The notes under the pieces were generated by a model, which ran no database searches, was not told the origin of the DNA, and was given only the letters and a program-made list of their open reading frames with translations. From assembly GCF_018141425.1 (NCBI RefSeq), contig NZ_CP058561.1:1860001-1924000 (forward strand): a stretch of 64,000 bases of DNA, read 5' to 3'. Numbering within the stretch: the first letter of the stretch is position 1; each line of letters starts with the position of its first letter. The position numbers and the translations under genes are program-made. Positions 1 to 64,000 of the stretch are shown in pieces. This stretch comes from Vallitalea guaymasensis. GTDB lineage: Bacteria; Bacillota; Clostridia; Lachnospirales; Vallitaleaceae.

Positions 1-356
1 AAGTCATTGAGAAGTTTGAAACGGAACAGCTATCTCCGAAACATGCTATTCATCTTGTAAAGCAATATATTCATACACATTATGGTGAAAACTTAAATCT
101 TAATGTTTTGGCTGATAAGGTTTTTCTAACCCCAAGATATTTGAGCACCTTATTTATTCAAGAAATAGGCTATGGTATTAATAGGTACATTAAAAATCTA
201 AGAATGGATAAAGCTAAAGAGCTACTCATAAATACAAATATAAAAATAACCGATATCTGCAAAACAGTAGGATATTCCAATGTTTCATATTTTTGTAAGA
301 GCTTTCAAGAAAACTTTGGTGTAACTCCCGAAAAATATCGGCAAAAACACATATAA
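1..356 (+). CDS. Response regulator, AraC-type C-terminal end (partial)
   Basis: Only the last ~118 residues are in the window; the reading frame is open from base 3 and enters from the left edge, so the start is outside. The visible part is a complete AraC/XylS double helix-turn-helix, with a first HTH around LADKVFLTPRYLSTLF and a second around ITDICKTVGYSNVSYFCKSF, followed by the typical ending FGVTPEKYR. It lies 15 bases before a YesM-type kinase, so by established family pairing it is most likely the YesN-type response regulator of that two-component system; the receiver domain itself is not visible. Such pairs commonly control carbohydrate ABC transporters; the target here is unknown. 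Confidence 0.85.
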   Translation, partial: VIEKFETEQLSPKHAIHLVKQYIHTHYGENLNLNVLADKVFLTPRYLSTLFIQEIGYGINRYIKNLRMDKAKELLINTNIKITDICKTVGYSNVSYFCKSFQENFGVTPEKYRQKHI

Positions 357-371
357 ACTATGGAGGAAAAA

Positions 372-2087
372 ATGTATAAATTTGTAATATGGTTTAAAAA
401 TCTTAAATTCAGAAATAAAATTACTCTGACCTGTTTAGTCGTTAGCCTAGTACCCATTATTATGCTTGGTAGTTTTTCTTATCTCCAAATTCGTAATTTA
501 CTAATTAATCGTGAAAAGGAAGTATTGGTAGAATCTCTAAGTCAAGCACATAATTCTTTAGAGCATATGACAACATCTTATTTTGACGTCATGAGTTATA
601 TTATATGGGACAATAATTTAACAATTGCACTTAATTCTAACTACAACAATAATTTTGAGATGTATTTAGCTTATAAAGAAGTTATTGATCCCTTATTTTC
701 AACTGTACGTTCTCTTCATAATGAAATAGAAGCAATTACCGTCTATAGCAATAATAATATTAATCCTCATGGAAATATATTACGTCCTTTATCAGATATT
801 GAAGATTCAAATTGGTTTAATCCTATATTAGATACAACTGTACCTCACTTTATTGTTTCTTCTGATAAGCATCGATTAGATCTAGTATGTCAGCTATTAA
901 ATTCTACTAGACAGTATACTAACATTATTAAAATGAATATTAACTATCCCGAAACTTTTGCTCCCTTATCCACTCTTTTTGATAATTCCTATGGTATTAT
1001 TATTATAGATGATGATGGTAACCCAGTTTATGAATATGAAAATTTTTCTGATAAAGAAGCTGTTTATAGTATGTCTCACTATCAATTATTATCAAAATTA
1101 AATGAAGGCAACTTAGATAAAGATTACGTCTTTGAGGTCAAATATCTACCAACTTCTAATTGGACTGTTTATCTATATCGACCTATTAGTACTGTTTCTG
1201 CTGCTGCAAGTCAAATAACTATTACCATATTCTTCATCATCATTACATGTATACTTTTCTTGCTATTTGCTAGTTATTCACTTTCAAAAGTAATAGTACG
1301 TCCATTAGAAGAGCTTACAGACAACATGGAGCAAATTGAATCCGGTAATTTATCCGTAACTGTCACTCAAAAGTCAACTGATGAAATCGGTATTTTGATT
1401 CAACGTTTTGGATATATGGTAAATCGCATAAAATATATGATTGATGAAGTATACAAAAGTAAAATTCTTCAGCAAGAATATGAAATGAAAGCCTTGCAGG
1501 CACAGATCAGTCCTCACTTTTTCTATAATAGTCTCTCTCTTATTAATAGTAAAGCAATATTGGCAGGTCATGAAGATATAAGCCATATGGCTCAATTTCT
1601 TTCATCTTTTTATCGTACTACATTAAATAAAGGTAAAAATACAACTCTAGTAAAAGACGAATTTAAAAACGTGACAAGCTATATCCAAATTCAATTGATG
1701 ATGCATAGTTATACATTTGATGTGTCTTATGATATTGATGATGATATTCTTAACTATACCATGTTAAATTTACTTTTACAGCCCCTTGTAGAAAATGCCA
1801 TTGTCCATGGGATAGATCACAAAGAAAGTGTAGGACGTGGTTTATTAACCATTATTGGTAAGCAATCCAACAATAATCTAGTGTTTACTATTACAGATAA
1901 TGGTTGTGGTATTACCACTCATGTTCTAGAATCAATCTTAACTACAAAAACAAAAGGATATGGTATTCAGAATGTTCATCACCGTGTTCAGCTTTATTAC
2001 GGTAAAGAATATGGTTTATCTTATGAGAGTAAACTTGGAAAAGGAACAATAGTATGCCTTACTATTCCTAAAAATATATCGTGTTAA
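372..2087 (+). CDS. YesM-type sensor histidine kinase
   Basis: 571-residue membrane kinase. A first membrane helix lies near residues 18-40, then an extracytoplasmic sensor domain, a second helix near 275-300, HAMP, a His_kinase domain with the phospho-acceptor His382 in QAQISPHFFYN, and a HATPase domain with LLLQPLVENAIVHGI (N box), TDNGCGI (G1) and GYGIQNVHHRV (G2). It is predicted to phosphorylate the AraC-type regulator encoded just upstream. An ATG at 360 is also in frame, but GGAGG (362-366) lies inside that extension, 5 bases before the ATG at 372, so 372 is the better start. The ligand is unknown; relatives usually sense sugars or work with sugar-binding proteins. Confidence 0.9.
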   Translation: MYKFVIWFKNLKFRNKITLTCLVVSLVPIIMLGSFSYLQIRNLLINREKEVLVESLSQAHNSLEHMTTSYFDVMSYIIWDNNLTIALNSNYNNNFEMYLAYKEVIDPLFSTVRSLHNEIEAITVYSNNNINPHGNILRPLSDIEDSNWFNPILDTTVPHFIVSSDKHRLDLVCQLLNSTRQYTNIIKMNINYPETFAPLSTLFDNSYGIIIIDDDGNPVYEYENFSDKEAVYSMSHYQLLSKLNEGNLDKDYVFEVKYLPTSNWTVYLYRPISTVSAAASQITITIFFIIITCILFLLFASYSLSKVIVRPLEELTDNMEQIESGNLSVTVTQKSTDEIGILIQRFGYMVNRIKYMIDEVYKSKILQQEYEMKALQAQISPHFFYNSLSLINSKAILAGHEDISHMAQFLSSFYRTTLNKGKNTTLVKDEFKNVTSYIQIQLMMHSYTFDVSYDIDDDILNYTMLNLLLQPLVENAIVHGIDHKESVGRGLLTIIGKQSNNNLVFTITDNGCGITTHVLESILTTKTKGYGIQNVHHRVQLYYGKEYGLSYESKLGKGTIVCLTIPKNISC

Positions 2088-2126
2088 TATAATCGTTGAA
2101 TGTTTTAACAATAACAAATTTATTAT

Positions 2127-2191
2127 AAGTAAAATGCCTCCTTTAAATTTAGTTGATTGACTTATTATAAAAGGATAAGGACATTTTACTT
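2127..2191. terminator. Imperfect long hairpin between convergent genes
   Basis: AAGTAAAATG (2127-2136) and CATTTTACTT (2182-2191) are perfect inverted copies, and the interior CCTCCTT/AAGGATAAGG extends the stem with bulges. A weak T-run (ATTTTTATA) follows on the plus strand. It lies between the convergent kinase and isomerase genes and probably ends transcription from one or both sides. Confidence 0.55.
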
Positions 2192-2231
2192 ATTTTTATA
2201 TTAATTTAACATCATCTTTTGAAGCTACTAT

Positions 2232-3983
2232 TTATCTTACATATATTTTCATTATTCCTAATTCCTTACCTTCACTTTCTCCATATGGTTTTATGGTATA
2301 AGCACCAACACTAGCAGGAACTATGAATGTTTCAGCATAATGTACAACGAATGGCTGGAATCTATTTTCAGGACTTTCTACTATAGCTTCTCTTCCTTCT
2401 ACTAGATTCAATACATTCACTCCACCTTCAGTATTAAGTGATACTTTTTCACTAAACCAATATCTCCTGGTTTCAATGAATTCTCTTTCGTGAAGTCCTG
2501 TACGTTCTTGTCTCCATCCATTACCCTCATCAACTGGCTCAACTCTGTTAATAAGATTGTTTTTAACCCAATCAGTATCTCTGTCCCACTGAATTACTTG
2601 TTCTCCATGATTAATATGCACTGGACGAGGTTTTCCATCAAGTCCCAATCTTTCCCAGTCCCATAATTTGAATGTAAATATATAAGGAGTAGCACTAATC
2701 TCCAAGACCATACAATCATTACCTGAGCAATGAATTGTTCCTGCTGGTATTAAGAAATGATCATGTTTTTTGGCACCAAATTTATTTACATATTTTTCAT
2801 CAGGGAATGTTATATTGCCTTTTTCAGCTTCTTTTAGGTCATTAATGAGCGCTTCCTTGTCCACATTTTTCTGTACTCCTAGATATACATTGGCATTTTC
2901 CTTGGCATCAAGCATATAGTAACTCTCATCCTGAGTATAGTGCATACCAAACTTTTCTTGTATGTATTCAGTTAATGGATGTACTTGAAGGCTCAGATTC
3001 TGTCCTCCCATTGTATCAAGCATATCAACTCTTATAGGAAATTCTGTACCAAATCTTGAATGAACTTTTTCTCCTAATAATTGATGTGGATAGAAAAATA
3101 CAACATTGATTGAAGGTGTCTCAACAATTGTATCGCCATATTTTAAGTACAGGCTATTCTCTTCTGGTACACAGTCAAAACACCATGCAAAGTTTTCAGA
3201 ACTCTTATCTAAGTCGCAAACTTCTTTCATCCATTGTCCACCCCATACCCCTTTGTCAAAGTATGGAACAACTCTAAAAGGACCATTAACAGTTTCTTCC
3301 AAACCTGCTGTAAATGCCTTTTTAGTTATCATTTTAGGAGAGTTGGATTTATTTGTATCTAGTATATAATCTACATCCTTATACAGTTTTTTCTTTAATC
3401 TATCTGCCACTCTCCACTCTACGAAGAATCCTCTTTTATATTTCTTTAATAAATCCTCGTCGTAATTATCCATCTTCCAATTGGCTATTTCTTTTCTACG
3501 ATAGCGTAATTGTATTTCCCATCTTGCCAGATCAGCATATACTAAGATATCTCCTGTATCTATTATAGAAGCTCCTGTACCGTATACAAGTACAACCCCT
3601 GTTTTGATTCTTTCTATCTTTTGCCTCGCTTTATCAACTAGTGTTTCATCAAAAAACTCGTCCATGGTTCTACAGCTTAGAACTCCGAAAACCCTATCAT
3701 CTGTTAGTTCACGCTGAATCATATTAGTGATTGTATTTCCATCAAAACTATAATCATCAGCATCAATTAATAACTCTGGATTTAGTTTCTTTATAAAAGC
3801 TGTTAATACTTCTTCTTTGTTCACACCAGGATAACATTCAATAGTTACAACCGTCTTGCTTTTTCCATCAGTAGAAATTTTTCTTAATATTTCCTGGGAT
3901 ATTTCTTCGTAGCCAGTAAAAATTTCGTCTTCATATCCCTTAACCTGGACTACTGGTCTTTTGTCATAATTTGATTTGTACAT
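2232..3983 (-). CDS. Class I mannose-6-phosphate isomerase with N-terminal P-loop-like domain
   Basis: Predicted to interconvert mannose-6-P and fructose-6-P in the cytosol. The C-terminal half carries type I PMI zinc-site motifs: LSLQVHP (about residues 331-336), a DESYYML glutamate (about 352) and PAGTIHCSG (about 414-421). Ordinary bacterial enzymes are about 310-400 residues. Here, about 210 N-terminal residues resemble a uridine-kinase/phosphoribulokinase-like P-loop fold (LLIDADDYSFDG, VLVYGTGASII, DLARWEIQLRYRRKEI), but the Walker A position reads ECYPGVNKEEV and lacks the GxxGxGK pattern, so catalysis by it is doubtful. An upstream in-frame start at 4076 would overlap the kinase gene; ATGGAGG with GGAGG 5 bases before the ATG at 3983 supports the shorter 583-residue form. 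Same transcript as the ROK kinase, 71 bases apart. Confidence 0.85.
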   Translation of the reverse strand: MYKSNYDKRPVVQVKGYEDEIFTGYEEISQEILRKISTDGKSKTVVTIECYPGVNKEEVLTAFIKKLNPELLIDADDYSFDGNTITNMIQRELTDDRVFGVLSCRTMDEFFDETLVDKARQKIERIKTGVVLVYGTGASIIDTGDILVYADLARWEIQLRYRRKEIANWKMDNYDEDLLKKYKRGFFVEWRVADRLKKKLYKDVDYILDTNKSNSPKMITKKAFTAGLEETVNGPFRVVPYFDKGVWGGQWMKEVCDLDKSSENFAWCFDCVPEENSLYLKYGDTIVETPSINVVFFYPHQLLGEKVHSRFGTEFPIRVDMLDTMGGQNLSLQVHPLTEYIQEKFGMHYTQDESYYMLDAKENANVYLGVQKNVDKEALINDLKEAEKGNITFPDEKYVNKFGAKKHDHFLIPAGTIHCSGNDCMVLEISATPYIFTFKLWDWERLGLDGKPRPVHINHGEQVIQWDRDTDWVKNNLINRVEPVDEGNGWRQERTGLHEREFIETRRYWFSEKVSLNTEGGVNVLNLVEGREAIVESPENRFQPFVVHYAETFIVPASVGAYTIKPYGESEGKELGIMKIYVR

Positions 3984-4054
3984 TTTTACCTCCATATTAT
4001 CTTCCTTGTATGCTAAGCAACAGTTAGTCTTCTTTTTTATAAAATCAGCTTTAT

Positions 4055-4993
4055 CTATACAAATTGGTCTAAACAAGCCGCTCCAATAATTCCTGCATTA
4101 TTTCCCAATCCTGATGCAGTGATTTTAGGTAATTCCATTGATTTACAATATATATTCTCCTTAACGATTTTTCGGATAGGTTCTAGTATAAATTCTCCTT
4201 GCTTACTGATACCTCCTCCTATGACAATTCCTTCTGGATCTAATATGTTGACAATGTCAACGATTCCTTGAGCAACATTACTTATATACTTAACAAGAAC
4301 TTCATTAGCAGCTTTGTCACCATTATGTATTACGTCAAATATATTCCTACCATCTAATCTGCCAGAGGATTTCCTTTGCTTTTCTAATTCAGAATCAGGG
4401 TATTCGTCAGCCTTTTCATTAGCCATACGAATCAAAGCACTAACAGAACCATATGCTTCCCAGCACCCTTTTCGTCCACAAGTACATAATTCACCATTAT
4501 CAACCAACATTAAATGCCCTAAAATACTTGAGTTACCATTTTTACCACGATATAATGTATCGTCAATAATTATTCCTCCACCAATTCCAGTACCCAAAGT
4601 GACCATTACCATAGATGAATATTTTTTTCCTGCTCCAGCTATATATTCTCCTAAAGCAGCACAATTTGCATCATTTTCCAGGTATACTGGTATATGAAAG
4701 TATTTTTTCATAGCATCAATAAGATGTATATTTTCCCATCCAATATTATTGGAATATAGTACTATACCATTCTGTCTATCCAACATTCCTGGACATCCTA
4801 TCCCTATATGAGTAATATTTTTGATATCAGTTTTTTCAATCAGTTCATTTACTAGATTTGCCATTCTCTGTATAACTTTTTCTGGGGAATCTGAGCTATT
4901 TGTATCGGTTTGATTTCTATCAATGATTATGTTTTTCTCATCTACAATGCCTGCTGACATGGTTGTTCCACCCAAATCTATTCCTATTTTCAT
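4055..4993 (-). CDS. ROK-family sugar kinase (glucokinase/fructokinase type)
   Basis: 312 residues. The N-terminal phosphate-binding motif GIDLGGTT (4-11), the catalytic aspartate of ENDANCAA (Asp108), TLGTGIGGG (132-140), His160 in ILGHL, and the zinc knuckle CTCGRKGCWE (Cys170, 172, 177) are all those of an active ROK kinase. It should phosphorylate a hexose at C6 using ATP. Its place between a ROK repressor and mannose-6-P isomerase suggests mannose, fructose or glucose as substrate; motifs alone do not choose among them. An AAAGG ribosome site lies about 9 bases before the ATG. Confidence 0.9.
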   Translation of the reverse strand: MKIGIDLGGTTMSAGIVDEKNIIIDRNQTDTNSSDSPEKVIQRMANLVNELIEKTDIKNITHIGIGCPGMLDRQNGIVLYSNNIGWENIHLIDAMKKYFHIPVYLENDANCAALGEYIAGAGKKYSSMVMVTLGTGIGGGIIIDDTLYRGKNGNSSILGHLMLVDNGELCTCGRKGCWEAYGSVSALIRMANEKADEYPDSELEKQRKSSGRLDGRNIFDVIHNGDKAANEVLVKYISNVAQGIVDIVNILDPEGIVIGGGISKQGEFILEPIRKIVKENIYCKSMELPKITASGLGNNAGIIGAACLDQFV

Positions 4994-5100
4994 CTATATC
5001 AGCCTTTCAGTTAGTTATATTTATGTCCATCATCATTAAATGTAATACGTACCTTTTTATATCAACACATATCATCTTTCTTGCTTTTTATAGGTGTGTA

Positions 5101-6258
5101 TTAATAATTGGTTAGATTATTTTCCATAACCAAAGCTACTGTACCAATAAAAGAAGCACTTGCCATGAAAGTTGAAGGTTTTAATTGTACCTTATTCTTT
5201 CTCTCATTAAAAAAGGATGATTCCTGCATTTTATCCTTTAATCTGTCTATAACCATGTCTTGATATGAATTCAAGTCACCACCAATAATAAAGCAGTCTG
5301 TATCATAGGCACTTTGCATATTACAGATTGCGACTCCTAGATAATCAGCCATTCTCTCTATAGCTTTCAAACAAATCTTATCCTCTTTAGCGGCTTTATT
5401 TAATAACTCAATCCAAGATAAGTCTCCACCTCCTTGTTCTTTGACCCATTTAGTCACAGCCCTAGTACTACTATATTTTTCAAGACAACCTCTTTGTCCA
5501 CATTCACAAGGAATTCCATTCATTTCTACAATACTGTGTCCAATGATACCTGCTAATCCAGAGGAACCGGTAAATAATTTTTTATTAATTATTACACCTC
5601 CCCCTATACCAGAAGAGATTCCAATATAGATAAAGTTATCAATTTCACGATTTTCACCAAAATATACTTCAGCTAGTGCAGCTACGCACATATCATTCTG
5701 CAGATATACTGGAAGATTGTATCTATCCTTTAGAATTTCAACTATATTCAATTCATGAACATTATTGAAATCAGGAGGATTCAGGATAATACCATCACTT
5801 ACCAATAAAGGTCCTGCACAGGATACACCAATTCCCCATATGTTATCTTTGTATCGACTTTGAATGAGCTTATCACTTAACATGAAAATACTATCTATCA
5901 ACATTTCATTACTCTTAATTTCTTTCAGAGATATATTTTCTGTCTGTAATATCTGCCCTTTTAGATTAATAATACCAACTTGTAAAAAATCACGACCTAT
6001 GTAGATACCCATTGTCAACAATGAATCATTGGAGACATCTAGATTAGTTCGTTTTCTACCTCCAGTAGATTTTGCTTCACTACATTCCCATATTATATTT
6101 TTTTTAATATATTCATTTACAATTGCAGTAACTGTCATTTTACTTAATCCAGTTGTCTTACTAAGTTCTATTCTTGAAATAGGACCTTTTGTTATTATGT
6201 CTTTCAAGAGGACGTATTTATTATTACTATTCATATCTTTATGATTTAAACCAGCCAT
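5101..6258 (-). CDS. ROK-family transcriptional regulator (NagC/XylR type)
   Basis: 385 residues: an N-terminal winged HTH (LLKDIITKGPISRIELSKTT and the following GLSKMTVTAIVNEYI), then a ROK sugar-binding domain with MGIYIGRDFLQVGII, LQNDMCVAALAE, GISSGIGGGVIIN, and a CECGQRGCLEKYSS zinc motif. The glycines of the kinase phosphate loop near the start of the ROK domain are replaced (YIGRDFL rather than DLGGT), as in regulators that bind but do not phosphorylate sugar. The frame is open to 6333, but AAGGAG lies 7 bases before the ATG at 6258 and a promoter sits inside the extension, so 6258 is taken. It probably represses itself and the two downstream genes. Confidence 0.88.
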   Translation of the reverse strand: MAGLNHKDMNSNNKYVLLKDIITKGPISRIELSKTTGLSKMTVTAIVNEYIKKNIIWECSEAKSTGGRKRTNLDVSNDSLLTMGIYIGRDFLQVGIINLKGQILQTENISLKEIKSNEMLIDSIFMLSDKLIQSRYKDNIWGIGVSCAGPLLVSDGIILNPPDFNNVHELNIVEILKDRYNLPVYLQNDMCVAALAEVYFGENREIDNFIYIGISSGIGGGVIINKKLFTGSSGLAGIIGHSIVEMNGIPCECGQRGCLEKYSSTRAVTKWVKEQGGGDLSWIELLNKAAKEDKICLKAIERMADYLGVAICNMQSAYDTDCFIIGGDLNSYQDMVIDRLKDKMQESSFFNERKNKVQLKPSTFMASASFIGTVALVMENNLTNY

Positions 6259-6333
6259 ATAATAGCTCCTTATAATATAATTAGTATAAATTTCTTTATA
6301 CATTAATCCTTTGTATTTTCTTTTAATAATCAT

Positions 6334-6362
6334 ATTATAATATTGATTTCTATATGAGTCAA
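6334..6362 (-). promoter_or_regulatory. Sigma-A-type promoter of the ROK/PMI module
   Basis: Reading the minus strand: -35 TTGACT (6362-6357), a 17-base spacer and -10 TATAAT (6339-6334), about 75 bases before the ROK regulator start. One mismatch from consensus in the -35 and none in the -10. Confidence 0.75.
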
Positions 6363-6376
6363 TAACTTTTTAAATA

Positions 6377-6413
6377 TTATTTACTAAGTATCTATAATTT
6401 AATTAGTGAATAA
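6377..6413. promoter_or_regulatory. Candidate operator: inverted repeat upstream of ROK regulator promoter
   Basis: TTATTTACTAA (6377-6387) and TTAGTGAATAA (6403-6413) form an inverted repeat with 10 of 11 matches across a 15-base spacer, just upstream of the -35 box. A related TTAGTATAAA occurs at about 6281. ROK regulators bind AT-rich inverted repeats, so this is a plausible binding site for the adjacent repressor; it is not a match to a named consensus. Confidence 0.4.
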
Positions 6414-6478
6414 AAACCTCTTCTCATTATGACCAGTTTCTATTTATATCTTAAAGACATTAATTAATTCGAATATTA

Positions 6479-6516
6479 AAATGAACCTCTAATTTGCTAT
6501 AATTTGAGGTTCATTT
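6479..6516 (-). terminator. Terminator of the 6.6-kb lipoprotein gene
   Basis: AAATGAACCTC (6479-6489) pairs perfectly with GAGGTTCATTT (6506-6516), and an inner AATT/AATT extends the stem. On the minus strand the hairpin is followed by TTTTAATATT. It lies 82 bases past the stop of the lipoprotein gene. The rest of 6259-6597 holds the promoter and candidate operator already listed. Confidence 0.75.
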
Positions 6517-6597
6517 GGTAAATATAATTTATTTGTTTAGTATAAAATTAAAACATTCAAAGGTTTATTTGACATATATAGATCAACATTTTTTTCA

Positions 6598-8196
6598 TTA
6601 AATGTCTTCATCAGCATATTCAAGAAAAATAACCTCTTCAGGTATAATCACTACATTCGCTTTCCAAATACTCTTATGTTTCAATTCATTCAACTGTGAA
6701 AAGTTCTTAATTAATATAGTAGGATATACAATATTATCAGCTTTTGCAAAAACATTTTCTTTAGTGTCAAATATAATATCCACATATTCATCTTGCCTTG
6801 ATATATAACCTACATCTTCTCCATCTAATATGGCTTTATCAAATCTCAGCATTCTTAATTTATTACTATAACTATCATCTACACATATTATCTTATAATA
6901 TCCATTTTGCAAGGTAAAATTATAATCCATGTTTTCACCATCTTCTATGCAAAAACATTTTATAATCTTAAATATACTTTCAGCGTTAGCTGGTACAGGA
7001 TTATCACCCCATAAACTAACCTTTACAATTTTTTCATCAGATATAGTTTCATCATCTGCCATAATATCGTAATTTTCAGTAAATCTGCTTATATAGTGAA
7101 TTGTATCATTAATGTAATTGACTCTAGCACTCCTCTCGAATTTCTGTCTATTTTCTATATAGTAGTCTATAGAACCTTTTATATCACCTGCTTCTTCAAT
7201 GACCTTTTCAAAAGTTTTTAGTGAAGCATCATTGCCTACAATAAAATTATCTGCCATAATCTTTGATAAATCGTTATCTGCGATTATTTCTTCTGTAGAT
7301 TTATGCTCATTATTTTCTTCATCAAAATCGTAATGATATCTAGTATGTGCTACCAAATGCTCTTTCCCCGTTTCATCATAAAAGTATTTTATGTAATCAG
7401 TGTCATATTTTTTGTAACCATCTATTTTATTTACTGTATTTATCACTTTGTATTTCATGTCAGGGTTAAGATCATAATTTGATTCTATTATCTCATTACT
7501 AAAGCCACCATAAGTTACTTTGATAAAATTTATATCTTCAATTGAAAAATTGACAGCGAGTTTACTATATCCATTTTGTTCTTCTATTACGAACCCATCC
7601 TCATAGGAGAATTTACTGTCTTTAGTAGCTCTTAGATCAGTTAAAAAATACTTGTACTCGTTATTTTCCAAAGTAACAAAAACAACTGTTCTATAATCAT
7701 CTTCATCAGTATACGTAACTATAATGGTGTCAAGTTCATTGTCACCAGTAAAATCTATATGATGTAAAACATAATTATCATAATTAAAATTCTCACCTTG
7801 CATTTCACAATAAGCCAAACCGAAGGTTTCATCATCTAGTAAATATTTTTTTATAGCATCAAAATCCTTAAGCTTTTCATCTACTTGTTTCTGTATTGAT
7901 TTTTCATCATTTTTTGTTGATTCTGTTGATTCATTTGATGTATCTGTATCATTCTCTTTTGTTATATTTTGGTCTTTCTCTTTTTCATTATTGTTTTCTT
8001 TTTTACTTGCTTCTTCTTTATCATTAATATCTTGTTTTTTATCAGTCTGTTCTACATTATCTTTATTTTCATCTTTTGAAGATTGTTGTGATACCTGAAG
8101 GGTTTCTTCCTCTGATTTCACTTGTTCTTTTGCTGAACAACCAATTAGAACTAGCATTAAATTAAATATTAATAATAAGCATGATATTTTTTTCAT
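6598..8196 (-). CDS. Lipoprotein of unknown function with a charged linker
   Basis: 532 residues. A lipoprotein signal (MKKISCLLLIFNLMLVLIGC, lipobox LIGC, lipidated Cys20) predicts anchoring to the outer face of the membrane. Residues about 21-110 are a low-complexity linker rich in Lys, Glu, Asp, Asn, Ser and Thr. The rest has no motif I recognise; it is acidic, rich in Tyr and Asp, and looks like a folded extracellular domain (DFTGDNELDTIIVTYTDEDD is reminiscent of FG-GAP/VCBS-like Asp-rich loops, weak evidence). An AGGAGG ribosome site supports the start. A monocistronic gene with its own terminator. Function unknown. Confidence 0.8.
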   Translation of the reverse strand: MKKISCLLLIFNLMLVLIGCSAKEQVKSEEETLQVSQQSSKDENKDNVEQTDKKQDINDKEEASKKENNNEKEKDQNITKENDTDTSNESTESTKNDEKSIQKQVDEKLKDFDAIKKYLLDDETFGLAYCEMQGENFNYDNYVLHHIDFTGDNELDTIIVTYTDEDDYRTVVFVTLENNEYKYFLTDLRATKDSKFSYEDGFVIEEQNGYSKLAVNFSIEDINFIKVTYGGFSNEIIESNYDLNPDMKYKVINTVNKIDGYKKYDTDYIKYFYDETGKEHLVAHTRYHYDFDEENNEHKSTEEIIADNDLSKIMADNFIVGNDASLKTFEKVIEEAGDIKGSIDYYIENRQKFERSARVNYINDTIHYISRFTENYDIMADDETISDEKIVKVSLWGDNPVPANAESIFKIIKCFCIEDGENMDYNFTLQNGYYKIICVDDSYSNKLRMLRFDKAILDGEDVGYISRQDEYVDIIFDTKENVFAKADNIVYPTILIKNFSQLNELKHKSIWKANVVIIPEEVIFLEYADEDI

Positions 8197-8428
8197 ATTT
8201 TCCTCCTATTACGTTGCACCAGAAATTTTATTACTGGCTTATCTTGTTAATTTGATTTAAAATTTTTTACTGTATTTCTAGTATAAATGATGTAATTGGA
8301 AAAAACAACAAAATTATTACAAATGTAGTCATTTTTATTTTATGTGGTTATGATTTTCAGCATATTGAAGTACCTTCTACCTTATTAAGGCATATTATAT
8401 ATTAAATCTATGTAAAAGGATAAGTACT

Positions 8429-8983
8429 ATGTATCATTATTATAAAGAATATCCATGTCCTTACTGTGTTGATATACCAATCTACGATCCATATGATATG
8501 TTTTATGATAAGTATCCATATCCTTATTGGGATGATAGTCCAATATATGCTTCAGAATTAGGATTTATCGAGTTGAGAGATTATGGACCAGAACCATATG
8601 TAGTTGATATTGAAGAGGCTACTAGACAAAATGAAACTTATCGTACAGCTTTATGGACAGGCGACAACTTACAAGTAACTTTGATGAGTATTGATGTTGG
8701 GGATGATATAGGTTTAGAAGTTCACCCAGACGGGGATCAATTCATACGTATTGAACAAGGTGAAGGACTTGTTAGAATGGGAGACAGTAAAGATAAATTG
8801 GATTTTCAAAAAAGAGTTTATGATGATTATGCCATTATGATACCTGCGGGTAAATGGCACAATGTAATCAACACTGGCGATGAACCTCTTAAGTTATATG
8901 CTATCTATGCACCACCTGAGCATCCATTCGGTACGGTTCATGAAACTAAGGAAGATGCAGAAGCTGACGAAAATCATAGTTAG
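8429..8983 (+). CDS. Cupin-domain protein with Tyr/Pro-rich N-terminus
   Basis: 184 residues. Residues 1-45 are rich in Tyr, Pro and Asp, with a CPYC pair. Residues about 70-165 form a single cupin barrel: VHPDGDQFIRIEQGEG (motif 1) and IPAGKWHNVINTGDEPLKLY (motif 2) supply likely metal ligands (His, Glu, His). The ending YAPPEHPFGTVHETKEDA is that of a widespread Firmicutes cupin family of unproven function. No transport signal, so probably cytosolic or coat-associated. AAAGGA before the ATG supports the start. It is the only plus-strand gene between two divergent/convergent minus-strand lipoprotein genes. Confidence 0.8.
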   Translation: MYHYYKEYPCPYCVDIPIYDPYDMFYDKYPYPYWDDSPIYASELGFIELRDYGPEPYVVDIEEATRQNETYRTALWTGDNLQVTLMSIDVGDDIGLEVHPDGDQFIRIEQGEGLVRMGDSKDKLDFQKRVYDDYAIMIPAGKWHNVINTGDEPLKLYAIYAPPEHPFGTVHETKEDAEADENHS

Positions 8984-9016
8984 GTATATCCTCTTAAAAA
9001 TATCCAAAAATTAGTT

Positions 9017-9048
9017 AAGTCCCTCAAACCTAAATGTTGGAGGGACTT
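9017..9048. terminator. Bidirectional hairpin after the cupin gene
   Basis: AAGTCCCTCAAAC (9017-9029) pairs with GTTGGAGGGACTT (9036-9048) with one mismatch, followed by TATATT on the plus strand. It sits between the convergent cupin and 973-residue lipoprotein genes. Confidence 0.7.
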
Positions 9049-9083
9049 TATATTAGGATATTTTAACTATATGACCTTTATTT

Positions 9084-12005
9084 TTACCAAGAACCTCCAT
9101 GATGATAATTATAATACAGTTCATTATCTTTAACCACAATTGATGTTACTAGCCGAGTAGTCTTGCCAAGAAATTCACTTTCCCCAGTTACTGCATCATA
9201 CTTAATATACTCTACACAATTTTCTTTACTAGTAGGCATCATATACACAATATATTTATCAAATACTTCATATCTATCTTTTGAAGGGATTATGCTTTTT
9301 GTTGATATTTTCTCGTTTACATTTTCACTACTTCTATGTAGACACATTTCTTTATCAATATAATAGATATGTTCATAATTAAAATGGTAACTAATATCTT
9401 GAAGTATTTCATAACAATTATCTGCAATCTTAATTTTATTACCATTAATTATGTCAAGTTTTATCAACTCATCATTTGTATTTATATATAATATATAATC
9501 ATTTAAATTCTCAGCTTCTAAGTCAACCAACATACAAAAAGGTGATGTGTTTTCCACATTATACATTTGACCTAATTTTACATTATCAGCCAATTGTTCC
9601 TTTATATTTATATCATTCAAACTAACTTTCATCAATCTGTTATCTATAGTCATATAATAGAATTCATTATTGTATTCCCATAGTATTTCAGCACAATCAA
9701 TAGAAATTAATTGTTCTTCTTTAGTAAAAATATTATATGTTTTTAATTTATTGGTATCATCTATAAGAGTAATCATCCTTTTATTATCCACTACATGAAA
9801 AATAAAATCATTGGGTACATTATTACAAATTTTTTGTTTTTCTTTAGTTTCCATATTACTTCTATATAAAGACATATCTGAACATTCTATTCCATAAACC
9901 CAGTTACCACAAACTTTTGGTCCAGTATAATGAATATTATCGAATATGGGAGTAATGTTATTATTATCCTTGTTATAAACATATACTCTTTCATCCCATC
10001 CTGTATAAGAGGTAAATATCCCACATCTTTCATCATCATGAATCACTTTTCCTGGTAATTGTCCTGTAATTGGTTTTATTGATAAAAGGTTGGTGAAAGT
10101 TTTTGAATTATGATAATAAATATTTCCTTTTCCACTAAACATAAAGTCCATTTCACTAATGAGGCGTATGTATTCACCTTCTGAAATATCATTTGTTATT
10201 TTATATATGACATTATATCTATCATATTTTAAATAGTAATATATCTCATTATTAAGTTCAATTATTTGACCTACTTGTGTTTCTGATAGCAATACTACTT
10301 TATTGCTACCAAATTTCATTCTATAAAATCTATCAGTAGTATCTACAAAATATATATAATCTCCAATAATTTCATATGTTTTTACACACTTATCCATCAC
10401 TTGGCTGTGCTTAGATTTTTTATAGCAATATAAAATATCAGATTCTGGTACTTTATAATATATTTCATCGCCATTAAAAACTCTTACTTCACTTACCTTA
10501 AAGTCTGTAATACGTTTTTTATGACCATCTTCTCTGCAAATAACATATACATATCGCTGGTCTTCATCTACATAAGCAATTAACTTATCTGAATAGTCAT
10601 ATTGATAGACATCATCTTTTATACTACTTATTATTTCCTTTTCTTCACCAATTTTCTTTAAATTCATAAAGCTATTTACAAAATATCCAGAATCAATGTA
10701 AATATTAGGCTCTATATATTCAGGATATCTATAATAATAAAATTCATCGCAATATTCTAATGTGTTTTTATACATAATATTATTGTCATATATAGCCCAA
10801 TCATCATATAAAAATATTGATGCTTCTTTAAACGGATATTGTTCCATCATTTGTCCATTTATTAAGTCATTTATCTCTATTGAAATGTTCACTGAATCAT
10901 AATCGTAATTACATATGTAGTTTAAATGAGTATCAGTTATTTTTATGGAGGTTGCATCATCTGCTATTACAGTGTTTTTCCTAGTATTTTTATTGCATAA
11001 TATTATATTATTATTATTATTTATGATTGGAAATGCTAGAATAAACCATTCATTAATAACTTTATAGTCAATAGATTTTTCAGAACTTACAGTATGGTAT
11101 ATAACTTCGTATTCCATCCTTCCACAAGCTTTTCTATAGATTGAATTTTCACTTGAAAAGTAAATCCAATCATTCATAAATCTATAGATCGGATCATCAA
11201 TCACATCTTTAAATCCATTATCGTCATAAATAATAAGCGCACATCCTTGCTTATTTACCCATCCTTCTTGTTCATCATTTATAGTAATATGATACCAGAC
11301 GTCACCCTCATCATCTTTTATAATATCTATTATTTTATATTCCTTATTTTTTTCTAACTGTCCAATTTCACCACTTGTTTTATCTAAAGAGCATCGTATA
11401 GGTACTTGCTCTAATTCGGTTCTAACATAGATTCCTTCATATTTTTGAATTGGTTCTAAATATTCACCAAATGCCCATCCTTCATATGTCTCATCATATG
11501 GTCCTCTTTCAGAAATATAATACCAATAATTTTCCTTTCCATTTACTTGGAATTTATCTTTTGTATGTCCAATTACATTGAGACAAGTATCCTTTATAAA
11601 AAAATCAACTGTTCCATGCTCTTCATCATATAATGAATGTTTTATGCTTTTTGCATTGATATCAGGTTTTTTTCTAAACTTAACATTAGACGTTGCAATA
11701 ACACTTTCGCTTTTAGTTATTACTTCATAACCATCAATTAAATATATTTCATTTTCTTTATCTATAAAAGAATATCCATCACTTTCACCTTCGCTATAAG
11801 TTGATATCGTTTTTGCATCTATAGTTTTACTATATTCTTGTTTCAATTCTATATTTTCCATATTATTTATATTAGTATTTCCTACAGATAAGTCTTCAGC
11901 AAACTCATTATCTTTTTTGGCTATATTATCAGAATTATTCGTAGTTGCAGTAGAACAACCAACTAGGAATGAAATCGACAATATTATCATCAACAATCTT
12001 TTCAT
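9084..12005 (-). CDS. Large lipoprotein with SH3-like domains and a propeller-like C-terminal region
   Basis: 973 residues. It starts MKRLLMIILSISFLVGC, a lipoprotein signal with lipidated Cys17. Two bacterial SH3-type segments follow (about residues 75-170, containing NVKFRKKPDINAKS and GWAFGEYLEPI; about 170-240, containing VPIRCSLDKTSGEIGQL and EGWVNKQG), such as bind cell wall. The remaining ~700 residues are repeated short strands of the kind NEIYYYLKYDRYNVIYKI and GNIYYHNSKTFTNLLSI, like DUF5050-type propellers. Probably a surface sensor or wall-associated protein. The frame is open to 12080, but AAGGGG about 9 bases before the ATG at 12005 and the signal peptide place the start there. 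Confidence 0.75.
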   Translation of the reverse strand: MKRLLMIILSISFLVGCSTATTNNSDNIAKKDNEFAEDLSVGNTNINNMENIELKQEYSKTIDAKTISTYSEGESDGYSFIDKENEIYLIDGYEVITKSESVIATSNVKFRKKPDINAKSIKHSLYDEEHGTVDFFIKDTCLNVIGHTKDKFQVNGKENYWYYISERGPYDETYEGWAFGEYLEPIQKYEGIYVRTELEQVPIRCSLDKTSGEIGQLEKNKEYKIIDIIKDDEGDVWYHITINDEQEGWVNKQGCALIIYDDNGFKDVIDDPIYRFMNDWIYFSSENSIYRKACGRMEYEVIYHTVSSEKSIDYKVINEWFILAFPIINNNNNIILCNKNTRKNTVIADDATSIKITDTHLNYICNYDYDSVNISIEINDLINGQMMEQYPFKEASIFLYDDWAIYDNNIMYKNTLEYCDEFYYYRYPEYIEPNIYIDSGYFVNSFMNLKKIGEEKEIISSIKDDVYQYDYSDKLIAYVDEDQRYVYVICREDGHKKRITDFKVSEVRVFNGDEIYYKVPESDILYCYKKSKHSQVMDKCVKTYEIIGDYIYFVDTTDRFYRMKFGSNKVVLLSETQVGQIIELNNEIYYYLKYDRYNVIYKITNDISEGEYIRLISEMDFMFSGKGNIYYHNSKTFTNLLSIKPITGQLPGKVIHDDERCGIFTSYTGWDERVYVYNKDNNNITPIFDNIHYTGPKVCGNWVYGIECSDMSLYRSNMETKEKQKICNNVPNDFIFHVVDNKRMITLIDDTNKLKTYNIFTKEEQLISIDCAEILWEYNNEFYYMTIDNRLMKVSLNDINIKEQLADNVKLGQMYNVENTSPFCMLVDLEAENLNDYILYINTNDELIKLDIINGNKIKIADNCYEILQDISYHFNYEHIYYIDKEMCLHRSSENVNEKISTKSIIPSKDRYEVFDKYIVYMMPTSKENCVEYIKYDAVTGESEFLGKTTRLVTSIVVKDNELYYNYHHGGSW

Positions 12006-12178
12006 AGATATATACCCCTTGAAATTACTATTTTTATGAAAAATTAGTATATCAGATTTATCTTTTCCCGATACCCACAATATTAATATTACTCTATTTT
12101 ATCATATTTGTCTATCATACCATCTAAATTAGATTTACTGAAATTAAAATTAATAATACTTGTTTTCAATTACTTAAA

Positions 12179-12208
12179 AATCCCCCAAACACAAGTGTTT
12201 GAGGGATT
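12179..12208 (-). terminator. Terminator of rplM-rpsI
   Basis: AATCCCCCAAACAC (12179-12192) pairs with GTGTTTGAGGGATT (12195-12208), a 14-bp stem with one mismatch, and TTTTTAAG follows on the minus strand. It begins 16 bases after the rpsI stop. Confidence 0.9.
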
Positions 12209-12223
12209 GTAAGTTTTGAAATA

Positions 12224-12616
12224 TTATCTCTTGGAAAATTGAGGTGCACGTCTTGCAGCCTTTAATCCATATTTCTTTCTTTCTTTCATTCTTGGGTCTC
12301 TTGTTAAGAAACCTGCTTTTTTAAGTGCTGGACGGAATTCATCATCAGCTTTTAATAAAGCTCTTGAGATTCCGTGACGGATAGCACCAGCTTGTCCAGT
12401 GAATCCACCACCATGAACATTAACGATAACATCAAATTTATCTGTTGTATGAGTTAATTCTAATGGTTGGCGTACTGTAACTTTTAAAGTTTCAAGTCCA
12501 CAGTAATTATCTATATCTCTTTTATTAATTGTAATTTTACCTGTTCCAGGTACTAAATATACTCTAGCAACACTATGCTTTCTACGACCTGTGCCATAAT
12601 ATTTTAATTGTGCCAC
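12224..12616 (-). CDS. rpsI: 30S ribosomal protein S9
   Basis: 130 residues, full length. It begins [19 protein letters not shown] and ends with the basic tail [16 protein letters not shown], whose last Lys-Arg reaches the P-site tRNA in known ribosomes. The signature [19 protein letters not shown] is present. It follows rplM by 27 bases, the usual pair. Confidence 0.98.
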
Positions 12617-12643
12617 TTGTATTCCTCCTTTCAGTACGAATCA

Positions 12644-13078
12644 TTAGTTTTTGATTTCTAATACTTCTGGTTTTTGAGCTTCATGTTTATGTTCTGAACC
12701 TCTGTATACACGTAGTTTTTTAAGCATTTTTCTTCCAAGTTTGTTCTTTGGAAGCATACCTTTTACTGCATGCATAACTACTTCTTCAGGTTTATTTTTC
12801 ATCATATCTTTGTATTTTATTTCTTTTAAACCACCTGGATGTCCAGTATGATATCTGTATAATTTTTGGTCTAATTTCTTCCCTGTTAAAACAACTTTAT
12901 CTGCATTGATAACTACTACGTTATCACCAGTATCAACATGTGGTGTATAGATAGGCTTGTTTTTTCCAATAAGTACTCTTGCTATTTCAGATGATAAACG
13001 TCCTAAAGTTTGACCTTCAGCATCTACTATATACCATTTTCTCTCAACTGCTTCTGCTTTTGGCATAAAGGTTTTCAT
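12644..13078 (-). CDS. rplM: 50S ribosomal protein L13
   Basis: 144 residues, standard length. [20 protein letters not shown] at the start and the signature [20 protein letters not shown] are those of L13, an early-assembly 23S rRNA-binding protein. Its leader contains a strong promoter and a hairpin consistent with autoregulation of rplM-rpsI. Confidence 0.98.
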
Positions 13079-13160
13079 CGAGTTCCCTCCTTATTCAGTT
13101 CCATTTCTCATGTATTATCAAAATCCGGGGCTAATGGATTTTAATTTACAATCTCACGAT
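13079..13160 (-). ncRNA. rplM 5' leader (candidate L13-leader)
   Basis: An ~80-nt transcript leader between the promoter and rplM. On the minus strand AAAATCC (13142-13136) and GGATTTT (13126-13120) form a perfect 7-bp stem with an ATTAGCCCC loop. L13 leaders that mediate feedback control are known in Firmicutes; I assign this by position and structure, not by a verified model match. Confidence 0.5.
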
Positions 13161-13165
13161 TCAAT

Positions 13166-13194
13166 ATTATAGTACATCCAACCTAGTGTGTCAA
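13166..13194 (-). promoter_or_regulatory. Consensus sigma-A promoter of rplM-rpsI
   Basis: Minus strand: TTGACA (13194-13189), a 17-base spacer, TATAAT (13171-13166). Both hexamers and the spacing are exact consensus. Confidence 0.9.
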
Positions 13195-13208
13195 GTACTT
13201 TGAAGAAA

Positions 13209-13281
13209 TTATCCACATTTTTATGTGTTTTTTTATATTTATCCACAATTCGTATATGTTAATATTGGAAATTGTGGATAA
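13209..13281. promoter_or_regulatory. Cluster of three perfect DnaA boxes
   Basis: TTATCCACA occurs at 13209-13217 and 13239-13247 (plus strand) and as TGTGGATAA at 13273-13281. The second and third form a 13-bp inverted repeat (TTTATCCACAATT and its complement). The cluster lies 15-90 bases upstream of the rplM -35 box. TTATCCACA is the established high-affinity DnaA box. No dnaA/dnaN genes are here, so this is not obviously the origin; it could be a DnaA titration or regulatory cluster. Confidence 0.65.
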
Positions 13282-13300
13282 AACATCATTTTTATTGGGT

Positions 13301-14446
13301 TTACACTTTATTATAATCCCCTTTAGCCATAAGCGCTGCTACTATTGCTGTTATCGGTATAGATATTATAAGGCCTATTGTACCAGCTAAAGCTCTAACT
13401 ATTTCTGTGGAGATTAATTCCATATTAACGATATCTACTAAGGTCATGTCATTTACCATAAATAACAACATTAAACACATTGATGTACCTGCATAAGCTA
13501 AAATAAGGGTATTAGACATAGTACCCATTACGTCTTTACCTATATTCATGCCTGATTTGAATAGTTGTCCCACTGTCATTAAAGGATTGTTATCTTTTAA
13601 CTCTTTTATTGATGAAGATATGGACATACAAACATCCATTACCGCACCTAATGTACCTAGTAGAATACTAGCAAACAATATTCCTTTAAAATCAAGATGC
13701 ATTGATTCTGTAGAGTACAAGAGCATCTGTGACTCTGATGTCTCAAGTCCAGATAAATTAGCATAATATCCAATTACAAGTGATATTGTTCCTGCTATTA
13801 TGACACCTGATAAGGTTCCTGCTATAGCCGCTATAGCTTTTTTATTAAACCCACCAATAATAAACATAGTTATAATCGTTACTACAATAGATACCATTAT
13901 AGATGTAACAACTGGATTCTGACCGTTTATTATACCTCTCAGCATATAATAAACACCTATAATAGTAATACCTAATGTAAATAGTGTCTTAACACCTTTT
14001 ATTCCACCCACGATAATGGTCAATAATATAAATGCTATAACTAGATAAATTAGATACTTGTCCCTCTTAACATTGGTTATATGACCTTGCAGTATATTTC
14101 CTTCTTCATCACGTTCAATACCAACATACAGCTCGTCTCCAACTTTTGCATCAAAACTATTAGCCATTATGCCGTCTACAGTATTGTATACTTCTATTAA
14201 CTTACCTTTTTCTTTACCTTTAGTAAGTTTTACCTTCAATACTTGTACTTTTTGTATGTAATCTCCGCCTGATGTCTCTAAGGTTTCATATTCATCTTTT
14301 ATAATTGCAATAACTTTACCGGGTATTACTTCTTCTTTATATACTTCCTCATCATATTCCTCGGTTGAGTCAGTTGCTCGTACACTACTTGTAAATAATC
14401 CAAAACAGAGTATCGTTGCTATTACAAATAATAATTTTTGTTTCAC
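13301..14446 (-). CDS. YibE/F-family membrane protein
   Basis: 381 residues: a signal peptide (about 1-24), an extracytoplasmic domain (about 25-128) and about seven membrane helices from residue 131 on, with the family-typical NNPLMTVGQLFKSGMNIGKD (about 285-304) and MGTMSNTLILAYAGTS. The family is conserved in Firmicutes but has no proven function; transport is often supposed. Start codon is GTG, set by AAGGAGGA 7 bases upstream. It is inserted 22 bases after truA, between truA and rplM, which are commonly neighbours in Clostridia. Confidence 0.88.
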   Translation of the reverse strand: MKQKLLFVIATILCFGLFTSSVRATDSTEEYDEEVYKEEVIPGKVIAIIKDEYETLETSGGDYIQKVQVLKVKLTKGKEKGKLIEVYNTVDGIMANSFDAKVGDELYVGIERDEEGNILQGHITNVKRDKYLIYLVIAFILLTIIVGGIKGVKTLFTLGITIIGVYYMLRGIINGQNPVVTSIMVSIVVTIITMFIIGGFNKKAIAAIAGTLSGVIIAGTISLVIGYYANLSGLETSESQMLLYSTESMHLDFKGILFASILLGTLGAVMDVCMSISSSIKELKDNNPLMTVGQLFKSGMNIGKDVMGTMSNTLILAYAGTSMCLMLLFMVNDMTLVDIVNMELISTEIVRALAGTIGLIISIPITAIVAALMAKGDYNKV

Positions 14447-14468
14447 AGTAACTTCCTCCTTTCATGAT

Positions 14469-15206
14469 CTAATCATAGTTAATCTTTATTAGAGTTAATC
14501 CTTTTGCTGGAGCAGTAGCCCCTGCTTTACTTCTATCTTTTGAGTCTATAATATCTATAATATAATCGGGCTCAATCTTTCCTCTTCCTACATCTATTAA
14601 TGTTCCTGCAATAATTCTAACCATATTGTATAAAAAGCCATTTCCATTAATACTGATGACAATCATTTTATCCTCAACGGTAACCTCACATTTATAGATT
14701 TCTCTCACAGTAGTTTTAACGCTACTTCCCGTTGAACAAAAAGCTTTGAAATCATGTTCACCTATAAAATACCTGGCTGCTTTTTTCATCTTATCTATAT
14801 CTAAAGATTTATGATAAAAATGAGCATACCTATTATATTGGGGCAATGGAAATCTAGAGTTGTATATTTTATACTCATATGTTTTATTTTTTGCATTATA
14901 TCTTGGATGGAAACTACTAGTAACCAATTTTGCATCTCTTATTACTATATCCTCGGGTAAATAAGCATTTATTGCATAAGGTATTTTATTTATAGGTATT
15001 GATGTTTCTACTTTTAATACAACAATTTGACCTAATGCATGAACACCTGTGTCGGTTCTGCTTGCACCGACTATTTTTATTTCCCGGGAAAACAATTTCT
15101 GACAAGCTTCATAAATCTTTTGTTCAATGGTGATTGCATTTTTTTGAACCTGCCATCCACAATATTTTGTTCCGTCGTAAGCTACTACTAGCATAATATT
15201 GCCCAT
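14469..15206 (-). CDS. truA: tRNA pseudouridine(38-40) synthase
   Basis: 245 residues. LVVAYDGTKYCGWQVQ near the N-terminus and GASRTDTGVHALGQ with the catalytic Asp52 identify TruA, which converts U38-U40 of the anticodon arm to pseudouridine. The C-terminal NGFLYNMVRIIAGTLIDVG motif is intact. It sits 47 bases after ecfT, the usual Firmicutes arrangement. Confidence 0.97.
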   Translation of the reverse strand: MGNIMLVVAYDGTKYCGWQVQKNAITIEQKIYEACQKLFSREIKIVGASRTDTGVHALGQIVVLKVETSIPINKIPYAINAYLPEDIVIRDAKLVTSSFHPRYNAKNKTYEYKIYNSRFPLPQYNRYAHFYHKSLDIDKMKKAARYFIGEHDFKAFCSTGSSVKTTVREIYKCEVTVEDKMIVISINGNGFLYNMVRIIAGTLIDVGRGKIEPDYIIDIIDSKDRSKAGATAPAKGLTLIKINYD

Positions 15207-15253
15207 TTATTTTCACCCTTCAAAATATACATTTAATATAATTACCCTACTAA

Positions 15254-16045
15254 TTAAAGAATGATAAGTATGGTAATATAAACTACCAATACAATAAATG
15301 CAACTAAATCGTATTTGGTATACTTTAATTGTTTCATCCTTGTTCGTCCTTCTCCACCCCTATAACATCTAGCTTCCATGGCTAATGCTAGGTCATCTGC
15401 TCTTCTAAACGCAGATATGAACAATGGTACAAGCAAGGGAATAAGGCTTTTAGCTCTCTTTACAATACCACCTGATTCAAAATCAGCTCCTCTAGCCATC
15501 TGAGCCTTCATTATTTTATCAGTCTCTTCTAGTAGGATAGGTATGAACCTTAATGCTATAGTCATCATCATAGCTATTTCATGAGCTGGTACCTTTATTT
15601 TTTTTAGTGGATTCAATGAGTACTCTATACCATCTGTAAGCTGTATTGGTGAAGTAGTAAGGGTAAGTATTGAAGAACCGATTATTAGAAATATAAGTCT
15701 AATTGCCATTAAAGCTGCAAAATACAGTCCTTCCTTATATACTACAACACTTCCTATATTAAAAAGCTTTTCTTCTCCAGGAGTAAAAAACAAATTCAAT
15801 ACAACTGTCAAAATAATTATTATGAATATTGCTTTTAACCCTTTTAGCATAAATCTTAGAGGTACTTTTGATATTATTATCACTGCTCCTAGATATACAA
15901 ATGCCACAATATATCCCCAAACATTATTAGCAATGAATAAGGAAATAATGAAAGCAAGAGTTCCTAATAATTTCATTCTTGGGTCTAATTTGTGTATATA
16001 TGAATTAGCAGGATAGTATTGACCAATGGTTATGTCTCGAATCAT
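15254..16045 (-). CDS. ecfT: ECF transporter transmembrane subunit EcfT
   Basis: 263 residues with about five to six membrane helices. The cytoplasmic coupling segments contain the two Ala-Arg-x signatures, [13 protein letters not shown] (about 181-193) and [12 protein letters not shown] (about 221-232), which bind the ATPases. Starts [20 protein letters not shown], typical of EcfT. ATGA overlap with ecfA2 (4 bases) implies translational coupling. The substrate-binding S components are encoded elsewhere. Confidence 0.96.
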
Positions 16046-16902
16046 ATTTTCACATCCTTACTAATAGCATTCATAATCTCATCATATGCTTCTTGTATTG
16101 TAGTTACTTCATTGGTTACAAGAAACCCTTTGTTCTTAAGTTCTTGCATCAAGTAGGTTACTTGTGGAACACCAAGTCCCATTTTTTCCAATTCTTCAAT
16201 ATGATTAAATACTTTTTTTGGTATATCATCATATCTTACTTTGCCTTCATCCATTACGATAATACGTTCTACGTATTTTCCTACATCTTCCATACTATGT
16301 GAAACTAGGATGACTGTTATACCTAGTTCTTCATGTAACTTGGATATTTCATCAAGTATCTCATCTCTACCTCTAGGGTCAAGACCTGCAGTTGGTTCAT
16401 CTAGAATTAGTACATCTGGTTTCATGGCTAGAACACCAGCTATGGCCACTCTTCTTTTTTGACCACCTGATAATTCAAAAGGTGATTTCTCATAGGTTTC
16501 TTCTCCTAATCCTACAATACCTATTGCTTCTTTAACTCTTTTATCAATTTCATCTTGTTCTAGCCTCATGTTAGTAGGTCCAAAAGCCACATCTTTATAT
16601 ACACTCATTTCAAATAATTGATGTTCTGGATATTGGAATACTAGTCCTACTTTTTGTCTTATTTCTCGCAAAGGCTTTTCTTTACTATGTATATCTATAT
16701 TATTAACATATACATTTCCACTAGCAGGTTTTAATAATCCATTGAAATGTTGAATTAATGTAGATTTACCAGAACCTGTATGTCCGATAAGACCTACAAA
16801 TTCGCCATCTTTTATTTCTAGAGATACATTATCAATAGCTTTTTTTTCAAAAGGTGTATTCTGACTATAAACATATGTTAAGTTATCTATTTTAATTGAC
16901 AT
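16042..16902 (-). CDS. ecfA2: ECF transporter ATPase EcfA2
   Basis: 286 residues. Walker [10 protein letters not shown] (36-44), Q-loop FQYPEHQLF, signature ELSGGQKRR, Walker [14 protein letters not shown] and the switch His in LVSHSMEDV are complete. It pairs with EcfA1 to power vitamin/metal uptake through EcfT. The start overlaps the end of ecfA1 by 16 bases. Confidence 0.96.
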
Positions 16903-17738
16903 AGTGCATCAACCATTTCCTTTACATTAAGTATATTTGCCGGTATATTAATATTATTTTTTTTGAGCATATAAGTCAGTTCTGTTACTTGTGGAACATC
17001 AAGTCCCAATGTCTTCATCTGCTCTACCTGTGTAAAAACTTCATCTGGAGTTCCTTGTAATGCTATCTTACCTTCATCCATTACATATACTCTATCTGCT
17101 TCTATAGCCTCTTCCATGTAATGTGTAATAAGAATAATTGTTATATTTTCACGTTTGTTTAATTCCTGAACCGTTTCAATTACCTCTTTACGTCCAGAAG
17201 GGTCTAACATTGCTGTAGGTTCATCTAATATAATACATTCAGGTTTCATAGCTAAAACTCCTGCAATAGCTATTCTCTGCTTTTGTCCACCTGATAGTTT
17301 ATTAGGTGAATGGGTACTATATGCTTGCATGCCTACAGTATCTAATGCATTATCTACTCTTTTTCTTATTTCCTCTGGCTCTATTCCTAGATTTTCTGGT
17401 CCAAAGGCAACATCCTCTTCTACTACAGTAGCAATTATCTGATTATCAGGGTTCTGAAACACCATTCCTGCTGTCTGCCTTATATTCCATATATCGTCTT
17501 CTTTTTTTGTATCCATACCTTTTACCCATAGAGTACCCTCTGAAGGGGTTAAAAGTGCATTTAAATGCTTAGCCATAGTAGATTTCCCAGAACCATTATG
17601 CCCTAATATGGCTATGAATTCTCCTTTATTGATATTTATATCCACATGGTCAAGAGCTCTGTTTAATTCTTCTATTTCACCCATATCATTATGGGTATGA
17701 TATTCATATACCAAACCTTTAGATTTGATCATTTCCAT
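16887..17738 (-). CDS. ecfA1: ECF transporter ATPase EcfA1
   Basis: 283 residues. Walker [11 protein letters not shown]-loop [20 protein letters not shown], signature KLSGGQKQR, Walker [14 protein letters not shown] and the switch His in LITHYMEEA are present. NPDNQ versus YPEHQ in the Q-loop distinguishes A1 from A2. First gene of the ecfA1-ecfA2-ecfT-truA-yibEF run. Confidence 0.96.
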
Positions 17739-18048
17739 TTATCACACCACCTGTTGCTATATTATCATTGTCAAGTAATATAGACTATTATAAACATTAA
17801 TTTCCTCTATATATTGAACCTCAATAACTATCTACCTATATTAAAAAATTCAATATACTTCCCTTATCTTATAAATTGTATAGAACTAAATACTGGCTCT
17901 ATAGCAATTATTAATTCAACTTATATATCTCAATTAATACTCAGTATTGTTGATATATAATAATATAGAAATTGAATACTTATAATAGTATATATTACCG
18001 TACCTTAAAACTCAATATAATTCATTAATTTATATTTAATTGCAAATA
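17739..18048. other. AT-rich intergenic region before the ecf operon
   Basis: About 310 bases without a credible gene. It must hold the promoter for ecfA1. TTGACA occurs on the minus strand near 17769 and TATAAT-like hexamers nearby, but none combine at a good spacing, so I assign no promoter. Confidence 0.5.
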
Positions 18049-18079
18049 AGGGATTAAGTGCATATATGCCTTAATCCCT
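18049..18079 (-). terminator. Hairpin ending the S10-spc-alpha cluster after rplQ
   Basis: AGGGATTAAG (18049-18058) pairs perfectly with CTTAATCCCT (18070-18079), with an inner GCATATATGC palindrome. It starts 21 bases after the rplQ stop. The following T-run is weak (TTATTTG on the minus strand). Confidence 0.7.
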
Positions 18080-18099
18080 ATATTATTACTAATGCAAAA

Positions 18100-18636
18100 T
18101 TACACTAATTCAATAATTACTTCTTCTGCACCGTCACCTCTACGAGGTCCTATTTTAATAATTCTTGTATATCCACCATTTCTATCAGAATACTTTGGAG
18201 CAATCTCATCAAATAACTTATCTACTAAGTTAACTTGTTTAGTATTTGCTTTTTTACCAGCATTCTTTACAGGCACTTCTTTTACTGGGTATAAAACCTT
18301 AAGCATTTGTCTACGTGCATGTAATCTAGTAGCGCTATCTTTTTTAATAGTTTTTTCGATATTTTCAAATTCAGTAACTTTTTTACCATCTACTACTGTC
18401 TTCACTCTTTTTCCATCAGCAGTTTTCTTAGGTACTTTTTGAGTTACAGTTACTGTTTCATAATTATCTTTTTCCTTTACGGATAATGCTATTAACTTTT
18501 CAGCAATTTTACGAACTTCTTTTGCTTTACTAACTGTAGTTTTAATTTGTCCATGATAGATCAAATTAGTTACTTGGTTTCTTAGTAATGCTTTTCTTTG
18601 TGAAGAAGTTCTGCCAAGCTTTCTATATCCTGCCAT
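18100..18636 (-). CDS. rplQ: 50S ribosomal protein L17, long form
   Basis: 178 residues against 110-130 in most bacteria. The N-terminal [20 protein letters not shown] and C-terminal [20 protein letters not shown] are standard. The extra ~50 residues lie in the middle (about 55-105: [18 protein letters not shown] through [13 protein letters not shown]) and are basic; comparable insertions are known in some Clostridia. Last gene of the cluster. Confidence 0.96.
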
Positions 18637-18690
18637 TTCTGCTTAACCTCCTTTTTTCCAGATGTTATAATCTATAAGACTTAATTAGTA

Positions 18691-19650
18691 TTACTCATCA
18701 CTAGGTTTCAGAGATAATCCTAATTCTTTTAATTTCGCCAATACTTCTTCTAAAGATTTACGACCAAGATTACGTACTTTCATCATATCTTCAGATGTTC
18801 TATTGGTAAGTTCTTCAACAGTATTGATACCTGCTCTCTTCAAGCAGTTGTATGAACGTACAGATAGTTCTAATTCATCAATACTCATTTCTAGAACTTT
18901 CTCTTTTTCATCATCTTCTTTTTCAACCATTACTTCAGCATTCTTAGCGTTCTCTGATAGGTCGATAAAAAGATTAAGATGTTCGCTAAGTACTTTAGCT
19001 GCTAAACTAACAGATTCATCAGGAGATAATGTTCCGTTTGTCCAAACTTCTAAAGTTAATTTATCATAATCAGTAATTTGACCAACACGAGTATTTTCTA
19101 CTATAAGGTTAACTCTCTCTACTGGTGTATATATAGAGTCAACTGGAATAACACCTATAGGTTGATCTTCTGATTTGTTTTTGTCAGCACTAATGTAACC
19201 TCTACCTTTTGTAATAGTTAGTTCCATGAATAATTTACTGTCAGCTCCACCGCTAAGTGTAGCAATTGGTAAATCAGGGTTTATGACTTCGATATCAGGA
19301 TCAGCTTGAATATCCGCAGCTGTTACGACACCTTCACCTTCAAACTCTATATATGCCACTTTTGGCTCTGGACTATCACTATTATTTTTAATAGCTAAGT
19401 GCTTAAGATTCATAATAACTTCAGTAACATCTTCTTTAACACCTGGTATTGAGGAAAATTCATGCAATACCCCTTCAATCTTAACGCTACTTATAGAAGC
19501 ACCAGGTAGTGATGATAACATAATTCTACGAAGTGAATTACCTAAAGTAGTTCCGTAACCTCTTTCTAAAGGTTCTATAACAAAACGACCATATCTGTTA
19601 TCCTCAGTTATTTCAACGATATCTATTTTTGGTTTTTCAAAATCAAACAT
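18691..19650 (-). CDS. rpoA: RNA polymerase alpha subunit
   Basis: 319 residues: N-terminal assembly domain ([20 protein letters not shown], about 29-48), an acidic linker ([14 protein letters not shown]) and a C-terminal domain ([19 protein letters not shown] and [17 protein letters not shown]) that contacts UP elements and activators. It follows rpsD by 204 bases, longer than usual, with a structured region between. Confidence 0.98.
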
Positions 19651-19680
19651 TCAATGACCCTCCTTTTTCCTTTATTTTAC

Positions 19681-19807
19681 CATAGGATCTATAGTTTTTT
19701 ATAAATACCTTTTTCCTATGTAGACTTGAAGCGCAAGGAGCGCTATGTCCATGCTCTGAGGGTAGTAAACATCAAGTCAATTTTTGTGCACACATTTTAC
19801 TTGACTT
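19681..19807 (-). ncRNA. Structured rpsD-rpoA spacer with alternative pairing
   Basis: Reading the transcript 5'-3': AAGTCAA (19807... as TTGACTT on plus 19801-19807), then TTGACTTGA (plus 19772-19780), then TCAAGTC (plus 19723-19729). The middle segment can pair perfectly with either neighbour. Inside lies AGCGC/GCGCT (19730-19734, 19740-19744), and then CATAGGA/TCCTATG (plus 19681-19687, 19714-19720). This resembles a leader able to switch between two folds, perhaps controlling rpoA-rplQ. No family assigned. Confidence 0.45.
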
Positions 19808-19854
19808 ATAAGTTAAATAAATTACTAATATAGATTCTATATACCTATATATTA

Positions 19855-20481
19855 TTACTTTGAATATAACTCGACAATTAGTGTTTCTTCGATATTAGTA
19901 TCGATTTGTTCTCTAGTTGGAACAGAAACAACTTTCACTGTCTTGTTTTCTATATCAGCATCTATCCATTCTGGGACAATTCTTGAACTTGTAGTTTCTA
20001 CAATATCCTTAAATCTTTGGATGCTTAATGATTTTTCTTTAACTTCGATAACATCTCCTGGTTTAACTTGGTATGATGGGATGTTAACTTTTTTACCATT
20101 TACTGTAATATGATTATGTCTAACCACTTGTCTTGCTTCAGTTCTTGAACGACCAAGACCAGCTCTATATACAACATTATCTAATCTAGTTTCAAGGATT
20201 ATAAGTAAGTTTTCACCTGTAATACCTTTTCTTTTATCAGCATCTGCAAAGTAATTTCTAAATTGTGTTTCTAAAACACCATAGATTCTTTTTGCTTTCT
20301 GTTTTTGTCTTAACTGTACACCATACTCAGAAATCTTAGTACGTCTTTTACCGTGATCTCCTGGAGCATAAGGTCTACGATCTATAGCACATTTTCCTGT
20401 ATAACATCTTTCACCTTTTAAGAATAGTTTTTCACCTTCTCTACGGCAAAGTCTGCATACTGCACCTCTATATCTTGCCAT
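19855..20481 (-). CDS. rpsD: 30S ribosomal protein S4, zinc form
   Basis: 208 residues. An N-terminal Cys4 site (Cys9, 12, 26, 31 in CRLC and CYTGKC) marks the zinc-binding version. The S4 RNA-binding domain spans about 98-160 ([38 protein letters not shown]). An early 16S rRNA-binding protein and, in many bacteria, a translational repressor of its own operon. Confidence 0.98.
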
Positions 20482-20509
20482 TTTTTATTACACCTCCTAG
20501 CCGATTGAA

Positions 20510-20905
20510 TTATACTCTTCTACGTTTTGGTGGACGACAACCATTATGTGGTACTGGTGTCACGTCTTTTATACTTGTAACCTCAAGTCCAGCAGCTTGA
20601 AGTGCTCTAATAGCAGCTTCTCTTCCTGAACCTGGTCCTTTAACCATTACTTCAACTATTTTTAAACCATGTATCATTGCTGCTTTTGCAGCAGTGTCAG
20701 CTGCCATTTGAGCAGCATATGGTGTAGATTTTCTTGAACCTCTAAATCCAAGTCCTCCAGCACTTGCCCATGAAATTGCATTTCCTTGAGTATCTGTTAA
20801 CGTAACAATTGTATTATTAAATGTTGATTTGATATGCGCTTGTCCACGTTCGATATGCTTTTTCACACGCTTTTTGGTCCCTCTTTTGGACACTTTCTTT
20901 GCCAT
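20510..20905 (-). CDS. rpsK: 30S ribosomal protein S11
   Basis: 131 residues. Ends [15 protein letters not shown] and contains [20 protein letters not shown], both diagnostic. Part of the 30S platform near the E-site. Between rpsM and rpsD as usual. Confidence 0.98.
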
Positions 20906-20926
20906 TAATCAAACCTCCCTTATGGG

Positions 20927-21295
20927 TTATTTTTTCTTATTAGCTACTGTTCTTTTTGGTCCTTTTCTTGTTCTAGCATTCGTTTTAGTCTTTTGTCCTC
21001 TAACAGGAAGACCTCTTCTATGACGAATACCACGATAACATCCTATTTCCATTAAACGTTTGATGTTTAATGCTCTTTCTCTTCTAAGATCCCCTTCAAC
21101 CAACTGAGAATTATCTATAATCTCACGAATCTTAGCTGATTCGTCGTCTGTCAAGTCTCTTACTCTTGTATCCGGATTAATACCTGCTTCTTTTAATATA
21201 CGATTAGAGCTTGCTCTACCAATACCATAAATATATGTTAGACCAATTTCTACACGCTTTTCTCTTGGTAAATCAACACCAGCAATACGAGCCAT
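20927..21295 (-). CDS. rpsM: 30S ribosomal protein S13
   Basis: 122 residues. [20 protein letters not shown] at the start and the basic tail [20 protein letters not shown] are those of S13, in the 30S head contacting P-site tRNA. It is preceded by its own promoter and a ~300-nt leader, unlike the usual close rpmJ-rpsM linkage. Confidence 0.98.
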
Positions 21296-21602
21296 GTGTA
21301 CTTCACACCTCCGTTTTTTAAGATAAGGAATGAATAATAATCTAATGCGGTGAAATATTAGATAATATTATCCCAACATATTTGCTTCACAATATTAAAT
21401 GATTTAGTGAGAATCATTTAATTGTCATTTTTTTAATTTTGTGCAATAACTTACTAGAACAACACATCCTGGTGAGTCATTACTCAGCCGCTTATATCTT
21501 ACTTTTTAAAATTATCATTATGACAATCTCAAAAATGTAATTCATAATTAATCATTAGGGTATTTTATATTTTCAACCCTAATTTTGTGCATAATATCAC
21601 AA
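21296..21602 (-). ncRNA. Long structured 5' leader of rpsM
   Basis: Some 300 bases between the rpsM promoter and start, with no gene. Stems seen: an 11-bp stem at 21394-21404/21412-21422, TTAGGGT/ACCCTAA (21555-21561/21576-21582), and TGAGT/ACTCA near 21473-21486. The motif TGCACAAAATT occurs twice on the minus strand (21445-21435, 21591-21581). Alpha-operon leaders bound by S4 are known, but I cannot match this one to a model. Confidence 0.45.
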
Positions 21603-21608
21603 TTAGTA

Positions 21609-21637
21609 ATTATATACTATCTTAATATTATATGCAA
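21609..21637 (-). promoter_or_regulatory. Candidate sigma-A promoter of the alpha operon
   Basis: Minus strand: TTGCAT (21637-21632), 17-base spacer, TATAAT (21614-21609). It would start transcription about 305 bases before rpsM. Between it and rpmJ (21638-21811) lie two short palindromes, AGTGAC/GTCACT (21730-21744) and AAACG/CGTTT (21756-21771), without a U-run. Confidence 0.6.
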
Positions 21638-21811
21638 TACTTTTTTAGATTTTTAACAAAAGTTATATATATTATACATTACTGTCATACTTTAACCAAG
21701 ATGTATAATTTTATAATTTCAAATCTTTTAGTGACGTAGTCACTTTCTATTCCATAAACGTATCACCGTTTTTAGAATCTCAATAAAGAAAATCTGGTTT
21801 AATTATACTGA

Positions 21812-21925
21812 TCAACCTTGTTTTTGTTTGTGTTTTGGGTTCTCACAGATAACGCGAACTCGACCTTTTCTTTTAATTATCTTGCATTTTTCACACATAG
21901 GTTTTACGGACGCTCTTACTTTCAT
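21812..21925 (-). CDS. rpmJ: 50S ribosomal protein L36
   Basis: A 37-residue gene beginning [20 protein letters not shown] and ending NPKHKQKQG. Cys11, Cys14, Cys27 and His32 form the CCCH zinc site of the standard form. The protein stabilises 23S rRNA folding. AGGAGC lies upstream of the ATG. It is 516 bases from rpsM rather than the usual few dozen. Confidence 0.97.
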
Positions 21926-22103
21926 CTTTTTGCTCCTTCCTAAACAATTGAGTTTTGTTTGGGTACATTTCAAAGTTTAAGATAGCTGTGTTCTGTTAAA
22001 TTGTTGACCTTATTATAGGTTTTATTCAACTTATATCAAACAAGTTCAATTGTTCTTTTGCTTATTACTAAAGTTACTCAGGATATTTATATAAATACCT
22101 TTA

Positions 22104-22322
22104 TTATTTGTCTCTCCAAATAATTCTTCCCTTAGTTAAATCATATGGAGAAAGTTCAACCGTTACTTTGTCACCAGGCAAGATTCTTATATAGTTCATC
22201 CTTAATTTACCACTGATATGAGCTAAGATTTTATGTCCATTCTCAAGCTCAACTTGAAACATAGCATTAGGTAATTTCTCTAATACTGTTCCTTCTACTT
22301 CTATTACATCCTTCTTTGACAT
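22104..22322 (-). CDS. infA: Translation initiation factor IF-1
   Basis: 72 residues, a single OB-fold ([40 protein letters not shown]). It binds the 30S A site during initiation. A frame start at 22343 exists, but GGAGG 8 bases before the ATG at 22320-22322 and the family length favour the shorter form. It lies 178 bases before rpmJ. Confidence 0.97.
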
Positions 22323-22343
22323 TATATCAACCTCCTCCACCAT

Positions 22344-22619
22344 TTAACTTTGGTCGTTAACTTTGTAAACAGCTAAATTTCTTCTTACTTCTACATTTGT
22401 TACTTTTTTATCTCGAATTAACTTCTCTTTTATCTCATGTATTACATGATTTGTCGGTTGTATATGCTTTAGTTTCTTCTGCTTAGGCTTTTCAATTCGT
22501 CTTAAATTACCGTCTGCTAAATAAGCATATTCGCCTTCTATATTTATTATGACAAATATTTTGTCTTTATCTCTACCGGCCTTCGATTTTACTACTTGAC
22601 CATATTGTAATTCGTTCAT
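22344..22619 (-). CDS. KOW-domain RNA-binding protein
   Basis: 91 residues. The N-terminal LQYGQVVKSKAGRDKDKIFV is a KOW motif of the L14e/YmxF-like kind; the remainder is basic and helical (PKQKKLKHIQPTNHVIHEIK). A small gene at this place, between map and infA, is common in Clostridia and Bacilli. Ribosome- or rRNA-associated role is inferred from domain and context. Confidence 0.85.
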   Translation of the reverse strand: MNELQYGQVVKSKAGRDKDKIFVIINIEGEYAYLADGNLRRIEKPKQKKLKHIQPTNHVIHEIKEKLIRDKKVTNVEVRRNLAVYKVNDQS

Positions 22620-22636
22620 AGTATAACACCTCAGCC

Positions 22637-23386
22637 TTAAATGGTAAGAAGTTCATAACCATCTTCAGTTATGCAGATGGTGTTCTCGTAGTGAGCGGAT
22701 AATGATCCATCCATTGTTACAACAGTCCAATCATCATCTAACCATCTAACTTCATACCTTCCAATATTAATCATCGGTTCTACTGCAATTACCATATTCT
22801 TTAGAAGCTTAGGACCTCTACCAATTATTTTATAATTTGGAACTTGAGGTTCTTCATGTAGTTTACGTCCAACACCATGTCCAACTAAGTCTCTTACAAC
22901 TGAATAGCCTCTTTCTTCAACATAGTTTTGTATAGCAGATGAAATCTGGTGTAAATGATTACCTTCCTTGATGACTTTCAATCCTTCAAAAAAGCATTGC
23001 TTCGTAACATCAATCAGGTTTCTTGCTTCTTCACTTATCTCACCAACACCATGTGTTCTAGCAGCATCGCCATGAAATCCGTTATAGTAAGCACCAATAT
23101 CAATACTTATTATATCGCCTTCTTTTAAAATTCTTTTAGTGCTAGGAATACCATGCACAACTTCTTCATTAATTGAAGCACAGATATTAGCTGGATATCC
23201 ATTGTAATCTTTAAAAGATGGAATGGCGTTTTTACTTCTAATGAATTCTTCTGCTGCCTTATCCAGGTCAAATGTAGATATTCCTGGTTTTATCATTGAT
23301 TCTAGTAATTCATGAGTATCAGCAACTATTTTGCCTGCTTCTCTCATGATTGCTATTTCTTCGTTGGTTTTAATTGTTATTGACAT
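22637..23386 (-). CDS. map: Methionine aminopeptidase, type I
   Basis: 249 residues. Metal ligands are visible in order: Asp in SIDIGAYYNGFHGD (two Asp), His in GHGVGRKLHEEP, Glu in AVEPMIN, and Glu in ENTICIT. The substrate-side His in VVHGIPS is present. It removes the initiator Met from nascent proteins. Located 4 bases after adk. Confidence 0.97.
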   Translation of the reverse strand: MSITIKTNEEIAIMREAGKIVADTHELLESMIKPGISTFDLDKAAEEFIRSKNAIPSFKDYNGYPANICASINEEVVHGIPSTKRILKEGDIISIDIGAYYNGFHGDAARTHGVGEISEEARNLIDVTKQCFFEGLKVIKEGNHLHQISSAIQNYVEERGYSVVRDLVGHGVGRKLHEEPQVPNYKIIGRGPKLLKNMVIAVEPMINIGRYEVRWLDDDWTVVTMDGSLSAHYENTICITEDGYELLTI

Positions 23387-23390
23387 AACT

Positions 23391-24035
23391 TTACGCTCCT
23401 AATATCTCAACAATACTCTTAGTGACATCATCAATGTCAACTGTTCCATCAACAGTTATCAAGATATCTTTTTCTCCATAATATTCTATTAACGGACTAG
23501 TTTGTTTGTGATAAATTTCTAATCTCTTGAGTACTGTCTCTTCTTTATCATCATCTCTAAGTATCAGTTCTCTTGTACAGTTATCACAAATATCTTCCTT
23601 TTTTGGTGGATTATACTTTATATGATAAGTTGCACCGCAATTTAGACATGCCCTTCTACCAGACATTCTTCTTACAATATTTTCATCAGGTACATGAATA
23701 TTAATTGCATAATTAATTTTTGTTTCCATAGACATAAGTGCTTTGTCTAAACTCTCAGCTTGAGGTATTGTTCTTGGAAAACCATCTAAGATAAATCCTT
23801 CTTTACAATCCTCTTGTAATAGTCTATCAGCAACTATATCTACAACCAACTCATCTGGAACTAATAAACCTTTATCCATATATTCCTTGGCTTTTATTCC
23901 AAGATCAGTCTTGTTTTTTATATTATCTCTAAATATATCACCTGTTGAAATGTGCGGGATATTATATTTCGCTGCTACCCTTTTTGCCTGTGTTCCTTTA
24001 CCGGCACCAGGCGCACCTAACATAATTAATCTCAT
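23391..24035 (-). CDS. adk: Adenylate kinase, zinc LID form
   Basis: 214 residues. P-loop GAPGAGKGTQAK (7-18), the NMP-binding STGDIFRDNI, DGFPRTIPQAE, and a LID with four cysteines (CLNC ... CDNC, about 130-153) that binds zinc as in Gram-positive enzymes. It balances ATP, ADP and AMP. Follows secY by 98 bases. Confidence 0.98.
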   Translation of the reverse strand: MRLIMLGAPGAGKGTQAKRVAAKYNIPHISTGDIFRDNIKNKTDLGIKAKEYMDKGLLVPDELVVDIVADRLLQEDCKEGFILDGFPRTIPQAESLDKALMSMETKINYAINIHVPDENIVRRMSGRRACLNCGATYHIKYNPPKKEDICDNCTRELILRDDDKEETVLKRLEIYHKQTSPLIEYYGEKDILITVDGTVDIDDVTKSIVEILGA

Positions 24036-24133
24036 TTTATAACCTCCAAAGTATATCTTGTATTAGGATTATAGCAATTTAAGATTTAGAATGAAGATAG
24101 AATATGATTTCTGGCTTCATTCTTAATCTTGTA

Positions 24134-25405
24134 TTATGCATTTAAAAATCCTTTATAGTGTCTCATAACCATTTGGGATTCAATTTGTTTAATTGTCTCA
24201 AGGGCAACACCTACAACGATAATAAGTGAAGTACCACCAAATGTAACATTCATGTCAAATATATTTGAAAGTATAACTGGAAGTAAAGCAATAAGTGCTA
24301 GTGCTAAAGCTCCAATTAATACAATTTTATTAAGAACATTTGATAAATAGTCTACAGTAGGTTTTCCTGGTCTAATACCTGGAACAAATCCACCATTCTT
24401 CTTCATATTATTTGCAACTTCAATTGGATTGAATATGATTGAAGTATAGAAATATGCAAAGAATAAAATGAATACAAAGTAAATAAGTGCTCCTGATATA
24501 TTAGTAATCTTCAAGAAGTTAATAACAGAACCCCACCATCCACTTGGCTCACCAAAGAACTGAGTTATTGTTCCTGGGAACTGTAATAAGGATGAAGCAA
24601 AGATAACTGGGATTACTCCTGCCATATTTACTTTTAATGGAATATGTGTAGATTGACCACCATATACTTTTCTTCCCTGCATTCTCTTGGCGTATTGTAC
24701 TGGAATTCTTCTTTCGCCTAATTGTATTAATACTACAAATGTAACCATTAATACATATATGATTAATAAGACAATTACAGGAATTAATTTGTTACCTGCT
24801 GTAGCAAGTTCGTATAATTTCTTTGTTCCAAATGGTAATCTTGATATTATGTTTATAAAGATAATTAAAGAAATACCATTTCCAACACCTTTTACTGTTA
24901 TTTGCTCTCCAACCCACATTAAGAATGCAGTACCAGCAGTCATTGCGGTTACAGCAATAATTACTGAGAATATATTATAATCATAGAATAAGCTTCTACC
25001 AAGACCAATTGAGATTGCAACTGATTGTAGTAGTGCTAATACTATAGTACCGTATCTAGTGATTTTAGCAATTTTCTTACGTCCTTCTTCTCCTTCTTTT
25101 TGCATTTCCTCAAGTTTTGGAATAGCAATTGTTAGAAGGTTCATAATGATGGAGGATGTAATGTATGGAGTAATACCCATAGCAAACAATGTCATATCCT
25201 TGAACGCACCACCTGAGAATGCATCAAACATACCAAGTAATCCAGCCTCATCTGCATTACCGAACATATTTTGAACAACTGCAGGATTAATTAATGGTAT
25301 TCTGATATGTGCTCCTATACGTATAGCAAAAAACATTAACATTGTGTAAATTATCTTTTTTCTTAAATCAGGTATTTTAAATGCATCACGAAGTGTTCTA
25401 AACAT
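24134..25405 (-). CDS. secY: Protein translocase subunit SecY
   Basis: 423 residues with ten predicted membrane helices. RIGAHIRIPLI near the first helix, the GGQSTHIPLKVNMAGVIPVI segment and the cytoplasmic loop NNGGFVPGIRPGKPT-like region (MKKNGGFVPGIRPGKPTVDY) are diagnostic. It forms the Sec channel with SecE (encoded at 53 kb). The start abuts the rplO stop. Confidence 0.98.
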   Translation of the reverse strand: MFRTLRDAFKIPDLRKKIIYTMLMFFAIRIGAHIRIPLINPAVVQNMFGNADEAGLLGMFDAFSGGAFKDMTLFAMGITPYITSSIIMNLLTIAIPKLEEMQKEGEEGRKKIAKITRYGTIVLALLQSVAISIGLGRSLFYDYNIFSVIIAVTAMTAGTAFLMWVGEQITVKGVGNGISLIIFINIISRLPFGTKKLYELATAGNKLIPVIVLLIIYVLMVTFVVLIQLGERRIPVQYAKRMQGRKVYGGQSTHIPLKVNMAGVIPVIFASSLLQFPGTITQFFGEPSGWWGSVINFLKITNISGALIYFVFILFFAYFYTSIIFNPIEVANNMKKNGGFVPGIRPGKPTVDYLSNVLNKIVLIGALALALIALLPVILSNIFDMNVTFGGTSLIIVVGVALETIKQIESQMVMRHYKGFLNA

Positions 25406-25846
25406 CTAAACCACCTCTGCTTTCCCGCCAGCGGCTTCGATTTTTTCTACTGCTGATTTACTAAATGCATTAGCTTTTACTGTAAGCTTCTTAGTTAAAT
25501 CGCCGTTTCCTAAAATCTTAACACCATCTCTAGGATTTTTAACAACGCCTTGTTCTATTAGAGTTTCAACAGATACTGTAGCACCTGCTTCGAATCTATT
25601 TAAGACATCAACATTAATTCCAACGATTTCTTTTGAATTTCTACAAGTAAAACCTCTTTTTGGAAGTCTTCTATATAATGGCATTTGGCCCCCTTCAAAT
25701 CCAGGTCTTACGCCACCACCGGAACGAGACTTTTGTCCGTTTTGTCCTCTTCCTGCAGTTTTACCATTTCCAGAAGCATGTCCTCTTCCTTTTCTATAAT
25801 TAGATTTTCTTGATCCTTTTGCTGGTTTTAATTCTGTCAAATTCAT
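25406..25846 (-). CDS. rplO: 50S ribosomal protein L15
   Basis: 146 residues. The Gly/Arg-rich N-terminus ([20 protein letters not shown]) and [20 protein letters not shown] are those of L15, a late-assembly protein. Stop abuts the secY start. Confidence 0.98.
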
Positions 25847-25878
25847 GCTGTTACACCTCCTTGCTTATTTTAACCCGA

Positions 25879-26061
25879 TTAAATTTCTTCTACTTTTACT
25901 AAATGTTGTATAGAATGGACCATACCTCTAATTGCTTTATTATCTTTTTGTTCAACAGTTTTATGAAGTTTTGTTAGTCCTAAAGCTTCTACTGTTTTTC
26001 TATGTTTAGGAATGGCTCCAATTGTGGATTTAACTAAAGTAATTTTTAATTTATCTGCCAT
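25879..26061 (-). CDS. rpmD: 50S ribosomal protein L30
   Basis: 60 residues. [20 protein letters not shown] and the ending [14 protein letters not shown] match L30. It lies 12 bases after rpsE and before rplO, as in the standard spc operon. Confidence 0.97.
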
Positions 26062-26073
26062 CTTGGTTCCCTC

Positions 26074-26583
26074 CTATCCTAAAAGCTCTTCAATTGATTT
26101 TCCACGAAGTTTTGCTACTTCTTCAGGAGTTTTAAGTCCATCAAGCCCTGCAACAGTAGCTGTTACTACATTATTCTTGTTATTTGAACCTAATGATTTT
26201 GTTCTGATATTTTTGATTCCTGCAAGTTCAAGTACGGCACGAGCAGGACCACCAGCTATAACACCTGTTCCTTCTGGTGCTCTTTTCATTAAAACGGAAG
26301 CACTTCCGAATTTACCGATGTAATCATGTGGAATACTACCATTTTCATCTATAGGAACTTCAATAAGTCTTTTTTTAGCGTCGTCGATACCTTTACGAAT
26401 AGCATCAGGAATTTCAGTTGCTTTACCTACACCTGCGCCTACATGCCCATTCTCATCTCCGACTACTACTAAAGCTGCAAAACGGAAGTTACGTCCTCCC
26501 TTTACTACCTTAGTAACACGTCTTATTGATACTACTTTTTCTTTTAGATCTAGCTTACTAGCATCAATCATTGTACGCTTCAT
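26074..26583 (-). CDS. rpsE: 30S ribosomal protein S5
   Basis: 169 residues. The dsRBD-like domain [20 protein letters not shown] and the second domain with [20 protein letters not shown] are complete. It works in decoding accuracy and mRNA unwinding. Residue context around the spectinomycin loop (TKVVKGGR) is wild type. Confidence 0.98.
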
Positions 26584-26599
26584 GCTTCTACCTCCTTAC

Positions 26600-26968
26600 T
26601 TAGAATTTTAACCCAGCTTCTCTAGCTGAGTCTGCCAATGCTTTTACTTTACCTTGATAAATGTATCCGCCTCTATCGAAAATTACTTCTGTAACACCTT
26701 TTTCTACAGCTCTTTTAGCAACAGTTTCTCCAACAAGAACCGCTGCAGCAACATTATTAGTTTTTTCTAAACCACTTTTAATGTCTTTTTCAACTGTAGA
26801 AGCAGCTGCTAAAGTATGACCACTTAGGTCATCGATAACTTGCGCATACATATGTTTGTCACTTCTAAAAACCACTAAACGAGGTCTTTCAGAAGTACCA
26901 ATTATATTATTACGTATTCTTCTATGCTTCTTAACACGTACTTTAGTTCGTGATGTTTTCTTTATCAT
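26600..26968 (-). CDS. rplR: 50S ribosomal protein L18
   Basis: 122 residues, binding 5S rRNA ([40 protein letters not shown]). A GTG at 26977 opens the frame, but it overlaps the AAAGGGG site; the ATG at 26968 is 8 bases from that site and matches the family N-terminus. Confidence 0.97.
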
Positions 26969-26992
26969 GGATTTCACCCCTTTACTTTTTTA

Positions 26993-27526
26993 CTATTTAC
27001 CAGTTTCTTTACGTCTGATTATTTCATCAGCGTACTTAATTCCTTTGCCTTTGTATGGCTCAGGTGGTCTCTTAAATCTTATTTCCGCTGCGTATTGACC
27101 TACTCTTGCTTTGTCAATTCCTTTTACGATAATAACATTTTGTCCTTCTACAACTGCTTCAAGACCTTCTGGATCTTCCATTTCTACTGGATGTGAATAT
27201 CCTAAAGATAATACTAATTTTTTGCCTTGCTTTTGTGCTCTATATCCAACACCATTGATTTCTAATTTCTTTTCGTAACCTTTAGTTACTCCTTCAATCA
27301 TGTTCGCTACAAGAGTTCTAGTTAAACCATGTAATGATTTCATTTTCTTTAAATCATTTGGTCTATTTACTACCACTTGGTTTTCCTCTTTAGAAATTAA
27401 CATTTCTTTTGGTAATTGTTGCTCTAAAGTACCTTTTGCTCCTTTAACAGTTATAAAGTTACTTTCTGTTACATTAACTTCTACTCCTGCTGGGATTTCT
27501 ACAGGTAATCTACCAATACGTGACAT
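26993..27526 (-). CDS. rplF: 50S ribosomal protein L6
   Basis: 177 residues, two homologous halves. [19 protein letters not shown] and the signature [16 protein letters not shown] are diagnostic. It lies near the GTPase centre, where EF-Tu and EF-G bind. Confidence 0.98.
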
Positions 27527-27622
27527 GCTTGCACCTCCTCGGATTAAATACCTTTGCGATATTGCAAAGCTTCATCCATTATATTTTATTTTTTATGTCT
27601 AATTCTTTAAAGAGAGTAGTAA

Positions 27623-28024
27623 TTACCATATAAAAGCAATTACTTCTCCACCAACATTTTGTTTTCTAGCTTCTTTATCAGTTATGATACCTTTATTAGT
27701 TGAGATGATAGCAGTTCCAAGTCCACCTAATACTTTTGGTAATTCATCTTTACCTGCATATACTCTAAGTCCAGGTTTAGATATTTTCTTGATTCCAGCT
27801 ATTACCTTTTCATTTTTATCTTTACCATATTTCATTTCTACACGGATAGTTTTGATTAAACCATCTTCTATTAATTTATATCCTTTAACGTACCCTTCAT
27901 TTACCAAAATGTCAGCAACAGCTTGCTTCATTTTTGAAGCAGGTACATCTACAAAATCATGTTTAGCAGTATTTCCGTTACGGATTCTTGTTAACATATC
28001 TGCAATTGGATCGCTCATTGTCAT
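27623..28024 (-). CDS. rpsH: 30S ribosomal protein S8
   Basis: 133 residues. [20 protein letters not shown] at the start and the C-terminal [20 protein letters not shown] are diagnostic. A central 16S-binding protein and, in E. coli, the repressor of the spc operon. ATG placed by GGAGG 9 bases upstream; a second Met two codons on is also possible. Confidence 0.98.
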
Positions 28025-28054
28025 AATTTGTGGCCTCCTTCCTATTACTAAATC

Positions 28055-28240
28055 TTACCAACTAGCTTTTTTAACACCTGGGATTTGTCCTTTATACGCT
28101 AATTCACGGAAACAGATTCTACATATTCCATATTTTCTTAAATATCCGTGAGGTCTTCCACATATTCTACAACGGTTATAAGCTCTTGATGAAAACTTTG
28201 GCTTAAGTTGTTGTTTAATTTTCATTGATGTTTTTGCCAT
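28055..28240 (-). CDS. rpsZ: 30S ribosomal protein S14, type Z (zinc)
   Basis: 61 residues, the short zinc form. Cys24, 27, 40 and 43 (CRIC and CRIC) form the zinc site; it ends [11 protein letters not shown]. The name rpsN is used in many annotations. Confidence 0.97.
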
Positions 28241-28259
28241 TTAATCGATTCCCTCCTTA

Positions 28260-28799
28260 TTATTTTTTAAAAGGCATTCCGAATAATGTTAATAATTCAC
28301 GAGCTTCTTCATCAGTCTTAGCTGTAGTAACGAAGATAATATCCATACCTCTAACTTTATCAACTTTATCATATTCGATCTCAGGAAAGATTAATTGCTC
28401 TTTAATACCTAAAGCGTAGTTACCTCTACCATCAAATGCGTTAGGATTAACACCTCTAAAGTCTCTAACTCTTGGTAGGGCTAAGTTAATTAGACGATCA
28501 GCAAAATCATACATTCTGCTACCTCTAAGTGTAACTTTACATCCTATTGGCATACCTTCTCTAACTTTGAAAGCTGCAACAGATTTCTTTGCTTTTGTTA
28601 TTATAGGCTTTTGTCCAGCGATTATTGTTAAATCACTAACAGCAGAATCTAGAATCTTACGATTCTCTTTAGCTTCTCCGACGCCCATATTAATAACTAT
28701 TTTTTCAATTTTTGGTACAGCCATTTTATTTTTATAGTTAAATTTCTTCATCATAGCATCTACAATTTCATTATTGTAAACCTCTTTTATTCTACTCAA
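28260..28799 (-). CDS. rplE: 50S ribosomal protein L5
   Basis: 179 residues. [20 protein letters not shown] and [20 protein letters not shown] are diagnostic. It binds 5S rRNA with L18 and forms an inter-subunit bridge. Confidence 0.98.
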
Positions 28800-28822
28800 G
28801 CTAGTTAGCCTCCTCTCTACTA

Positions 28823-29158
28823 TTAATCTATAACTTCACCTGTTGATTTAGCTATTCTATATCTAACATTCTTAGTACGTCCATTTCTGTCTTCTTTTAC
28901 TACTTTAACACCTAATCTTGTAGGTTTTCCTTTATGAACATACATTACTTTTGAAGCGTTTAATGCTGATTCTTGGTGAACGATTCCACCTTGTTGATTA
29001 GCAGCGCTTGGTTTTGTATGTTTTGTAACCATGTTAACGCCTTCAACAATTACTTTTCCATTTTTTCTATCTACAGTTAAAATCTTTCCTTCTTTACCTT
29101 TGTCTTTTCCAGAAATAACTTTAACAGTATCACCTGATTTAAGTCTTGTTTTATACAC
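28823..29158 (-). CDS. rplX: 50S ribosomal protein L24
   Basis: 111 residues with a KOW motif ([20 protein letters not shown]) at the N-terminus. An assembly initiator that binds 23S rRNA near its 5' end. Between rplN and rplE, the standard place. Confidence 0.97.
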
Positions 29159-29171
29159 TTATTACACCTCC

Positions 29172-29540
29172 CTATAATACTTCTGGTGCTAATGATAGGA
29201 TTTTCATGTATTTTTTCTCTCTTAACTCTCTAGCAACAGGTCCAAAAATACGAGTTCCTTTTGGTGTCTTATCATCTTTGATTATAACCGCTGCGTTTTG
29301 GTCAAATTTGATATAAGAACCGTCTTTACGACGTGCACCTTTTTTAGTTCTAACTACTACAGCTTTTACTACTTCACCTTTTTTTACAACGCCACCTGGT
29401 GTTGCATCTTTAACAGTAGCAACTATAACATCTCCAATGTTTGCATATCTCCTAGTTGATCCGCCTAATACTCTGATGCAAAGGATTTCTTTAGCACCTG
29501 TATTATCTGCAACTTTAAGTCTGGATTCTTGTTGGATCAT
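29172..29540 (-). CDS. rplN: 50S ribosomal protein L14
   Basis: 122 residues. [20 protein letters not shown] and the ending [16 protein letters not shown] are diagnostic. It forms a bridge to the 30S subunit. Confidence 0.98.
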
Positions 29541-29571
29541 TAGATGAACCTCCTTTCAGCAAATACAAAGC

Positions 29572-29829
29572 TTATTTTGCTTTTTCTACTATTTCTACTA
29601 ATCTCCATCTTTTATCTTTTGATAATGGTCTTGTTTCCATAACACGTACTCTATCGCCAATGCCACACTCATTTTTTTCATCATGGGCTTTTAATTTGTA
29701 AGTTCTTTTTACAACTTTTCCGTATAATGGATGCTTTACATTATTTTCAACAGCTACAACAACTGTTTTATCCATTTTATCACTAACTACTCTACCTATA
29801 CGAACTTTACGTAGATTTCTTTCAGCCAC
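29572..29829 (-). CDS. rpsQ: 30S ribosomal protein S17
   Basis: 85 residues. [20 protein letters not shown] and [20 protein letters not shown] are diagnostic. The frame opens with a TTG at 29847, but GGAGG lies within that extension, 7 bases before the GTG at 29829, which is taken as the start. Confidence 0.96.
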
Positions 29830-29849
29830 TTGAATTCCTCCTTCCAAGG

Positions 29850-30059
29850 TTACTTAGCAACCTTTAATTGCTCAGTTATAATTGTTTGAATTCTAGCTAT
29901 ATTTTTTCTAACCTCTTTAATTCTACCTGTATTATCTAATTGGTTAGTCGCATTTTGAAATCTTAGGTTAAATAATTCTTTTTTTGCAGTAACTAAATCT
30001 TCATTAAGTTCTGCAGCAGATTTATTTCTTAAATCTTCAATGTATTTAGTTGACTTCAC
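29850..30059 (-). CDS. rpmC: 50S ribosomal protein L29
   Basis: 69 residues, two helices ([38 protein letters not shown]). It sits at the exit tunnel and is part of the SRP/trigger-factor docking site. GTG start at 30059, 8 bases after AGGCGG, overlapping the end of rplP by 14 bases, which implies coupled translation. Confidence 0.95.
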
Positions 30060-30486
30060 AATTATCACCGCCTTCTAGCTCTGCACGAGAATAAACTTTA
30101 CATTTACATGGCAACTTGTGCATAGCAAGTCTTAATGCTTCTCTAGCTACTTCTTCTTCTACTCCAGCAATTTCAAACATTACACGGCCTGGCTTTACTA
30201 CTGCTACCCAGTACTCAGGTGATCCTTTTCCTTTACCCATTCTTGTTTCAGCAGGTTTTGCTGTAACTGGTTTATCAGGGAAAATTTTAATCCAAACTTT
30301 ACCACCACGTTTGATGTAACGAGTCATAGCAACACGGGCAGCTTCTATCTGATTGGATTTTATCCAGCAAGGCTCTAATGCAACAATACCATATTCACCG
30401 TAATTGATTTTGTTTCCTCTTAACGCTTTACCTTTCATGTTACCACGAAATTGTTTACGGCGTTTAACTCTCTTTGGAATTAACAT
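30046..30486 (-). CDS. rplP: 50S ribosomal protein L16
   Basis: 146 residues. [20 protein letters not shown] and [19 protein letters not shown] are diagnostic of L16, near the A site. Its stop codon lies within the start region of rpmC, and its start shares one base with the rpsC stop. Confidence 0.98.
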
Positions 30487-31145
30487 TACTTCCCTCTCCC
30501 TTCTCTCTTAGTAACTTGACCAGGAAGAACTTCGCCATTATAAATATATATTTTTACACCGATTTTTCCATATATAGTATTTGCTTCAGCAAATCCATAA
30601 TCTATATCTGCACGAAGTGTCTGTAGAGGAATTGTTCCCTCATTATATGATTCTGTACGAGCCATTTCTGCTCCACCTAAACGTCCTGAACAGATAGCTT
30701 TAATACCTTTTGCTCCTGCCTTCATTGTTCTTCCCATTGATTGTTTCATAGCTCTACGGAAAGATACACGGTTTTCAAGTTGAAGTGCAATGTTTTCAGC
30801 AACTAATTGAGCATTTTTTTCTGGTCTTTTTACTTCAACGATATTCACGATTACTTTACTAGCAGTCATTTTTTGTAACTCAGTTCTTAATTTTTCAATT
30901 GATGAACCGCCTTTACCAATAACAATACCAGGTTTAGCTGTGTGAATGTTAATTTTAACTCTTTCTGATGCTCTTTCAATTTCTATTCTAGATACACCAG
31001 CTGAATACAATCTTTTTTTAATATATGTTCTTAATTTGTTGTCTTCTATTAAAAGGTCTGCAAAATCCTTTTCTGCGTACCACTTTGCATCCCAGTCTTT
31101 AATAATTCCGACTCTTAATCCATGTGGGTTGACTTTTTGTCCCAT
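30486..31145 (-). CDS. rpsC: 30S ribosomal protein S3
   Basis: 219 residues. [20 protein letters not shown] at the start, a KH domain ([20 protein letters not shown]) and [15 protein letters not shown] near the end. It helps form the mRNA entry helicase. Confidence 0.98.
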
Positions 31146-31160
31146 TCTTTCCCTCCTTAT

Positions 31161-31547
31161 CTATCTTTCGTTAAGAATGATTGTGATATGACTAGATTTC
31201 TTCTCTATTCTATACGCTCTACCTTGTGCTCTTGGTCTTATTCTTTTCATTGTAGGTCCTTTGTTAGCAAAAGCTTCTTCAATGTATAAGTTAGCTGGAT
31301 CTAATCCATTATTATTCTCAGCATTAGCTATAGCTGATTTTAAAACTTTCTCTATGATTCTAGCACCGTTTCTAGGTGTGTAATTTAATATACCTACGGC
31401 TGCACCTACATCTTTTCCTTTAATTGTATCAAGTACAATTTTAGCTTTTGTTGGTGAAACTCTAGCATAGGATACCTTTGCTTTAGGTCTAGTATCTTTG
31501 TTAGCATTTCTTTCTCTTTTTATCTGACTTCTATGCCCTTTAGCCAT
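31161..31547 (-). CDS. rplV: 50S ribosomal protein L22
   Basis: 128 residues. The VSYARVSPTKAKIVLDTIKG start and the tip region GPTMKRIRPRAQGRAYRIEK line the exit tunnel. No deletion in the hairpin associated with macrolide resistance is evident. Confidence 0.97.
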   Translation of the reverse strand: MAKGHRSQIKRERNANKDTRPKAKVSYARVSPTKAKIVLDTIKGKDVGAAVGILNYTPRNGARIIEKVLKSAIANAENNNGLDPANLYIEEAFANKGPTMKRIRPRAQGRAYRIEKKSSHITIILNER

Positions 31548-31583
31548 TATAAATTAGCCTCCTTCCATACTGCATTTACCGAA

Positions 31584-31865
31584 TTAACGTACTTTTGATT
31601 TCTTTTCGTCTTTTCCGTGGCCTCTATAAGTTCTTGTTAGCACGAATTCTCCTAATTTATGTCCTACCATATCTTCGCTTATATAAACAGGTACATGTCT
31701 TCTTCCATCATGAACTGCAATAGTATGACCTAGCATTTCAGGGAAAATAGTGGAACGTCTTGACCATGTTTTAATAACTTGTTTATCGCCTTTTTCATTT
31801 AATACTCTTACTTTTTTTAGTAAGTGCTCATCTGCGAAAGGTCCTTTTTTAAGTGAACGAGCCAT
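31584..31865 (-). CDS. rpsS: 30S ribosomal protein S19
   Basis: 93 residues. [19 protein letters not shown] and [20 protein letters not shown] are diagnostic. It pairs with S13 in the 30S head. Confidence 0.98.
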
Positions 31866-31891
31866 TAATTCAAACCTCCTTTTAGTGGTTA

Positions 31892-32728
31892 TTATTTATT
31901 ACTTGAACGTTTTCTTATGATATATTTATTAGAATGCTTATTTTTCTTTCTTGTTTTGTAACCAAGTGCTGGTTTACCCCAAGGTGTCATTGGACTTGGA
32001 CGACCAACTGGTGCTCTACCTTCTCCACCACCATGTGGATGGTCATTAGGGTTCATAACAGAACCACGAACTGTAGGGCGGATACCCATATGACGTTTAC
32101 GTCCAGCTTTACCAACTGTAATAAGTTCATGATCGATATTTCCAACTTGACCTATTGTAGCTTTACAAAGGATTGGAACTAATCTCATTTCTCCAGATGG
32201 TAATCTAAGTGTTGCAAATTTACCTTCTTTTGCCATAAGTTGAGCTACATTACCAGCTGAACGAACTAATTGTCCACCTTTACCTGGTTTTAACTCGATA
32301 TTGTGAATGCTAGAACCTACTGGAATATCTTTAAGTTGTAATGCATTACCAACTCTGATTTCAGCTTCTGATCCACTCATTACTTTGTGTCCCACTTTTA
32401 AGCCGTTTGGTGAAAGAATATATCTTTTTTCTCCATCCACATATTGTACTAATGCAATATTTGCTGAACGGTTTGGATCATATTCAATAGCTACTACTTT
32501 ACCTGGAACACCATCTTTATTTCTTTTGAAATCTATCATTCTATATTTAATCTTAGACCCGCCACCACGGTGTCTTACTGTAATCTTACCTTGATTATTA
32601 CGTCCAGAATGTTTTTTTAGACTTACTACTAATGATTTCTCAGGAGTTTTTTTAGTAATCTCCTCAAAAGTAGATCCTGTCATATGTCTTCTGGAAGGTG
32701 TATAAGGGTTATATTTTTTAATACCCAT
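31892..32728 (-). CDS. rplB: 50S ribosomal protein L2
   Basis: 278 residues. [19 protein letters not shown] start and the C-terminal [20 protein letters not shown] with the peptidyl-transferase-associated His. The frame opens at 32746, but AAGGAG about 9 bases before the ATG at 32728 and the family start settle it. Confidence 0.98.
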
Positions 32729-32756
32729 GAATTGCACTCCTTTCAAAAGTATATTG

Positions 32757-32774
32757 ACACACGCTACCGTGTGT
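32757..32774 (-). other. Perfect hairpin in the rplW-rplB spacer
   Basis: ACACACG (32757-32763) and CGTGTGT (32768-32774) form a 7-bp stem with a 4-base loop, 29 bases upstream of the rplB start on the minus strand. No U-run follows, so it is not a terminator; an RNA-processing or translational element is possible. Confidence 0.5.
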
Positions 32775-32824
32775 ATCTTCTAACTATCTACTACTAGTCG
32801 TTTATACTTTAATTATATTGTTTA

Positions 32825-33124
32825 TTACATACCTTCAAAGAAATCTATTTCTTTGCTACCTTCTGTTAACTTAACAATAGCCTTCTTTGTCTTAGCAGTT
32901 TTACCAAAAGTCATACCTCTTCTTTTTACTTTACCAATATTATTCATAGTATTGACTTTTTCAACTTTTGTTCCTTCGAACATTTTTTCTACTGCTTCTT
33001 TTACTTGAGTTTTTGTTGCTTCTGGATGAACTAAGAAAGTGTATTTTCTGTCAGCCATAACTTCCATACTTTTTTCAGTAACAACAGGTTTTAATATTAT
33101 GTCATAATATTTTAAATCAGCCAT
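32825..33124 (-). CDS. rplW: 50S ribosomal protein L23
   Basis: 99 residues. YYDIILKPVVTEKSMEVMAD and KVNTMNNIGKVKRRG are diagnostic. It sits at the exit tunnel beside L29 and docks trigger factor. Its ATG overlaps the rplD stop by one base (TAATG). Confidence 0.97.
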   Translation of the reverse strand: MADLKYYDIILKPVVTEKSMEVMADRKYTFLVHPEATKTQVKEAVEKMFEGTKVEKVNTMNNIGKVKRRGMTFGKTAKTKKAIVKLTEGSKEIDFFEGM

Positions 33125-33744
33125 TATGCATACACCTCCTGAATTGTAGCAACCGCATCTTTAGTTACCACAAAAGTATCATATTTTAGAATGTCGTATA
33201 CATTAATTGTATTAGTTAATGCTGTTTTTACACCTCTGATATTACGAGTTGATAATACAACATTTTTGTCATTATCATTTAAAACTACTAATGCTTTTTG
33301 TACTTTTAAGTTAGCTAAAACTTCACTCATCTTTTTAGTTTTGACTTCATCAAGTTTTAATTCATCAACAACAATAAGTTTATTATCATTTACTTTTGCA
33401 GTTAATGCTGATTTTAATGCCGCTCTTTTTTCTTTTTTGTTTAATTTGATTGAATAATCTCTTGGCTTTGGAGCAAATACAACTCCACCACCTGTCCAAT
33501 GTGGTGCACGAATTGATCCTTGTCTCGCTCTACCTGTTCCTTTTTGTCTCCAAGGCTTAGCTCCGCCACCTCTTACTTCTGAACGAGTTTTTGCACTTTG
33601 TGTGCCTTGGCGTTTATTTGCAAGCTGTCCTACAACTGACATATGCATTAAGTGTTCATTTATTTCTACACCAAATATATTGTCATTAAGTTCTATTTCT
33701 TCAACTTGTTTACCTTCCATGTTGTAAACAGAAACTTTTGCCAT
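33124..33744 (-). CDS. rplD: 50S ribosomal protein L4
   Basis: 206 residues. The tunnel loop [20 protein letters not shown] is intact and of normal length. In E. coli L4 regulates the S10 operon through its leader; whether it does so here is unknown, but the rpsJ leader is strongly structured. Confidence 0.98.
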
Positions 33745-33770
33745 GATCGTTCCTCCTTCCTACGTATTAA

Positions 33771-34400
33771 CTAAGCTTTTACGCTATTTACTATTGTTAC
33801 TATTGATTTTTTAGGTCCTGGTACAGCACCTTTTATTAAAAGTAAATTGTTTTCAACATCTACTCTTACTACTTCTAAGTTTTGAACAGTTACATTCTCA
33901 CTACCCATATGTCCAGGTAATTTTTTACCTTTGAATACTCTTGAAGGTGAAGAAGCACCACCCATAGATCCAGATACTCTATGAGACTTAGAACCGTGAC
34001 CCATTGGTCCTCTTGATTGGTTATGTCTCTTAATTGATCCTTGGAATCCTTTACCTTTTGATACACCAGATACATCAACTTTGTCACCAATTTCGAATGT
34101 ATCAGCTTTGATTTCGTTTCCTACTTCAAATTCCTCTGCATTATCAAGTCTAAACTCTTTTATATGCTTTTTGAAGCTAACGCCTGCTTTGTCAAAATGA
34201 CCTTTCATTGGCTTATTAGTGTGTTTTTCTTTTCTCTCACCAAATCCAACTTGTACAGATTTGTAACCATCGTTTTCAAGTGTTTTTACTTGAGTTACCA
34301 CACATGGTCCAGCTTCTAATACTGTTACAGGTACTAACTCTCCACTTTCTTCAAATATTTGAGTCATACCAACTTTTTTTGCTATAATAGCTTTTTTCAT
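33771..34400 (-). CDS. rplC: 50S ribosomal protein L3
   Basis: 209 residues. [20 protein letters not shown] start and [20 protein letters not shown]-type central loop near the peptidyl transferase centre. Starts 23S assembly. Confidence 0.98.
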
Positions 34401-34430
34401 TTCCTTTGCACCTCCTAATAATCTACAGCG

Positions 34431-34482
34431 GATTACACATAAGTGTAATCATCCTAGATGGTTTATAGTCTATATATAAACC
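34431..34482 (-). other. Two tandem perfect hairpins in the rpsJ-rplC spacer
   Basis: GATTACAC/GTGTAATC (34431-34438, 34443-34450) and GGTTTATA/TATAAACC (34460-34467, 34475-34482) are perfect 8-bp stems in the 109-base gap between rpsJ and rplC. Neither is followed by a U-run on the minus strand. Likely mRNA processing or stability elements; function unproven. Confidence 0.55.
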
Positions 34483-34509
34483 TCTAAGGGATATTATACT
34501 ATCGTATAA

Positions 34510-34821
34510 TTATTTAACATCTACTTTGATATCTACCCCTGCAGGTAGTTCAAGTCTCATTAAAGCATCTACTGTCTTAGCTGTTGGCATAAGAATGTCA
34601 ATTAATCTTTTATGAGTTCTTTGTTCGAATTGTTCTCTGGAATCTTTGTACTTGTGTACAGCTCTAAGAATAGTTACTACTTCTTTCTTAGTAGGTAGTG
34701 GAATTGGTCCGCTCACCTTAGCACCAGTTTTCTTAGCTGTTTCAATAATTTTCTTTGAAGATTGATCGATTAATTGATGATCGTATGCTTTTAAGCTAAT
34801 TCTCATTTTTTGACTTGCCAT
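34510..34821 (-). CDS. rpsJ: 30S ribosomal protein S10
   Basis: 103 residues. [20 protein letters not shown] and [20 protein letters not shown] are diagnostic. Also known as NusE, it joins the antitermination complex. First gene of the S10 cluster, led by AAAAGGAGG. Confidence 0.98.
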
Positions 34822-35042
34822 AAAAAAAGTCGCCTCCTTTTCGTACTCTAGTACGACAAGTGGTGACTGTACATCGCTCCGTGTGTATCATATATCCTAC
34901 ACACCTCAAATCAAGCCTACATCGCTTTGACTTTATATTGTACAGTGACCTTGCCGCCAGTTTCTTGAACATGACATTCGCTCCATGTGAATTACCCGCT
35001 TATGCGGCAACCTCACACTTCTAAGCTATCTTTGTCACAGCA
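34822..35042 (-). ncRNA. Structured 5' leader of the S10 operon
   Basis: About 220 nt from promoter to rpsJ. A long-range 12-bp helix (GGTGACTGTACA, 34862-34873, with TGTACAGTGACC, 34939-34950; one mismatch) encloses GTGTGT/ACACAC (34881-34886, 34899-34904) and a smaller TCAAGC/GCTTTGA stem. Outside it are CCGC/GCGG (34996-34999, 35004-35007) and, directly before the ribosome site, CGTAC/GTACG (34842-34846, 34851-34855). This is consistent with feedback regulation of the operon; leaders of this kind are known for S10 operons but the exact family was not verified. Confidence 0.6.
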
Positions 35043-35048
35043 TTTATT

Positions 35049-35077
35049 AGTATACACTAAGAAGCACCATAATGCAA
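35049..35077 (-). promoter_or_regulatory. Sigma-A promoter of the S10 operon
   Basis: Minus strand: TTGCAT (35077-35072), 17-base spacer, TATACT (35054-35049). Confidence 0.75.
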
Positions 35078-35183
35078 GGGTTTTTCAATATTTTTTTATG
35101 TTTTTTCTTTCTTTTTGTAAACAACTACATAAATGTAAAAAAGAGTCAGTTTTATAGGAATATATTATTATTTTTACCAAAAA

Positions 35184-35203
35184 ACAGTACCCGTAGGCAC
35201 TGT
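35184..35203 (-). terminator. Terminator of the AraC-GyrI regulator gene
   Basis: On the minus strand ACAGTGCC and GGGTACTGT pair over 8 bp (one G-U), then TTTTTTGG. It starts 17 bases past the stop codon. Confidence 0.85.
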
Positions 35204-35220
35204 CTTTTCACAAACTCATA

Positions 35221-36165
35221 TTATTTTCTTTTCACCATTACCATTATATCCATTTCAGGCGGATTCTTAATAATGTCAACTGGAGCACTCTGTACCTGCT
35301 GTGGTATAGGATGATCTTTCAAACACCTATAATCATAATACTCTACAGCAAAATCACTTATCATATCATAATCACTATTAGGCAACCACGTCTGTAGAAG
35401 ATAAGCCATAGCTTTATCCAAAGCAGCATTAGTCAATTCAAAGAAATTCTCAGCCGAAAAAGTACATACTACATACAAACCCTTTGGTACAACATATTGA
35501 TGTAACCTATCATCATTACTATCAAATCTATCAACCTGTACTGATGCCAAATAATTAAATTTCCCTTGTTTCTCAGATGGAAAAGATATTCCACACTCCA
35601 CCTTCACATCACTTTGATCAGGTATTTGACTCTTTACCTCAACATACTTATTCCAAGCTACCCCAGGAGTATCCTGTCCTGCTACCCCCATTTCACATTC
35701 TTCAACAATCCCCACTAATTTAACATCTTCCTTTATTTCCTTAACACCAAATTCTATCACCACACCTGAAGCTACCAAAGGAACTCCTATATCCACAGCT
35801 CTATATTTCAGAGATAAATCAGGCTTATAAAAATGAGCAAGGGGTATCTCCTTCTTCTTATATTCGCTAGGCGTCATGCTATACACCGATTTGAATGCCC
35901 TCGTAAAAGTCTCCAAACTATTAAAACCATTCTCAAAAGCGATATCCGTAATCTTTCTACCATCTTTGATATCCTCCGAAGCCCTAGCCACTCTTCTCAA
36001 CCTAACATACTCCATTACTGTAACACCAACCAGCTTATAAAACAATCTCTGAAAATAGAACTTCGACAACATCCCCATCTCCGCCAACATATCAACACAC
36101 ATATCCTCATCCAAATGCTCTTCAATATAATCAATAACTCCTTGCATTTCCTTATACTCATACAT
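35221..36165 (-). CDS. AraC-type regulator with GyrI-like effector domain
   Basis: 314 residues: an N-terminal AraC double HTH (about 8-105: IEEHLDEDMCVDMLAEMGML, ITDIAFENGFNSLETFTRAF, MTPSEYKKKE) and a C-terminal GyrI-like small-molecule-binding domain (about 125-290; KLVGIVEECEMGV, YVVPKGLYVVCTF, LQTWLPNSDYDMISDFAVEYYD). This architecture, as in Rob/BmrR-like regulators, senses drugs or amphipathic compounds. AAGGAGG before the ATG supports the start. It is isolated between two ribosomal operons, with its own terminator. Confidence 0.9.
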   Translation of the reverse strand: MYEYKEMQGVIDYIEEHLDEDMCVDMLAEMGMLSKFYFQRLFYKLVGVTVMEYVRLRRVARASEDIKDGRKITDIAFENGFNSLETFTRAFKSVYSMTPSEYKKKEIPLAHFYKPDLSLKYRAVDIGVPLVASGVVIEFGVKEIKEDVKLVGIVEECEMGVAGQDTPGVAWNKYVEVKSQIPDQSDVKVECGISFPSEKQGKFNYLASVQVDRFDSNDDRLHQYVVPKGLYVVCTFSAENFFELTNAALDKAMAYLLQTWLPNSDYDMISDFAVEYYDYRCLKDHPIPQQVQSAPVDIIKNPPEMDIMVMVKRK

Positions 36166-36430
36166 TATTTATCTCTCCTCCTTAGATTTATTGATTATAT
36201 TATATCATCCCTCCATAACTCTTTCTTGATGATAAATGCCCTATTCTCAATATTTTTTACTAGATCATAGATATATTATTACAAATCTTTTCACATAATA
36301 CTCTTAGTATATCCTTATCATAAATAACAATTACTTTCTAATAAATCGCACAAATTATATTCCTATGTCATACCCATTAATATGACAACCAAAACGTCCC
36401 CATGTCCTGTAACCACTAGCCCAAAACATA

Positions 36431-36506
36431 GGGGTATTAGTAATAGGTTTAACGCAGACCGACCGCTTCTCAGGGTAAGGCAAGTTAAACCTATTACTAA
36501 TACCCC
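36431..36506. repeat. Perfect 23-bp inverted repeat, 30-base loop
   Basis: 36431-36453 (beginning GGGGTATTAGTAATAGG) and 36484-36506 (ending CTATTACTAATACCCC) are exact reverse complements, separated by a comparatively GC-rich 30-base loop (ACCGACCGCTTCTCAGGG within it). A smaller inverted repeat, TGTCATA/TATGACA, lies at 36367-36387. It lies between the tuf terminator and the AraC-GyrI gene, with no T-run. It could be a miniature repeat element, a small RNA gene or a cruciform protein site. The stretch 36166-36593 has no credible gene. Confidence 0.7.
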
Positions 36507-36593
36507 CTCTACTGAAGTCAAAATACCCTACAAATAAACTTCTCAATATACACCAAAAAATACCCCTAAAGATAGGTAATTTTCCAAAACAAA

Positions 36594-36619
36594 AAAGCAG
36601 TGCATTCAAGCACTGCTTT
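36594..36619 (-). terminator. Terminator of the str operon after tuf
   Basis: AAAGCAGTGC (36594-36603) and GCACTGCTTT (36610-36619) form a perfect 10-bp stem; TTTTTTG follows on the minus strand. Confidence 0.95.
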
Positions 36620-36644
36620 CCCTATATTAAATAATCAACTTATA

Positions 36645-37835
36645 TTATTCAATAATTTCTGCTACTGATCCAGCACCTACAGTTCTTCCACCCTCACGGA
36701 TAGCGAAACGTAAACCTTTTTCCATAGCGATTGGAGCAATAAGTTCGATTTCCATTTCTACGTTGTCACCAGGCATACACATTTCTACACCTTCTGGAAG
36801 GTTGATTACACCAGTGATATCAGTAGTTCTGAAATAGAACTGTGGTCTATAGTTTGAGAAAAATGGAGTATGACGTCCACCCTCTTCTTTTTTAAGAACA
36901 TATACTTGAGCTTTGAACTTAGTATGAGGAGTAATTGAACCAGGCTTAGCTAATACTTGACCTCTTTCAATTTCTGTTCTTTGAACACCACGAAGTAATG
37001 CACCGATGTTATCACCAGCTTGAGCTTCGTCTAATAATTTACGGAACATTTCTACTCCTGTACAAACAACTTTTCTTGATTCTCCGATTCCAACGATTTC
37101 AATTTCGTCAGATACGTGAAGTACTCCACGCTCAACTCTACCAGTTGCAACAGTACCACGACCAGTGATTGAGAATACGTCCTCTATAGGCATTAAGAAA
37201 GGCTTGTCAATATCTCTTTCTGGAGATGGAATATAAGCATCTACTTCTTTCATTAAGTCTAAGATTTTGTCTCCCCACTCTGATGATGGATCTTCTAATG
37301 CTTTTAAAGCAGAACCCATAACGATAGGAATATCATCACCTGGGAAATCATATTCAGATAATAATTCTCTGATTTCCATTTCAACTAATTCTAATAATTC
37401 TTCATCATCAACCATATCACATTTGTTCATGAATACAACGATGTATTGAACACCAACTTGGCCTGATAAAAGGATATGCTCACGAGTTTGAGGCATTGGA
37501 CCATCTGCAGCTGAAACAACTAAGATAGCACCGTCCATTTGAGCAGCACCAGTGATCATGTTCTTAACGTAGTCAGCATGTCCTGGGCAGTCTACGTGTG
37601 CGTAGTGTCTTCCTTCTGTTTCATACTCAACGTGTGCTGTTGAGATAGTAATACCACGTTCTCTTTCTTCTGGAGCCTTATCGATATTATCAAAAGCAAC
37701 TGCTTCTCCAGTTCCTAATCTTTCGTGTAAAGTTTTTGTAATTGCAGCTGTTAATGTTGTTTTACCATGGTCAACGTGTCCAATAGTACCAATATTAACG
37801 TGTGGTTTGGTTCTTTCATATTTAGCTTTAGCCAT
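36645..37835 (-). CDS. tuf: Elongation factor Tu
   Basis: 396 residues. P-loop GHVDHGKTT (19-27), switch [21 protein letters not shown] (G4), then two beta-barrel domains. It brings aminoacyl-tRNA to the ribosome. The kirromycin and pulvomycin contact regions look ordinary. Last gene of the str operon. Confidence 0.99.
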
Positions 37836-37991
37836 TTAAAATCTTCCTCCTTTTATATCTAGGGCAAATCCCCTAATTTGTCCATTCATTTCTGAATTGG
37901 TCTCTTTTTCAATTATATTTTATTAAAATAAATTTTGCAAGTTTTTTATTGTTATTTAATATTACAATATTATTATTGTATAAAACAACAA

Positions 37992-40079
37992 TTAATTAGT
38001 TGCTCTACCTGCAATAATCTTTTCTTGAATTGATTTTGGTAGTGGCTCAAAATGATCAAATTGCATTACATAAGTTCCTCTACCTTGAGTTTTTGAACGT
38101 AAGTCAGTTGCATAACCAAACATTTCTGATAATGGTACAAATCCGTGGATTTGTTGAACACCATTACGTGGTTCCATACCTTCAATACGTCCTCTACGTG
38201 AGTTGATGTCACCAATAACATCACCCATGTAATCTTCTGGTACTGAAACGTCAACTCTCATGATTGGTTCACAAAGAGTTGCTCCACCTTTTTTCATAGC
38301 TTCTTTGAATGCCATTGATCCAGCAATTTTGAAAGCCATCTCAGATGAGTCAACATCATGATATGATCCATCATAACAAACCGCTTTAATACCAAGTACA
38401 GGATATCCTGCTAATAAACCACTACTCATTGCCTCTTGAATTCCATTATCTACTGCTGGGATATATTCTTTTGGAATAGAACCACCAACTATAGAATTAA
38501 CAAATTCGTAAGTTTCTTCGCTATTAACGTCCATTGGTGAGAATCTAACTTTACAATGTCCGTATTGTCCACGTCCACCTGATTGACGTACAAATTTACC
38601 TTCTACTTCAACTTCTTTAGTAATAGTCTCTTTGTATGCAACTTGTGGTTGACCTACGTTAGCTTCTACTTTGAATTCTCTAAGTAGACGGTCAACAATG
38701 ATTTCAAGGTGAAGTTCACCCATACCAGAAATAATTGTTTGTCCTGTATCGTGATCAGTACGTGTTTTGAATGTTGGATCTTCTTCTGCAAGTTTTGCAA
38801 GGGCAATACCCATTTTTTCTTGACCAGCTTTAGTTTTAGGCTCTATAGCAACGTGGATAACTGGCTCAGGGAATATCATTGATTCAAGTATTACAGGATG
38901 TTTATCATCACATAAAGTATCTCCAGTTGAAGTAACTTTTAATCCAACTGCTGCTGCGATATCTCCTGAGTAAACTTTATCAATTTCTTCTCTCTTGTTA
39001 GCATGCATTTGAAGAATACGTCCCATACGTTCTTTCTTATTCTTAGTTGAGTTATATACATAAGAACCTGAATTAGTTGTTCCTGAATAAACTCTAAAGA
39101 ATGCTAATTTACCAACAAATGGGTCTGCCATTATCTTAAATGCTAATGCTGAGAAAGGCTCTTCGTCTGAAGATGGTCTTTCTACTTCTTCTTCTGTATC
39201 TGGGTCGATACCTTGAATAGCAGGTACATCTATAGGAGCTGGCATATATTCAACAACTGCATCCAATAATTTTTGTGCACCTTTGTTTCTATATGCTGTA
39301 CCACATAAAACAGGAATAATCTCAACGTTTATTACTGCTTTTCTTAGAGCTTTCTTCAATTCTTTTTCTGTAAGCTCTTCTCCTTCAAGATATTTTTCCA
39401 TTAATTCTTCATCTGTTTCAGCGATCGCTTCAACCATAGCTTCTCTATATTCTTCTGCTTGATCTGCTAAATCTGCTGGGATGTCTTCTTCGGAGATATC
39501 TTGACCAAGGTCATCTTTATAAATAAATGCTTTCATTTTCATTAAATCTATAAGACCTACAAAGTCATCTTCTGCTCCGATTGGTAATTGAATTGGTACT
39601 GCATTAGCACCAAGTCTATCTCTCATCATATCTACTGCATTATAAAAGTCTGCACCCATAATGTCCATCTTATTAACAAATGCCATTCTAGGTACTCTAT
39701 ATTTATCTGCTTGACGCCAAACAGTCTCAGATTGTGGCTCTACTCCACCTTTTGCACAAAATACACCTACAGAACCATCTAAAACACGAAGAGAACGTTC
39801 TACTTCTACTGTAAAGTCAACGTGCCCCGGTGTATCAATAATGTTAATCCTATGATTCAGCCATTGACAAGTTGTAGCTGCGGAAGTAATTGTTATTCCT
39901 CTTTCCTGTTCTTGCTCCATCCAGTCCATTTGAGCTGCACCTTCATGAGTTTCCCCAATCTTGTGAGTTCTTCCTGTATAGAATAAGATACGTTCTGTTA
40001 GTGTTGTTTTACCTGCATCAATATGAGCCATAATCCCAATGTTTCTAGTTCTTTCTAGTGGGAATTGTCTTCCAGCCAA
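37992..40079 (-). CDS. fusA: Elongation factor G
   Basis: 695 residues, five domains. AHIDAGKTT (P-loop, 17-25), [17 protein letters not shown], and a domain IV with [13 protein letters not shown]. It drives translocation. Located between rpsG and tuf, each separated by about 155-185 bases that may carry further promoters. Confidence 0.99.
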
Positions 40080-40265
40080 AGTTATTCCTCCTTTGGTAAT
40101 CTAAAGTTACTTAGCTACAATTTATTGATTATTATGCGGAAACATAAGCTTCCGCATATATTTGTTTAACAACACATTATCATATGCATTATTAGTAATT
40201 TTGTGAAATTATATACATTAACTTCAAAAATAATGTTTGAGTAATGTATATGGTTGCAACTACTA

Positions 40266-40793
<528 letters not shown>

Positions 40794-40947
40794 TCATGTT
40801 ACGTGCTCGGTATATCGTAATATATATATAATCCTGCAACCTACAGGTAATATTCCAATTTTACCTAGCACTAATTAGCAAATTACTGAAGTCAGGCTTC
40901 ATATGATATTCACTAATTATTTAATTCTAGTAAACACTACTAAAGAA

Positions 40948-41361
40948 TTATTTTTTTGGTCTCTTAGCTCCGTATTTTGAACGTGATTGTTTACGGTCAG
41001 CTACACCAGCTGTGTCAAGTGTACCTCTAACAATATGATAACGTGTACCAGGTAAGTCTTTTACCCTTCCACCTCTTAGTAGAACAACGCTATGTTCTTG
41101 TAGGTTATGTCCCTCACCAGGAATATAGCCTGTTACTTCGATACCATTAGTTAAACGAACCCTTGCAATCTTACGAAGAGCTGAGTTTGGTTTTTTTGGA
41201 GTGGCTGTTTTTACTGCAGTACAAACACCTCTTTTTTGTGGTGATGATACATCAGTAGTTCTCTTGTGTAAAGAGTTATAGCCTTTTTGAAGAGCAGGTG
41301 CTGTTGATTTCTTAGTTGATACTGCTCTACCTTTTCTTACTAATTGGTTAATAGTAGGCAT
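40948..41361 (-). CDS. rpsL: 30S ribosomal protein S12
   Basis: 137 residues. [12 protein letters not shown] start, [19 protein letters not shown] and [19 protein letters not shown]. The lysines where streptomycin-resistance substitutions occur (PKKPNS and GRVKDLPG) are unaltered. It monitors decoding. Confidence 0.98.
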
Positions 41362-41402
41362 CTATTTCACCTCCTGTAATTTCTTTAAGATGCCCTAACA
41401 TC

Positions 41403-41642
41403 TTATTTAATTAGTGCTGCGGTTGCTGTTTTAACTTCTACATCGCAAACTGAACCTAATTCCTCCATAGTATCAATATAAACTACAGGGATTTGTTGAC
41501 TCGCTGCTAATTCAATGTGTCTGGTAGTTACTTCATCCTGTGCATCTTTTGCAACATAAAGTACTTCTACTTCTTCATTTTCAAGAGCTTTGAGAGTCTG
41601 TTTCATCCCAATTACTTTGGAATTAGTTTTTAATCGGTGCAC
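41403..41642 (-). CDS. L7Ae/YbxF-family ribosome-associated protein
   Basis: 79 residues of the L7Ae/L30e fold that binds kink-turn RNA (VIGMKQTLKALENEEVEVLY, VAKDAQDEVTTRHIELAASQ). It leads the str operon in many Firmicutes. An ATG at 41651 directly abuts AAAGGG with no spacer; the GTG three codons on (41642) is 9 bases from it and is chosen, though not certain. Confidence 0.85.
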   Translation of the reverse strand: MHRLKTNSKVIGMKQTLKALENEEVEVLYVAKDAQDEVTTRHIELAASQQIPVVYIDTMEELGSVCDVEVKTATAALIK

Positions 41643-41695
41643 ATAGATCATCCCTTTCGGTCACTAAAAAAAATTATTACAATGCACACTGCTGA

Positions 41696-41724
41696 ATTTT
41701 AACACTATTTTTTATAAATGTCAA
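41696..41724 (-). promoter_or_regulatory. Sigma-A promoter of the str operon
   Basis: Minus strand: TTGACA (41724-41719), 17-base spacer, TAAAAT (41701-41696). It starts just after the rpoC terminator. Confidence 0.85.
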
Positions 41725-41736
41725 GGATTTTAATAA

Positions 41737-41769
41737 AACACCCTAGATTTTATAAAAATCCAGGGTGTT
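41737..41769 (-). terminator. Terminator of rpoBC
   Basis: AACACCCT plus GATTTT (41737-41751) pair with AAAATC plus AGGGTGTT (41755-41769), with one mismatch. It lies 17 bases after the rpoC stop; TTTTATT follows on the minus strand and a longer T-run on the plus strand. Confidence 0.9.
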
Positions 41770-41785
41770 TTTTGCATTTTTATCT

Positions 41786-44700
41786 CTATTCTTCAAAGAG
41801 AACGTCGTCAATTAATGGTTCATCTTCAACGTATTTTTCAATTCCAACATTTCGGTATCGTTCCATACCTGTACCAGCTGGAATAAGTTTACCGATGATT
41901 ACGTTTTCTTTTAATCCGATTAGAGGATCTGATTTACCTTTTATTGCAGCTTCTGTCAAGACTTTTGTAGTCTCTTGGAAAGATGCTGCTGACAAGAATG
42001 AATTAGTTGCCAAGGATGCTTTTGTTATACCGAGCATAACTTGAGTTCCTTCTGCTGATTCCAAACCATTGCTAGCAAGTTCTTCATTGATCTTTTCAAA
42101 CTCTAACCTATCAACTAGGCTTCCTGGTAAGAAATCACTATCACCACTATTTTCTATTCTTATTTTCTTTAACATCTGTCTAACAATAACCTCTATATGC
42201 TTATCGTTAATTTCCACACCTTGAAGTCTATAAACACGCTGAACTTCTTGAAGCATGTAGTCTTGAACACTTCTGCTACCTTTGATTTTCAAGATATCAT
42301 GTGGGTTAACACTACCTTCTGTCAACTCGTCACCGGCTTCAATTACATCCCCATCCATTACCTTGATTCTTGAACCATATGGTATTAGATAAGCTTTGCT
42401 TTCGCCAGTTTCTTCGTTTGTGATTACTACTTCACGTTTTTTACGTGTATCATTTATTCTAGCTAATCCACCAAATTCAGCAATTATAGCTAATCCTTTT
42501 GGTTTTCTAGCCTCAAAGAGTTCCTCTACACGAGGAAGACCTTGTGTTATATCGTCTCCAGCAATACCACCTGTATGGAAAGTACGCATTGTAAGCTGTG
42601 TACCTGGTTCTCCGATTGATTGTGCTGCAATAATACCAACAGACTCCCCTACTTGAACAGGTAATCCAGTTGCCATATTAGAACCATAGCATTTTGCACA
42701 AACTCCTATTTCTGATCTACAAGTAAGAACAGTTCTTATATGAACTTTATCAATACCTGCATCCACAACAGCTTTTGCTTTTAATGGTGTAATAAGAGTA
42801 TCTTGTTCAACTATAATCTCACCAGTTTCTGGATGTTTTATTTCATCAACAGACCATCTGCCAGTGATTCTTTCTTGTAGACTTTCAATTACTTCATTAC
42901 CATCTTTGAATGCTGTTATCCACATACCTGGAGCATTGTCTTTATCACAGCAATCATGTTCTCTAATGATTAAGTCTTGAGAAACATCTACAAGTCTTCT
43001 TGTTAAATATCCTGAATCGGCAGTACGAAGCGCAGTATCAGCAAGTCCTTTTCTAGCACCGTGAGCGGAAATAAAGTATTCAAGAACGTCTAGTCCTTCA
43101 CGGAAGTTAGATTTGATTGGTAATTCGATAGTCTTACCAGATGTATCCGCCATAAGTCCACGCATACCACCTAACTGCTTAATCTGCTTATCAGAACCTC
43201 TGGCTCCAGAGTCAGCCATCATGAAGATATTATTATATTTTCCAAGTCCGCCAAGTAAGGCTTCTGTAATTGTATCGTCTGCATTTTTCCATGTTTCAAT
43301 AACTTTTAAACGTCTTTCTTCATTAGTCATGAATCCACGTTTAAATTGCTTTGTTATCTTCTCTACTGTTTCTTCTGCATTCTTAAGTATTTCTTTTTTG
43401 CTTGCAGGTACTTCCATATCTGAAACAGATACAGTTAATGCACCTCTAGTAGAGTATTTGAAACCAAGTTTCTTAATGCCATCAAGAACTTCTGATGTCT
43501 TGGTTGAACCATGGGTATTGATACATCTATATAGTATATCTTTTAATTGCTTTTTACCTACTAAGAAATCAATTTCATATTTGAATTTGTCTTCTGGTTT
43601 AGTTCTAGTCGCAAAACCAAGATCTTGTGGTATTGCTTCATTAAATATAATTCTACCAACAGAAGTTTCAACAAATTGTTGTTTAACTTCGCCTTCTATT
43701 TCCATTGTTCTTCTTACATATACCTTTGCATGTAAAGTTACTTCTCCGTTTTCATATGCAAGCATAGCTTCATTTTCATCTTTGAAATAGTAACCTTCAC
43801 CTTTTTCTCCCTCTTTTTCAAGAGTAAGATAGTAAGTACCAAGGACCATATCCTGTGAAGGAACAGATACTGGAGCACCATCTGAAGGCTTCAATAAGTT
43901 ATTAGGTGAAAGAAGTAAAAATCTACATTCAGCTTGTGCTTCTACTGATAATGGTACATGGACAGCCATCTGGTCACCATCAAAGTCGGCATTATAAGCT
44001 GTACAAACTAAAGGATGAAGCTTGATAGCCTTTCCTTCTACTAATACAGGTTCAAATGCTTGAATACCTAAACGGTGAAGTGTAGGAGCACGGTTAAGCA
44101 TAACAGGATGCTCTTTGATAACTTCTTCCAATACATCCCATACGTCTGATTCTAATCTTTCAACCATTTTTTTAGCTGATTTTATATTATGAGCTAAACC
44201 ATCACTAACTAATTTTTTCATCACAAATGGTTTAAACAGTTCAATTGCCATCTCTTTTGGTAAACCACACTGGAATATCTTAAGTTCCGGACCTACAACG
44301 ATAACTGAACGTCCTGAGTAGTCAACACGTTTACCCAACAAGTTTTGTCTGAAACGTCCTTGCTTACCTTTTAACATATCAGATAATGATTTTAATGGTC
44401 TATTACCTGGTCCTGTTACTGGTCTACCTCTTCTACCATTGTCTATTAGTGCATCTACCGCTTCTTGAAGCATTCTTTTTTCATTACGTACAATAATGTC
44501 AGGTGCTCCAAGATCAAGTAATCTTTTAAGTCTATTATTTCTATTTATAACTCTTCTGTATAAATCATTCAAGTCAGATGTAGCAAATCTTCCACCATCC
44601 AATTGAACCATTGGTCTAAGATCAGGTGGGATAACTGGAACAACCTCCATAATCATCCATTCTGGCTTGTTGTTGGATTTGAAAAAAGCATCTACTACTT

Positions 44701-45346
44701 CTAATCTTTTTATTATTCTTGCTCTCTTTTGTCCTGAGGACTCTCTTAGAGCTTTTCTTAATTCAATTGATTCTTTTTCCAATTGAATATTAGCTAATAT
44801 TTCTTTTATAGATTCTGCTCCCATACCAGCTCTAAATTTATTGCCGTATTTTTCATAAGCATCTCTATATTCTTTTTCTGTCAAGATTTGTTTATATTGT
44901 AATCCTGTTTCACCAGGATCTATTACAATATATGACGCAAAGTATAATACTTTTTCAAGAGTTCTTGGAGATAAGTCAAGGATTAATCCCATTCTACTTG
45001 GAATACCTTTAAAATACCATATGTGAGATACAGGCGCTGCTAATTCAATGTGTCCCATTCTTTCTCTACGTACTTTGGACTTTGTTACCTCAACACCACA
45101 ACGATCACATACTACACCTTTATATCGTATTTTTTTGTACTTACCGCAATGACACTCCCAATCTTTGCTAGGTCCAAATATCTTTTCACAGAACAAACCA
45201 TCTCTTTCTGGTTTTAGCGTCCTGTAGTTAATTGTTTCAGGTTTCTTTACTTCTCCCTTTGACCATTCCCTAATTCTTTCAGGAGATGCTAAGCCAATCT
45301 TAATAGCATCAAAGCTTACTGATTGCTCTATATTCTCGTTTGGCAC
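41786..45346 (-). CDS. rpoC: RNA polymerase beta' subunit
   Basis: 1186 residues. Zinc site [19 protein letters not shown] near residues 60-79, the absolutely conserved [12 protein letters not shown] that holds the catalytic magnesium, the bridge-helix region [18 protein letters not shown], and the second zinc site [13 protein letters not shown]. Follows rpoB by 17 bases. Confidence 0.99.
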
Positions 45347-45363
45347 TCTTGGACACTCCCTTC

Positions 45364-48300
45364 TTACTTCTCATCGTCAAATAATGTTTTTTCATCTGAT
45401 ATTATAAAATTATCTTCATCAAATTCATCATAACTCTCATCTTCTATATCATCAAACAGTTCATCCGTTTCTGAAGTCTCTTTTTTACTAGCTCCACCAC
45501 TTACTACGTCTGAAGCCACATATTCGTCTTCTTTTCCTTCTAGGTTAATAGATAAGTCATCTACATCATCCATATTTTCCTTGATTTCTACTTCTGTAGC
45601 ATCACTTCTAAGAATTTTAACATCAAGGGCTAAGGATTGTAATTCTTTTAATAATACCTTGAATGATTCTGGTATTCCTGGTTCTGGTATATTTTCACCT
45701 TTTATAATAGCTTCGTAAGTTTTTACACGTCCTACAACATCATCAGATTTTACTGTCAATATCTCTTGAAGTGTATAAGCAGCACCATATGCTTCTAGTG
45801 CCCATACCTCCATCTCACCAAATCTCTGTCCACCGAATTGTGCTTTACCACCTAAAGGCTGTTGAGTTACTAGTGAATAAGGTCCAGTTGATCTAGCATG
45901 AATCTTATCGTCAACTAAATGGTGAAGTTTTAGGTAATGCATATATCCTACAGTAACAGGATTATCAAAATATTCTCCTGTTCTACCATCTTTCAAGTAA
46001 ATCTTACCGTCTCTTGAAATTGGAACACCTGACCACTCTTCACGGTGAGCTTTGTTTTCATCTAAATATTTTAGAACATCAGGTCGTAATAATTCTCCGT
46101 ATTTAGAAGCAAATGTATCAAATTCTTCATTAACGTAATCATTAGCAAGCTCTAATGTATCCATGATATCATCTTCGTTCGCGCCATCAAATACAGGTGT
46201 AGCAATCTTGAATCCAAGTGCTTTTGCAGCTAATCCTAAATGGACTTCAAGTACCTGTCCTATGTTCATACGGGATGGTACCCCTAGTGGGTTAAGCACG
46301 ATATCAAGTGGTCTACCATTTGGTAAAAATGGCATATCTTCAACTGGTAAGATTCTGGAGATTACACCTTTGTTACCATGACGTCCAGCCATCTTATCTC
46401 CAACTGAGATTTTTCTTTTTTGTGCTATATATGCTCTAACGGATTGATTTACTCCTGGTGGTAATTCATCTCCGTTTTCTCTAGTAAATACTTTTACATC
46501 AACTATAATACCAGTTTCTCCGTGTGGTACTCTTAGGGATGTGTCTCTAACTTCTCTGGCTTTTTCACCAAATATTGCTCTTAGAAGTCTTTCTTCTGCT
46601 GTTAATTCTGTTTCACCTTTTGGTGTTACTTTACCTACTAATATATCATTAGCACGTACTTCTGCTCCAATTCTTATGATACCTCTTTCATCAAGGTCTT
46701 TCAGAGCATCTTCACCAACACCTGGTACATCTCTAGTAATTTCTTCTGGTCCAAGCTTAGTGTCTCTTGCTTCTGCTTCGTATTCTTCTATATGAACAGA
46801 TGTATAAACATCTTCTTTTACTAGATTTTCACTTAATAGGATAGCATCCTCAAAGTTATAACCTTCCCAAGTCATAAAACCGATTAGAGGGTTTTTACCT
46901 AATGCTATTTCACCATGATCAGTTGATGGTCCATCAGCAATGACTTCCCCCATTTCTACTCTTTGACCTTTATTCACTATTGGTCTTTGGTTAATACATG
47001 TTCCTTGGTTACTACGTGAAAATTTTTGTAATTTGTATATATCTCGTTGTCCGTCATCTGTTTTGATGACTACTTTTTTGGAAGCAACTCTTTCTACAAC
47101 ACCTGGTCGTTTAGCAATAATTACTACACCAGAGTCAATTGCTGCTTTATGCTCCATACCTGTACCTACAATTGAAGAGTCAGTCATTAGCAATGGTACA
47201 GCTTGTCGTTGCATGTTTGATCCCATTAGCGCACGGTTGGCATCATCATTTTCCAAGAATGGAATCATTGATGTTGCAACTGAGAATAACTGTTTTGGTG
47301 ATACGTCCATTAAATCAATAGTGTTCGCATCCATCTCCAATATATCTTCTTTATGTCTACCTGTAACGTATTTGTGTAAGAAGTGTCCTTCTTCATCAAG
47401 TATTTCATTCGCCTGTGCTACTCTATAGTTTTCTTCTTCGTCAGCTGTTACATAGATTACTTCATCTGTAACTACTGGAACTCCAGAAGATTTGTCTATT
47501 TTTCTATAAGGTGCTTCAATAAATCCATATTCATTAATCCTTGCATAACAAGCTAAGGAGTTGATTAGTCCAATGTTAGGTCCCTCTGGTGTTTCTATAG
47601 GACACATTCTACCATAGTGGGAGTGATGGACGTCACGAACCTCAAAACCTGCACGCTCTCTTGAAAGACCACCTGGTCCAAGAGCTGATAAACGTCTTTT
47701 ATGAGTCAACTCAGCTAGAGGATTATTCTGGTCCATAAACTGTGACAACTGTGAACTACCAAAGAATTCTTTAATAGCTGCTGTAACAGGTCTTATATTT
47801 ATTAATGTCTGTGGTGATATTCCATCGCTATCTTGTATTGTCATTCTTTCTCTAACAACACGTTCTAGTCTAGATAAACCTATTCTAAATTGGTTTTGTA
47901 ATAATTCACCTACGGCACGAATTCTTCTATTTCCTAAATGGTCAATGTCGTCTTTATTTCCTATACCATATTCTAAAGCAATGTTATAGTTAATTGAAGC
48001 TAATATATCTTCTTTAGTTATATGCTTAGGTATTAATTTGTGTATGTTTCTCTTAATAGCTTCTTTTATTTCTTCTATGTCATCGTATTCTTCTAATATT
48101 TCTTGCAATGCTTTGTAATATACTCTTTCATATATATCAAATTCTTTTGGGTCTATATCTACAAATTTAGTTATGTCTACCGCTAGGTTAGAGAGTACTT
48201 TTACTTTTCTGTCTTCAACAGTAACCCAAATATATGGTATAGCAGCATCTTGAATGTTATCTGCTATTTCTTCAGTAATTACAGTTCCAGCCTCTGCAAT

Positions 48301-49215
48301 AACTTCACCAGTTGATCCATCAACAACTGATTCTGATAAAGGGAAACCTTTAACTCTATTTTTTAGTGCTAATTTCTTATTAAATTTATATCGTCCTACT
48401 TTAGCCAAATCATATCTTCTAGGATCAAAAAACATTGTATTAATTAATGACTCAGCGCTTTCTACTGTTGGTGGTTCTCCCGGTCTTATACGCTTATAAA
48501 TCTCAATTAATCCTTCTTCGTAAGACGTTGTTCCATCTTTTTCAATACTTGCTAATATTTTAGGCTCTTCCCCGAATAAATCCACAATAGCTGCATCTGT
48601 TCCGATACCTAATGTTCTTATTAATACTGTTATTGGTACTTTTCTTGTTCTGTCAACGCGCACGTAAAAAATATCGTTAGAATCAGTTTCGTATTCTAAC
48701 CATGCACCTCTATTAGGAATTACTGTTGATGAGAATAATCTTTTACCAATCTTATCAAAATTAATTCCATAGTATATTCCAGGCGAACGAACTAATTGAC
48801 TTACAATAACTCTCTCAGCACCATTAATTATAAATGTACCTGTTTCTGTCATTACAGGTAAGTCACCCATGAAAATTTCATGTTCATTAATTTCATCTTT
48901 TTCCTTATTAATCAATCTGACTTTTACTTTTAACGGAGCTGCGTAAGTGGCATCTCTTTCTTTGCATTCTTCAATTGTGTACTTTAATTCTTTATTAAGT
49001 GAGAAGTCTATAAGTTCTAGTACCAAGTTCCCACTATAATCAGTAATAGGGGATATATCACGAAATACTTCCTTAAGTCCTTCTTTTAAAAACCATTGAT
49101 AAGAGTTTTTTTGTACTTCTATTAAATTTGGCATGTCTAGGACTTCTTTTTTTCGGGAGTAACTCATTCTAAGGCCTCTCCCGATCTTCATAGGTCGAAT
49201 TCTGTTTTTTTCCAT
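45364..49215 (-). CDS. rpoB: RNA polymerase beta subunit
   Basis: 1283 residues. The rifampicin region [20 protein letters not shown], followed by [15 protein letters not shown], keeps the residues of susceptible enzymes. [12 protein letters not shown] and [20 protein letters not shown] are intact. The last ~70 residues are an unusually acidic tail ([20 protein letters not shown]). It is preceded by a strong promoter and a ~265-base leader. Confidence 0.99.
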
Positions 49216-49482
49216 GTACGTTTCACCCCTTGGCTAAATTTAAATTTATCTAAAAATACTATGATTTTTGGCTAAAAAATAATGTATTGCCAGTATCATC
49301 ATGTATCATTAATCATCTTTTATATCATTGACATCTATTAAATTATTATTCATTTAGAATACTAAATGGTCTTATATCAGTTAAAATCAACTCTTTAGAG
49401 TTGTTTTTCGATTTCTATTATTTGTTAAGTTTTTTGTATACACGACTAATGAGCATACAACTCCACAATAATGCATTATCAA
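49216..49482 (-). promoter_or_regulatory. rpoB leader region
   Basis: About 265 bases between the promoter and rpoB without a gene. A perfect 7-bp hairpin CAACTCT/AGAGTTG (49388-49394, 49397-49403) is followed by GATTTT on the minus strand and could act as a weak attenuator. Nothing else recognised. Confidence 0.45.
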
Positions 49483-49511
49483 ATGTTACCACACATTAGA
49501 ATGTGTGTCAA
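49483..49511 (-). promoter_or_regulatory. rpoBC promoter with palindromic spacer
   Basis: Minus strand: TTGACA (49511-49506), 17-base spacer, TAACAT (49488-49483). A perfect palindrome CACACATT-AG-AATGTGTG (49490-49507) fills the spacer, the usual place for a repressor site. Confidence 0.6.
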
Positions 49512-49602
49512 TAAGTTTTTGGATTTTTTTTAGATTATTATTCTTCGAATTGAAATTTGTACTTTTGGATGAATAAGTCTGTATCACTAGAAATTAATAA
49601 AA

Positions 49603-49616
49603 GCGACCTGAGCCGC
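49603..49616 (-). terminator. Weak terminator between rplL and rpoB
   Basis: On the minus strand GCGGC-TCAG-GTCGC (one G-U pair), then TTTTATT. Upstream of it, a strong perfect 10-bp stem AGCCTCTAGC/GCTAGAGGCT (49713-49722, 49726-49735) lies 12 bases after the rplL stop but lacks a U-run on this strand. Together they probably end or attenuate rplJL transcription. Confidence 0.5.
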
Positions 49617-49746
49617 AATTTAATTAGAATTAATGTAGAATAATAATTACACTTTTTTATTTACTTTTAGATTTCACTTCTTATTAAATAAAGTATTGAT
49701 TCTTATAAATTTAGCCTCTAGCTTAGCTAGAGGCTTTATTTCATTA

Positions 49747-50124
49747 TTATTTTAATGTTACAGATGCGCCTACTTCTTCTAACTTAGTTTTCATTTCTTC
49801 AGCTTGATCTTTAGCTACGCCTTCTTTAACATTTGTTGGAGCACCTTCAACTAATGCTTTTGCTTCTTTTAATCCTAAACCAGTAATCTCTCTTACTGCT
49901 TTGATTACTTTGATTTTTTGTGAACCTGCTGCTGTTAATTCAACATCAAAATCAGTTTTCTCTTCAGCTGCTGCTCCACCTGCTGCTCCAGGAGCTGCCA
50001 TTACAACACCTGCTGCTGCTGATACACCAAATTCTTCTTCACACGCTGTTACTAATTCGTTTAATTCTAATACTGATAATTCTTTAATAGCATCAATTAT
50101 TTCTGCTGTAGTTAATTTTGCCAT
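49747..50124 (-). CDS. rplL: 50S ribosomal protein L7/L12
   Basis: 125 residues: N-terminal dimer domain ([20 protein letters not shown]), an Ala/Gly-rich hinge ([16 protein letters not shown]) and a C-terminal factor-binding domain ([20 protein letters not shown]). It forms the stalk with L10. Confidence 0.98.
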
Positions 50125-50150
50125 TATTATACACCTCCGGAATTTTTATA

Positions 50151-50720
50151 TTATTCTTCTGTTTGTTCTTGTGCTTCTTCAACTTTTTCTTCTGCTTTAT
50201 TAGCTGCTAATACTGCAGCTGTTTCAGCTCCTGTTTCTTCTGCCTTGTCAGCGATAGCTTTAACTGTACGAGCAAATGTTGAAATAGGTGATTGGAAGCT
50301 ACCAAGTAATTTAGCAAGTAATTCATCTCTTGCAGGTATTGAAGCTATTTTCTTAATACCTTCAACATCATAATAAGTTCCTTCTACAACACCAGCTTTA
50401 AAATCAAGATTCTTAAAGTCTTTTGCTGCATTTTTAAGTATTCTAGGTCCAGCTGTAGGATCTTCATAACTTATTGCAATAGCACTAGGACCTTCTAAAT
50501 GATCTTTTAACTCTTCAAAATCTGTACCTTTGAAGGCAAAATTCATCATAGTGTTTTTGTAAACTTTATAAAGAACATTTCCTTCTCTAAGGTCTTTACG
50601 TAGTTTTGTATCCTCTTCAACTGTTAAACCACGATAATCAACAAGCACTATAGATGATGCTCCATCAAGTTTTGATTTAATTTCATCTACTACTGTTTGC
50701 TTTAATTCTACATTTGGCAT
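50151..50720 (-). CDS. rplJ: 50S ribosomal protein L10
   Basis: 189 residues. VDEIKSKLDGASSIVLVDYR and the C-terminal helix rich in Ala/Glu that carries L7/L12 dimers (ETAAVLAANKAEEKVEEAQE). AAGGAGG lies 8 bases before the ATG at 50720; a GTG at 50729 overlaps it and is rejected. Confidence 0.98.
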   Translation of the reverse strand: MPNVELKQTVVDEIKSKLDGASSIVLVDYRGLTVEEDTKLRKDLREGNVLYKVYKNTMMNFAFKGTDFEELKDHLEGPSAIAISYEDPTAGPRILKNAAKDFKNLDFKAGVVEGTYYDVEGIKKIASIPARDELLAKLLGSFQSPISTFARTVKAIADKAEETGAETAAVLAANKAEEKVEEAQEQTEE

Positions 50721-50816
50721 CCTGTACACCTCCTTAAATTCAAAGTTACAGTTCTTAGTACGATTCTCATCGTATTATATTTAGTAAAAACATTATGTTT
50801 TGTACTTAATAAATAA

Positions 50817-50844
50817 AACCTCTTTGTCCATAGACAAAGAGGTT
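50817..50844 (-). terminator. Attenuator terminator of the L10 leader
   Basis: AACCTCTTTGTC/GACAAAGAGGTT (50817-50828, 50833-50844), a perfect 12-bp stem, followed by TTTTATTTATT on the minus strand, 97 bases before rplJ. Confidence 0.9.
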
Positions 50845-50990
50845 AACAATTCATATCAATCAACAATCAGAACTCAATTCTTAATTGTTAATGTTTACTT
50901 GTAATACCTCGGTAGGTGGTTACCCTTTACACTAAATAATAGTACCTACTGTCTACGGTTAAGTAATCTCCAAAGAGATTAACGTGTTAT
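50817..50990 (-). ncRNA. L10-leader regulatory RNA
   Basis: The minus strand reads AACCGTAGACAGTAGGTAC (50962-50944 region) and then ACCACCTACCGAGGT (50920-50906), the conserved halves of the Firmicutes L10 leader that binds L10-L12. An extra stem AATCTC/GAGATT (50967-50982) lies 5' to them. It ends in an intrinsic terminator, consistent with transcription attenuation of rplJL. Confidence 0.85.
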
Positions 50991-51034
50991 TTAATTTTCC
51001 AACGTATTATAACATCTAGCAAATAGCTTGTCAA

Positions 51035-51736
51035 CTATTTTTCTGCAGATATTTTATCTCCGTTGATTTTAACTCCAGGTCCCATTGTAGAAGTTATGGC
51101 AACACTTCTCAAATATTGACCTTTGGCAGCCGATGGCTTAGCCTTTATAATTGCGCTCATTAAAGTGTGGAAGTTGTCCATAATCTTTTCTGTTCCAAAT
51201 GATACTTTTCCGATTGGAACGTGAATAATATTTGTTTTGTCTAATCTATACTCAATTTTACCTGCTTTTATATCCTTAATAGCTTTTGCAACGTCCATTG
51301 TTACTGTTCCAGCTTTTGGATTTGGCATTAATCCTTTTGGACCAAGTATACGTCCAAGTCTACCTACAACTGCCATCATATCAGGTGTTGCTACTACAAC
51401 GTCAAAGTCTAACCAACCTTCATTTTGAATCTTAGGAATTAATTCATTCCCTCCAACAAAATCTGCTCCTGCTTCTTCTGCTTCTGTAATTTTATCACCT
51501 TTAGCAAATACTAATACTCTAACTGATTTACCTGTTCCATGTGGAAGTACAACAGCTCCACGTACTTGTTGATCAGCATGACGGCTGTCTACACCTAATT
51601 TAATATGACACTCGATAGTTTCGTCAAATTTAGCACTAGCTGTTTTTACAACAATGTCAGCTGCTTCTTTTGGATCGTATAGTGTTGTTCTATCGACTAA
51701 TTTAGCAGCCTCTTTATATCTTTTTCCTCTTTTCAT
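51035..51736 (-). CDS. rplA: 50S ribosomal protein L1
   Basis: 233 residues. [20 protein letters not shown] start and [20 protein letters not shown] signature. It forms the L1 stalk at the E site and in many bacteria represses rplKA translation. Confidence 0.98.
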
Positions 51737-51804
51737 TTCATTAACCTCCTTGTGGTAATATCGGGAGCAACCCTCCCACAGTGTGAATTTTGTAGTAACA
51801 CTGT

Positions 51805-52227
51805 CTATTCTACAACAATTCCCATGCTTCTTGCAGTTCCAGCAATCATACTCATAGCTGATTCAATAGAACTAGCATTTAAATCTTTCATTTTTAATTC
51901 TGCAATTTTTTGAACTTCTTCTTTAGAAATTGTAGCTACTTTTGTTTTGTTAGGAACTCCTGAACCAGAGTCTATTTTACAAGCTTTTTTAAGTAATACA
52001 GCTGCTGGTGGAGTCTTAGTGATAAAACTAAAACTTCTATCTTGATATACAGTAATTACTACTGGAATAATCATTCCTGCTTGATCAGCTGTTTTAGCGT
52101 TGAATTCTTTTGTAAATTGCATTATGTTTACACCATGTTGTCCTAGTGCTGGACCTACTGGTGGTGCTGGTGTAGCTTTACCAGCTGGAATTTGTAATTT
52201 TATCATTCCTGTAACTTTCTTAGCCAT
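51805..52227 (-). CDS. rplK: 50S ribosomal protein L11
   Basis: 140 residues. [20 protein letters not shown] and the C-terminal rRNA-binding domain with [19 protein letters not shown]. Stimulates RelA-type sensing in known systems. GGAGG 8 bases before the ATG at 52227 sets the start. Confidence 0.98.
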
Positions 52228-52280
52228 TAAGGGCACCTCCTGAATTTTGTGGTATTTAACGGGATTTCCCTCCCACTAGC

Positions 52281-52299
52281 ATGAACTAACGTAGTTCAT
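52281..52299 (-). other. Hairpin in the nusG-rplK spacer
   Basis: ATGAACTA (52281-52288) and TAGTTCAT (52292-52299) form a perfect 8-bp stem with a 3-base loop. No U-run. May mimic the rRNA site bound by L1 or mark a processing site; not verified. Confidence 0.4.
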
Positions 52300-52319
52300 A
52301 CTATAAAACCAATAATAAA

Positions 52320-52838
52320 TTAAATTTTTTCCATTTTCGTAAAGTCTAATTCTACTGGTGTTTCTCTACCAAATATTGAAAGATTAACTATTACGGTACG
52401 TTTATGCTCATGAATTTCCTTAACAATACCTACAGATCCTTCAAAAGGTCCTTCAGTAACTTTAACGGAATCACCAGTCTCTACCTCAATGTTAACAACC
52501 TCGATATCAATACCCATATTTTTTATCTCTTCTTCAGATAATGGTACAGGTTTTGATCCAGGTCCAACAAATCCAGTAACACCTCTAGTGTTTCTTACAA
52601 CGTACCAAGTATCGTCGTTCATGACCATCTTAATGATAACGTATCCTGGAAATGTTTTTTTCTCAACTTCTTTTTTATTTCCATTCTTTTCTTCTACAAC
52701 TTTGTATAGTGGTACAATTACCTCTAATATTTGGTCATGTAATTTTCTGTTATCAACTAATTTTTCAATATTAGCTTTAACTTTGTTCTCATACCCTGAA
52801 TAAGTATGCACAACAAACCATTTAGCTTCTTCTGCCAT
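52320..52838 (-). CDS. nusG: Transcription termination/antitermination protein NusG
   Basis: 172 residues. NGN domain (KWFVVHTYSGYENKVKANIE, PGYVIIKMVMNDDTWYVVRN) then a KOW domain (VKVTEGPFEGSVGIVKEI). It binds RNA polymerase and, in many bacteria, S10. Between secE and rplK as usual. Confidence 0.98.
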   Translation of the reverse strand: MAEEAKWFVVHTYSGYENKVKANIEKLVDNRKLHDQILEVIVPLYKVVEEKNGNKKEVEKKTFPGYVIIKMVMNDDTWYVVRNTRGVTGFVGPGSKPVPLSEEEIKNMGIDIEVVNIEVETGDSVKVTEGPFEGSVGIVKEIHEHKRTVIVNLSIFGRETPVELDFTKMEKI

Positions 52839-52916
52839 AGAACCATCCTTCTTTACTTATTTCACGATTATAATAAAATTATAATCTCTACATACTTGAA
52901 GAGTATACCAATTTTT

Positions 52917-53111
52917 CTAATAAATATACCCTACTCCTGCTTGAAACAATAGGTCTATTACAGTAATTATAGCTCCAACCACTAATGAAACAAATAATAC
53001 GGTAACTGTTTGTTTTGCTAATGTTGTTCTATCAGGCCATATGATTTTTTTAAATTCGCCTTTTAAACCTTTAAAAAAGCTTTTCTTTTTAACAACTTTG
53101 GCTTCACCCAT
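52917..53111 (-). CDS. secE: Preprotein translocase subunit SecE
   Basis: 64 residues: an amphipathic segment (GLKGEFKKIIWPDRTTLAKQ, with the conserved Trp-Pro) and one membrane helix (TVLFVSLVVGAIITVIDLLF). It clamps SecY. AAGGAAG about 9 bases before the ATG at 53111 favours this over a start at 53132. Confidence 0.95.
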   Translation of the reverse strand: MGEAKVVKKKSFFKGLKGEFKKIIWPDRTTLAKQTVTVLFVSLVVGAIITVIDLLFQAGVGYIY

Positions 53112-53146
53112 GTTTTCACTTCCTTTGTGCAAATTATTGCAGAAAA

Positions 53147-53296
53147 TTACTTAGTTTCTTTATGAAGAGTATGTTTTCTACAGAATCTGCAGTATTTTTT
53201 TGTTTCTTGTCTTTCTGGATGTAATCTTTTCTCTTTTGTTGTGTTGTAATTTCTTTGCTTGCATTCAGTACATTCTAAAGTTATTTTGACACGCAC
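53147..53296 (-). CDS. rpmG: 50S ribosomal protein L33, zinc form
   Basis: 49 residues: [20 protein letters not shown] start; Cys9, Cys12, Cys36 and Cys39 form the zinc site. GTG start after GGAGGTGGAAGTT. It lies 35 bases before secE, the standard Firmicutes arrangement. Confidence 0.96.
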
Positions 53297-53385
53297 AACT
53301 TCCACCTCCACTTGTCTATAAGTTTAGAGAATTGCATATATTATTTTACGGCATAAAAAAAAGAGCCCTACAAATATGCGTATAT

Positions 53386-53415
53386 AATATATCATATTGT
53401 GGGTTCTACTGTCAA
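53386..53415 (-). promoter_or_regulatory. Sigma-A promoter of rpmG-secE-nusG-rplKA
   Basis: Minus strand: TTGACA (53415-53410), 18-base spacer, TATATT (53391-53386), about 85 bases before rpmG. Confidence 0.7.
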
Positions 53416-53470
53416 GGTTTTCGAAACAATTTTATTATTATAGTAATATTTATATTCCAATGAGCTTATT

Positions 53471-53953
53471 TTACTTTTTTTGATCCAAAAAATAAGATTT
53501 ATCTTTAAAAGAGTTATTCATGTTTTTATAGTAGTTTGTTGCTGTTTTCTTACTCTTTTTAAAAGTTTTTATCTCTCTTTTTTTGTTGTTGAAATGTTCT
53601 TCTATTATTACTTTGTTCTTTTCTTCCAATACTTGTATATCAATACCTATTTCAGATACACTAGTTATTTTATTTTTGAGTAATTTTATTTTGTCTTTAT
53701 ATAGGTGAACATTTCCTTCAAGTTCATTTGATACTCTATCAAATGTTGACTGAAAACCTGAGTCTAAAATGGCTATCTCGTCTATATATTTTTGTTTTTC
53801 AGCCATAAACTCATTAAATTCTTCTAGATCAAACTTATTATTATTAACGTATTCACTTTGTTTTCTAGTAACTTCATAGATGTTTTTTAGAACATCCGAT
53901 TTCTTATCCAACGAATCTAATAATATATTAAGATAGGTGTTGATATCCGACAT
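53471..53953 (-). CDS. Probable FlgN/FliT-like flagellar protein
   Basis: 160 residues, almost wholly helical and coiled-coil, rich in Lys, Glu and Asn (LLDSLDKKSDVLKNIYEVTR; KYIDEIAILDSGFQSTFDRV). No enzyme motif. Length, helical pattern and its place after fliS and yjfB suggest an export chaperone for hook-associated proteins (FlgN-like), by inference only. Confidence 0.6.
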   Translation of the reverse strand: MSDINTYLNILLDSLDKKSDVLKNIYEVTRKQSEYVNNNKFDLEEFNEFMAEKQKYIDEIAILDSGFQSTFDRVSNELEGNVHLYKDKIKLLKNKITSVSEIGIDIQVLEEKNKVIIEEHFNNKKREIKTFKKSKKTATNYYKNMNNSFKDKSYFLDQKK

Positions 53954-54000
53954 ACAAATACCTCTTTTCTACTTATATAAGTAAATGTTAATCAAGTTCA

Positions 54001-54192
54001 TTAAAGCCTAATATCTATATTAGCTCCTATATGTGGATTGACTGATGTTTCAAGTGAAGCAGATTGTATAAGCTGATCTAACGCTTGTCCCTGCTGTTTT
54101 ACCATATCCATACCCATCTTACTTAATGAAATATTAACCTGGGACATAATTTTCCCTTGTGACAAAGATGTTGATAGTGCTGCTATATCCAT
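54001..54192 (-). CDS. YjfB-family putative motility protein
   Basis: 63 residues: MDIAALSTSLSQGKIMSQVN start and SVNPHIGANIDIRL end are typical of the YjfB motility family, small helical proteins found beside flagellar genes. Function unknown. 18 bases after fliS. Confidence 0.8.
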   Translation of the reverse strand: MDIAALSTSLSQGKIMSQVNISLSKMGMDMVKQQGQALDQLIQSASLETSVNPHIGANIDIRL

Positions 54193-54209
54193 AGTATCAC
54201 TTCACTCCT

Positions 54210-54617
54210 TTATTCTGTAGCGTTATTTGTGTCTTTATTTTTAGGAATCTTTGCAAGCTTCATAGCTTCTTTCCAAGTATCACGAAGTTCTCTTAGGAAG
54301 CCTAAAACTTCTTCTAATACTTCTTTGTCTTTAGTTATATTAGCTTCTACTAGCCTATCATTTATGTAGTCATACATTTTTTTAAAACTTTCTGCTACTG
54401 GATATTTTTCATCTAATGTAATAACAAATTCTTCTATAATATCTTCTACTCTATTAATATAATTATGAGCTTTTTCTATTTCGTTGTTATCTAGAGATAC
54501 GATAGCTTGATTGCAAAATTTTATTGCACCGTTATATAGCATTAGTGTTAGTTCTTGTGGAGAAGCTGTTAAGATTGAGTTGTTTTGGTATTTGTTATAT
54601 CCAGTATTTGTTATCAT
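54210..54617 (-). CDS. fliS: Flagellar export chaperone FliS
   Basis: 135 residues. YNKYQNNSILTASPQELTLM and LYNGAIKFCNQAIVSLDNNE are typical. It keeps flagellin unfolded before export. Start overlaps the fliD stop by 4 bases. Confidence 0.96.
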   Translation of the reverse strand: MITNTGYNKYQNNSILTASPQELTLMLYNGAIKFCNQAIVSLDNNEIEKAHNYINRVEDIIEEFVITLDEKYPVAESFKKMYDYINDRLVEANITKDKEVLEEVLGFLRELRDTWKEAMKLAKIPKNKDTNNATE

Positions 54618-56110
54618 TGAGACCCTCCTAACATTGATGCTAGTGATGCACTTTGGCTGTTCATCATTTGGATTGCTTTTTCCATGGCAGTGAATTGTCT
54701 GTAATATCTTTCTTCTATACTAGTTAACTTGTCCTCTAATACAGTTATTCTGTCTTTATAATCATCTATTTGATTATCCATCTGTTTATCATTAAAGAAA
54801 GTGAATGCACTACTTATCTCTGTTGATTTCATTTTTTCTTGCATTTTTGAGTATAGTTTATCCCCTATAGCATTTAATAAATCAGCTACTTTTTCTGGAT
54901 CTTGTTCAATTGCTTCTTTTAATTTATTTGTTTTAGCAGCATACAATGTATCGTCTTCATCGCCATCAATATGTAAAATTCCTTTTTCAGTATATTTTCC
55001 TGTTACAATTCCTAATTCAGATAAATAACGATAGTCGAGCCCTGATGTATCCACCCCACTACTACTTCCAACAATACTTCTCATGGAATCTACTAAACTA
55101 GTTAGAATATCATCTCTTCTTAATAATGAATCTTTTATTTTTTGTTCCCACAATTTTATATCATCTTCGGACATTGCTTTCTTTTCGTCTTGAGTAAGAG
55201 GTTCATATCCTACAACTCTATCTGCACCAAGTTTTTCATTAATTTCAACAAGTATTTTATTATATTCAGTTATGAAATCTTTTACATTGTCATACATAGC
55301 TTGTGTATCTTGATTAACAGTTATGTTAACATCACCTTTTGCTTTTAAGGTTAGAGTAAGACCATTAACAGTTATTTCATTACTATCAGATACTAATTCT
55401 GTTCCATTGTAGGTAAATATAGAATTTTCTCCATCAGTACCTACTTTACCTTCTAAGCCTAAAGCTTTAATTAAATTGGCATCTCCACCTACTTGAAGCT
55501 TAACATCTTCACCTTGATTTTTACTTGACATCATTACTCGGTCAAAATTACTATCAAATGAAATATTAACGTCTTCAACAGCTTTCTTTATATTATATAC
55601 TATTTGAGCCATTGTATCATCTTTACCTATAGTTATCTCTACTGGTGTTCCACCGTTTTTTTGGGTTGTAATACTAATCATTTTTTCAGTATCTGCGCCA
55701 AAATCCAATAATTCACTTATTTTAGTTGATGCTTCTACATCTATGTCATTATTATCCTTATCTTTTGTTATCTTATCTCCTGTTAGAAAAGAAGCCTTTG
55801 CAAGTTGAGTTACAGTAAGTGTATGAGTTCCCTCTGCAGCGTTTACATTAGCTTTAGCAGAAATAATGGAGTCATTAGAAGATACTGTGGTCTTTTTCAT
55901 GAAAGTTCCTTTAGATCTTAAATTATAAACTTGTTTAGTATAGAAAGAATAAAGCTTTTTATTCATTTCTTTCCAAATATCTTTTCTCCACTCAAGTTTT
56001 GTCTTCTGTTTTTTTACTTTGTCAACCTTCATTCTTTCTGCTTTCATTAACTCTTTTATAATGTTATCTGTATCAAGTCCAGAAGCTAAACCAGAAAATT
56101 TTACTGCCAT
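54614..56110 (-). CDS. fliD: Flagellar filament cap protein FliD
   Basis: 498 residues: N-terminal MAVKFSGLASGLDTDNIIKE and C-terminal coiled coil (DRITVLEDKLTSIEERYYRQ, FTAMEKAIQMMNSQSASLAS), both needed for the cap. The variable central domain forms the exposed face. AAGGAG 8 bases before the ATG at 56110. Confidence 0.96.
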   Translation of the reverse strand: MAVKFSGLASGLDTDNIIKELMKAERMKVDKVKKQKTKLEWRKDIWKEMNKKLYSFYTKQVYNLRSKGTFMKKTTVSSNDSIISAKANVNAAEGTHTLTVTQLAKASFLTGDKITKDKDNNDIDVEASTKISELLDFGADTEKMISITTQKNGGTPVEITIGKDDTMAQIVYNIKKAVEDVNISFDSNFDRVMMSSKNQGEDVKLQVGGDANLIKALGLEGKVGTDGENSIFTYNGTELVSDSNEITVNGLTLTLKAKGDVNITVNQDTQAMYDNVKDFITEYNKILVEINEKLGADRVVGYEPLTQDEKKAMSEDDIKLWEQKIKDSLLRRDDILTSLVDSMRSIVGSSSGVDTSGLDYRYLSELGIVTGKYTEKGILHIDGDEDDTLYAAKTNKLKEAIEQDPEKVADLLNAIGDKLYSKMQEKMKSTEISSAFTFFNDKQMDNQIDDYKDRITVLEDKLTSIEERYYRQFTAMEKAIQMMNSQSASLASMLGGSQ

Positions 56111-56122
56111 ATTAATCACTCC

Positions 56123-56500
56123 TTATCTTTTCTCATCAACAAAAATCCCAGCCATTTCCCATAACTTTGCAACCATATCTAAAATTTTTTCAGATGGAAT
56201 CTCTCTTATAACAGAATCATCTTCTGTATTAATTACTTTAACCATAATTTGTTTTGTTTTTTCATGTATAGAAAATTTTAATCTTCGGTCATATACTTTG
56301 AAGTGTTTATTAGCCTTTTCTATAGCTTCTATTACTTCATGTTCTTCAATTTGTTGTTTACTGTCAATATTTATTGGCACATCACGAGCAATTTCATCCT
56401 TAACTTTTTCTATTTTTACAGATGAACTGACTTCCTTTTTTAGCATATCAACTTGAGAGTTTGAATTATACATATTTGCGGTATTACATTCAATTCTCAT
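56123..56500 (-). CDS. flaG: FlaG-family flagellar protein
   Basis: 125 residues. The C-terminal half (LKFSIHEKTKQIMVKVINTE, SVIREIPSEKILDMVAKLWE) is the FlaG domain, linked to filament length. N-terminus variable. First gene of the flaG-fliD-fliS-yjfB group, 12 bases before fliD. Confidence 0.93.
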   Translation of the reverse strand: MRIECNTANMYNSNSQVDMLKKEVSSSVKIEKVKDEIARDVPINIDSKQQIEEHEVIEAIEKANKHFKVYDRRLKFSIHEKTKQIMVKVINTEDDSVIREIPSEKILDMVAKLWEMAGIFVDEKR

Positions 56501-56540
56501 TATTTAAAACCTCCTTATTTAATGTTCTCATCTGTATAAT

Positions 56541-56567
56541 ATATCGTAAGTTTGATGTAATAACTTA
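56541..56567 (-). promoter_or_regulatory. Sigma-D (sigma-28)-like promoter before flaG
   Basis: Minus strand: TAAG (56567-56564), 15-base spacer, TACGATAT (56548-56541), against the known TAAA-N15-GCCGATAT consensus of late flagellar genes. About 40 bases before the flaG ATG, with AAGGAGG between. Confidence 0.55.
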
Positions 56568-56607
56568 ACAGTTTTATTATTTAATTGAATAGAAAAATAT
56601 TTCATCC

Positions 56608-57909
56608 TTAAGAAAAGTACTGTTTAAAGTTCTTTATTATATATTGAATTTGCTTATCTTCAATTCCTGGCCAAACTCCAATCCAAAAAGTATTCTTCAT
56701 AATCATATCTGTGTTTTTCAATTCTGTAGCAACTCTATACTCCACTTTATTTTCTGTAAATAATGGTTGTTTTAATATATTACCCGCAAATAGCAATCTT
56801 GTACCAACTTTTTTCTCCTCTAAAAATTGTATAAGAGAATTTCTAGTATATTTATTATTCTCCTTAATCGTTATAGGAAATCCAAACCAACTTGGTTCAG
56901 TGTTCTTTGTAGGTTCTGGTAGAATTAAAAATCCATTTAGGTCTCTTAACCCTTCGTATAATTTATAAAAATTATTTTTTCTCTTTTCAATAAATGCTGG
57001 TAATTTCCTTAGCTGTGATACACCTATAGCAGCTTGCATATCTGTAACCTTAAGATTATAGCCAAAATGAGAATATACATATTTGTGATCATATCCCATT
57101 GGAAGCTCTCCATGCTGTTGTGTAAATCTATGTCCACAACAATTATCCTTTCCTGGGGGACATATACAATCTCTTCCCCAATCTCTAATAGAACGAATTA
57201 TATTATGCAACTGTACATCATTAGTAACTACAGCTCCTCCTTCACCCATTGTTATATGATGTGCAGGATAAAAACTATATGTAGATATGTGTCCAAAGGT
57301 TCCTGTATATTTACCATCGTATTTTGAACCTAATGCATCACAATTATCTTCAATAATCCACAAATCATGTTTCTTTGCGAACTCAATTATCTTATTTAAA
57401 TCAAAAGGATTTCCTAATGTGTGTGCTACAATTATGGCTCTTGTTTTTTCAGATAATGCTTTTTCTAAATCATCAACTATAATATTATATGTTCTCAGTT
57501 CTACATCTACAAACACAGGAATTAATCCATTCTGTATAATTGGTGCTACAGTAGTTGGAAAACCAGCAGCAACAGTTATTACTTCATCACCCTTTTTTAA
57601 TCTTCTCTTACCTAACTTATGTGAAGTCAGAGCTGATACAGCTAATAAATTTGCAGAGGAGCCAGAATTTACAAGAGATGTATATTTTACTCCTAAAAAC
57701 TTAGATAATTCTTTTTCAAATTCATCTCCGTATCTTCCAGATGTTAACCACATATCAAGAGATGCATCAATTAAATTAGTTAAATCACGCTCATCTACAA
57801 CTTTTCCTGAAGCTGGTATATACGTCTTCCCAGGAATAAACTCTGTTCTTTGTTGATCTTGTTTATAATAATCTACAACCTTTTCAAATATTTGTGCTCT
57901 ATCAATCAT
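56608..57909 (-). CDS. rfbH: CDP-4-keto-6-deoxyglucose-3-dehydrase (E1 type)
   Basis: 433 residues of the DegT/DnrJ/EryC1/StrS fold. In place of the usual catalytic Lys there is His in SFYPAHHITMGEGGAVV, and a Cys-rich segment (DWGRDCICPPGKDNCCGHRF) matches the [2Fe-2S] site of E1. These mark a PMP-dependent 3-dehydrase rather than an aminotransferase. With RfbG it makes 3,6-dideoxy sugar precursors. ATG at 57909 lies inside the rfbG stop region (8-base overlap), led by GGAG. Confidence 0.93.
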   Translation of the reverse strand: MIDRAQIFEKVVDYYKQDQQRTEFIPGKTYIPASGKVVDERDLTNLIDASLDMWLTSGRYGDEFEKELSKFLGVKYTSLVNSGSSANLLAVSALTSHKLGKRRLKKGDEVITVAAGFPTTVAPIIQNGLIPVFVDVELRTYNIIVDDLEKALSEKTRAIIVAHTLGNPFDLNKIIEFAKKHDLWIIEDNCDALGSKYDGKYTGTFGHISTYSFYPAHHITMGEGGAVVTNDVQLHNIIRSIRDWGRDCICPPGKDNCCGHRFTQQHGELPMGYDHKYVYSHFGYNLKVTDMQAAIGVSQLRKLPAFIEKRKNNFYKLYEGLRDLNGFLILPEPTKNTEPSWFGFPITIKENNKYTRNSLIQFLEEKKVGTRLLFAGNILKQPLFTENKVEYRVATELKNTDMIMKNTFWIGVWPGIEDKQIQYIIKNFKQYFS

Positions 57910-58999
57910 TTTCCTCACTCCATGTTAGTCCTTGTTTCTTTGCTTCTTTTTCATAATCTTCTATTTGCCTTAAAGTATATTCATATATATTTTTATTACC
58001 ATTTACATAATAATGTTCATACCATTTGATTGTATATTCAAGAGCTTTATTTACTGTATACACAGGTCTCCATTTTAAATAAGTATTGGCTTTACTTATA
58101 TCAAGTTTTAAGAAATTTGCTTCATGGGGATTATCCCTTTTATCCATTTCTATAGTTCCCTTACCCCAAACGTCTATGGCAGATCTTAATATATCCTCTA
58201 CAGTTAAAACATCACTATCTTTCGGTCCAAAATTCCAAGCACTACTATAAGTTTCTTTATTATCTAACATCAATGCTCCAATCCTTAAATATCCTGATAA
58301 TGGTTCTAGGACGTGTTGCCAAGGTCTTGTAGCGTAAGGATTTCTTATTCTTATAGATTTATCTTCAGTAACTGCTCTAACAAAATCAGGTATTAATCTA
58401 TCTTCTGCCCAATCACCGCCACCAATTACATTTCCTGCTCTAGCAGTTGATAATGCTATACCTCTTTCATTAAAAAAACTATTTCTGTATGCAGATACAA
58501 TAAGTTCTACGCAACCTTTACTAGAACTATAAGGATCATATCCACCCATAGAATCATTTTCTCTATATCCATAAGGCCATTCCTTATTTTCATAGCATTT
58601 ATCTGTGGTAACCACAACTACTGATTTAACACTACCTGTATTTTTAGCAGCTTCTAGTAAATTAACTGTTCCCATGATATTTGTTTCATATGTTTCAATA
58701 GGGCATTTATAAGATTGTCTTACTAAAGGTTGAGCTGCTAAATGAAAAACTATATCTGGTTTATGTTTTTGAAATTGAGTTAGTAAAAAATTGTAGTCTC
58801 TAACATCACCTATTATATTTGTAATTTTATCTTCTAAATTACATATGTTAAACATAGATGGATTTGTCGCAGGCTCTAAGGAATATCCTATTACGTTTGC
58901 GCCTAATCTTTGAAGCCATATAGAGAGCCAAGTACCTTTAAAACCTGTTGCACCTGTTATAAAAACATTTTTATTTTTATAGTTATTTTTTAAAACCAT
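57902..58999 (-). CDS. rfbG: CDP-glucose 4,6-dehydratase
   Basis: 365 residues, short-chain dehydrogenase fold. NAD-binding GATGFKGTWLSIWLQ near the start, TTDKCYENKEWPYGYRENDS and the catalytic YSSSKGCVE. It makes CDP-4-keto-6-deoxyglucose. The frame is open to 59038 but AAGGAG lies 10 bases before the ATG at 58999; the longer form would overlap the preceding gene. Confidence 0.94.
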   Translation of the reverse strand: MVLKNNYKNKNVFITGATGFKGTWLSIWLQRLGANVIGYSLEPATNPSMFNICNLEDKITNIIGDVRDYNFLLTQFQKHKPDIVFHLAAQPLVRQSYKCPIETYETNIMGTVNLLEAAKNTGSVKSVVVVTTDKCYENKEWPYGYRENDSMGGYDPYSSSKGCVELIVSAYRNSFFNERGIALSTARAGNVIGGGDWAEDRLIPDFVRAVTEDKSIRIRNPYATRPWQHVLEPLSGYLRIGALMLDNKETYSSAWNFGPKDSDVLTVEDILRSAIDVWGKGTIEMDKRDNPHEANFLKLDISKANTYLKWRPVYTVNKALEYTIKWYEHYYVNGNKNIYEYTLRQIEDYEKEAKKQGLTWSEEND

Positions 59000-59013
59000 T
59001 AATAAATCGCTCC

Positions 59014-60696
59014 TTAAAAGCTTTTTAAAATCATCCATTGTCCTGATTCTATTACATTATTAAATTTTAATTTTATTACATCTTTTAATTCTTTCTGTTG
59101 TATTTTAATCGCTAATATTCCATCTTCAACAATGTTATTTTTTAACTTACCTAAAATTTTTAAAGGATTTTCATATGTTTCAAATTTACTTTCTATTATA
59201 ATATACTTAAATTTTTCATTACTAAAAAAGCTATTTAAATCTTCAATAGAAGGTACACATTCTGCTATATCAGATACACCCCTCAAATCCTGAATATAAC
59301 AATCTTCATCAGTTATATTATAAATTTTAACTTTTAAATTATGTACATTTTCTTTAATACTTTCTTTTACTTTAAGTGGATTACTTCCGATTCCGCAATT
59401 AATACCTAAAACATTTAAATCGTTATTTTCATTACAAGGTAAATATTTAAATAAATCTGGTTCCCAACAAAATCCAACTCCCCATGGATCTATTCCAAAA
59501 ATTTCAAGGAACTCCCTTCTTCCATCTAAATAATAGGAATTAAATCCCTTATTACCATTATCATCTACATATTTTGATATATCATTTTTCAAAGTTATAC
59601 TTCCAAAATGATAACAATATGCATCTTTTGCCAACATCATTTTATACCCATTACGCCTTAATAAAAATGATAACTTATCATCAGGAAATGACATATTTTT
59701 AAATGTGTGCAAATATCCTCCCCAACCTATACCATCCTTAGAAAAAAAAACTTTACTTCTTTTTAAATCTATAGGATTACATAGCTTTGCTCTTTGCTCC
59801 CATCTAAATTTATCTTTTCTATTATTTTGTAATGCAAAAGTATACATTTCGTCAATTGATTTATAATCTGAGTATATTTGTTGTAGATTGCTAATGTTAG
59901 GTGTACTTGGAACTACCCATGCAATACTATTATCACTTTCCATACATGCAATCATGTTTTGTATTGTATTGTTAGCTATTAATACATCATTACTTACTGA
60001 TAAAACATATTTTCCTTCTACAATTCTATAAACTGCACTTAATCCAACACCATTTTTACAAATATCAAGTTGTTTTGTCGGACTAATTGATTCAAAATAT
60101 TCTTTTGTACCATCTGACGATCCATGATTTACAAGAATCAATTCATAGCTTAGACCTTTAGGAATATTTTTTAACAAACTATCTATACATAATTTTGTAT
60201 AATCTAATTTATTGTATCCAGTAATAATTATAGAAATATCATACTTATATGATTGCATCTCCTCAGACCTATCAATAAATTCATTTGAACACATATTAAT
60301 CATTTCATTAGAATAATACTCAATCATTTTAGTTTTATTTGGATAAATAAAACTAAAAAAATAGAGTTTTAGCTTCATATCTATCAATAGAGGTATAACT
60401 TCAAATTCTATTTTTTCACTCATTCTAAGCGATTTTGATGTATATAATAATTTCAATCTATTGAAAGAACAAATAATATTTTCACACATAACATCCATCT
60501 TATATACATTTTCGCTATTTTTCAACATCAATATTTCATCATATATAGCATTTAATGAATTAAAAATATCTTTTAAAATTATTTCAAACTCAAAATAATT
60601 GTGTTCAATATATACTTTATTTAGATATTCAGACGCTTCAATTAATGTATCAACAATTTCAAGTATTTTAGAAATTATTATTTTATTTTTTATCAT
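59014..60696 (-). CDS. GT2 glycosyltransferase with helical N-terminus and methyltransferase-like C-terminus
   Basis: 560 residues in three parts. About 1-150: helical, no motif. About 152-390: family 2 glycosyltransferase (ISIIITGYNKLDYTKLCIDS, LVNHGSSDGTKEYF, and a ground for a metal site in VSNDVLIAN). About 420-560: Rossmann-like, with LNVLGINCGIGSNPLKVKES resembling methyltransferase motif I and FKYIIIESKFE resembling motif II, but the later part is divergent. Probably transfers a sugar to flagellin or a surface glycan; donor unknown. Confidence 0.8.
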   Translation of the reverse strand: MIKNKIIISKILEIVDTLIEASEYLNKVYIEHNYFEFEIILKDIFNSLNAIYDEILMLKNSENVYKMDVMCENIICSFNRLKLLYTSKSLRMSEKIEFEVIPLLIDMKLKLYFFSFIYPNKTKMIEYYSNEMINMCSNEFIDRSEEMQSYKYDISIIITGYNKLDYTKLCIDSLLKNIPKGLSYELILVNHGSSDGTKEYFESISPTKQLDICKNGVGLSAVYRIVEGKYVLSVSNDVLIANNTIQNMIACMESDNSIAWVVPSTPNISNLQQIYSDYKSIDEMYTFALQNNRKDKFRWEQRAKLCNPIDLKRSKVFFSKDGIGWGGYLHTFKNMSFPDDKLSFLLRRNGYKMMLAKDAYCYHFGSITLKNDISKYVDDNGNKGFNSYYLDGRREFLEIFGIDPWGVGFCWEPDLFKYLPCNENNDLNVLGINCGIGSNPLKVKESIKENVHNLKVKIYNITDEDCYIQDLRGVSDIAECVPSIEDLNSFFSNEKFKYIIIESKFETYENPLKILGKLKNNIVEDGILAIKIQQKELKDVIKLKFNNVIESGQWMILKSF

Positions 60697-60720
60697 GGCA
60701 ACTCCTTATATAATTGTTTA

Positions 60721-62013
60721 TTATATTATTTTATATTTATTTCCAAAACACAGGCAATAATATTTTTGATTTCTTGAATTCTTAAATAACTCTCTAGCCT
60801 CAATACAAGATGAATTACCTGTAGCAATAATGCATACCTCATTATAATTATCTATTTGGTCTAATCTTTCTGATATCAAACCATGAAAATTAATATCTCT
60901 ATATTTATCAAAAATTGCTACTAACTGTGCATTAGGAAAATTCTTTAAAATATAATCATAAACTAAATCAGTAATTTGTGTTACACCCCAGAATGCATAT
61001 TTTATGTTTTCTTTCTTATTCCAATATTTATCTGCATGTTTTTTTATATTTTCAGTATAAAAAAGTACGTATTCTTTTTTATCTCTATTTTCATAAAAAC
61101 TACTTATCATGTATAATTCATTATATTTATTATATGTTTCTTTAATACGTTTAGCTGAAGTTTCTAGAATACATTTTTTCATATCTTCATAATTTATTGA
61201 AGCAGGATTCCAATTTATTTCTTCATATTCTTGTTCAGATTTAAAATCAATCAACTTTTCTATCCATGAAAAAGTGTAACTAAATTTATCTTTAACGAAA
61301 ATTACTGGTATACCCATAGCCATACATGGGGACGCACAATGAAGTCGTGAAGTTACAACTAAAGCGGCTTCCTCTTTATACTTATTTAATCTATTTTTAG
61401 TAAATTCATCTATTTTCATTCCTTCGATAGAATTATCTATATTTCCATAATATTGATGAGTTAGATATTCTACATTATTTAATAAATCTGTAGGTATGTA
61501 GTTATATAAACTTTTAGGAATATCTACTAAAAATACTTTATTCATTTTTTTAGGATCGAATTCTCTTTTAGGAAATGTTGCTGTTAAACAACCATTTAAA
61601 TATGCTGGAATGTTTACTTGCCTAAACAAATTTAATGTGTATTCATCTCTACATCCAATAGGAGCATATTGTCTCAAATAGTTTAACTCTTCTTGTGAAA
61701 AATTAAGACTAATACAGCTTATACCAATAAACACAGGTATAATTTTTGGCGAAAATCTTAACTGTCTTTTTCCGTAATCAGAATTAAATAATATAAAATT
61801 CAAAGGTAAAATTACATATTCCCCATCATAACTTTCCAAATCATAATATTCAATTCTTATGATCTCTTCTTCATTTATTCCCATATGTCTATATAAATTA
61901 TCTACAGCTAATATTTGCATATAATCTCCAATGTTAATAACTCTTTCAGATTTAATACCCTTTTTAAAAGTATAAACATTTCCTCTGAAATGGTCTAGAT
62001 TAGCATATCTCAT
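60721..62013 (-). CDS. Polysaccharide pyruvyl transferase-like protein with extra Rossmann domain
   Basis: 430 residues. About 1-300 resemble the polysaccharide pyruvyl transferase family (NIGDYMQILAVDNLYRHMGI; VISSRLHCASPCMAMGIPVI-type LVVTSRLHCASPCMAMGIPV). Members add pyruvate ketals, though many are unproven. About 330-430 (KYAFWGVTQITDLVYDYILK, CIIATGNSSCIEARELF) looks like a small nucleotide-binding domain as in PglD-like proteins. It probably modifies a sugar of the same glycan. Confidence 0.78.
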   Translation of the reverse strand: MRYANLDHFRGNVYTFKKGIKSERVINIGDYMQILAVDNLYRHMGINEEEIIRIEYYDLESYDGEYVILPLNFILFNSDYGKRQLRFSPKIIPVFIGISCISLNFSQEELNYLRQYAPIGCRDEYTLNLFRQVNIPAYLNGCLTATFPKREFDPKKMNKVFLVDIPKSLYNYIPTDLLNNVEYLTHQYYGNIDNSIEGMKIDEFTKNRLNKYKEEAALVVTSRLHCASPCMAMGIPVIFVKDKFSYTFSWIEKLIDFKSEQEYEEINWNPASINYEDMKKCILETSAKRIKETYNKYNELYMISSFYENRDKKEYVLFYTENIKKHADKYWNKKENIKYAFWGVTQITDLVYDYILKNFPNAQLVAIFDKYRDINFHGLISERLDQIDNYNEVCIIATGNSSCIEARELFKNSRNQKYYCLCFGNKYKII

Positions 62014-62057
62014 ATTGAATCTCCTTTAAATATATATTATAAAAATCTACTATTTTT

Positions 62058-63089
62058 TTATTTAAATTTATTAATAGAAACTCCCGTTAAATCATCTTCT
62101 GGTTGATCTCTTAAAGGTATTTCACAATTTTTACAGCTTTTATTTAAGTATCTTTTATTTTCTAATTGCATTTTTCTAAATTCATATAGTTTCTTGCCAT
62201 TCCATATTTCTTCTAATGTATTTTCCATTACATTACCTATCTTTGTTGCTCTTAACCAATCTGCACAGCATACAACTACATCTCCATTACTTTTTACAGT
62301 TAAATGATCAAAAGGATATCTACATGCTTTGTATCTTTTATAATAGTATAACTCATGAATATTTTTATTGACTTCTAGACTATTTTCACCATACAAGTTT
62401 TTTAAAACATCTTCACCAAAATTTGAATTCATTGGTTTATCTATAAAAACCTCATCTACAATGTCTTGATAATTTTCTATAAATATTTTATTTTCTTCAT
62501 CATTATATGTATCAATAATTTTAGCTTGTATAAAAGGTTTAACAGATTTAAGCTTATCTCTAATCTGTTTCAATTCACAAACATTATGTCTTATAGTTGA
62601 TGGTGTTATATTTGATCCTGTAATGTGTTCATTCTTTTCTTTTATAACAGAATAAATAGAAATCCTTAAATAATCTAATCCATATTGAATCAATTCTTCA
62701 GACATTTGTTTATTTAACAAACTTCCATTAGTAGTAATTTCTATAACTTCACTTAAATTTTCTTCTTTAAGTTTTTTGACCATTTTACATATATTTTTAT
62801 TTAATAAAGGTTCACCCATTGAATACAATTTTATAACCTTTAATTTTGAATTTCCCCATTGTTTAAGGTCTTCTACAATTTTATTAAAACATAAATTACT
62901 CATATTCAATAAAGGACCAGCCTTTTTCTTATAATTCTCAGAACTATGATGACACATAACACATTTAAAATTACATAAATTTGATGGTTCGATTGATATA
63001 CAAAATGGTTTTTCCAAAGGTAAGACATCCTTTAAAACAGTCCTATTCTTTTTATACTTTACCGAAAAAGGTTTTAATTCATTAGACAT
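62058..63089 (-). CDS. Radical SAM protein with SPASM domain
   Basis: 343 residues. Cys39, Cys43 and Cys46 (LCNFKCVMC) form the CX3CX2C [4Fe-4S] site that cleaves S-adenosylmethionine. A C-terminal SPASM-type Cys set is visible (YKACRYPF, DVVVCCADWLRA, KSCKNCEIP) for auxiliary clusters. Neighbours are sugar- and methyl-transfer genes, not a peptide maturation locus, so a sugar or lipid-linked intermediate is the more likely substrate. Confidence 0.85.
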   Translation of the reverse strand: MSNELKPFSVKYKKNRTVLKDVLPLEKPFCISIEPSNLCNFKCVMCHHSSENYKKKAGPLLNMSNLCFNKIVEDLKQWGNSKLKVIKLYSMGEPLLNKNICKMVKKLKEENLSEVIEITTNGSLLNKQMSEELIQYGLDYLRISIYSVIKEKNEHITGSNITPSTIRHNVCELKQIRDKLKSVKPFIQAKIIDTYNDEENKIFIENYQDIVDEVFIDKPMNSNFGEDVLKNLYGENSLEVNKNIHELYYYKRYKACRYPFDHLTVKSNGDVVVCCADWLRATKIGNVMENTLEEIWNGKKLYEFRKMQLENKRYLNKSCKNCEIPLRDQPEDDLTGVSINKFK

Positions 63090-63113
63090 GATATCATTCT
63101 CCTTTATTAATAT

Positions 63114-63977
63114 CTAATACGCTAATTGTTTGATTATATTACTATGTTTATTTTGATGTAAGAAGAAATAATTTGTTTCTATTGTATTTTCATTAATAGT
63201 TTTTATTTGTTTTAATTGTTTATTATTTATTACAAAACATCTATAATCTATATTGCTAAAAAAATCTATTATTTTATTAGGGTGATATCCAAATTTAGCA
63301 GACCACTTTCTTAACATTTCAGAAAAAATAACAGGTTTAAATCTTGTAATAGCATCTAGACCTCCTTGATATACAAACAGTTCAGAACCTTCAACATCAC
63401 ATTTAATGAAATCTAATTTATTAATATTATTATCAGTTATGAATGTATCCATTTTTTTTACCTTACATTTAACTTTTTCTGTCAATTCATTTTGTCTTAG
63501 ATCTATAATAGAAGAGGCTCCTGATTCAATCTTATTATAAAAAAATTCTAATACTTTATCATCATTATAAAATCCTAAATTATATATATTTTGCGTCATT
63601 AGACCATTAAGTTCTAAATTTCTTTTTAATTGGTTACAAGTTTTGTTAATAGGTTCAAATGAATATACCATACTATTTTTTATATTTTTCAAGATATTGA
63701 TTGTATACCATCCTAAATTTGCTCCAACATCAAATATAATACTATTATCTTCAAGCATATTTATTATTTTTAATGACATTTCTAGTTCTTCTTGTTCATA
63801 GTTTCCATTATTTAAGATACTAACTATAACTGCACCAGCATCTGTTTCATTTAATTTCATCTTTAACTCATGATTATAGTTATTTATCGTAATAATTACT
63901 TCTTCTTTACCAATAATTATATTTTGGACTATACTTGACTGTAATAATTTTGTATAATCTATTAATATTTCGTGCAT
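63114..63977 (-). CDS. FkbM-family methyltransferase
   Basis: 287 residues. SAM motif I DVGANLGWYTINILKN, then SFEPINKTCNQLKRNLELNG, and LDFIKCDVEGSELFVYQGGL typical of FkbM. These O-methylate sugars in glycans and antibiotics. It is oriented with the following genes and the cluster continues past the right edge. Confidence 0.88.
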   Translation of the reverse strand: MHEILIDYTKLLQSSIVQNIIIGKEEVIITINNYNHELKMKLNETDAGAVIVSILNNGNYEQEELEMSLKIINMLEDNSIIFDVGANLGWYTINILKNIKNSMVYSFEPINKTCNQLKRNLELNGLMTQNIYNLGFYNDDKVLEFFYNKIESGASSIIDLRQNELTEKVKCKVKKMDTFITDNNINKLDFIKCDVEGSELFVYQGGLDAITRFKPVIFSEMLRKWSAKFGYHPNKIIDFFSNIDYRCFVINNKQLKQIKTINENTIETNYFFLHQNKHSNIIKQLAY

Positions 63978-64000
63978 CTTAAATAACCTTTGACTATATT

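Follow-up and report, generated by a model that had tools for sequence, protein, structure and literature searches.

The promoter of the ribosomal protein operon rplM-rpsI in Vallitalea guaymasensis is adjoined on its upstream side by three exact copies of the DnaA box TTATCCACA. The boxes are probably real, being kept in some close relatives while the intervening DNA changes, and it is highly likely that DnaA binds them. We judge the chances to be about even that they constitute a lineage-specific extra-oriC DnaA-binding cluster that controls the rplM-rpsI promoter from its upstream side. The window referred to below is the whole 64,000-nucleotide stretch that was analysed, bases 1,860,001-1,924,000 of the 5.63-Mb chromosome.

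The DnaA boxes and the rplM-rpsI promoter

The box nearest the promoter, box 1, occupies positions 13209-13217 on the plus strand, 14 bp upstream of the rplM -35 element. Box 2 lies at 13239-13247 on the plus strand and box 3, an inverted but equally exact copy, at 13273-13281 on the minus strand, with start-to-start distances of 30 and then 34. The initial annotation had described three exact copies in 73 bases, two direct with a spacing of 30 and one inverted, and this arrangement is confirmed. Counted from a transcription start inferred to be some seven bases past the -10, the box centres fall at approximately -54, -84 and -118. Boxes 2 and 3 together read TTATCCACA-N25-TGTGGATAA, a spacing that is also present at oriC.

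The adjacent promoter (13166-13194, minus strand) has the form TTGACA-N17-TATAAT and, as had been stated in the initial annotation, is a consensus promoter; it agrees at 12 of 12 positions and is kept in the genus. The -35 begins at 13194, the -10 finishes at 13166, and neither is overlapped by any of the three boxes. Profile matches identify the genes that it serves as rplM, encoding ribosomal protein L13 (12644-13078, minus strand; TIGR01066, 214.8 bits, E 3.6e-64), and rpsI, encoding S9 (12224-12616, minus strand; NF001099, 198.2 bits, E 4.8e-59). The boxes occupy the spacer between this pair and the upstream gene on the same strand, which encodes a YibE/F family membrane protein (13301-14446, minus strand; PF07907, E 1.6e-78). 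The L13 sequence is 97% identical to a protein from a Vallitalea MAG, the closest named sequence among the matches listed, from which near-identical records may have been left out.

The rplM 5' UTR carries a hairpin, AAAATCC-ATTAGCCCC-GGATTTT (13120-13142, minus strand), that recurs upstream of rplM in relatives. A pattern search found the leader motif AGCCCCGG, a part of this short hairpin, before rplM in many genomes of the order. A search of the rplM upstream and leader region against Rfam gave nothing at the gathering threshold and two weak, irrelevant matches with E values up to 5. The leader hairpin is possibly a separate layer of L13 control.

Exact boxes are absent from the other ribosomal protein promoters in the 64,000-nucleotide window. 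The initial annotation had seen no further exact copy in the window; there is in fact a fourth, at 42916, within a 1186-codon ORF (41786-45346) that we read by eye as rpoC, and the oversight is harmless. A single TTATGCACA occurs at 21586-21594 in a ribosomal protein spacer of the same window. The B. subtilis consensus permits any base at position 5, and this lone copy is probably a chance occurrence.

Distribution of boxes on the chromosome and likeness to oriC

The four exact boxes in the window compare with 0.93 expected, and as many were reached in one of 100 shuffles. With one mismatch permitted 25 boxes are observed and 25.0 expected; since the two are equal, the signal lies in the clustering of boxes. 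The chromosome as a whole has 109 exact boxes against 111 occurrences of the reversed word, and hence no global excess. The surroundings of all 109 were read: 83 are inside ORFs of at least 110 codons and 26 are outside such ORFs. Eighteen of the latter fall in seven groups, namely oriC (seven exact boxes), rplM (three), tdk (three), murC-dnaD (two), hpf, thyA-folA and rsgA (one each). Outside oriC, rplM is the sole place among all 109 sites where three exact boxes lie within 100 bp. If boxes with one mismatch are included, the murC-dnaD and hpf clusters exceed the rplM cluster in size. Many equally dense clusters, which the initial annotation had said would count against it, are not seen, only a handful of clusters being comparable. 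With at least three consensus boxes grouped more tightly than chance predicts at a place other than oriC, the rplM cluster resembles the extra-oriC type known from B. subtilis.

The origin itself (2443821-2444097) has its seven exact boxes in 277 bp directly upstream of dnaA (TIGR00362, 568 bits). Because the gene beside these boxes is dnaA, the DnaA of Vallitalea guaymasensis very likely binds TTATCCACA. An rpmH-like ORF of 44 codons (locus L102, 3437-3571) is found beside the oriC boxes, which start at 3822 in that locus. With oriC at 2.444 Mb and rplM at 1.873 Mb the two are 571 kb apart, and the rplM cluster was rejected as a candidate replication origin, the seven-box site adjacent to dnaA being that distant.

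When six genomes of the genus were searched for inverted pairs of exact boxes at gaps between 15 and 45, seven places emerged, and the gap was 25 in all of them. Two are at rplM, in G000 and G005, and the other five at oriC in as many genomes, the oriC call depending on neighbouring genes in G000, G001 and G002 and on sequence likeness in G003 and G005. For direct pairs of exact boxes, at gaps between 10 and 40, the places are oriC or sequences like it, rplM (G000, G001 and G004), the hpf upstream region (G001) and the inside of an ORF (G002), compared with one occurrence of the reversed pattern. The rplM cluster and the origin of the genus thus have an arrangement in common.

Conservation within the genus

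The six genomes compared, G000 to G005, differ in what stands upstream of rplM. There are three exact boxes in G000, two exact and one mismatched in G001 and in G005, and two exact in G004; G002 and G003 have none, and in G003 the yibE/F gene stops almost at the rplM -35. Conservation in relatives, on which the initial annotation had set store, is thus real in four of the six and stops inside the genus. Box 1 is exact in G000, G001 and G004 and has one mismatch in G005, while box 2 is exact in all four. Box 3 is exact in G000 and G005, mismatched at one base in G001 and missing from G004. The distance from box 1 to the -35 is 14 bp in G000, G001 and G004 and 15 bp in G005, a fixed place relative to the promoter in the four genomes having box 1, and G004 retains both promoter-side boxes despite a longer spacer and the loss of box 3.

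When the four genomes are aligned, 17 of the 18 columns in boxes 1 and 2 do not vary, nor do four of the nine in box 3. Between box 3 and the -35 the spacers have 24 invariant columns out of 63, and between box 2 and the -35 they have 18 out of 37 (Fisher p 2e-5 and 9e-4, respectively, against boxes 1 and 2, in a test that counts columns as independent). In the three genomes having all boxes, 25 of the 27 columns in boxes are invariant, as are 35 of the 63 in spacers. Selection thus seems to act on the rplM boxes in part of one genus.

An unrooted tree of the dnaD-like proteins groups G000, G005, G001 and then G003 (node support 0.59), with G004 and G002 outside. Given this placement of G003, the simplest story would be that the genus gained the rplM boxes and G003 afterwards lost them. 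The boxes are dispensable in the genus, since G002 and G003 do without them.

Other extra-oriC clusters in the genus

The rplM-rpsI cluster is one of a small set. Between murC and a gene encoding a DnaD-domain protein there is a module of boxes (G000 2715500-2716050; locus L104, 2000-2560) at corresponding distances in each of the six genus genomes, with exact head-to-tail doublets in every genome except G000. This module, whose boxes lie 245-491 bp before the dnaD-like gene, is better conserved than the rplM cluster. The cluster upstream of the thymidine kinase gene tdk (G000 2346795-2347030; locus L103, 1796-2031) is kept in four of the five genomes with tdk; in G003, one of those keeping it, the tdk match is interrupted by a stop.

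Upstream of hpf, a gene with Pfam S30AE domains, six box-like sites are spaced identically in both genomes in which the site was seen (G000, locus L225, 1384-1505, near 3545046; G001, locus L175, 1774-1895). The hpf promoter region also resembles a sigma-H promoter. A weaker cluster of two exact boxes and one near box marks the junction of thyA and a dihydrofolate reductase-like gene, folA (locus L106, 1680-1741). Just upstream of rsgA, encoding a ribosome-assembly GTPase, one exact and two one-mismatch boxes are present (locus L192, 1491-1552). By a rough estimate the rsgA cluster is near the level expected for 109 exact boxes and could be due to chance. Conservation was seen for four clusters, two of them at ribosome genes, a pattern that was spotted after the fact.

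Upstream regions outside the genus

The rplM gene was found in 21 of 22 genomes of the family. Fifteen of these 21 are from outside the genus; one upstream region among these carries a run of N and was set aside, and the 14 that are readable have no exact box within 350 bases upstream of rplM. A wider collection of 141 upstream regions was reduced to 131 distinct ones by dropping nine duplicates and one with N. Outside the genus, three of these have a pair of boxes within 100 bp, those of Niameybacter (L014), Sporanaerobium (L030) and G046 (L138). The last of these, from another family of the order, has four box-like sites in approximately 80 bp upstream of rplM.

Two loci of incomplete length were dropped and the statistics therefore concern 129 regions. 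Allowing up to one mismatch, a pair within 100 bp is present in four of six regions from the genus and in three of the 123 others, for which the shuffle mean is 0.29. Boxes in the same 123 regions total 24, where shuffling gives a mean of 13.2; at first sight this suggested convergence. In a control on 78 named loci, upstream regions have 13 boxes in 27.2 kb (0.477 per kb) and other non-coding DNA has 18 in 39.7 kb (0.454 per kb), the latter value being swayed by one locus, L011, with a seven-box cluster. A box rule across Clostridia is not supported and we claim none outside the genus, because control non-coding DNA carries as many boxes per kb. The L011 cluster (4754-4903, four boxes exact), from Clostridium sp. 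Cult2, sits between two genes identified by eye, one amidase-like and downstream of rpsI, the other gcvT-like.

A scan of 392 genomes across the order for one box 8-38 bp before TTGACA, together with a CCCCGG leader, matched seven genomes, and the reversed pattern matched one. The seven are G000, G001 and G004 of the genus and G094, G381, G256 and G211. The sequence matched in G381 resembles rplM-type leaders and those in G256 and G211 were judged by eye to be unrelated. G005 was missed because its proximal box is mismatched.

Comparison with known systems

A cluster of DnaA boxes outside oriC is already known as a kind; it is the rplM-rpsI target that is unusual. The extra-origin clusters of B. 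subtilis are ywcI-vpr, gcp-ydiF, trmE-jag, ywlC-ywlB, yqeG-sda and yydA-yyzF, several of which DnaA uses to influence transcription, according to one study (PMC4447404). Like the rplM cluster these bring together several boxes away from the origin of a Bacillota genome. They have 4 to 11 predicted sites per 300 bp, however, compared with three at rplM, and in Table 1 of that study none of the top 20 regions is at rplM, the ribosomal protein genes there being rpmH and rplB (PMC4447404).

The same source describes rpmH as adjoining dnaA at oriC, rplB as bound inside the gene, and DnaA as an activator of sda that appears to repress ywlC, trmE-noc and others (PMC4447404). At sda, as at rplM, boxes lie upstream of a promoter, and DnaA is a transcription factor there (PMC4447404). 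The two differ in that sda inhibits entry into sporulation and has eight predicted sites (PMC4447404), whereas the putative target at rplM is a ribosomal protein operon. A further likeness is rpmH, encoding L34, a ribosomal protein gene with boxes upstream both in B. subtilis (PMC4447404) and in Vallitalea guaymasensis. There the boxes are the origin itself, whereas those of rplM are far removed from it. The initial annotation had called a coupling of L13 and S9 synthesis to DnaA unusual, which holds insofar as the cluster is separate and 571 kb from the origin, but rpmH beside oriC is a precedent. In E. coli datA and DARS are, similarly, groups of boxes outside the origin that affect DnaA (PMC5295017). 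By contrast with the rplM cluster, datA spans approximately 1 kb, has five high-affinity boxes and needs IHF. Loci of the datA and DARS kind are marked by an IHF or Fis site and a set order of boxes that promotes ATP hydrolysis or nucleotide exchange. A literature search of partial coverage recognised no report of DnaA boxes at rplM, the terms 'DnaA box' and 'rplM' occurring together in one paper, PMC5987646, and no report of an extra-oriC DnaA cluster was found in partially covered literature on Vallitalea and Clostridium.

Alternative explanations

Could AT-rich words simply happen to match the box? The parity of the box with its reversed word on the chromosome, and one-mismatch boxes at expectation in the window, fit such an accident. 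It is nonetheless extremely improbable, since 109 sites scattered at random gave a triple this tight in one of 20,000 trials, boxes 1 and 2 persist in four genomes as the spacers diverge, and the six rplM upstream regions of the genus hold nine exact boxes against a shuffle mean of 0.03. Boxes 2 and 3 also form a 12-bp inverted repeat, which might be an RNA hairpin or terminator of the yibE/F gene. The transcript folds better than its shuffles in G000 (z -3.7) and G005 (z -3.3), but not in G001 (z -1.1) or G004 (z 0.4), where boxes 1 and 2 remain. A terminator fails to explain the conservation because the fold is missing in those two genomes; in addition no T run follows on the minus strand and Rfam offers no match at gathering. 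We reject this reading as highly improbable. Another regulator with a DnaA-like word is suggested by the mutual inversion of two boxes, as in many dimer sites. It is very unlikely, however, as the word is identical to the repeats at oriC beside dnaA, and two direct copies and one inverted copy at 30 and 34 bp do not make a compact dimer site.

The boxes might instead lower free DnaA and so time initiation at oriC, the promoter being incidental. We regard such titration as the main rival and a serious possibility, albeit somewhat short of an even chance. B. subtilis lacking all six extra-origin clusters initiated early, yet the same clusters are held to have no significant role in initiation (PMC5295017). 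Several clusters of the genus, such as murC-dnaD in six of six genomes and tdk in four of five, resemble a dispersed set, and loss from G002 and G003 suits a redundant sink. The sink would be small, with two to three boxes against seven exact at oriC. The promoter distance that is fixed in four genomes and the retention of two promoter-side boxes in G004 make us lean towards control of rplM-rpsI. Counting against promoter control, the rplM promoter is already a perfect consensus, box 3 is weakly conserved and two genomes lack the boxes; nearness to the promoter may be incidental at rplM, because the murC-dnaD boxes stand hundreds of bases from their gene. Sequence by itself does not distinguish titration from regulation.

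A proposed model for DnaA control of rplM-rpsI

In the reading preferred here, the cluster would have arisen within the Vallitalea lineage and would control rplM-rpsI. DnaA would occupy two or three boxes on roughly one face of the helix, given spacings of 30 and 34 bp, leaving the -35 and -10 uncovered, and its level or nucleotide state would then adjust transcription of the L13 and S9 genes. The cluster would also hold a few DnaA molecules. Our guess slightly favours activation or mild modulation over a plain block, given that the boxes sit on the upstream side of the promoter and do not overlap it. That the boxes are DnaA sites, as the initial annotation proposed, is well supported by the sevenfold occurrence of the same 9-mer at oriC and by the retention of boxes as spacers change; the coupling of L13 and S9 synthesis to DnaA is a prediction, and whether DnaA affects rplM-rpsI we infer to be evenly balanced.

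It has long been asked how bacteria match ribosome synthesis to chromosome replication. A conserved cluster at a ribosomal protein promoter, with a second upstream of hpf in the same genus, provides a concrete, testable case where the initiator of replication could directly influence ribosome genes. Were titration the sole function, the analysis would still have mapped several extra-oriC DnaA clusters for a genus of Clostridia. A broader and tentative idea, which we consider rather unlikely, is that DnaA in Vallitalea might be wired directly to rplM-rpsI and to hpf (ribosome hibernation), perhaps also to rsgA (30S maturation), beside the replication targets, the dnaD-like gene, thymidine kinase and possibly thyA-folA. 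If that were true, one replication initiator would tune both replication supply and ribosome capacity. The boxes upstream of rplM may thus tie ribosome production to chromosome replication.
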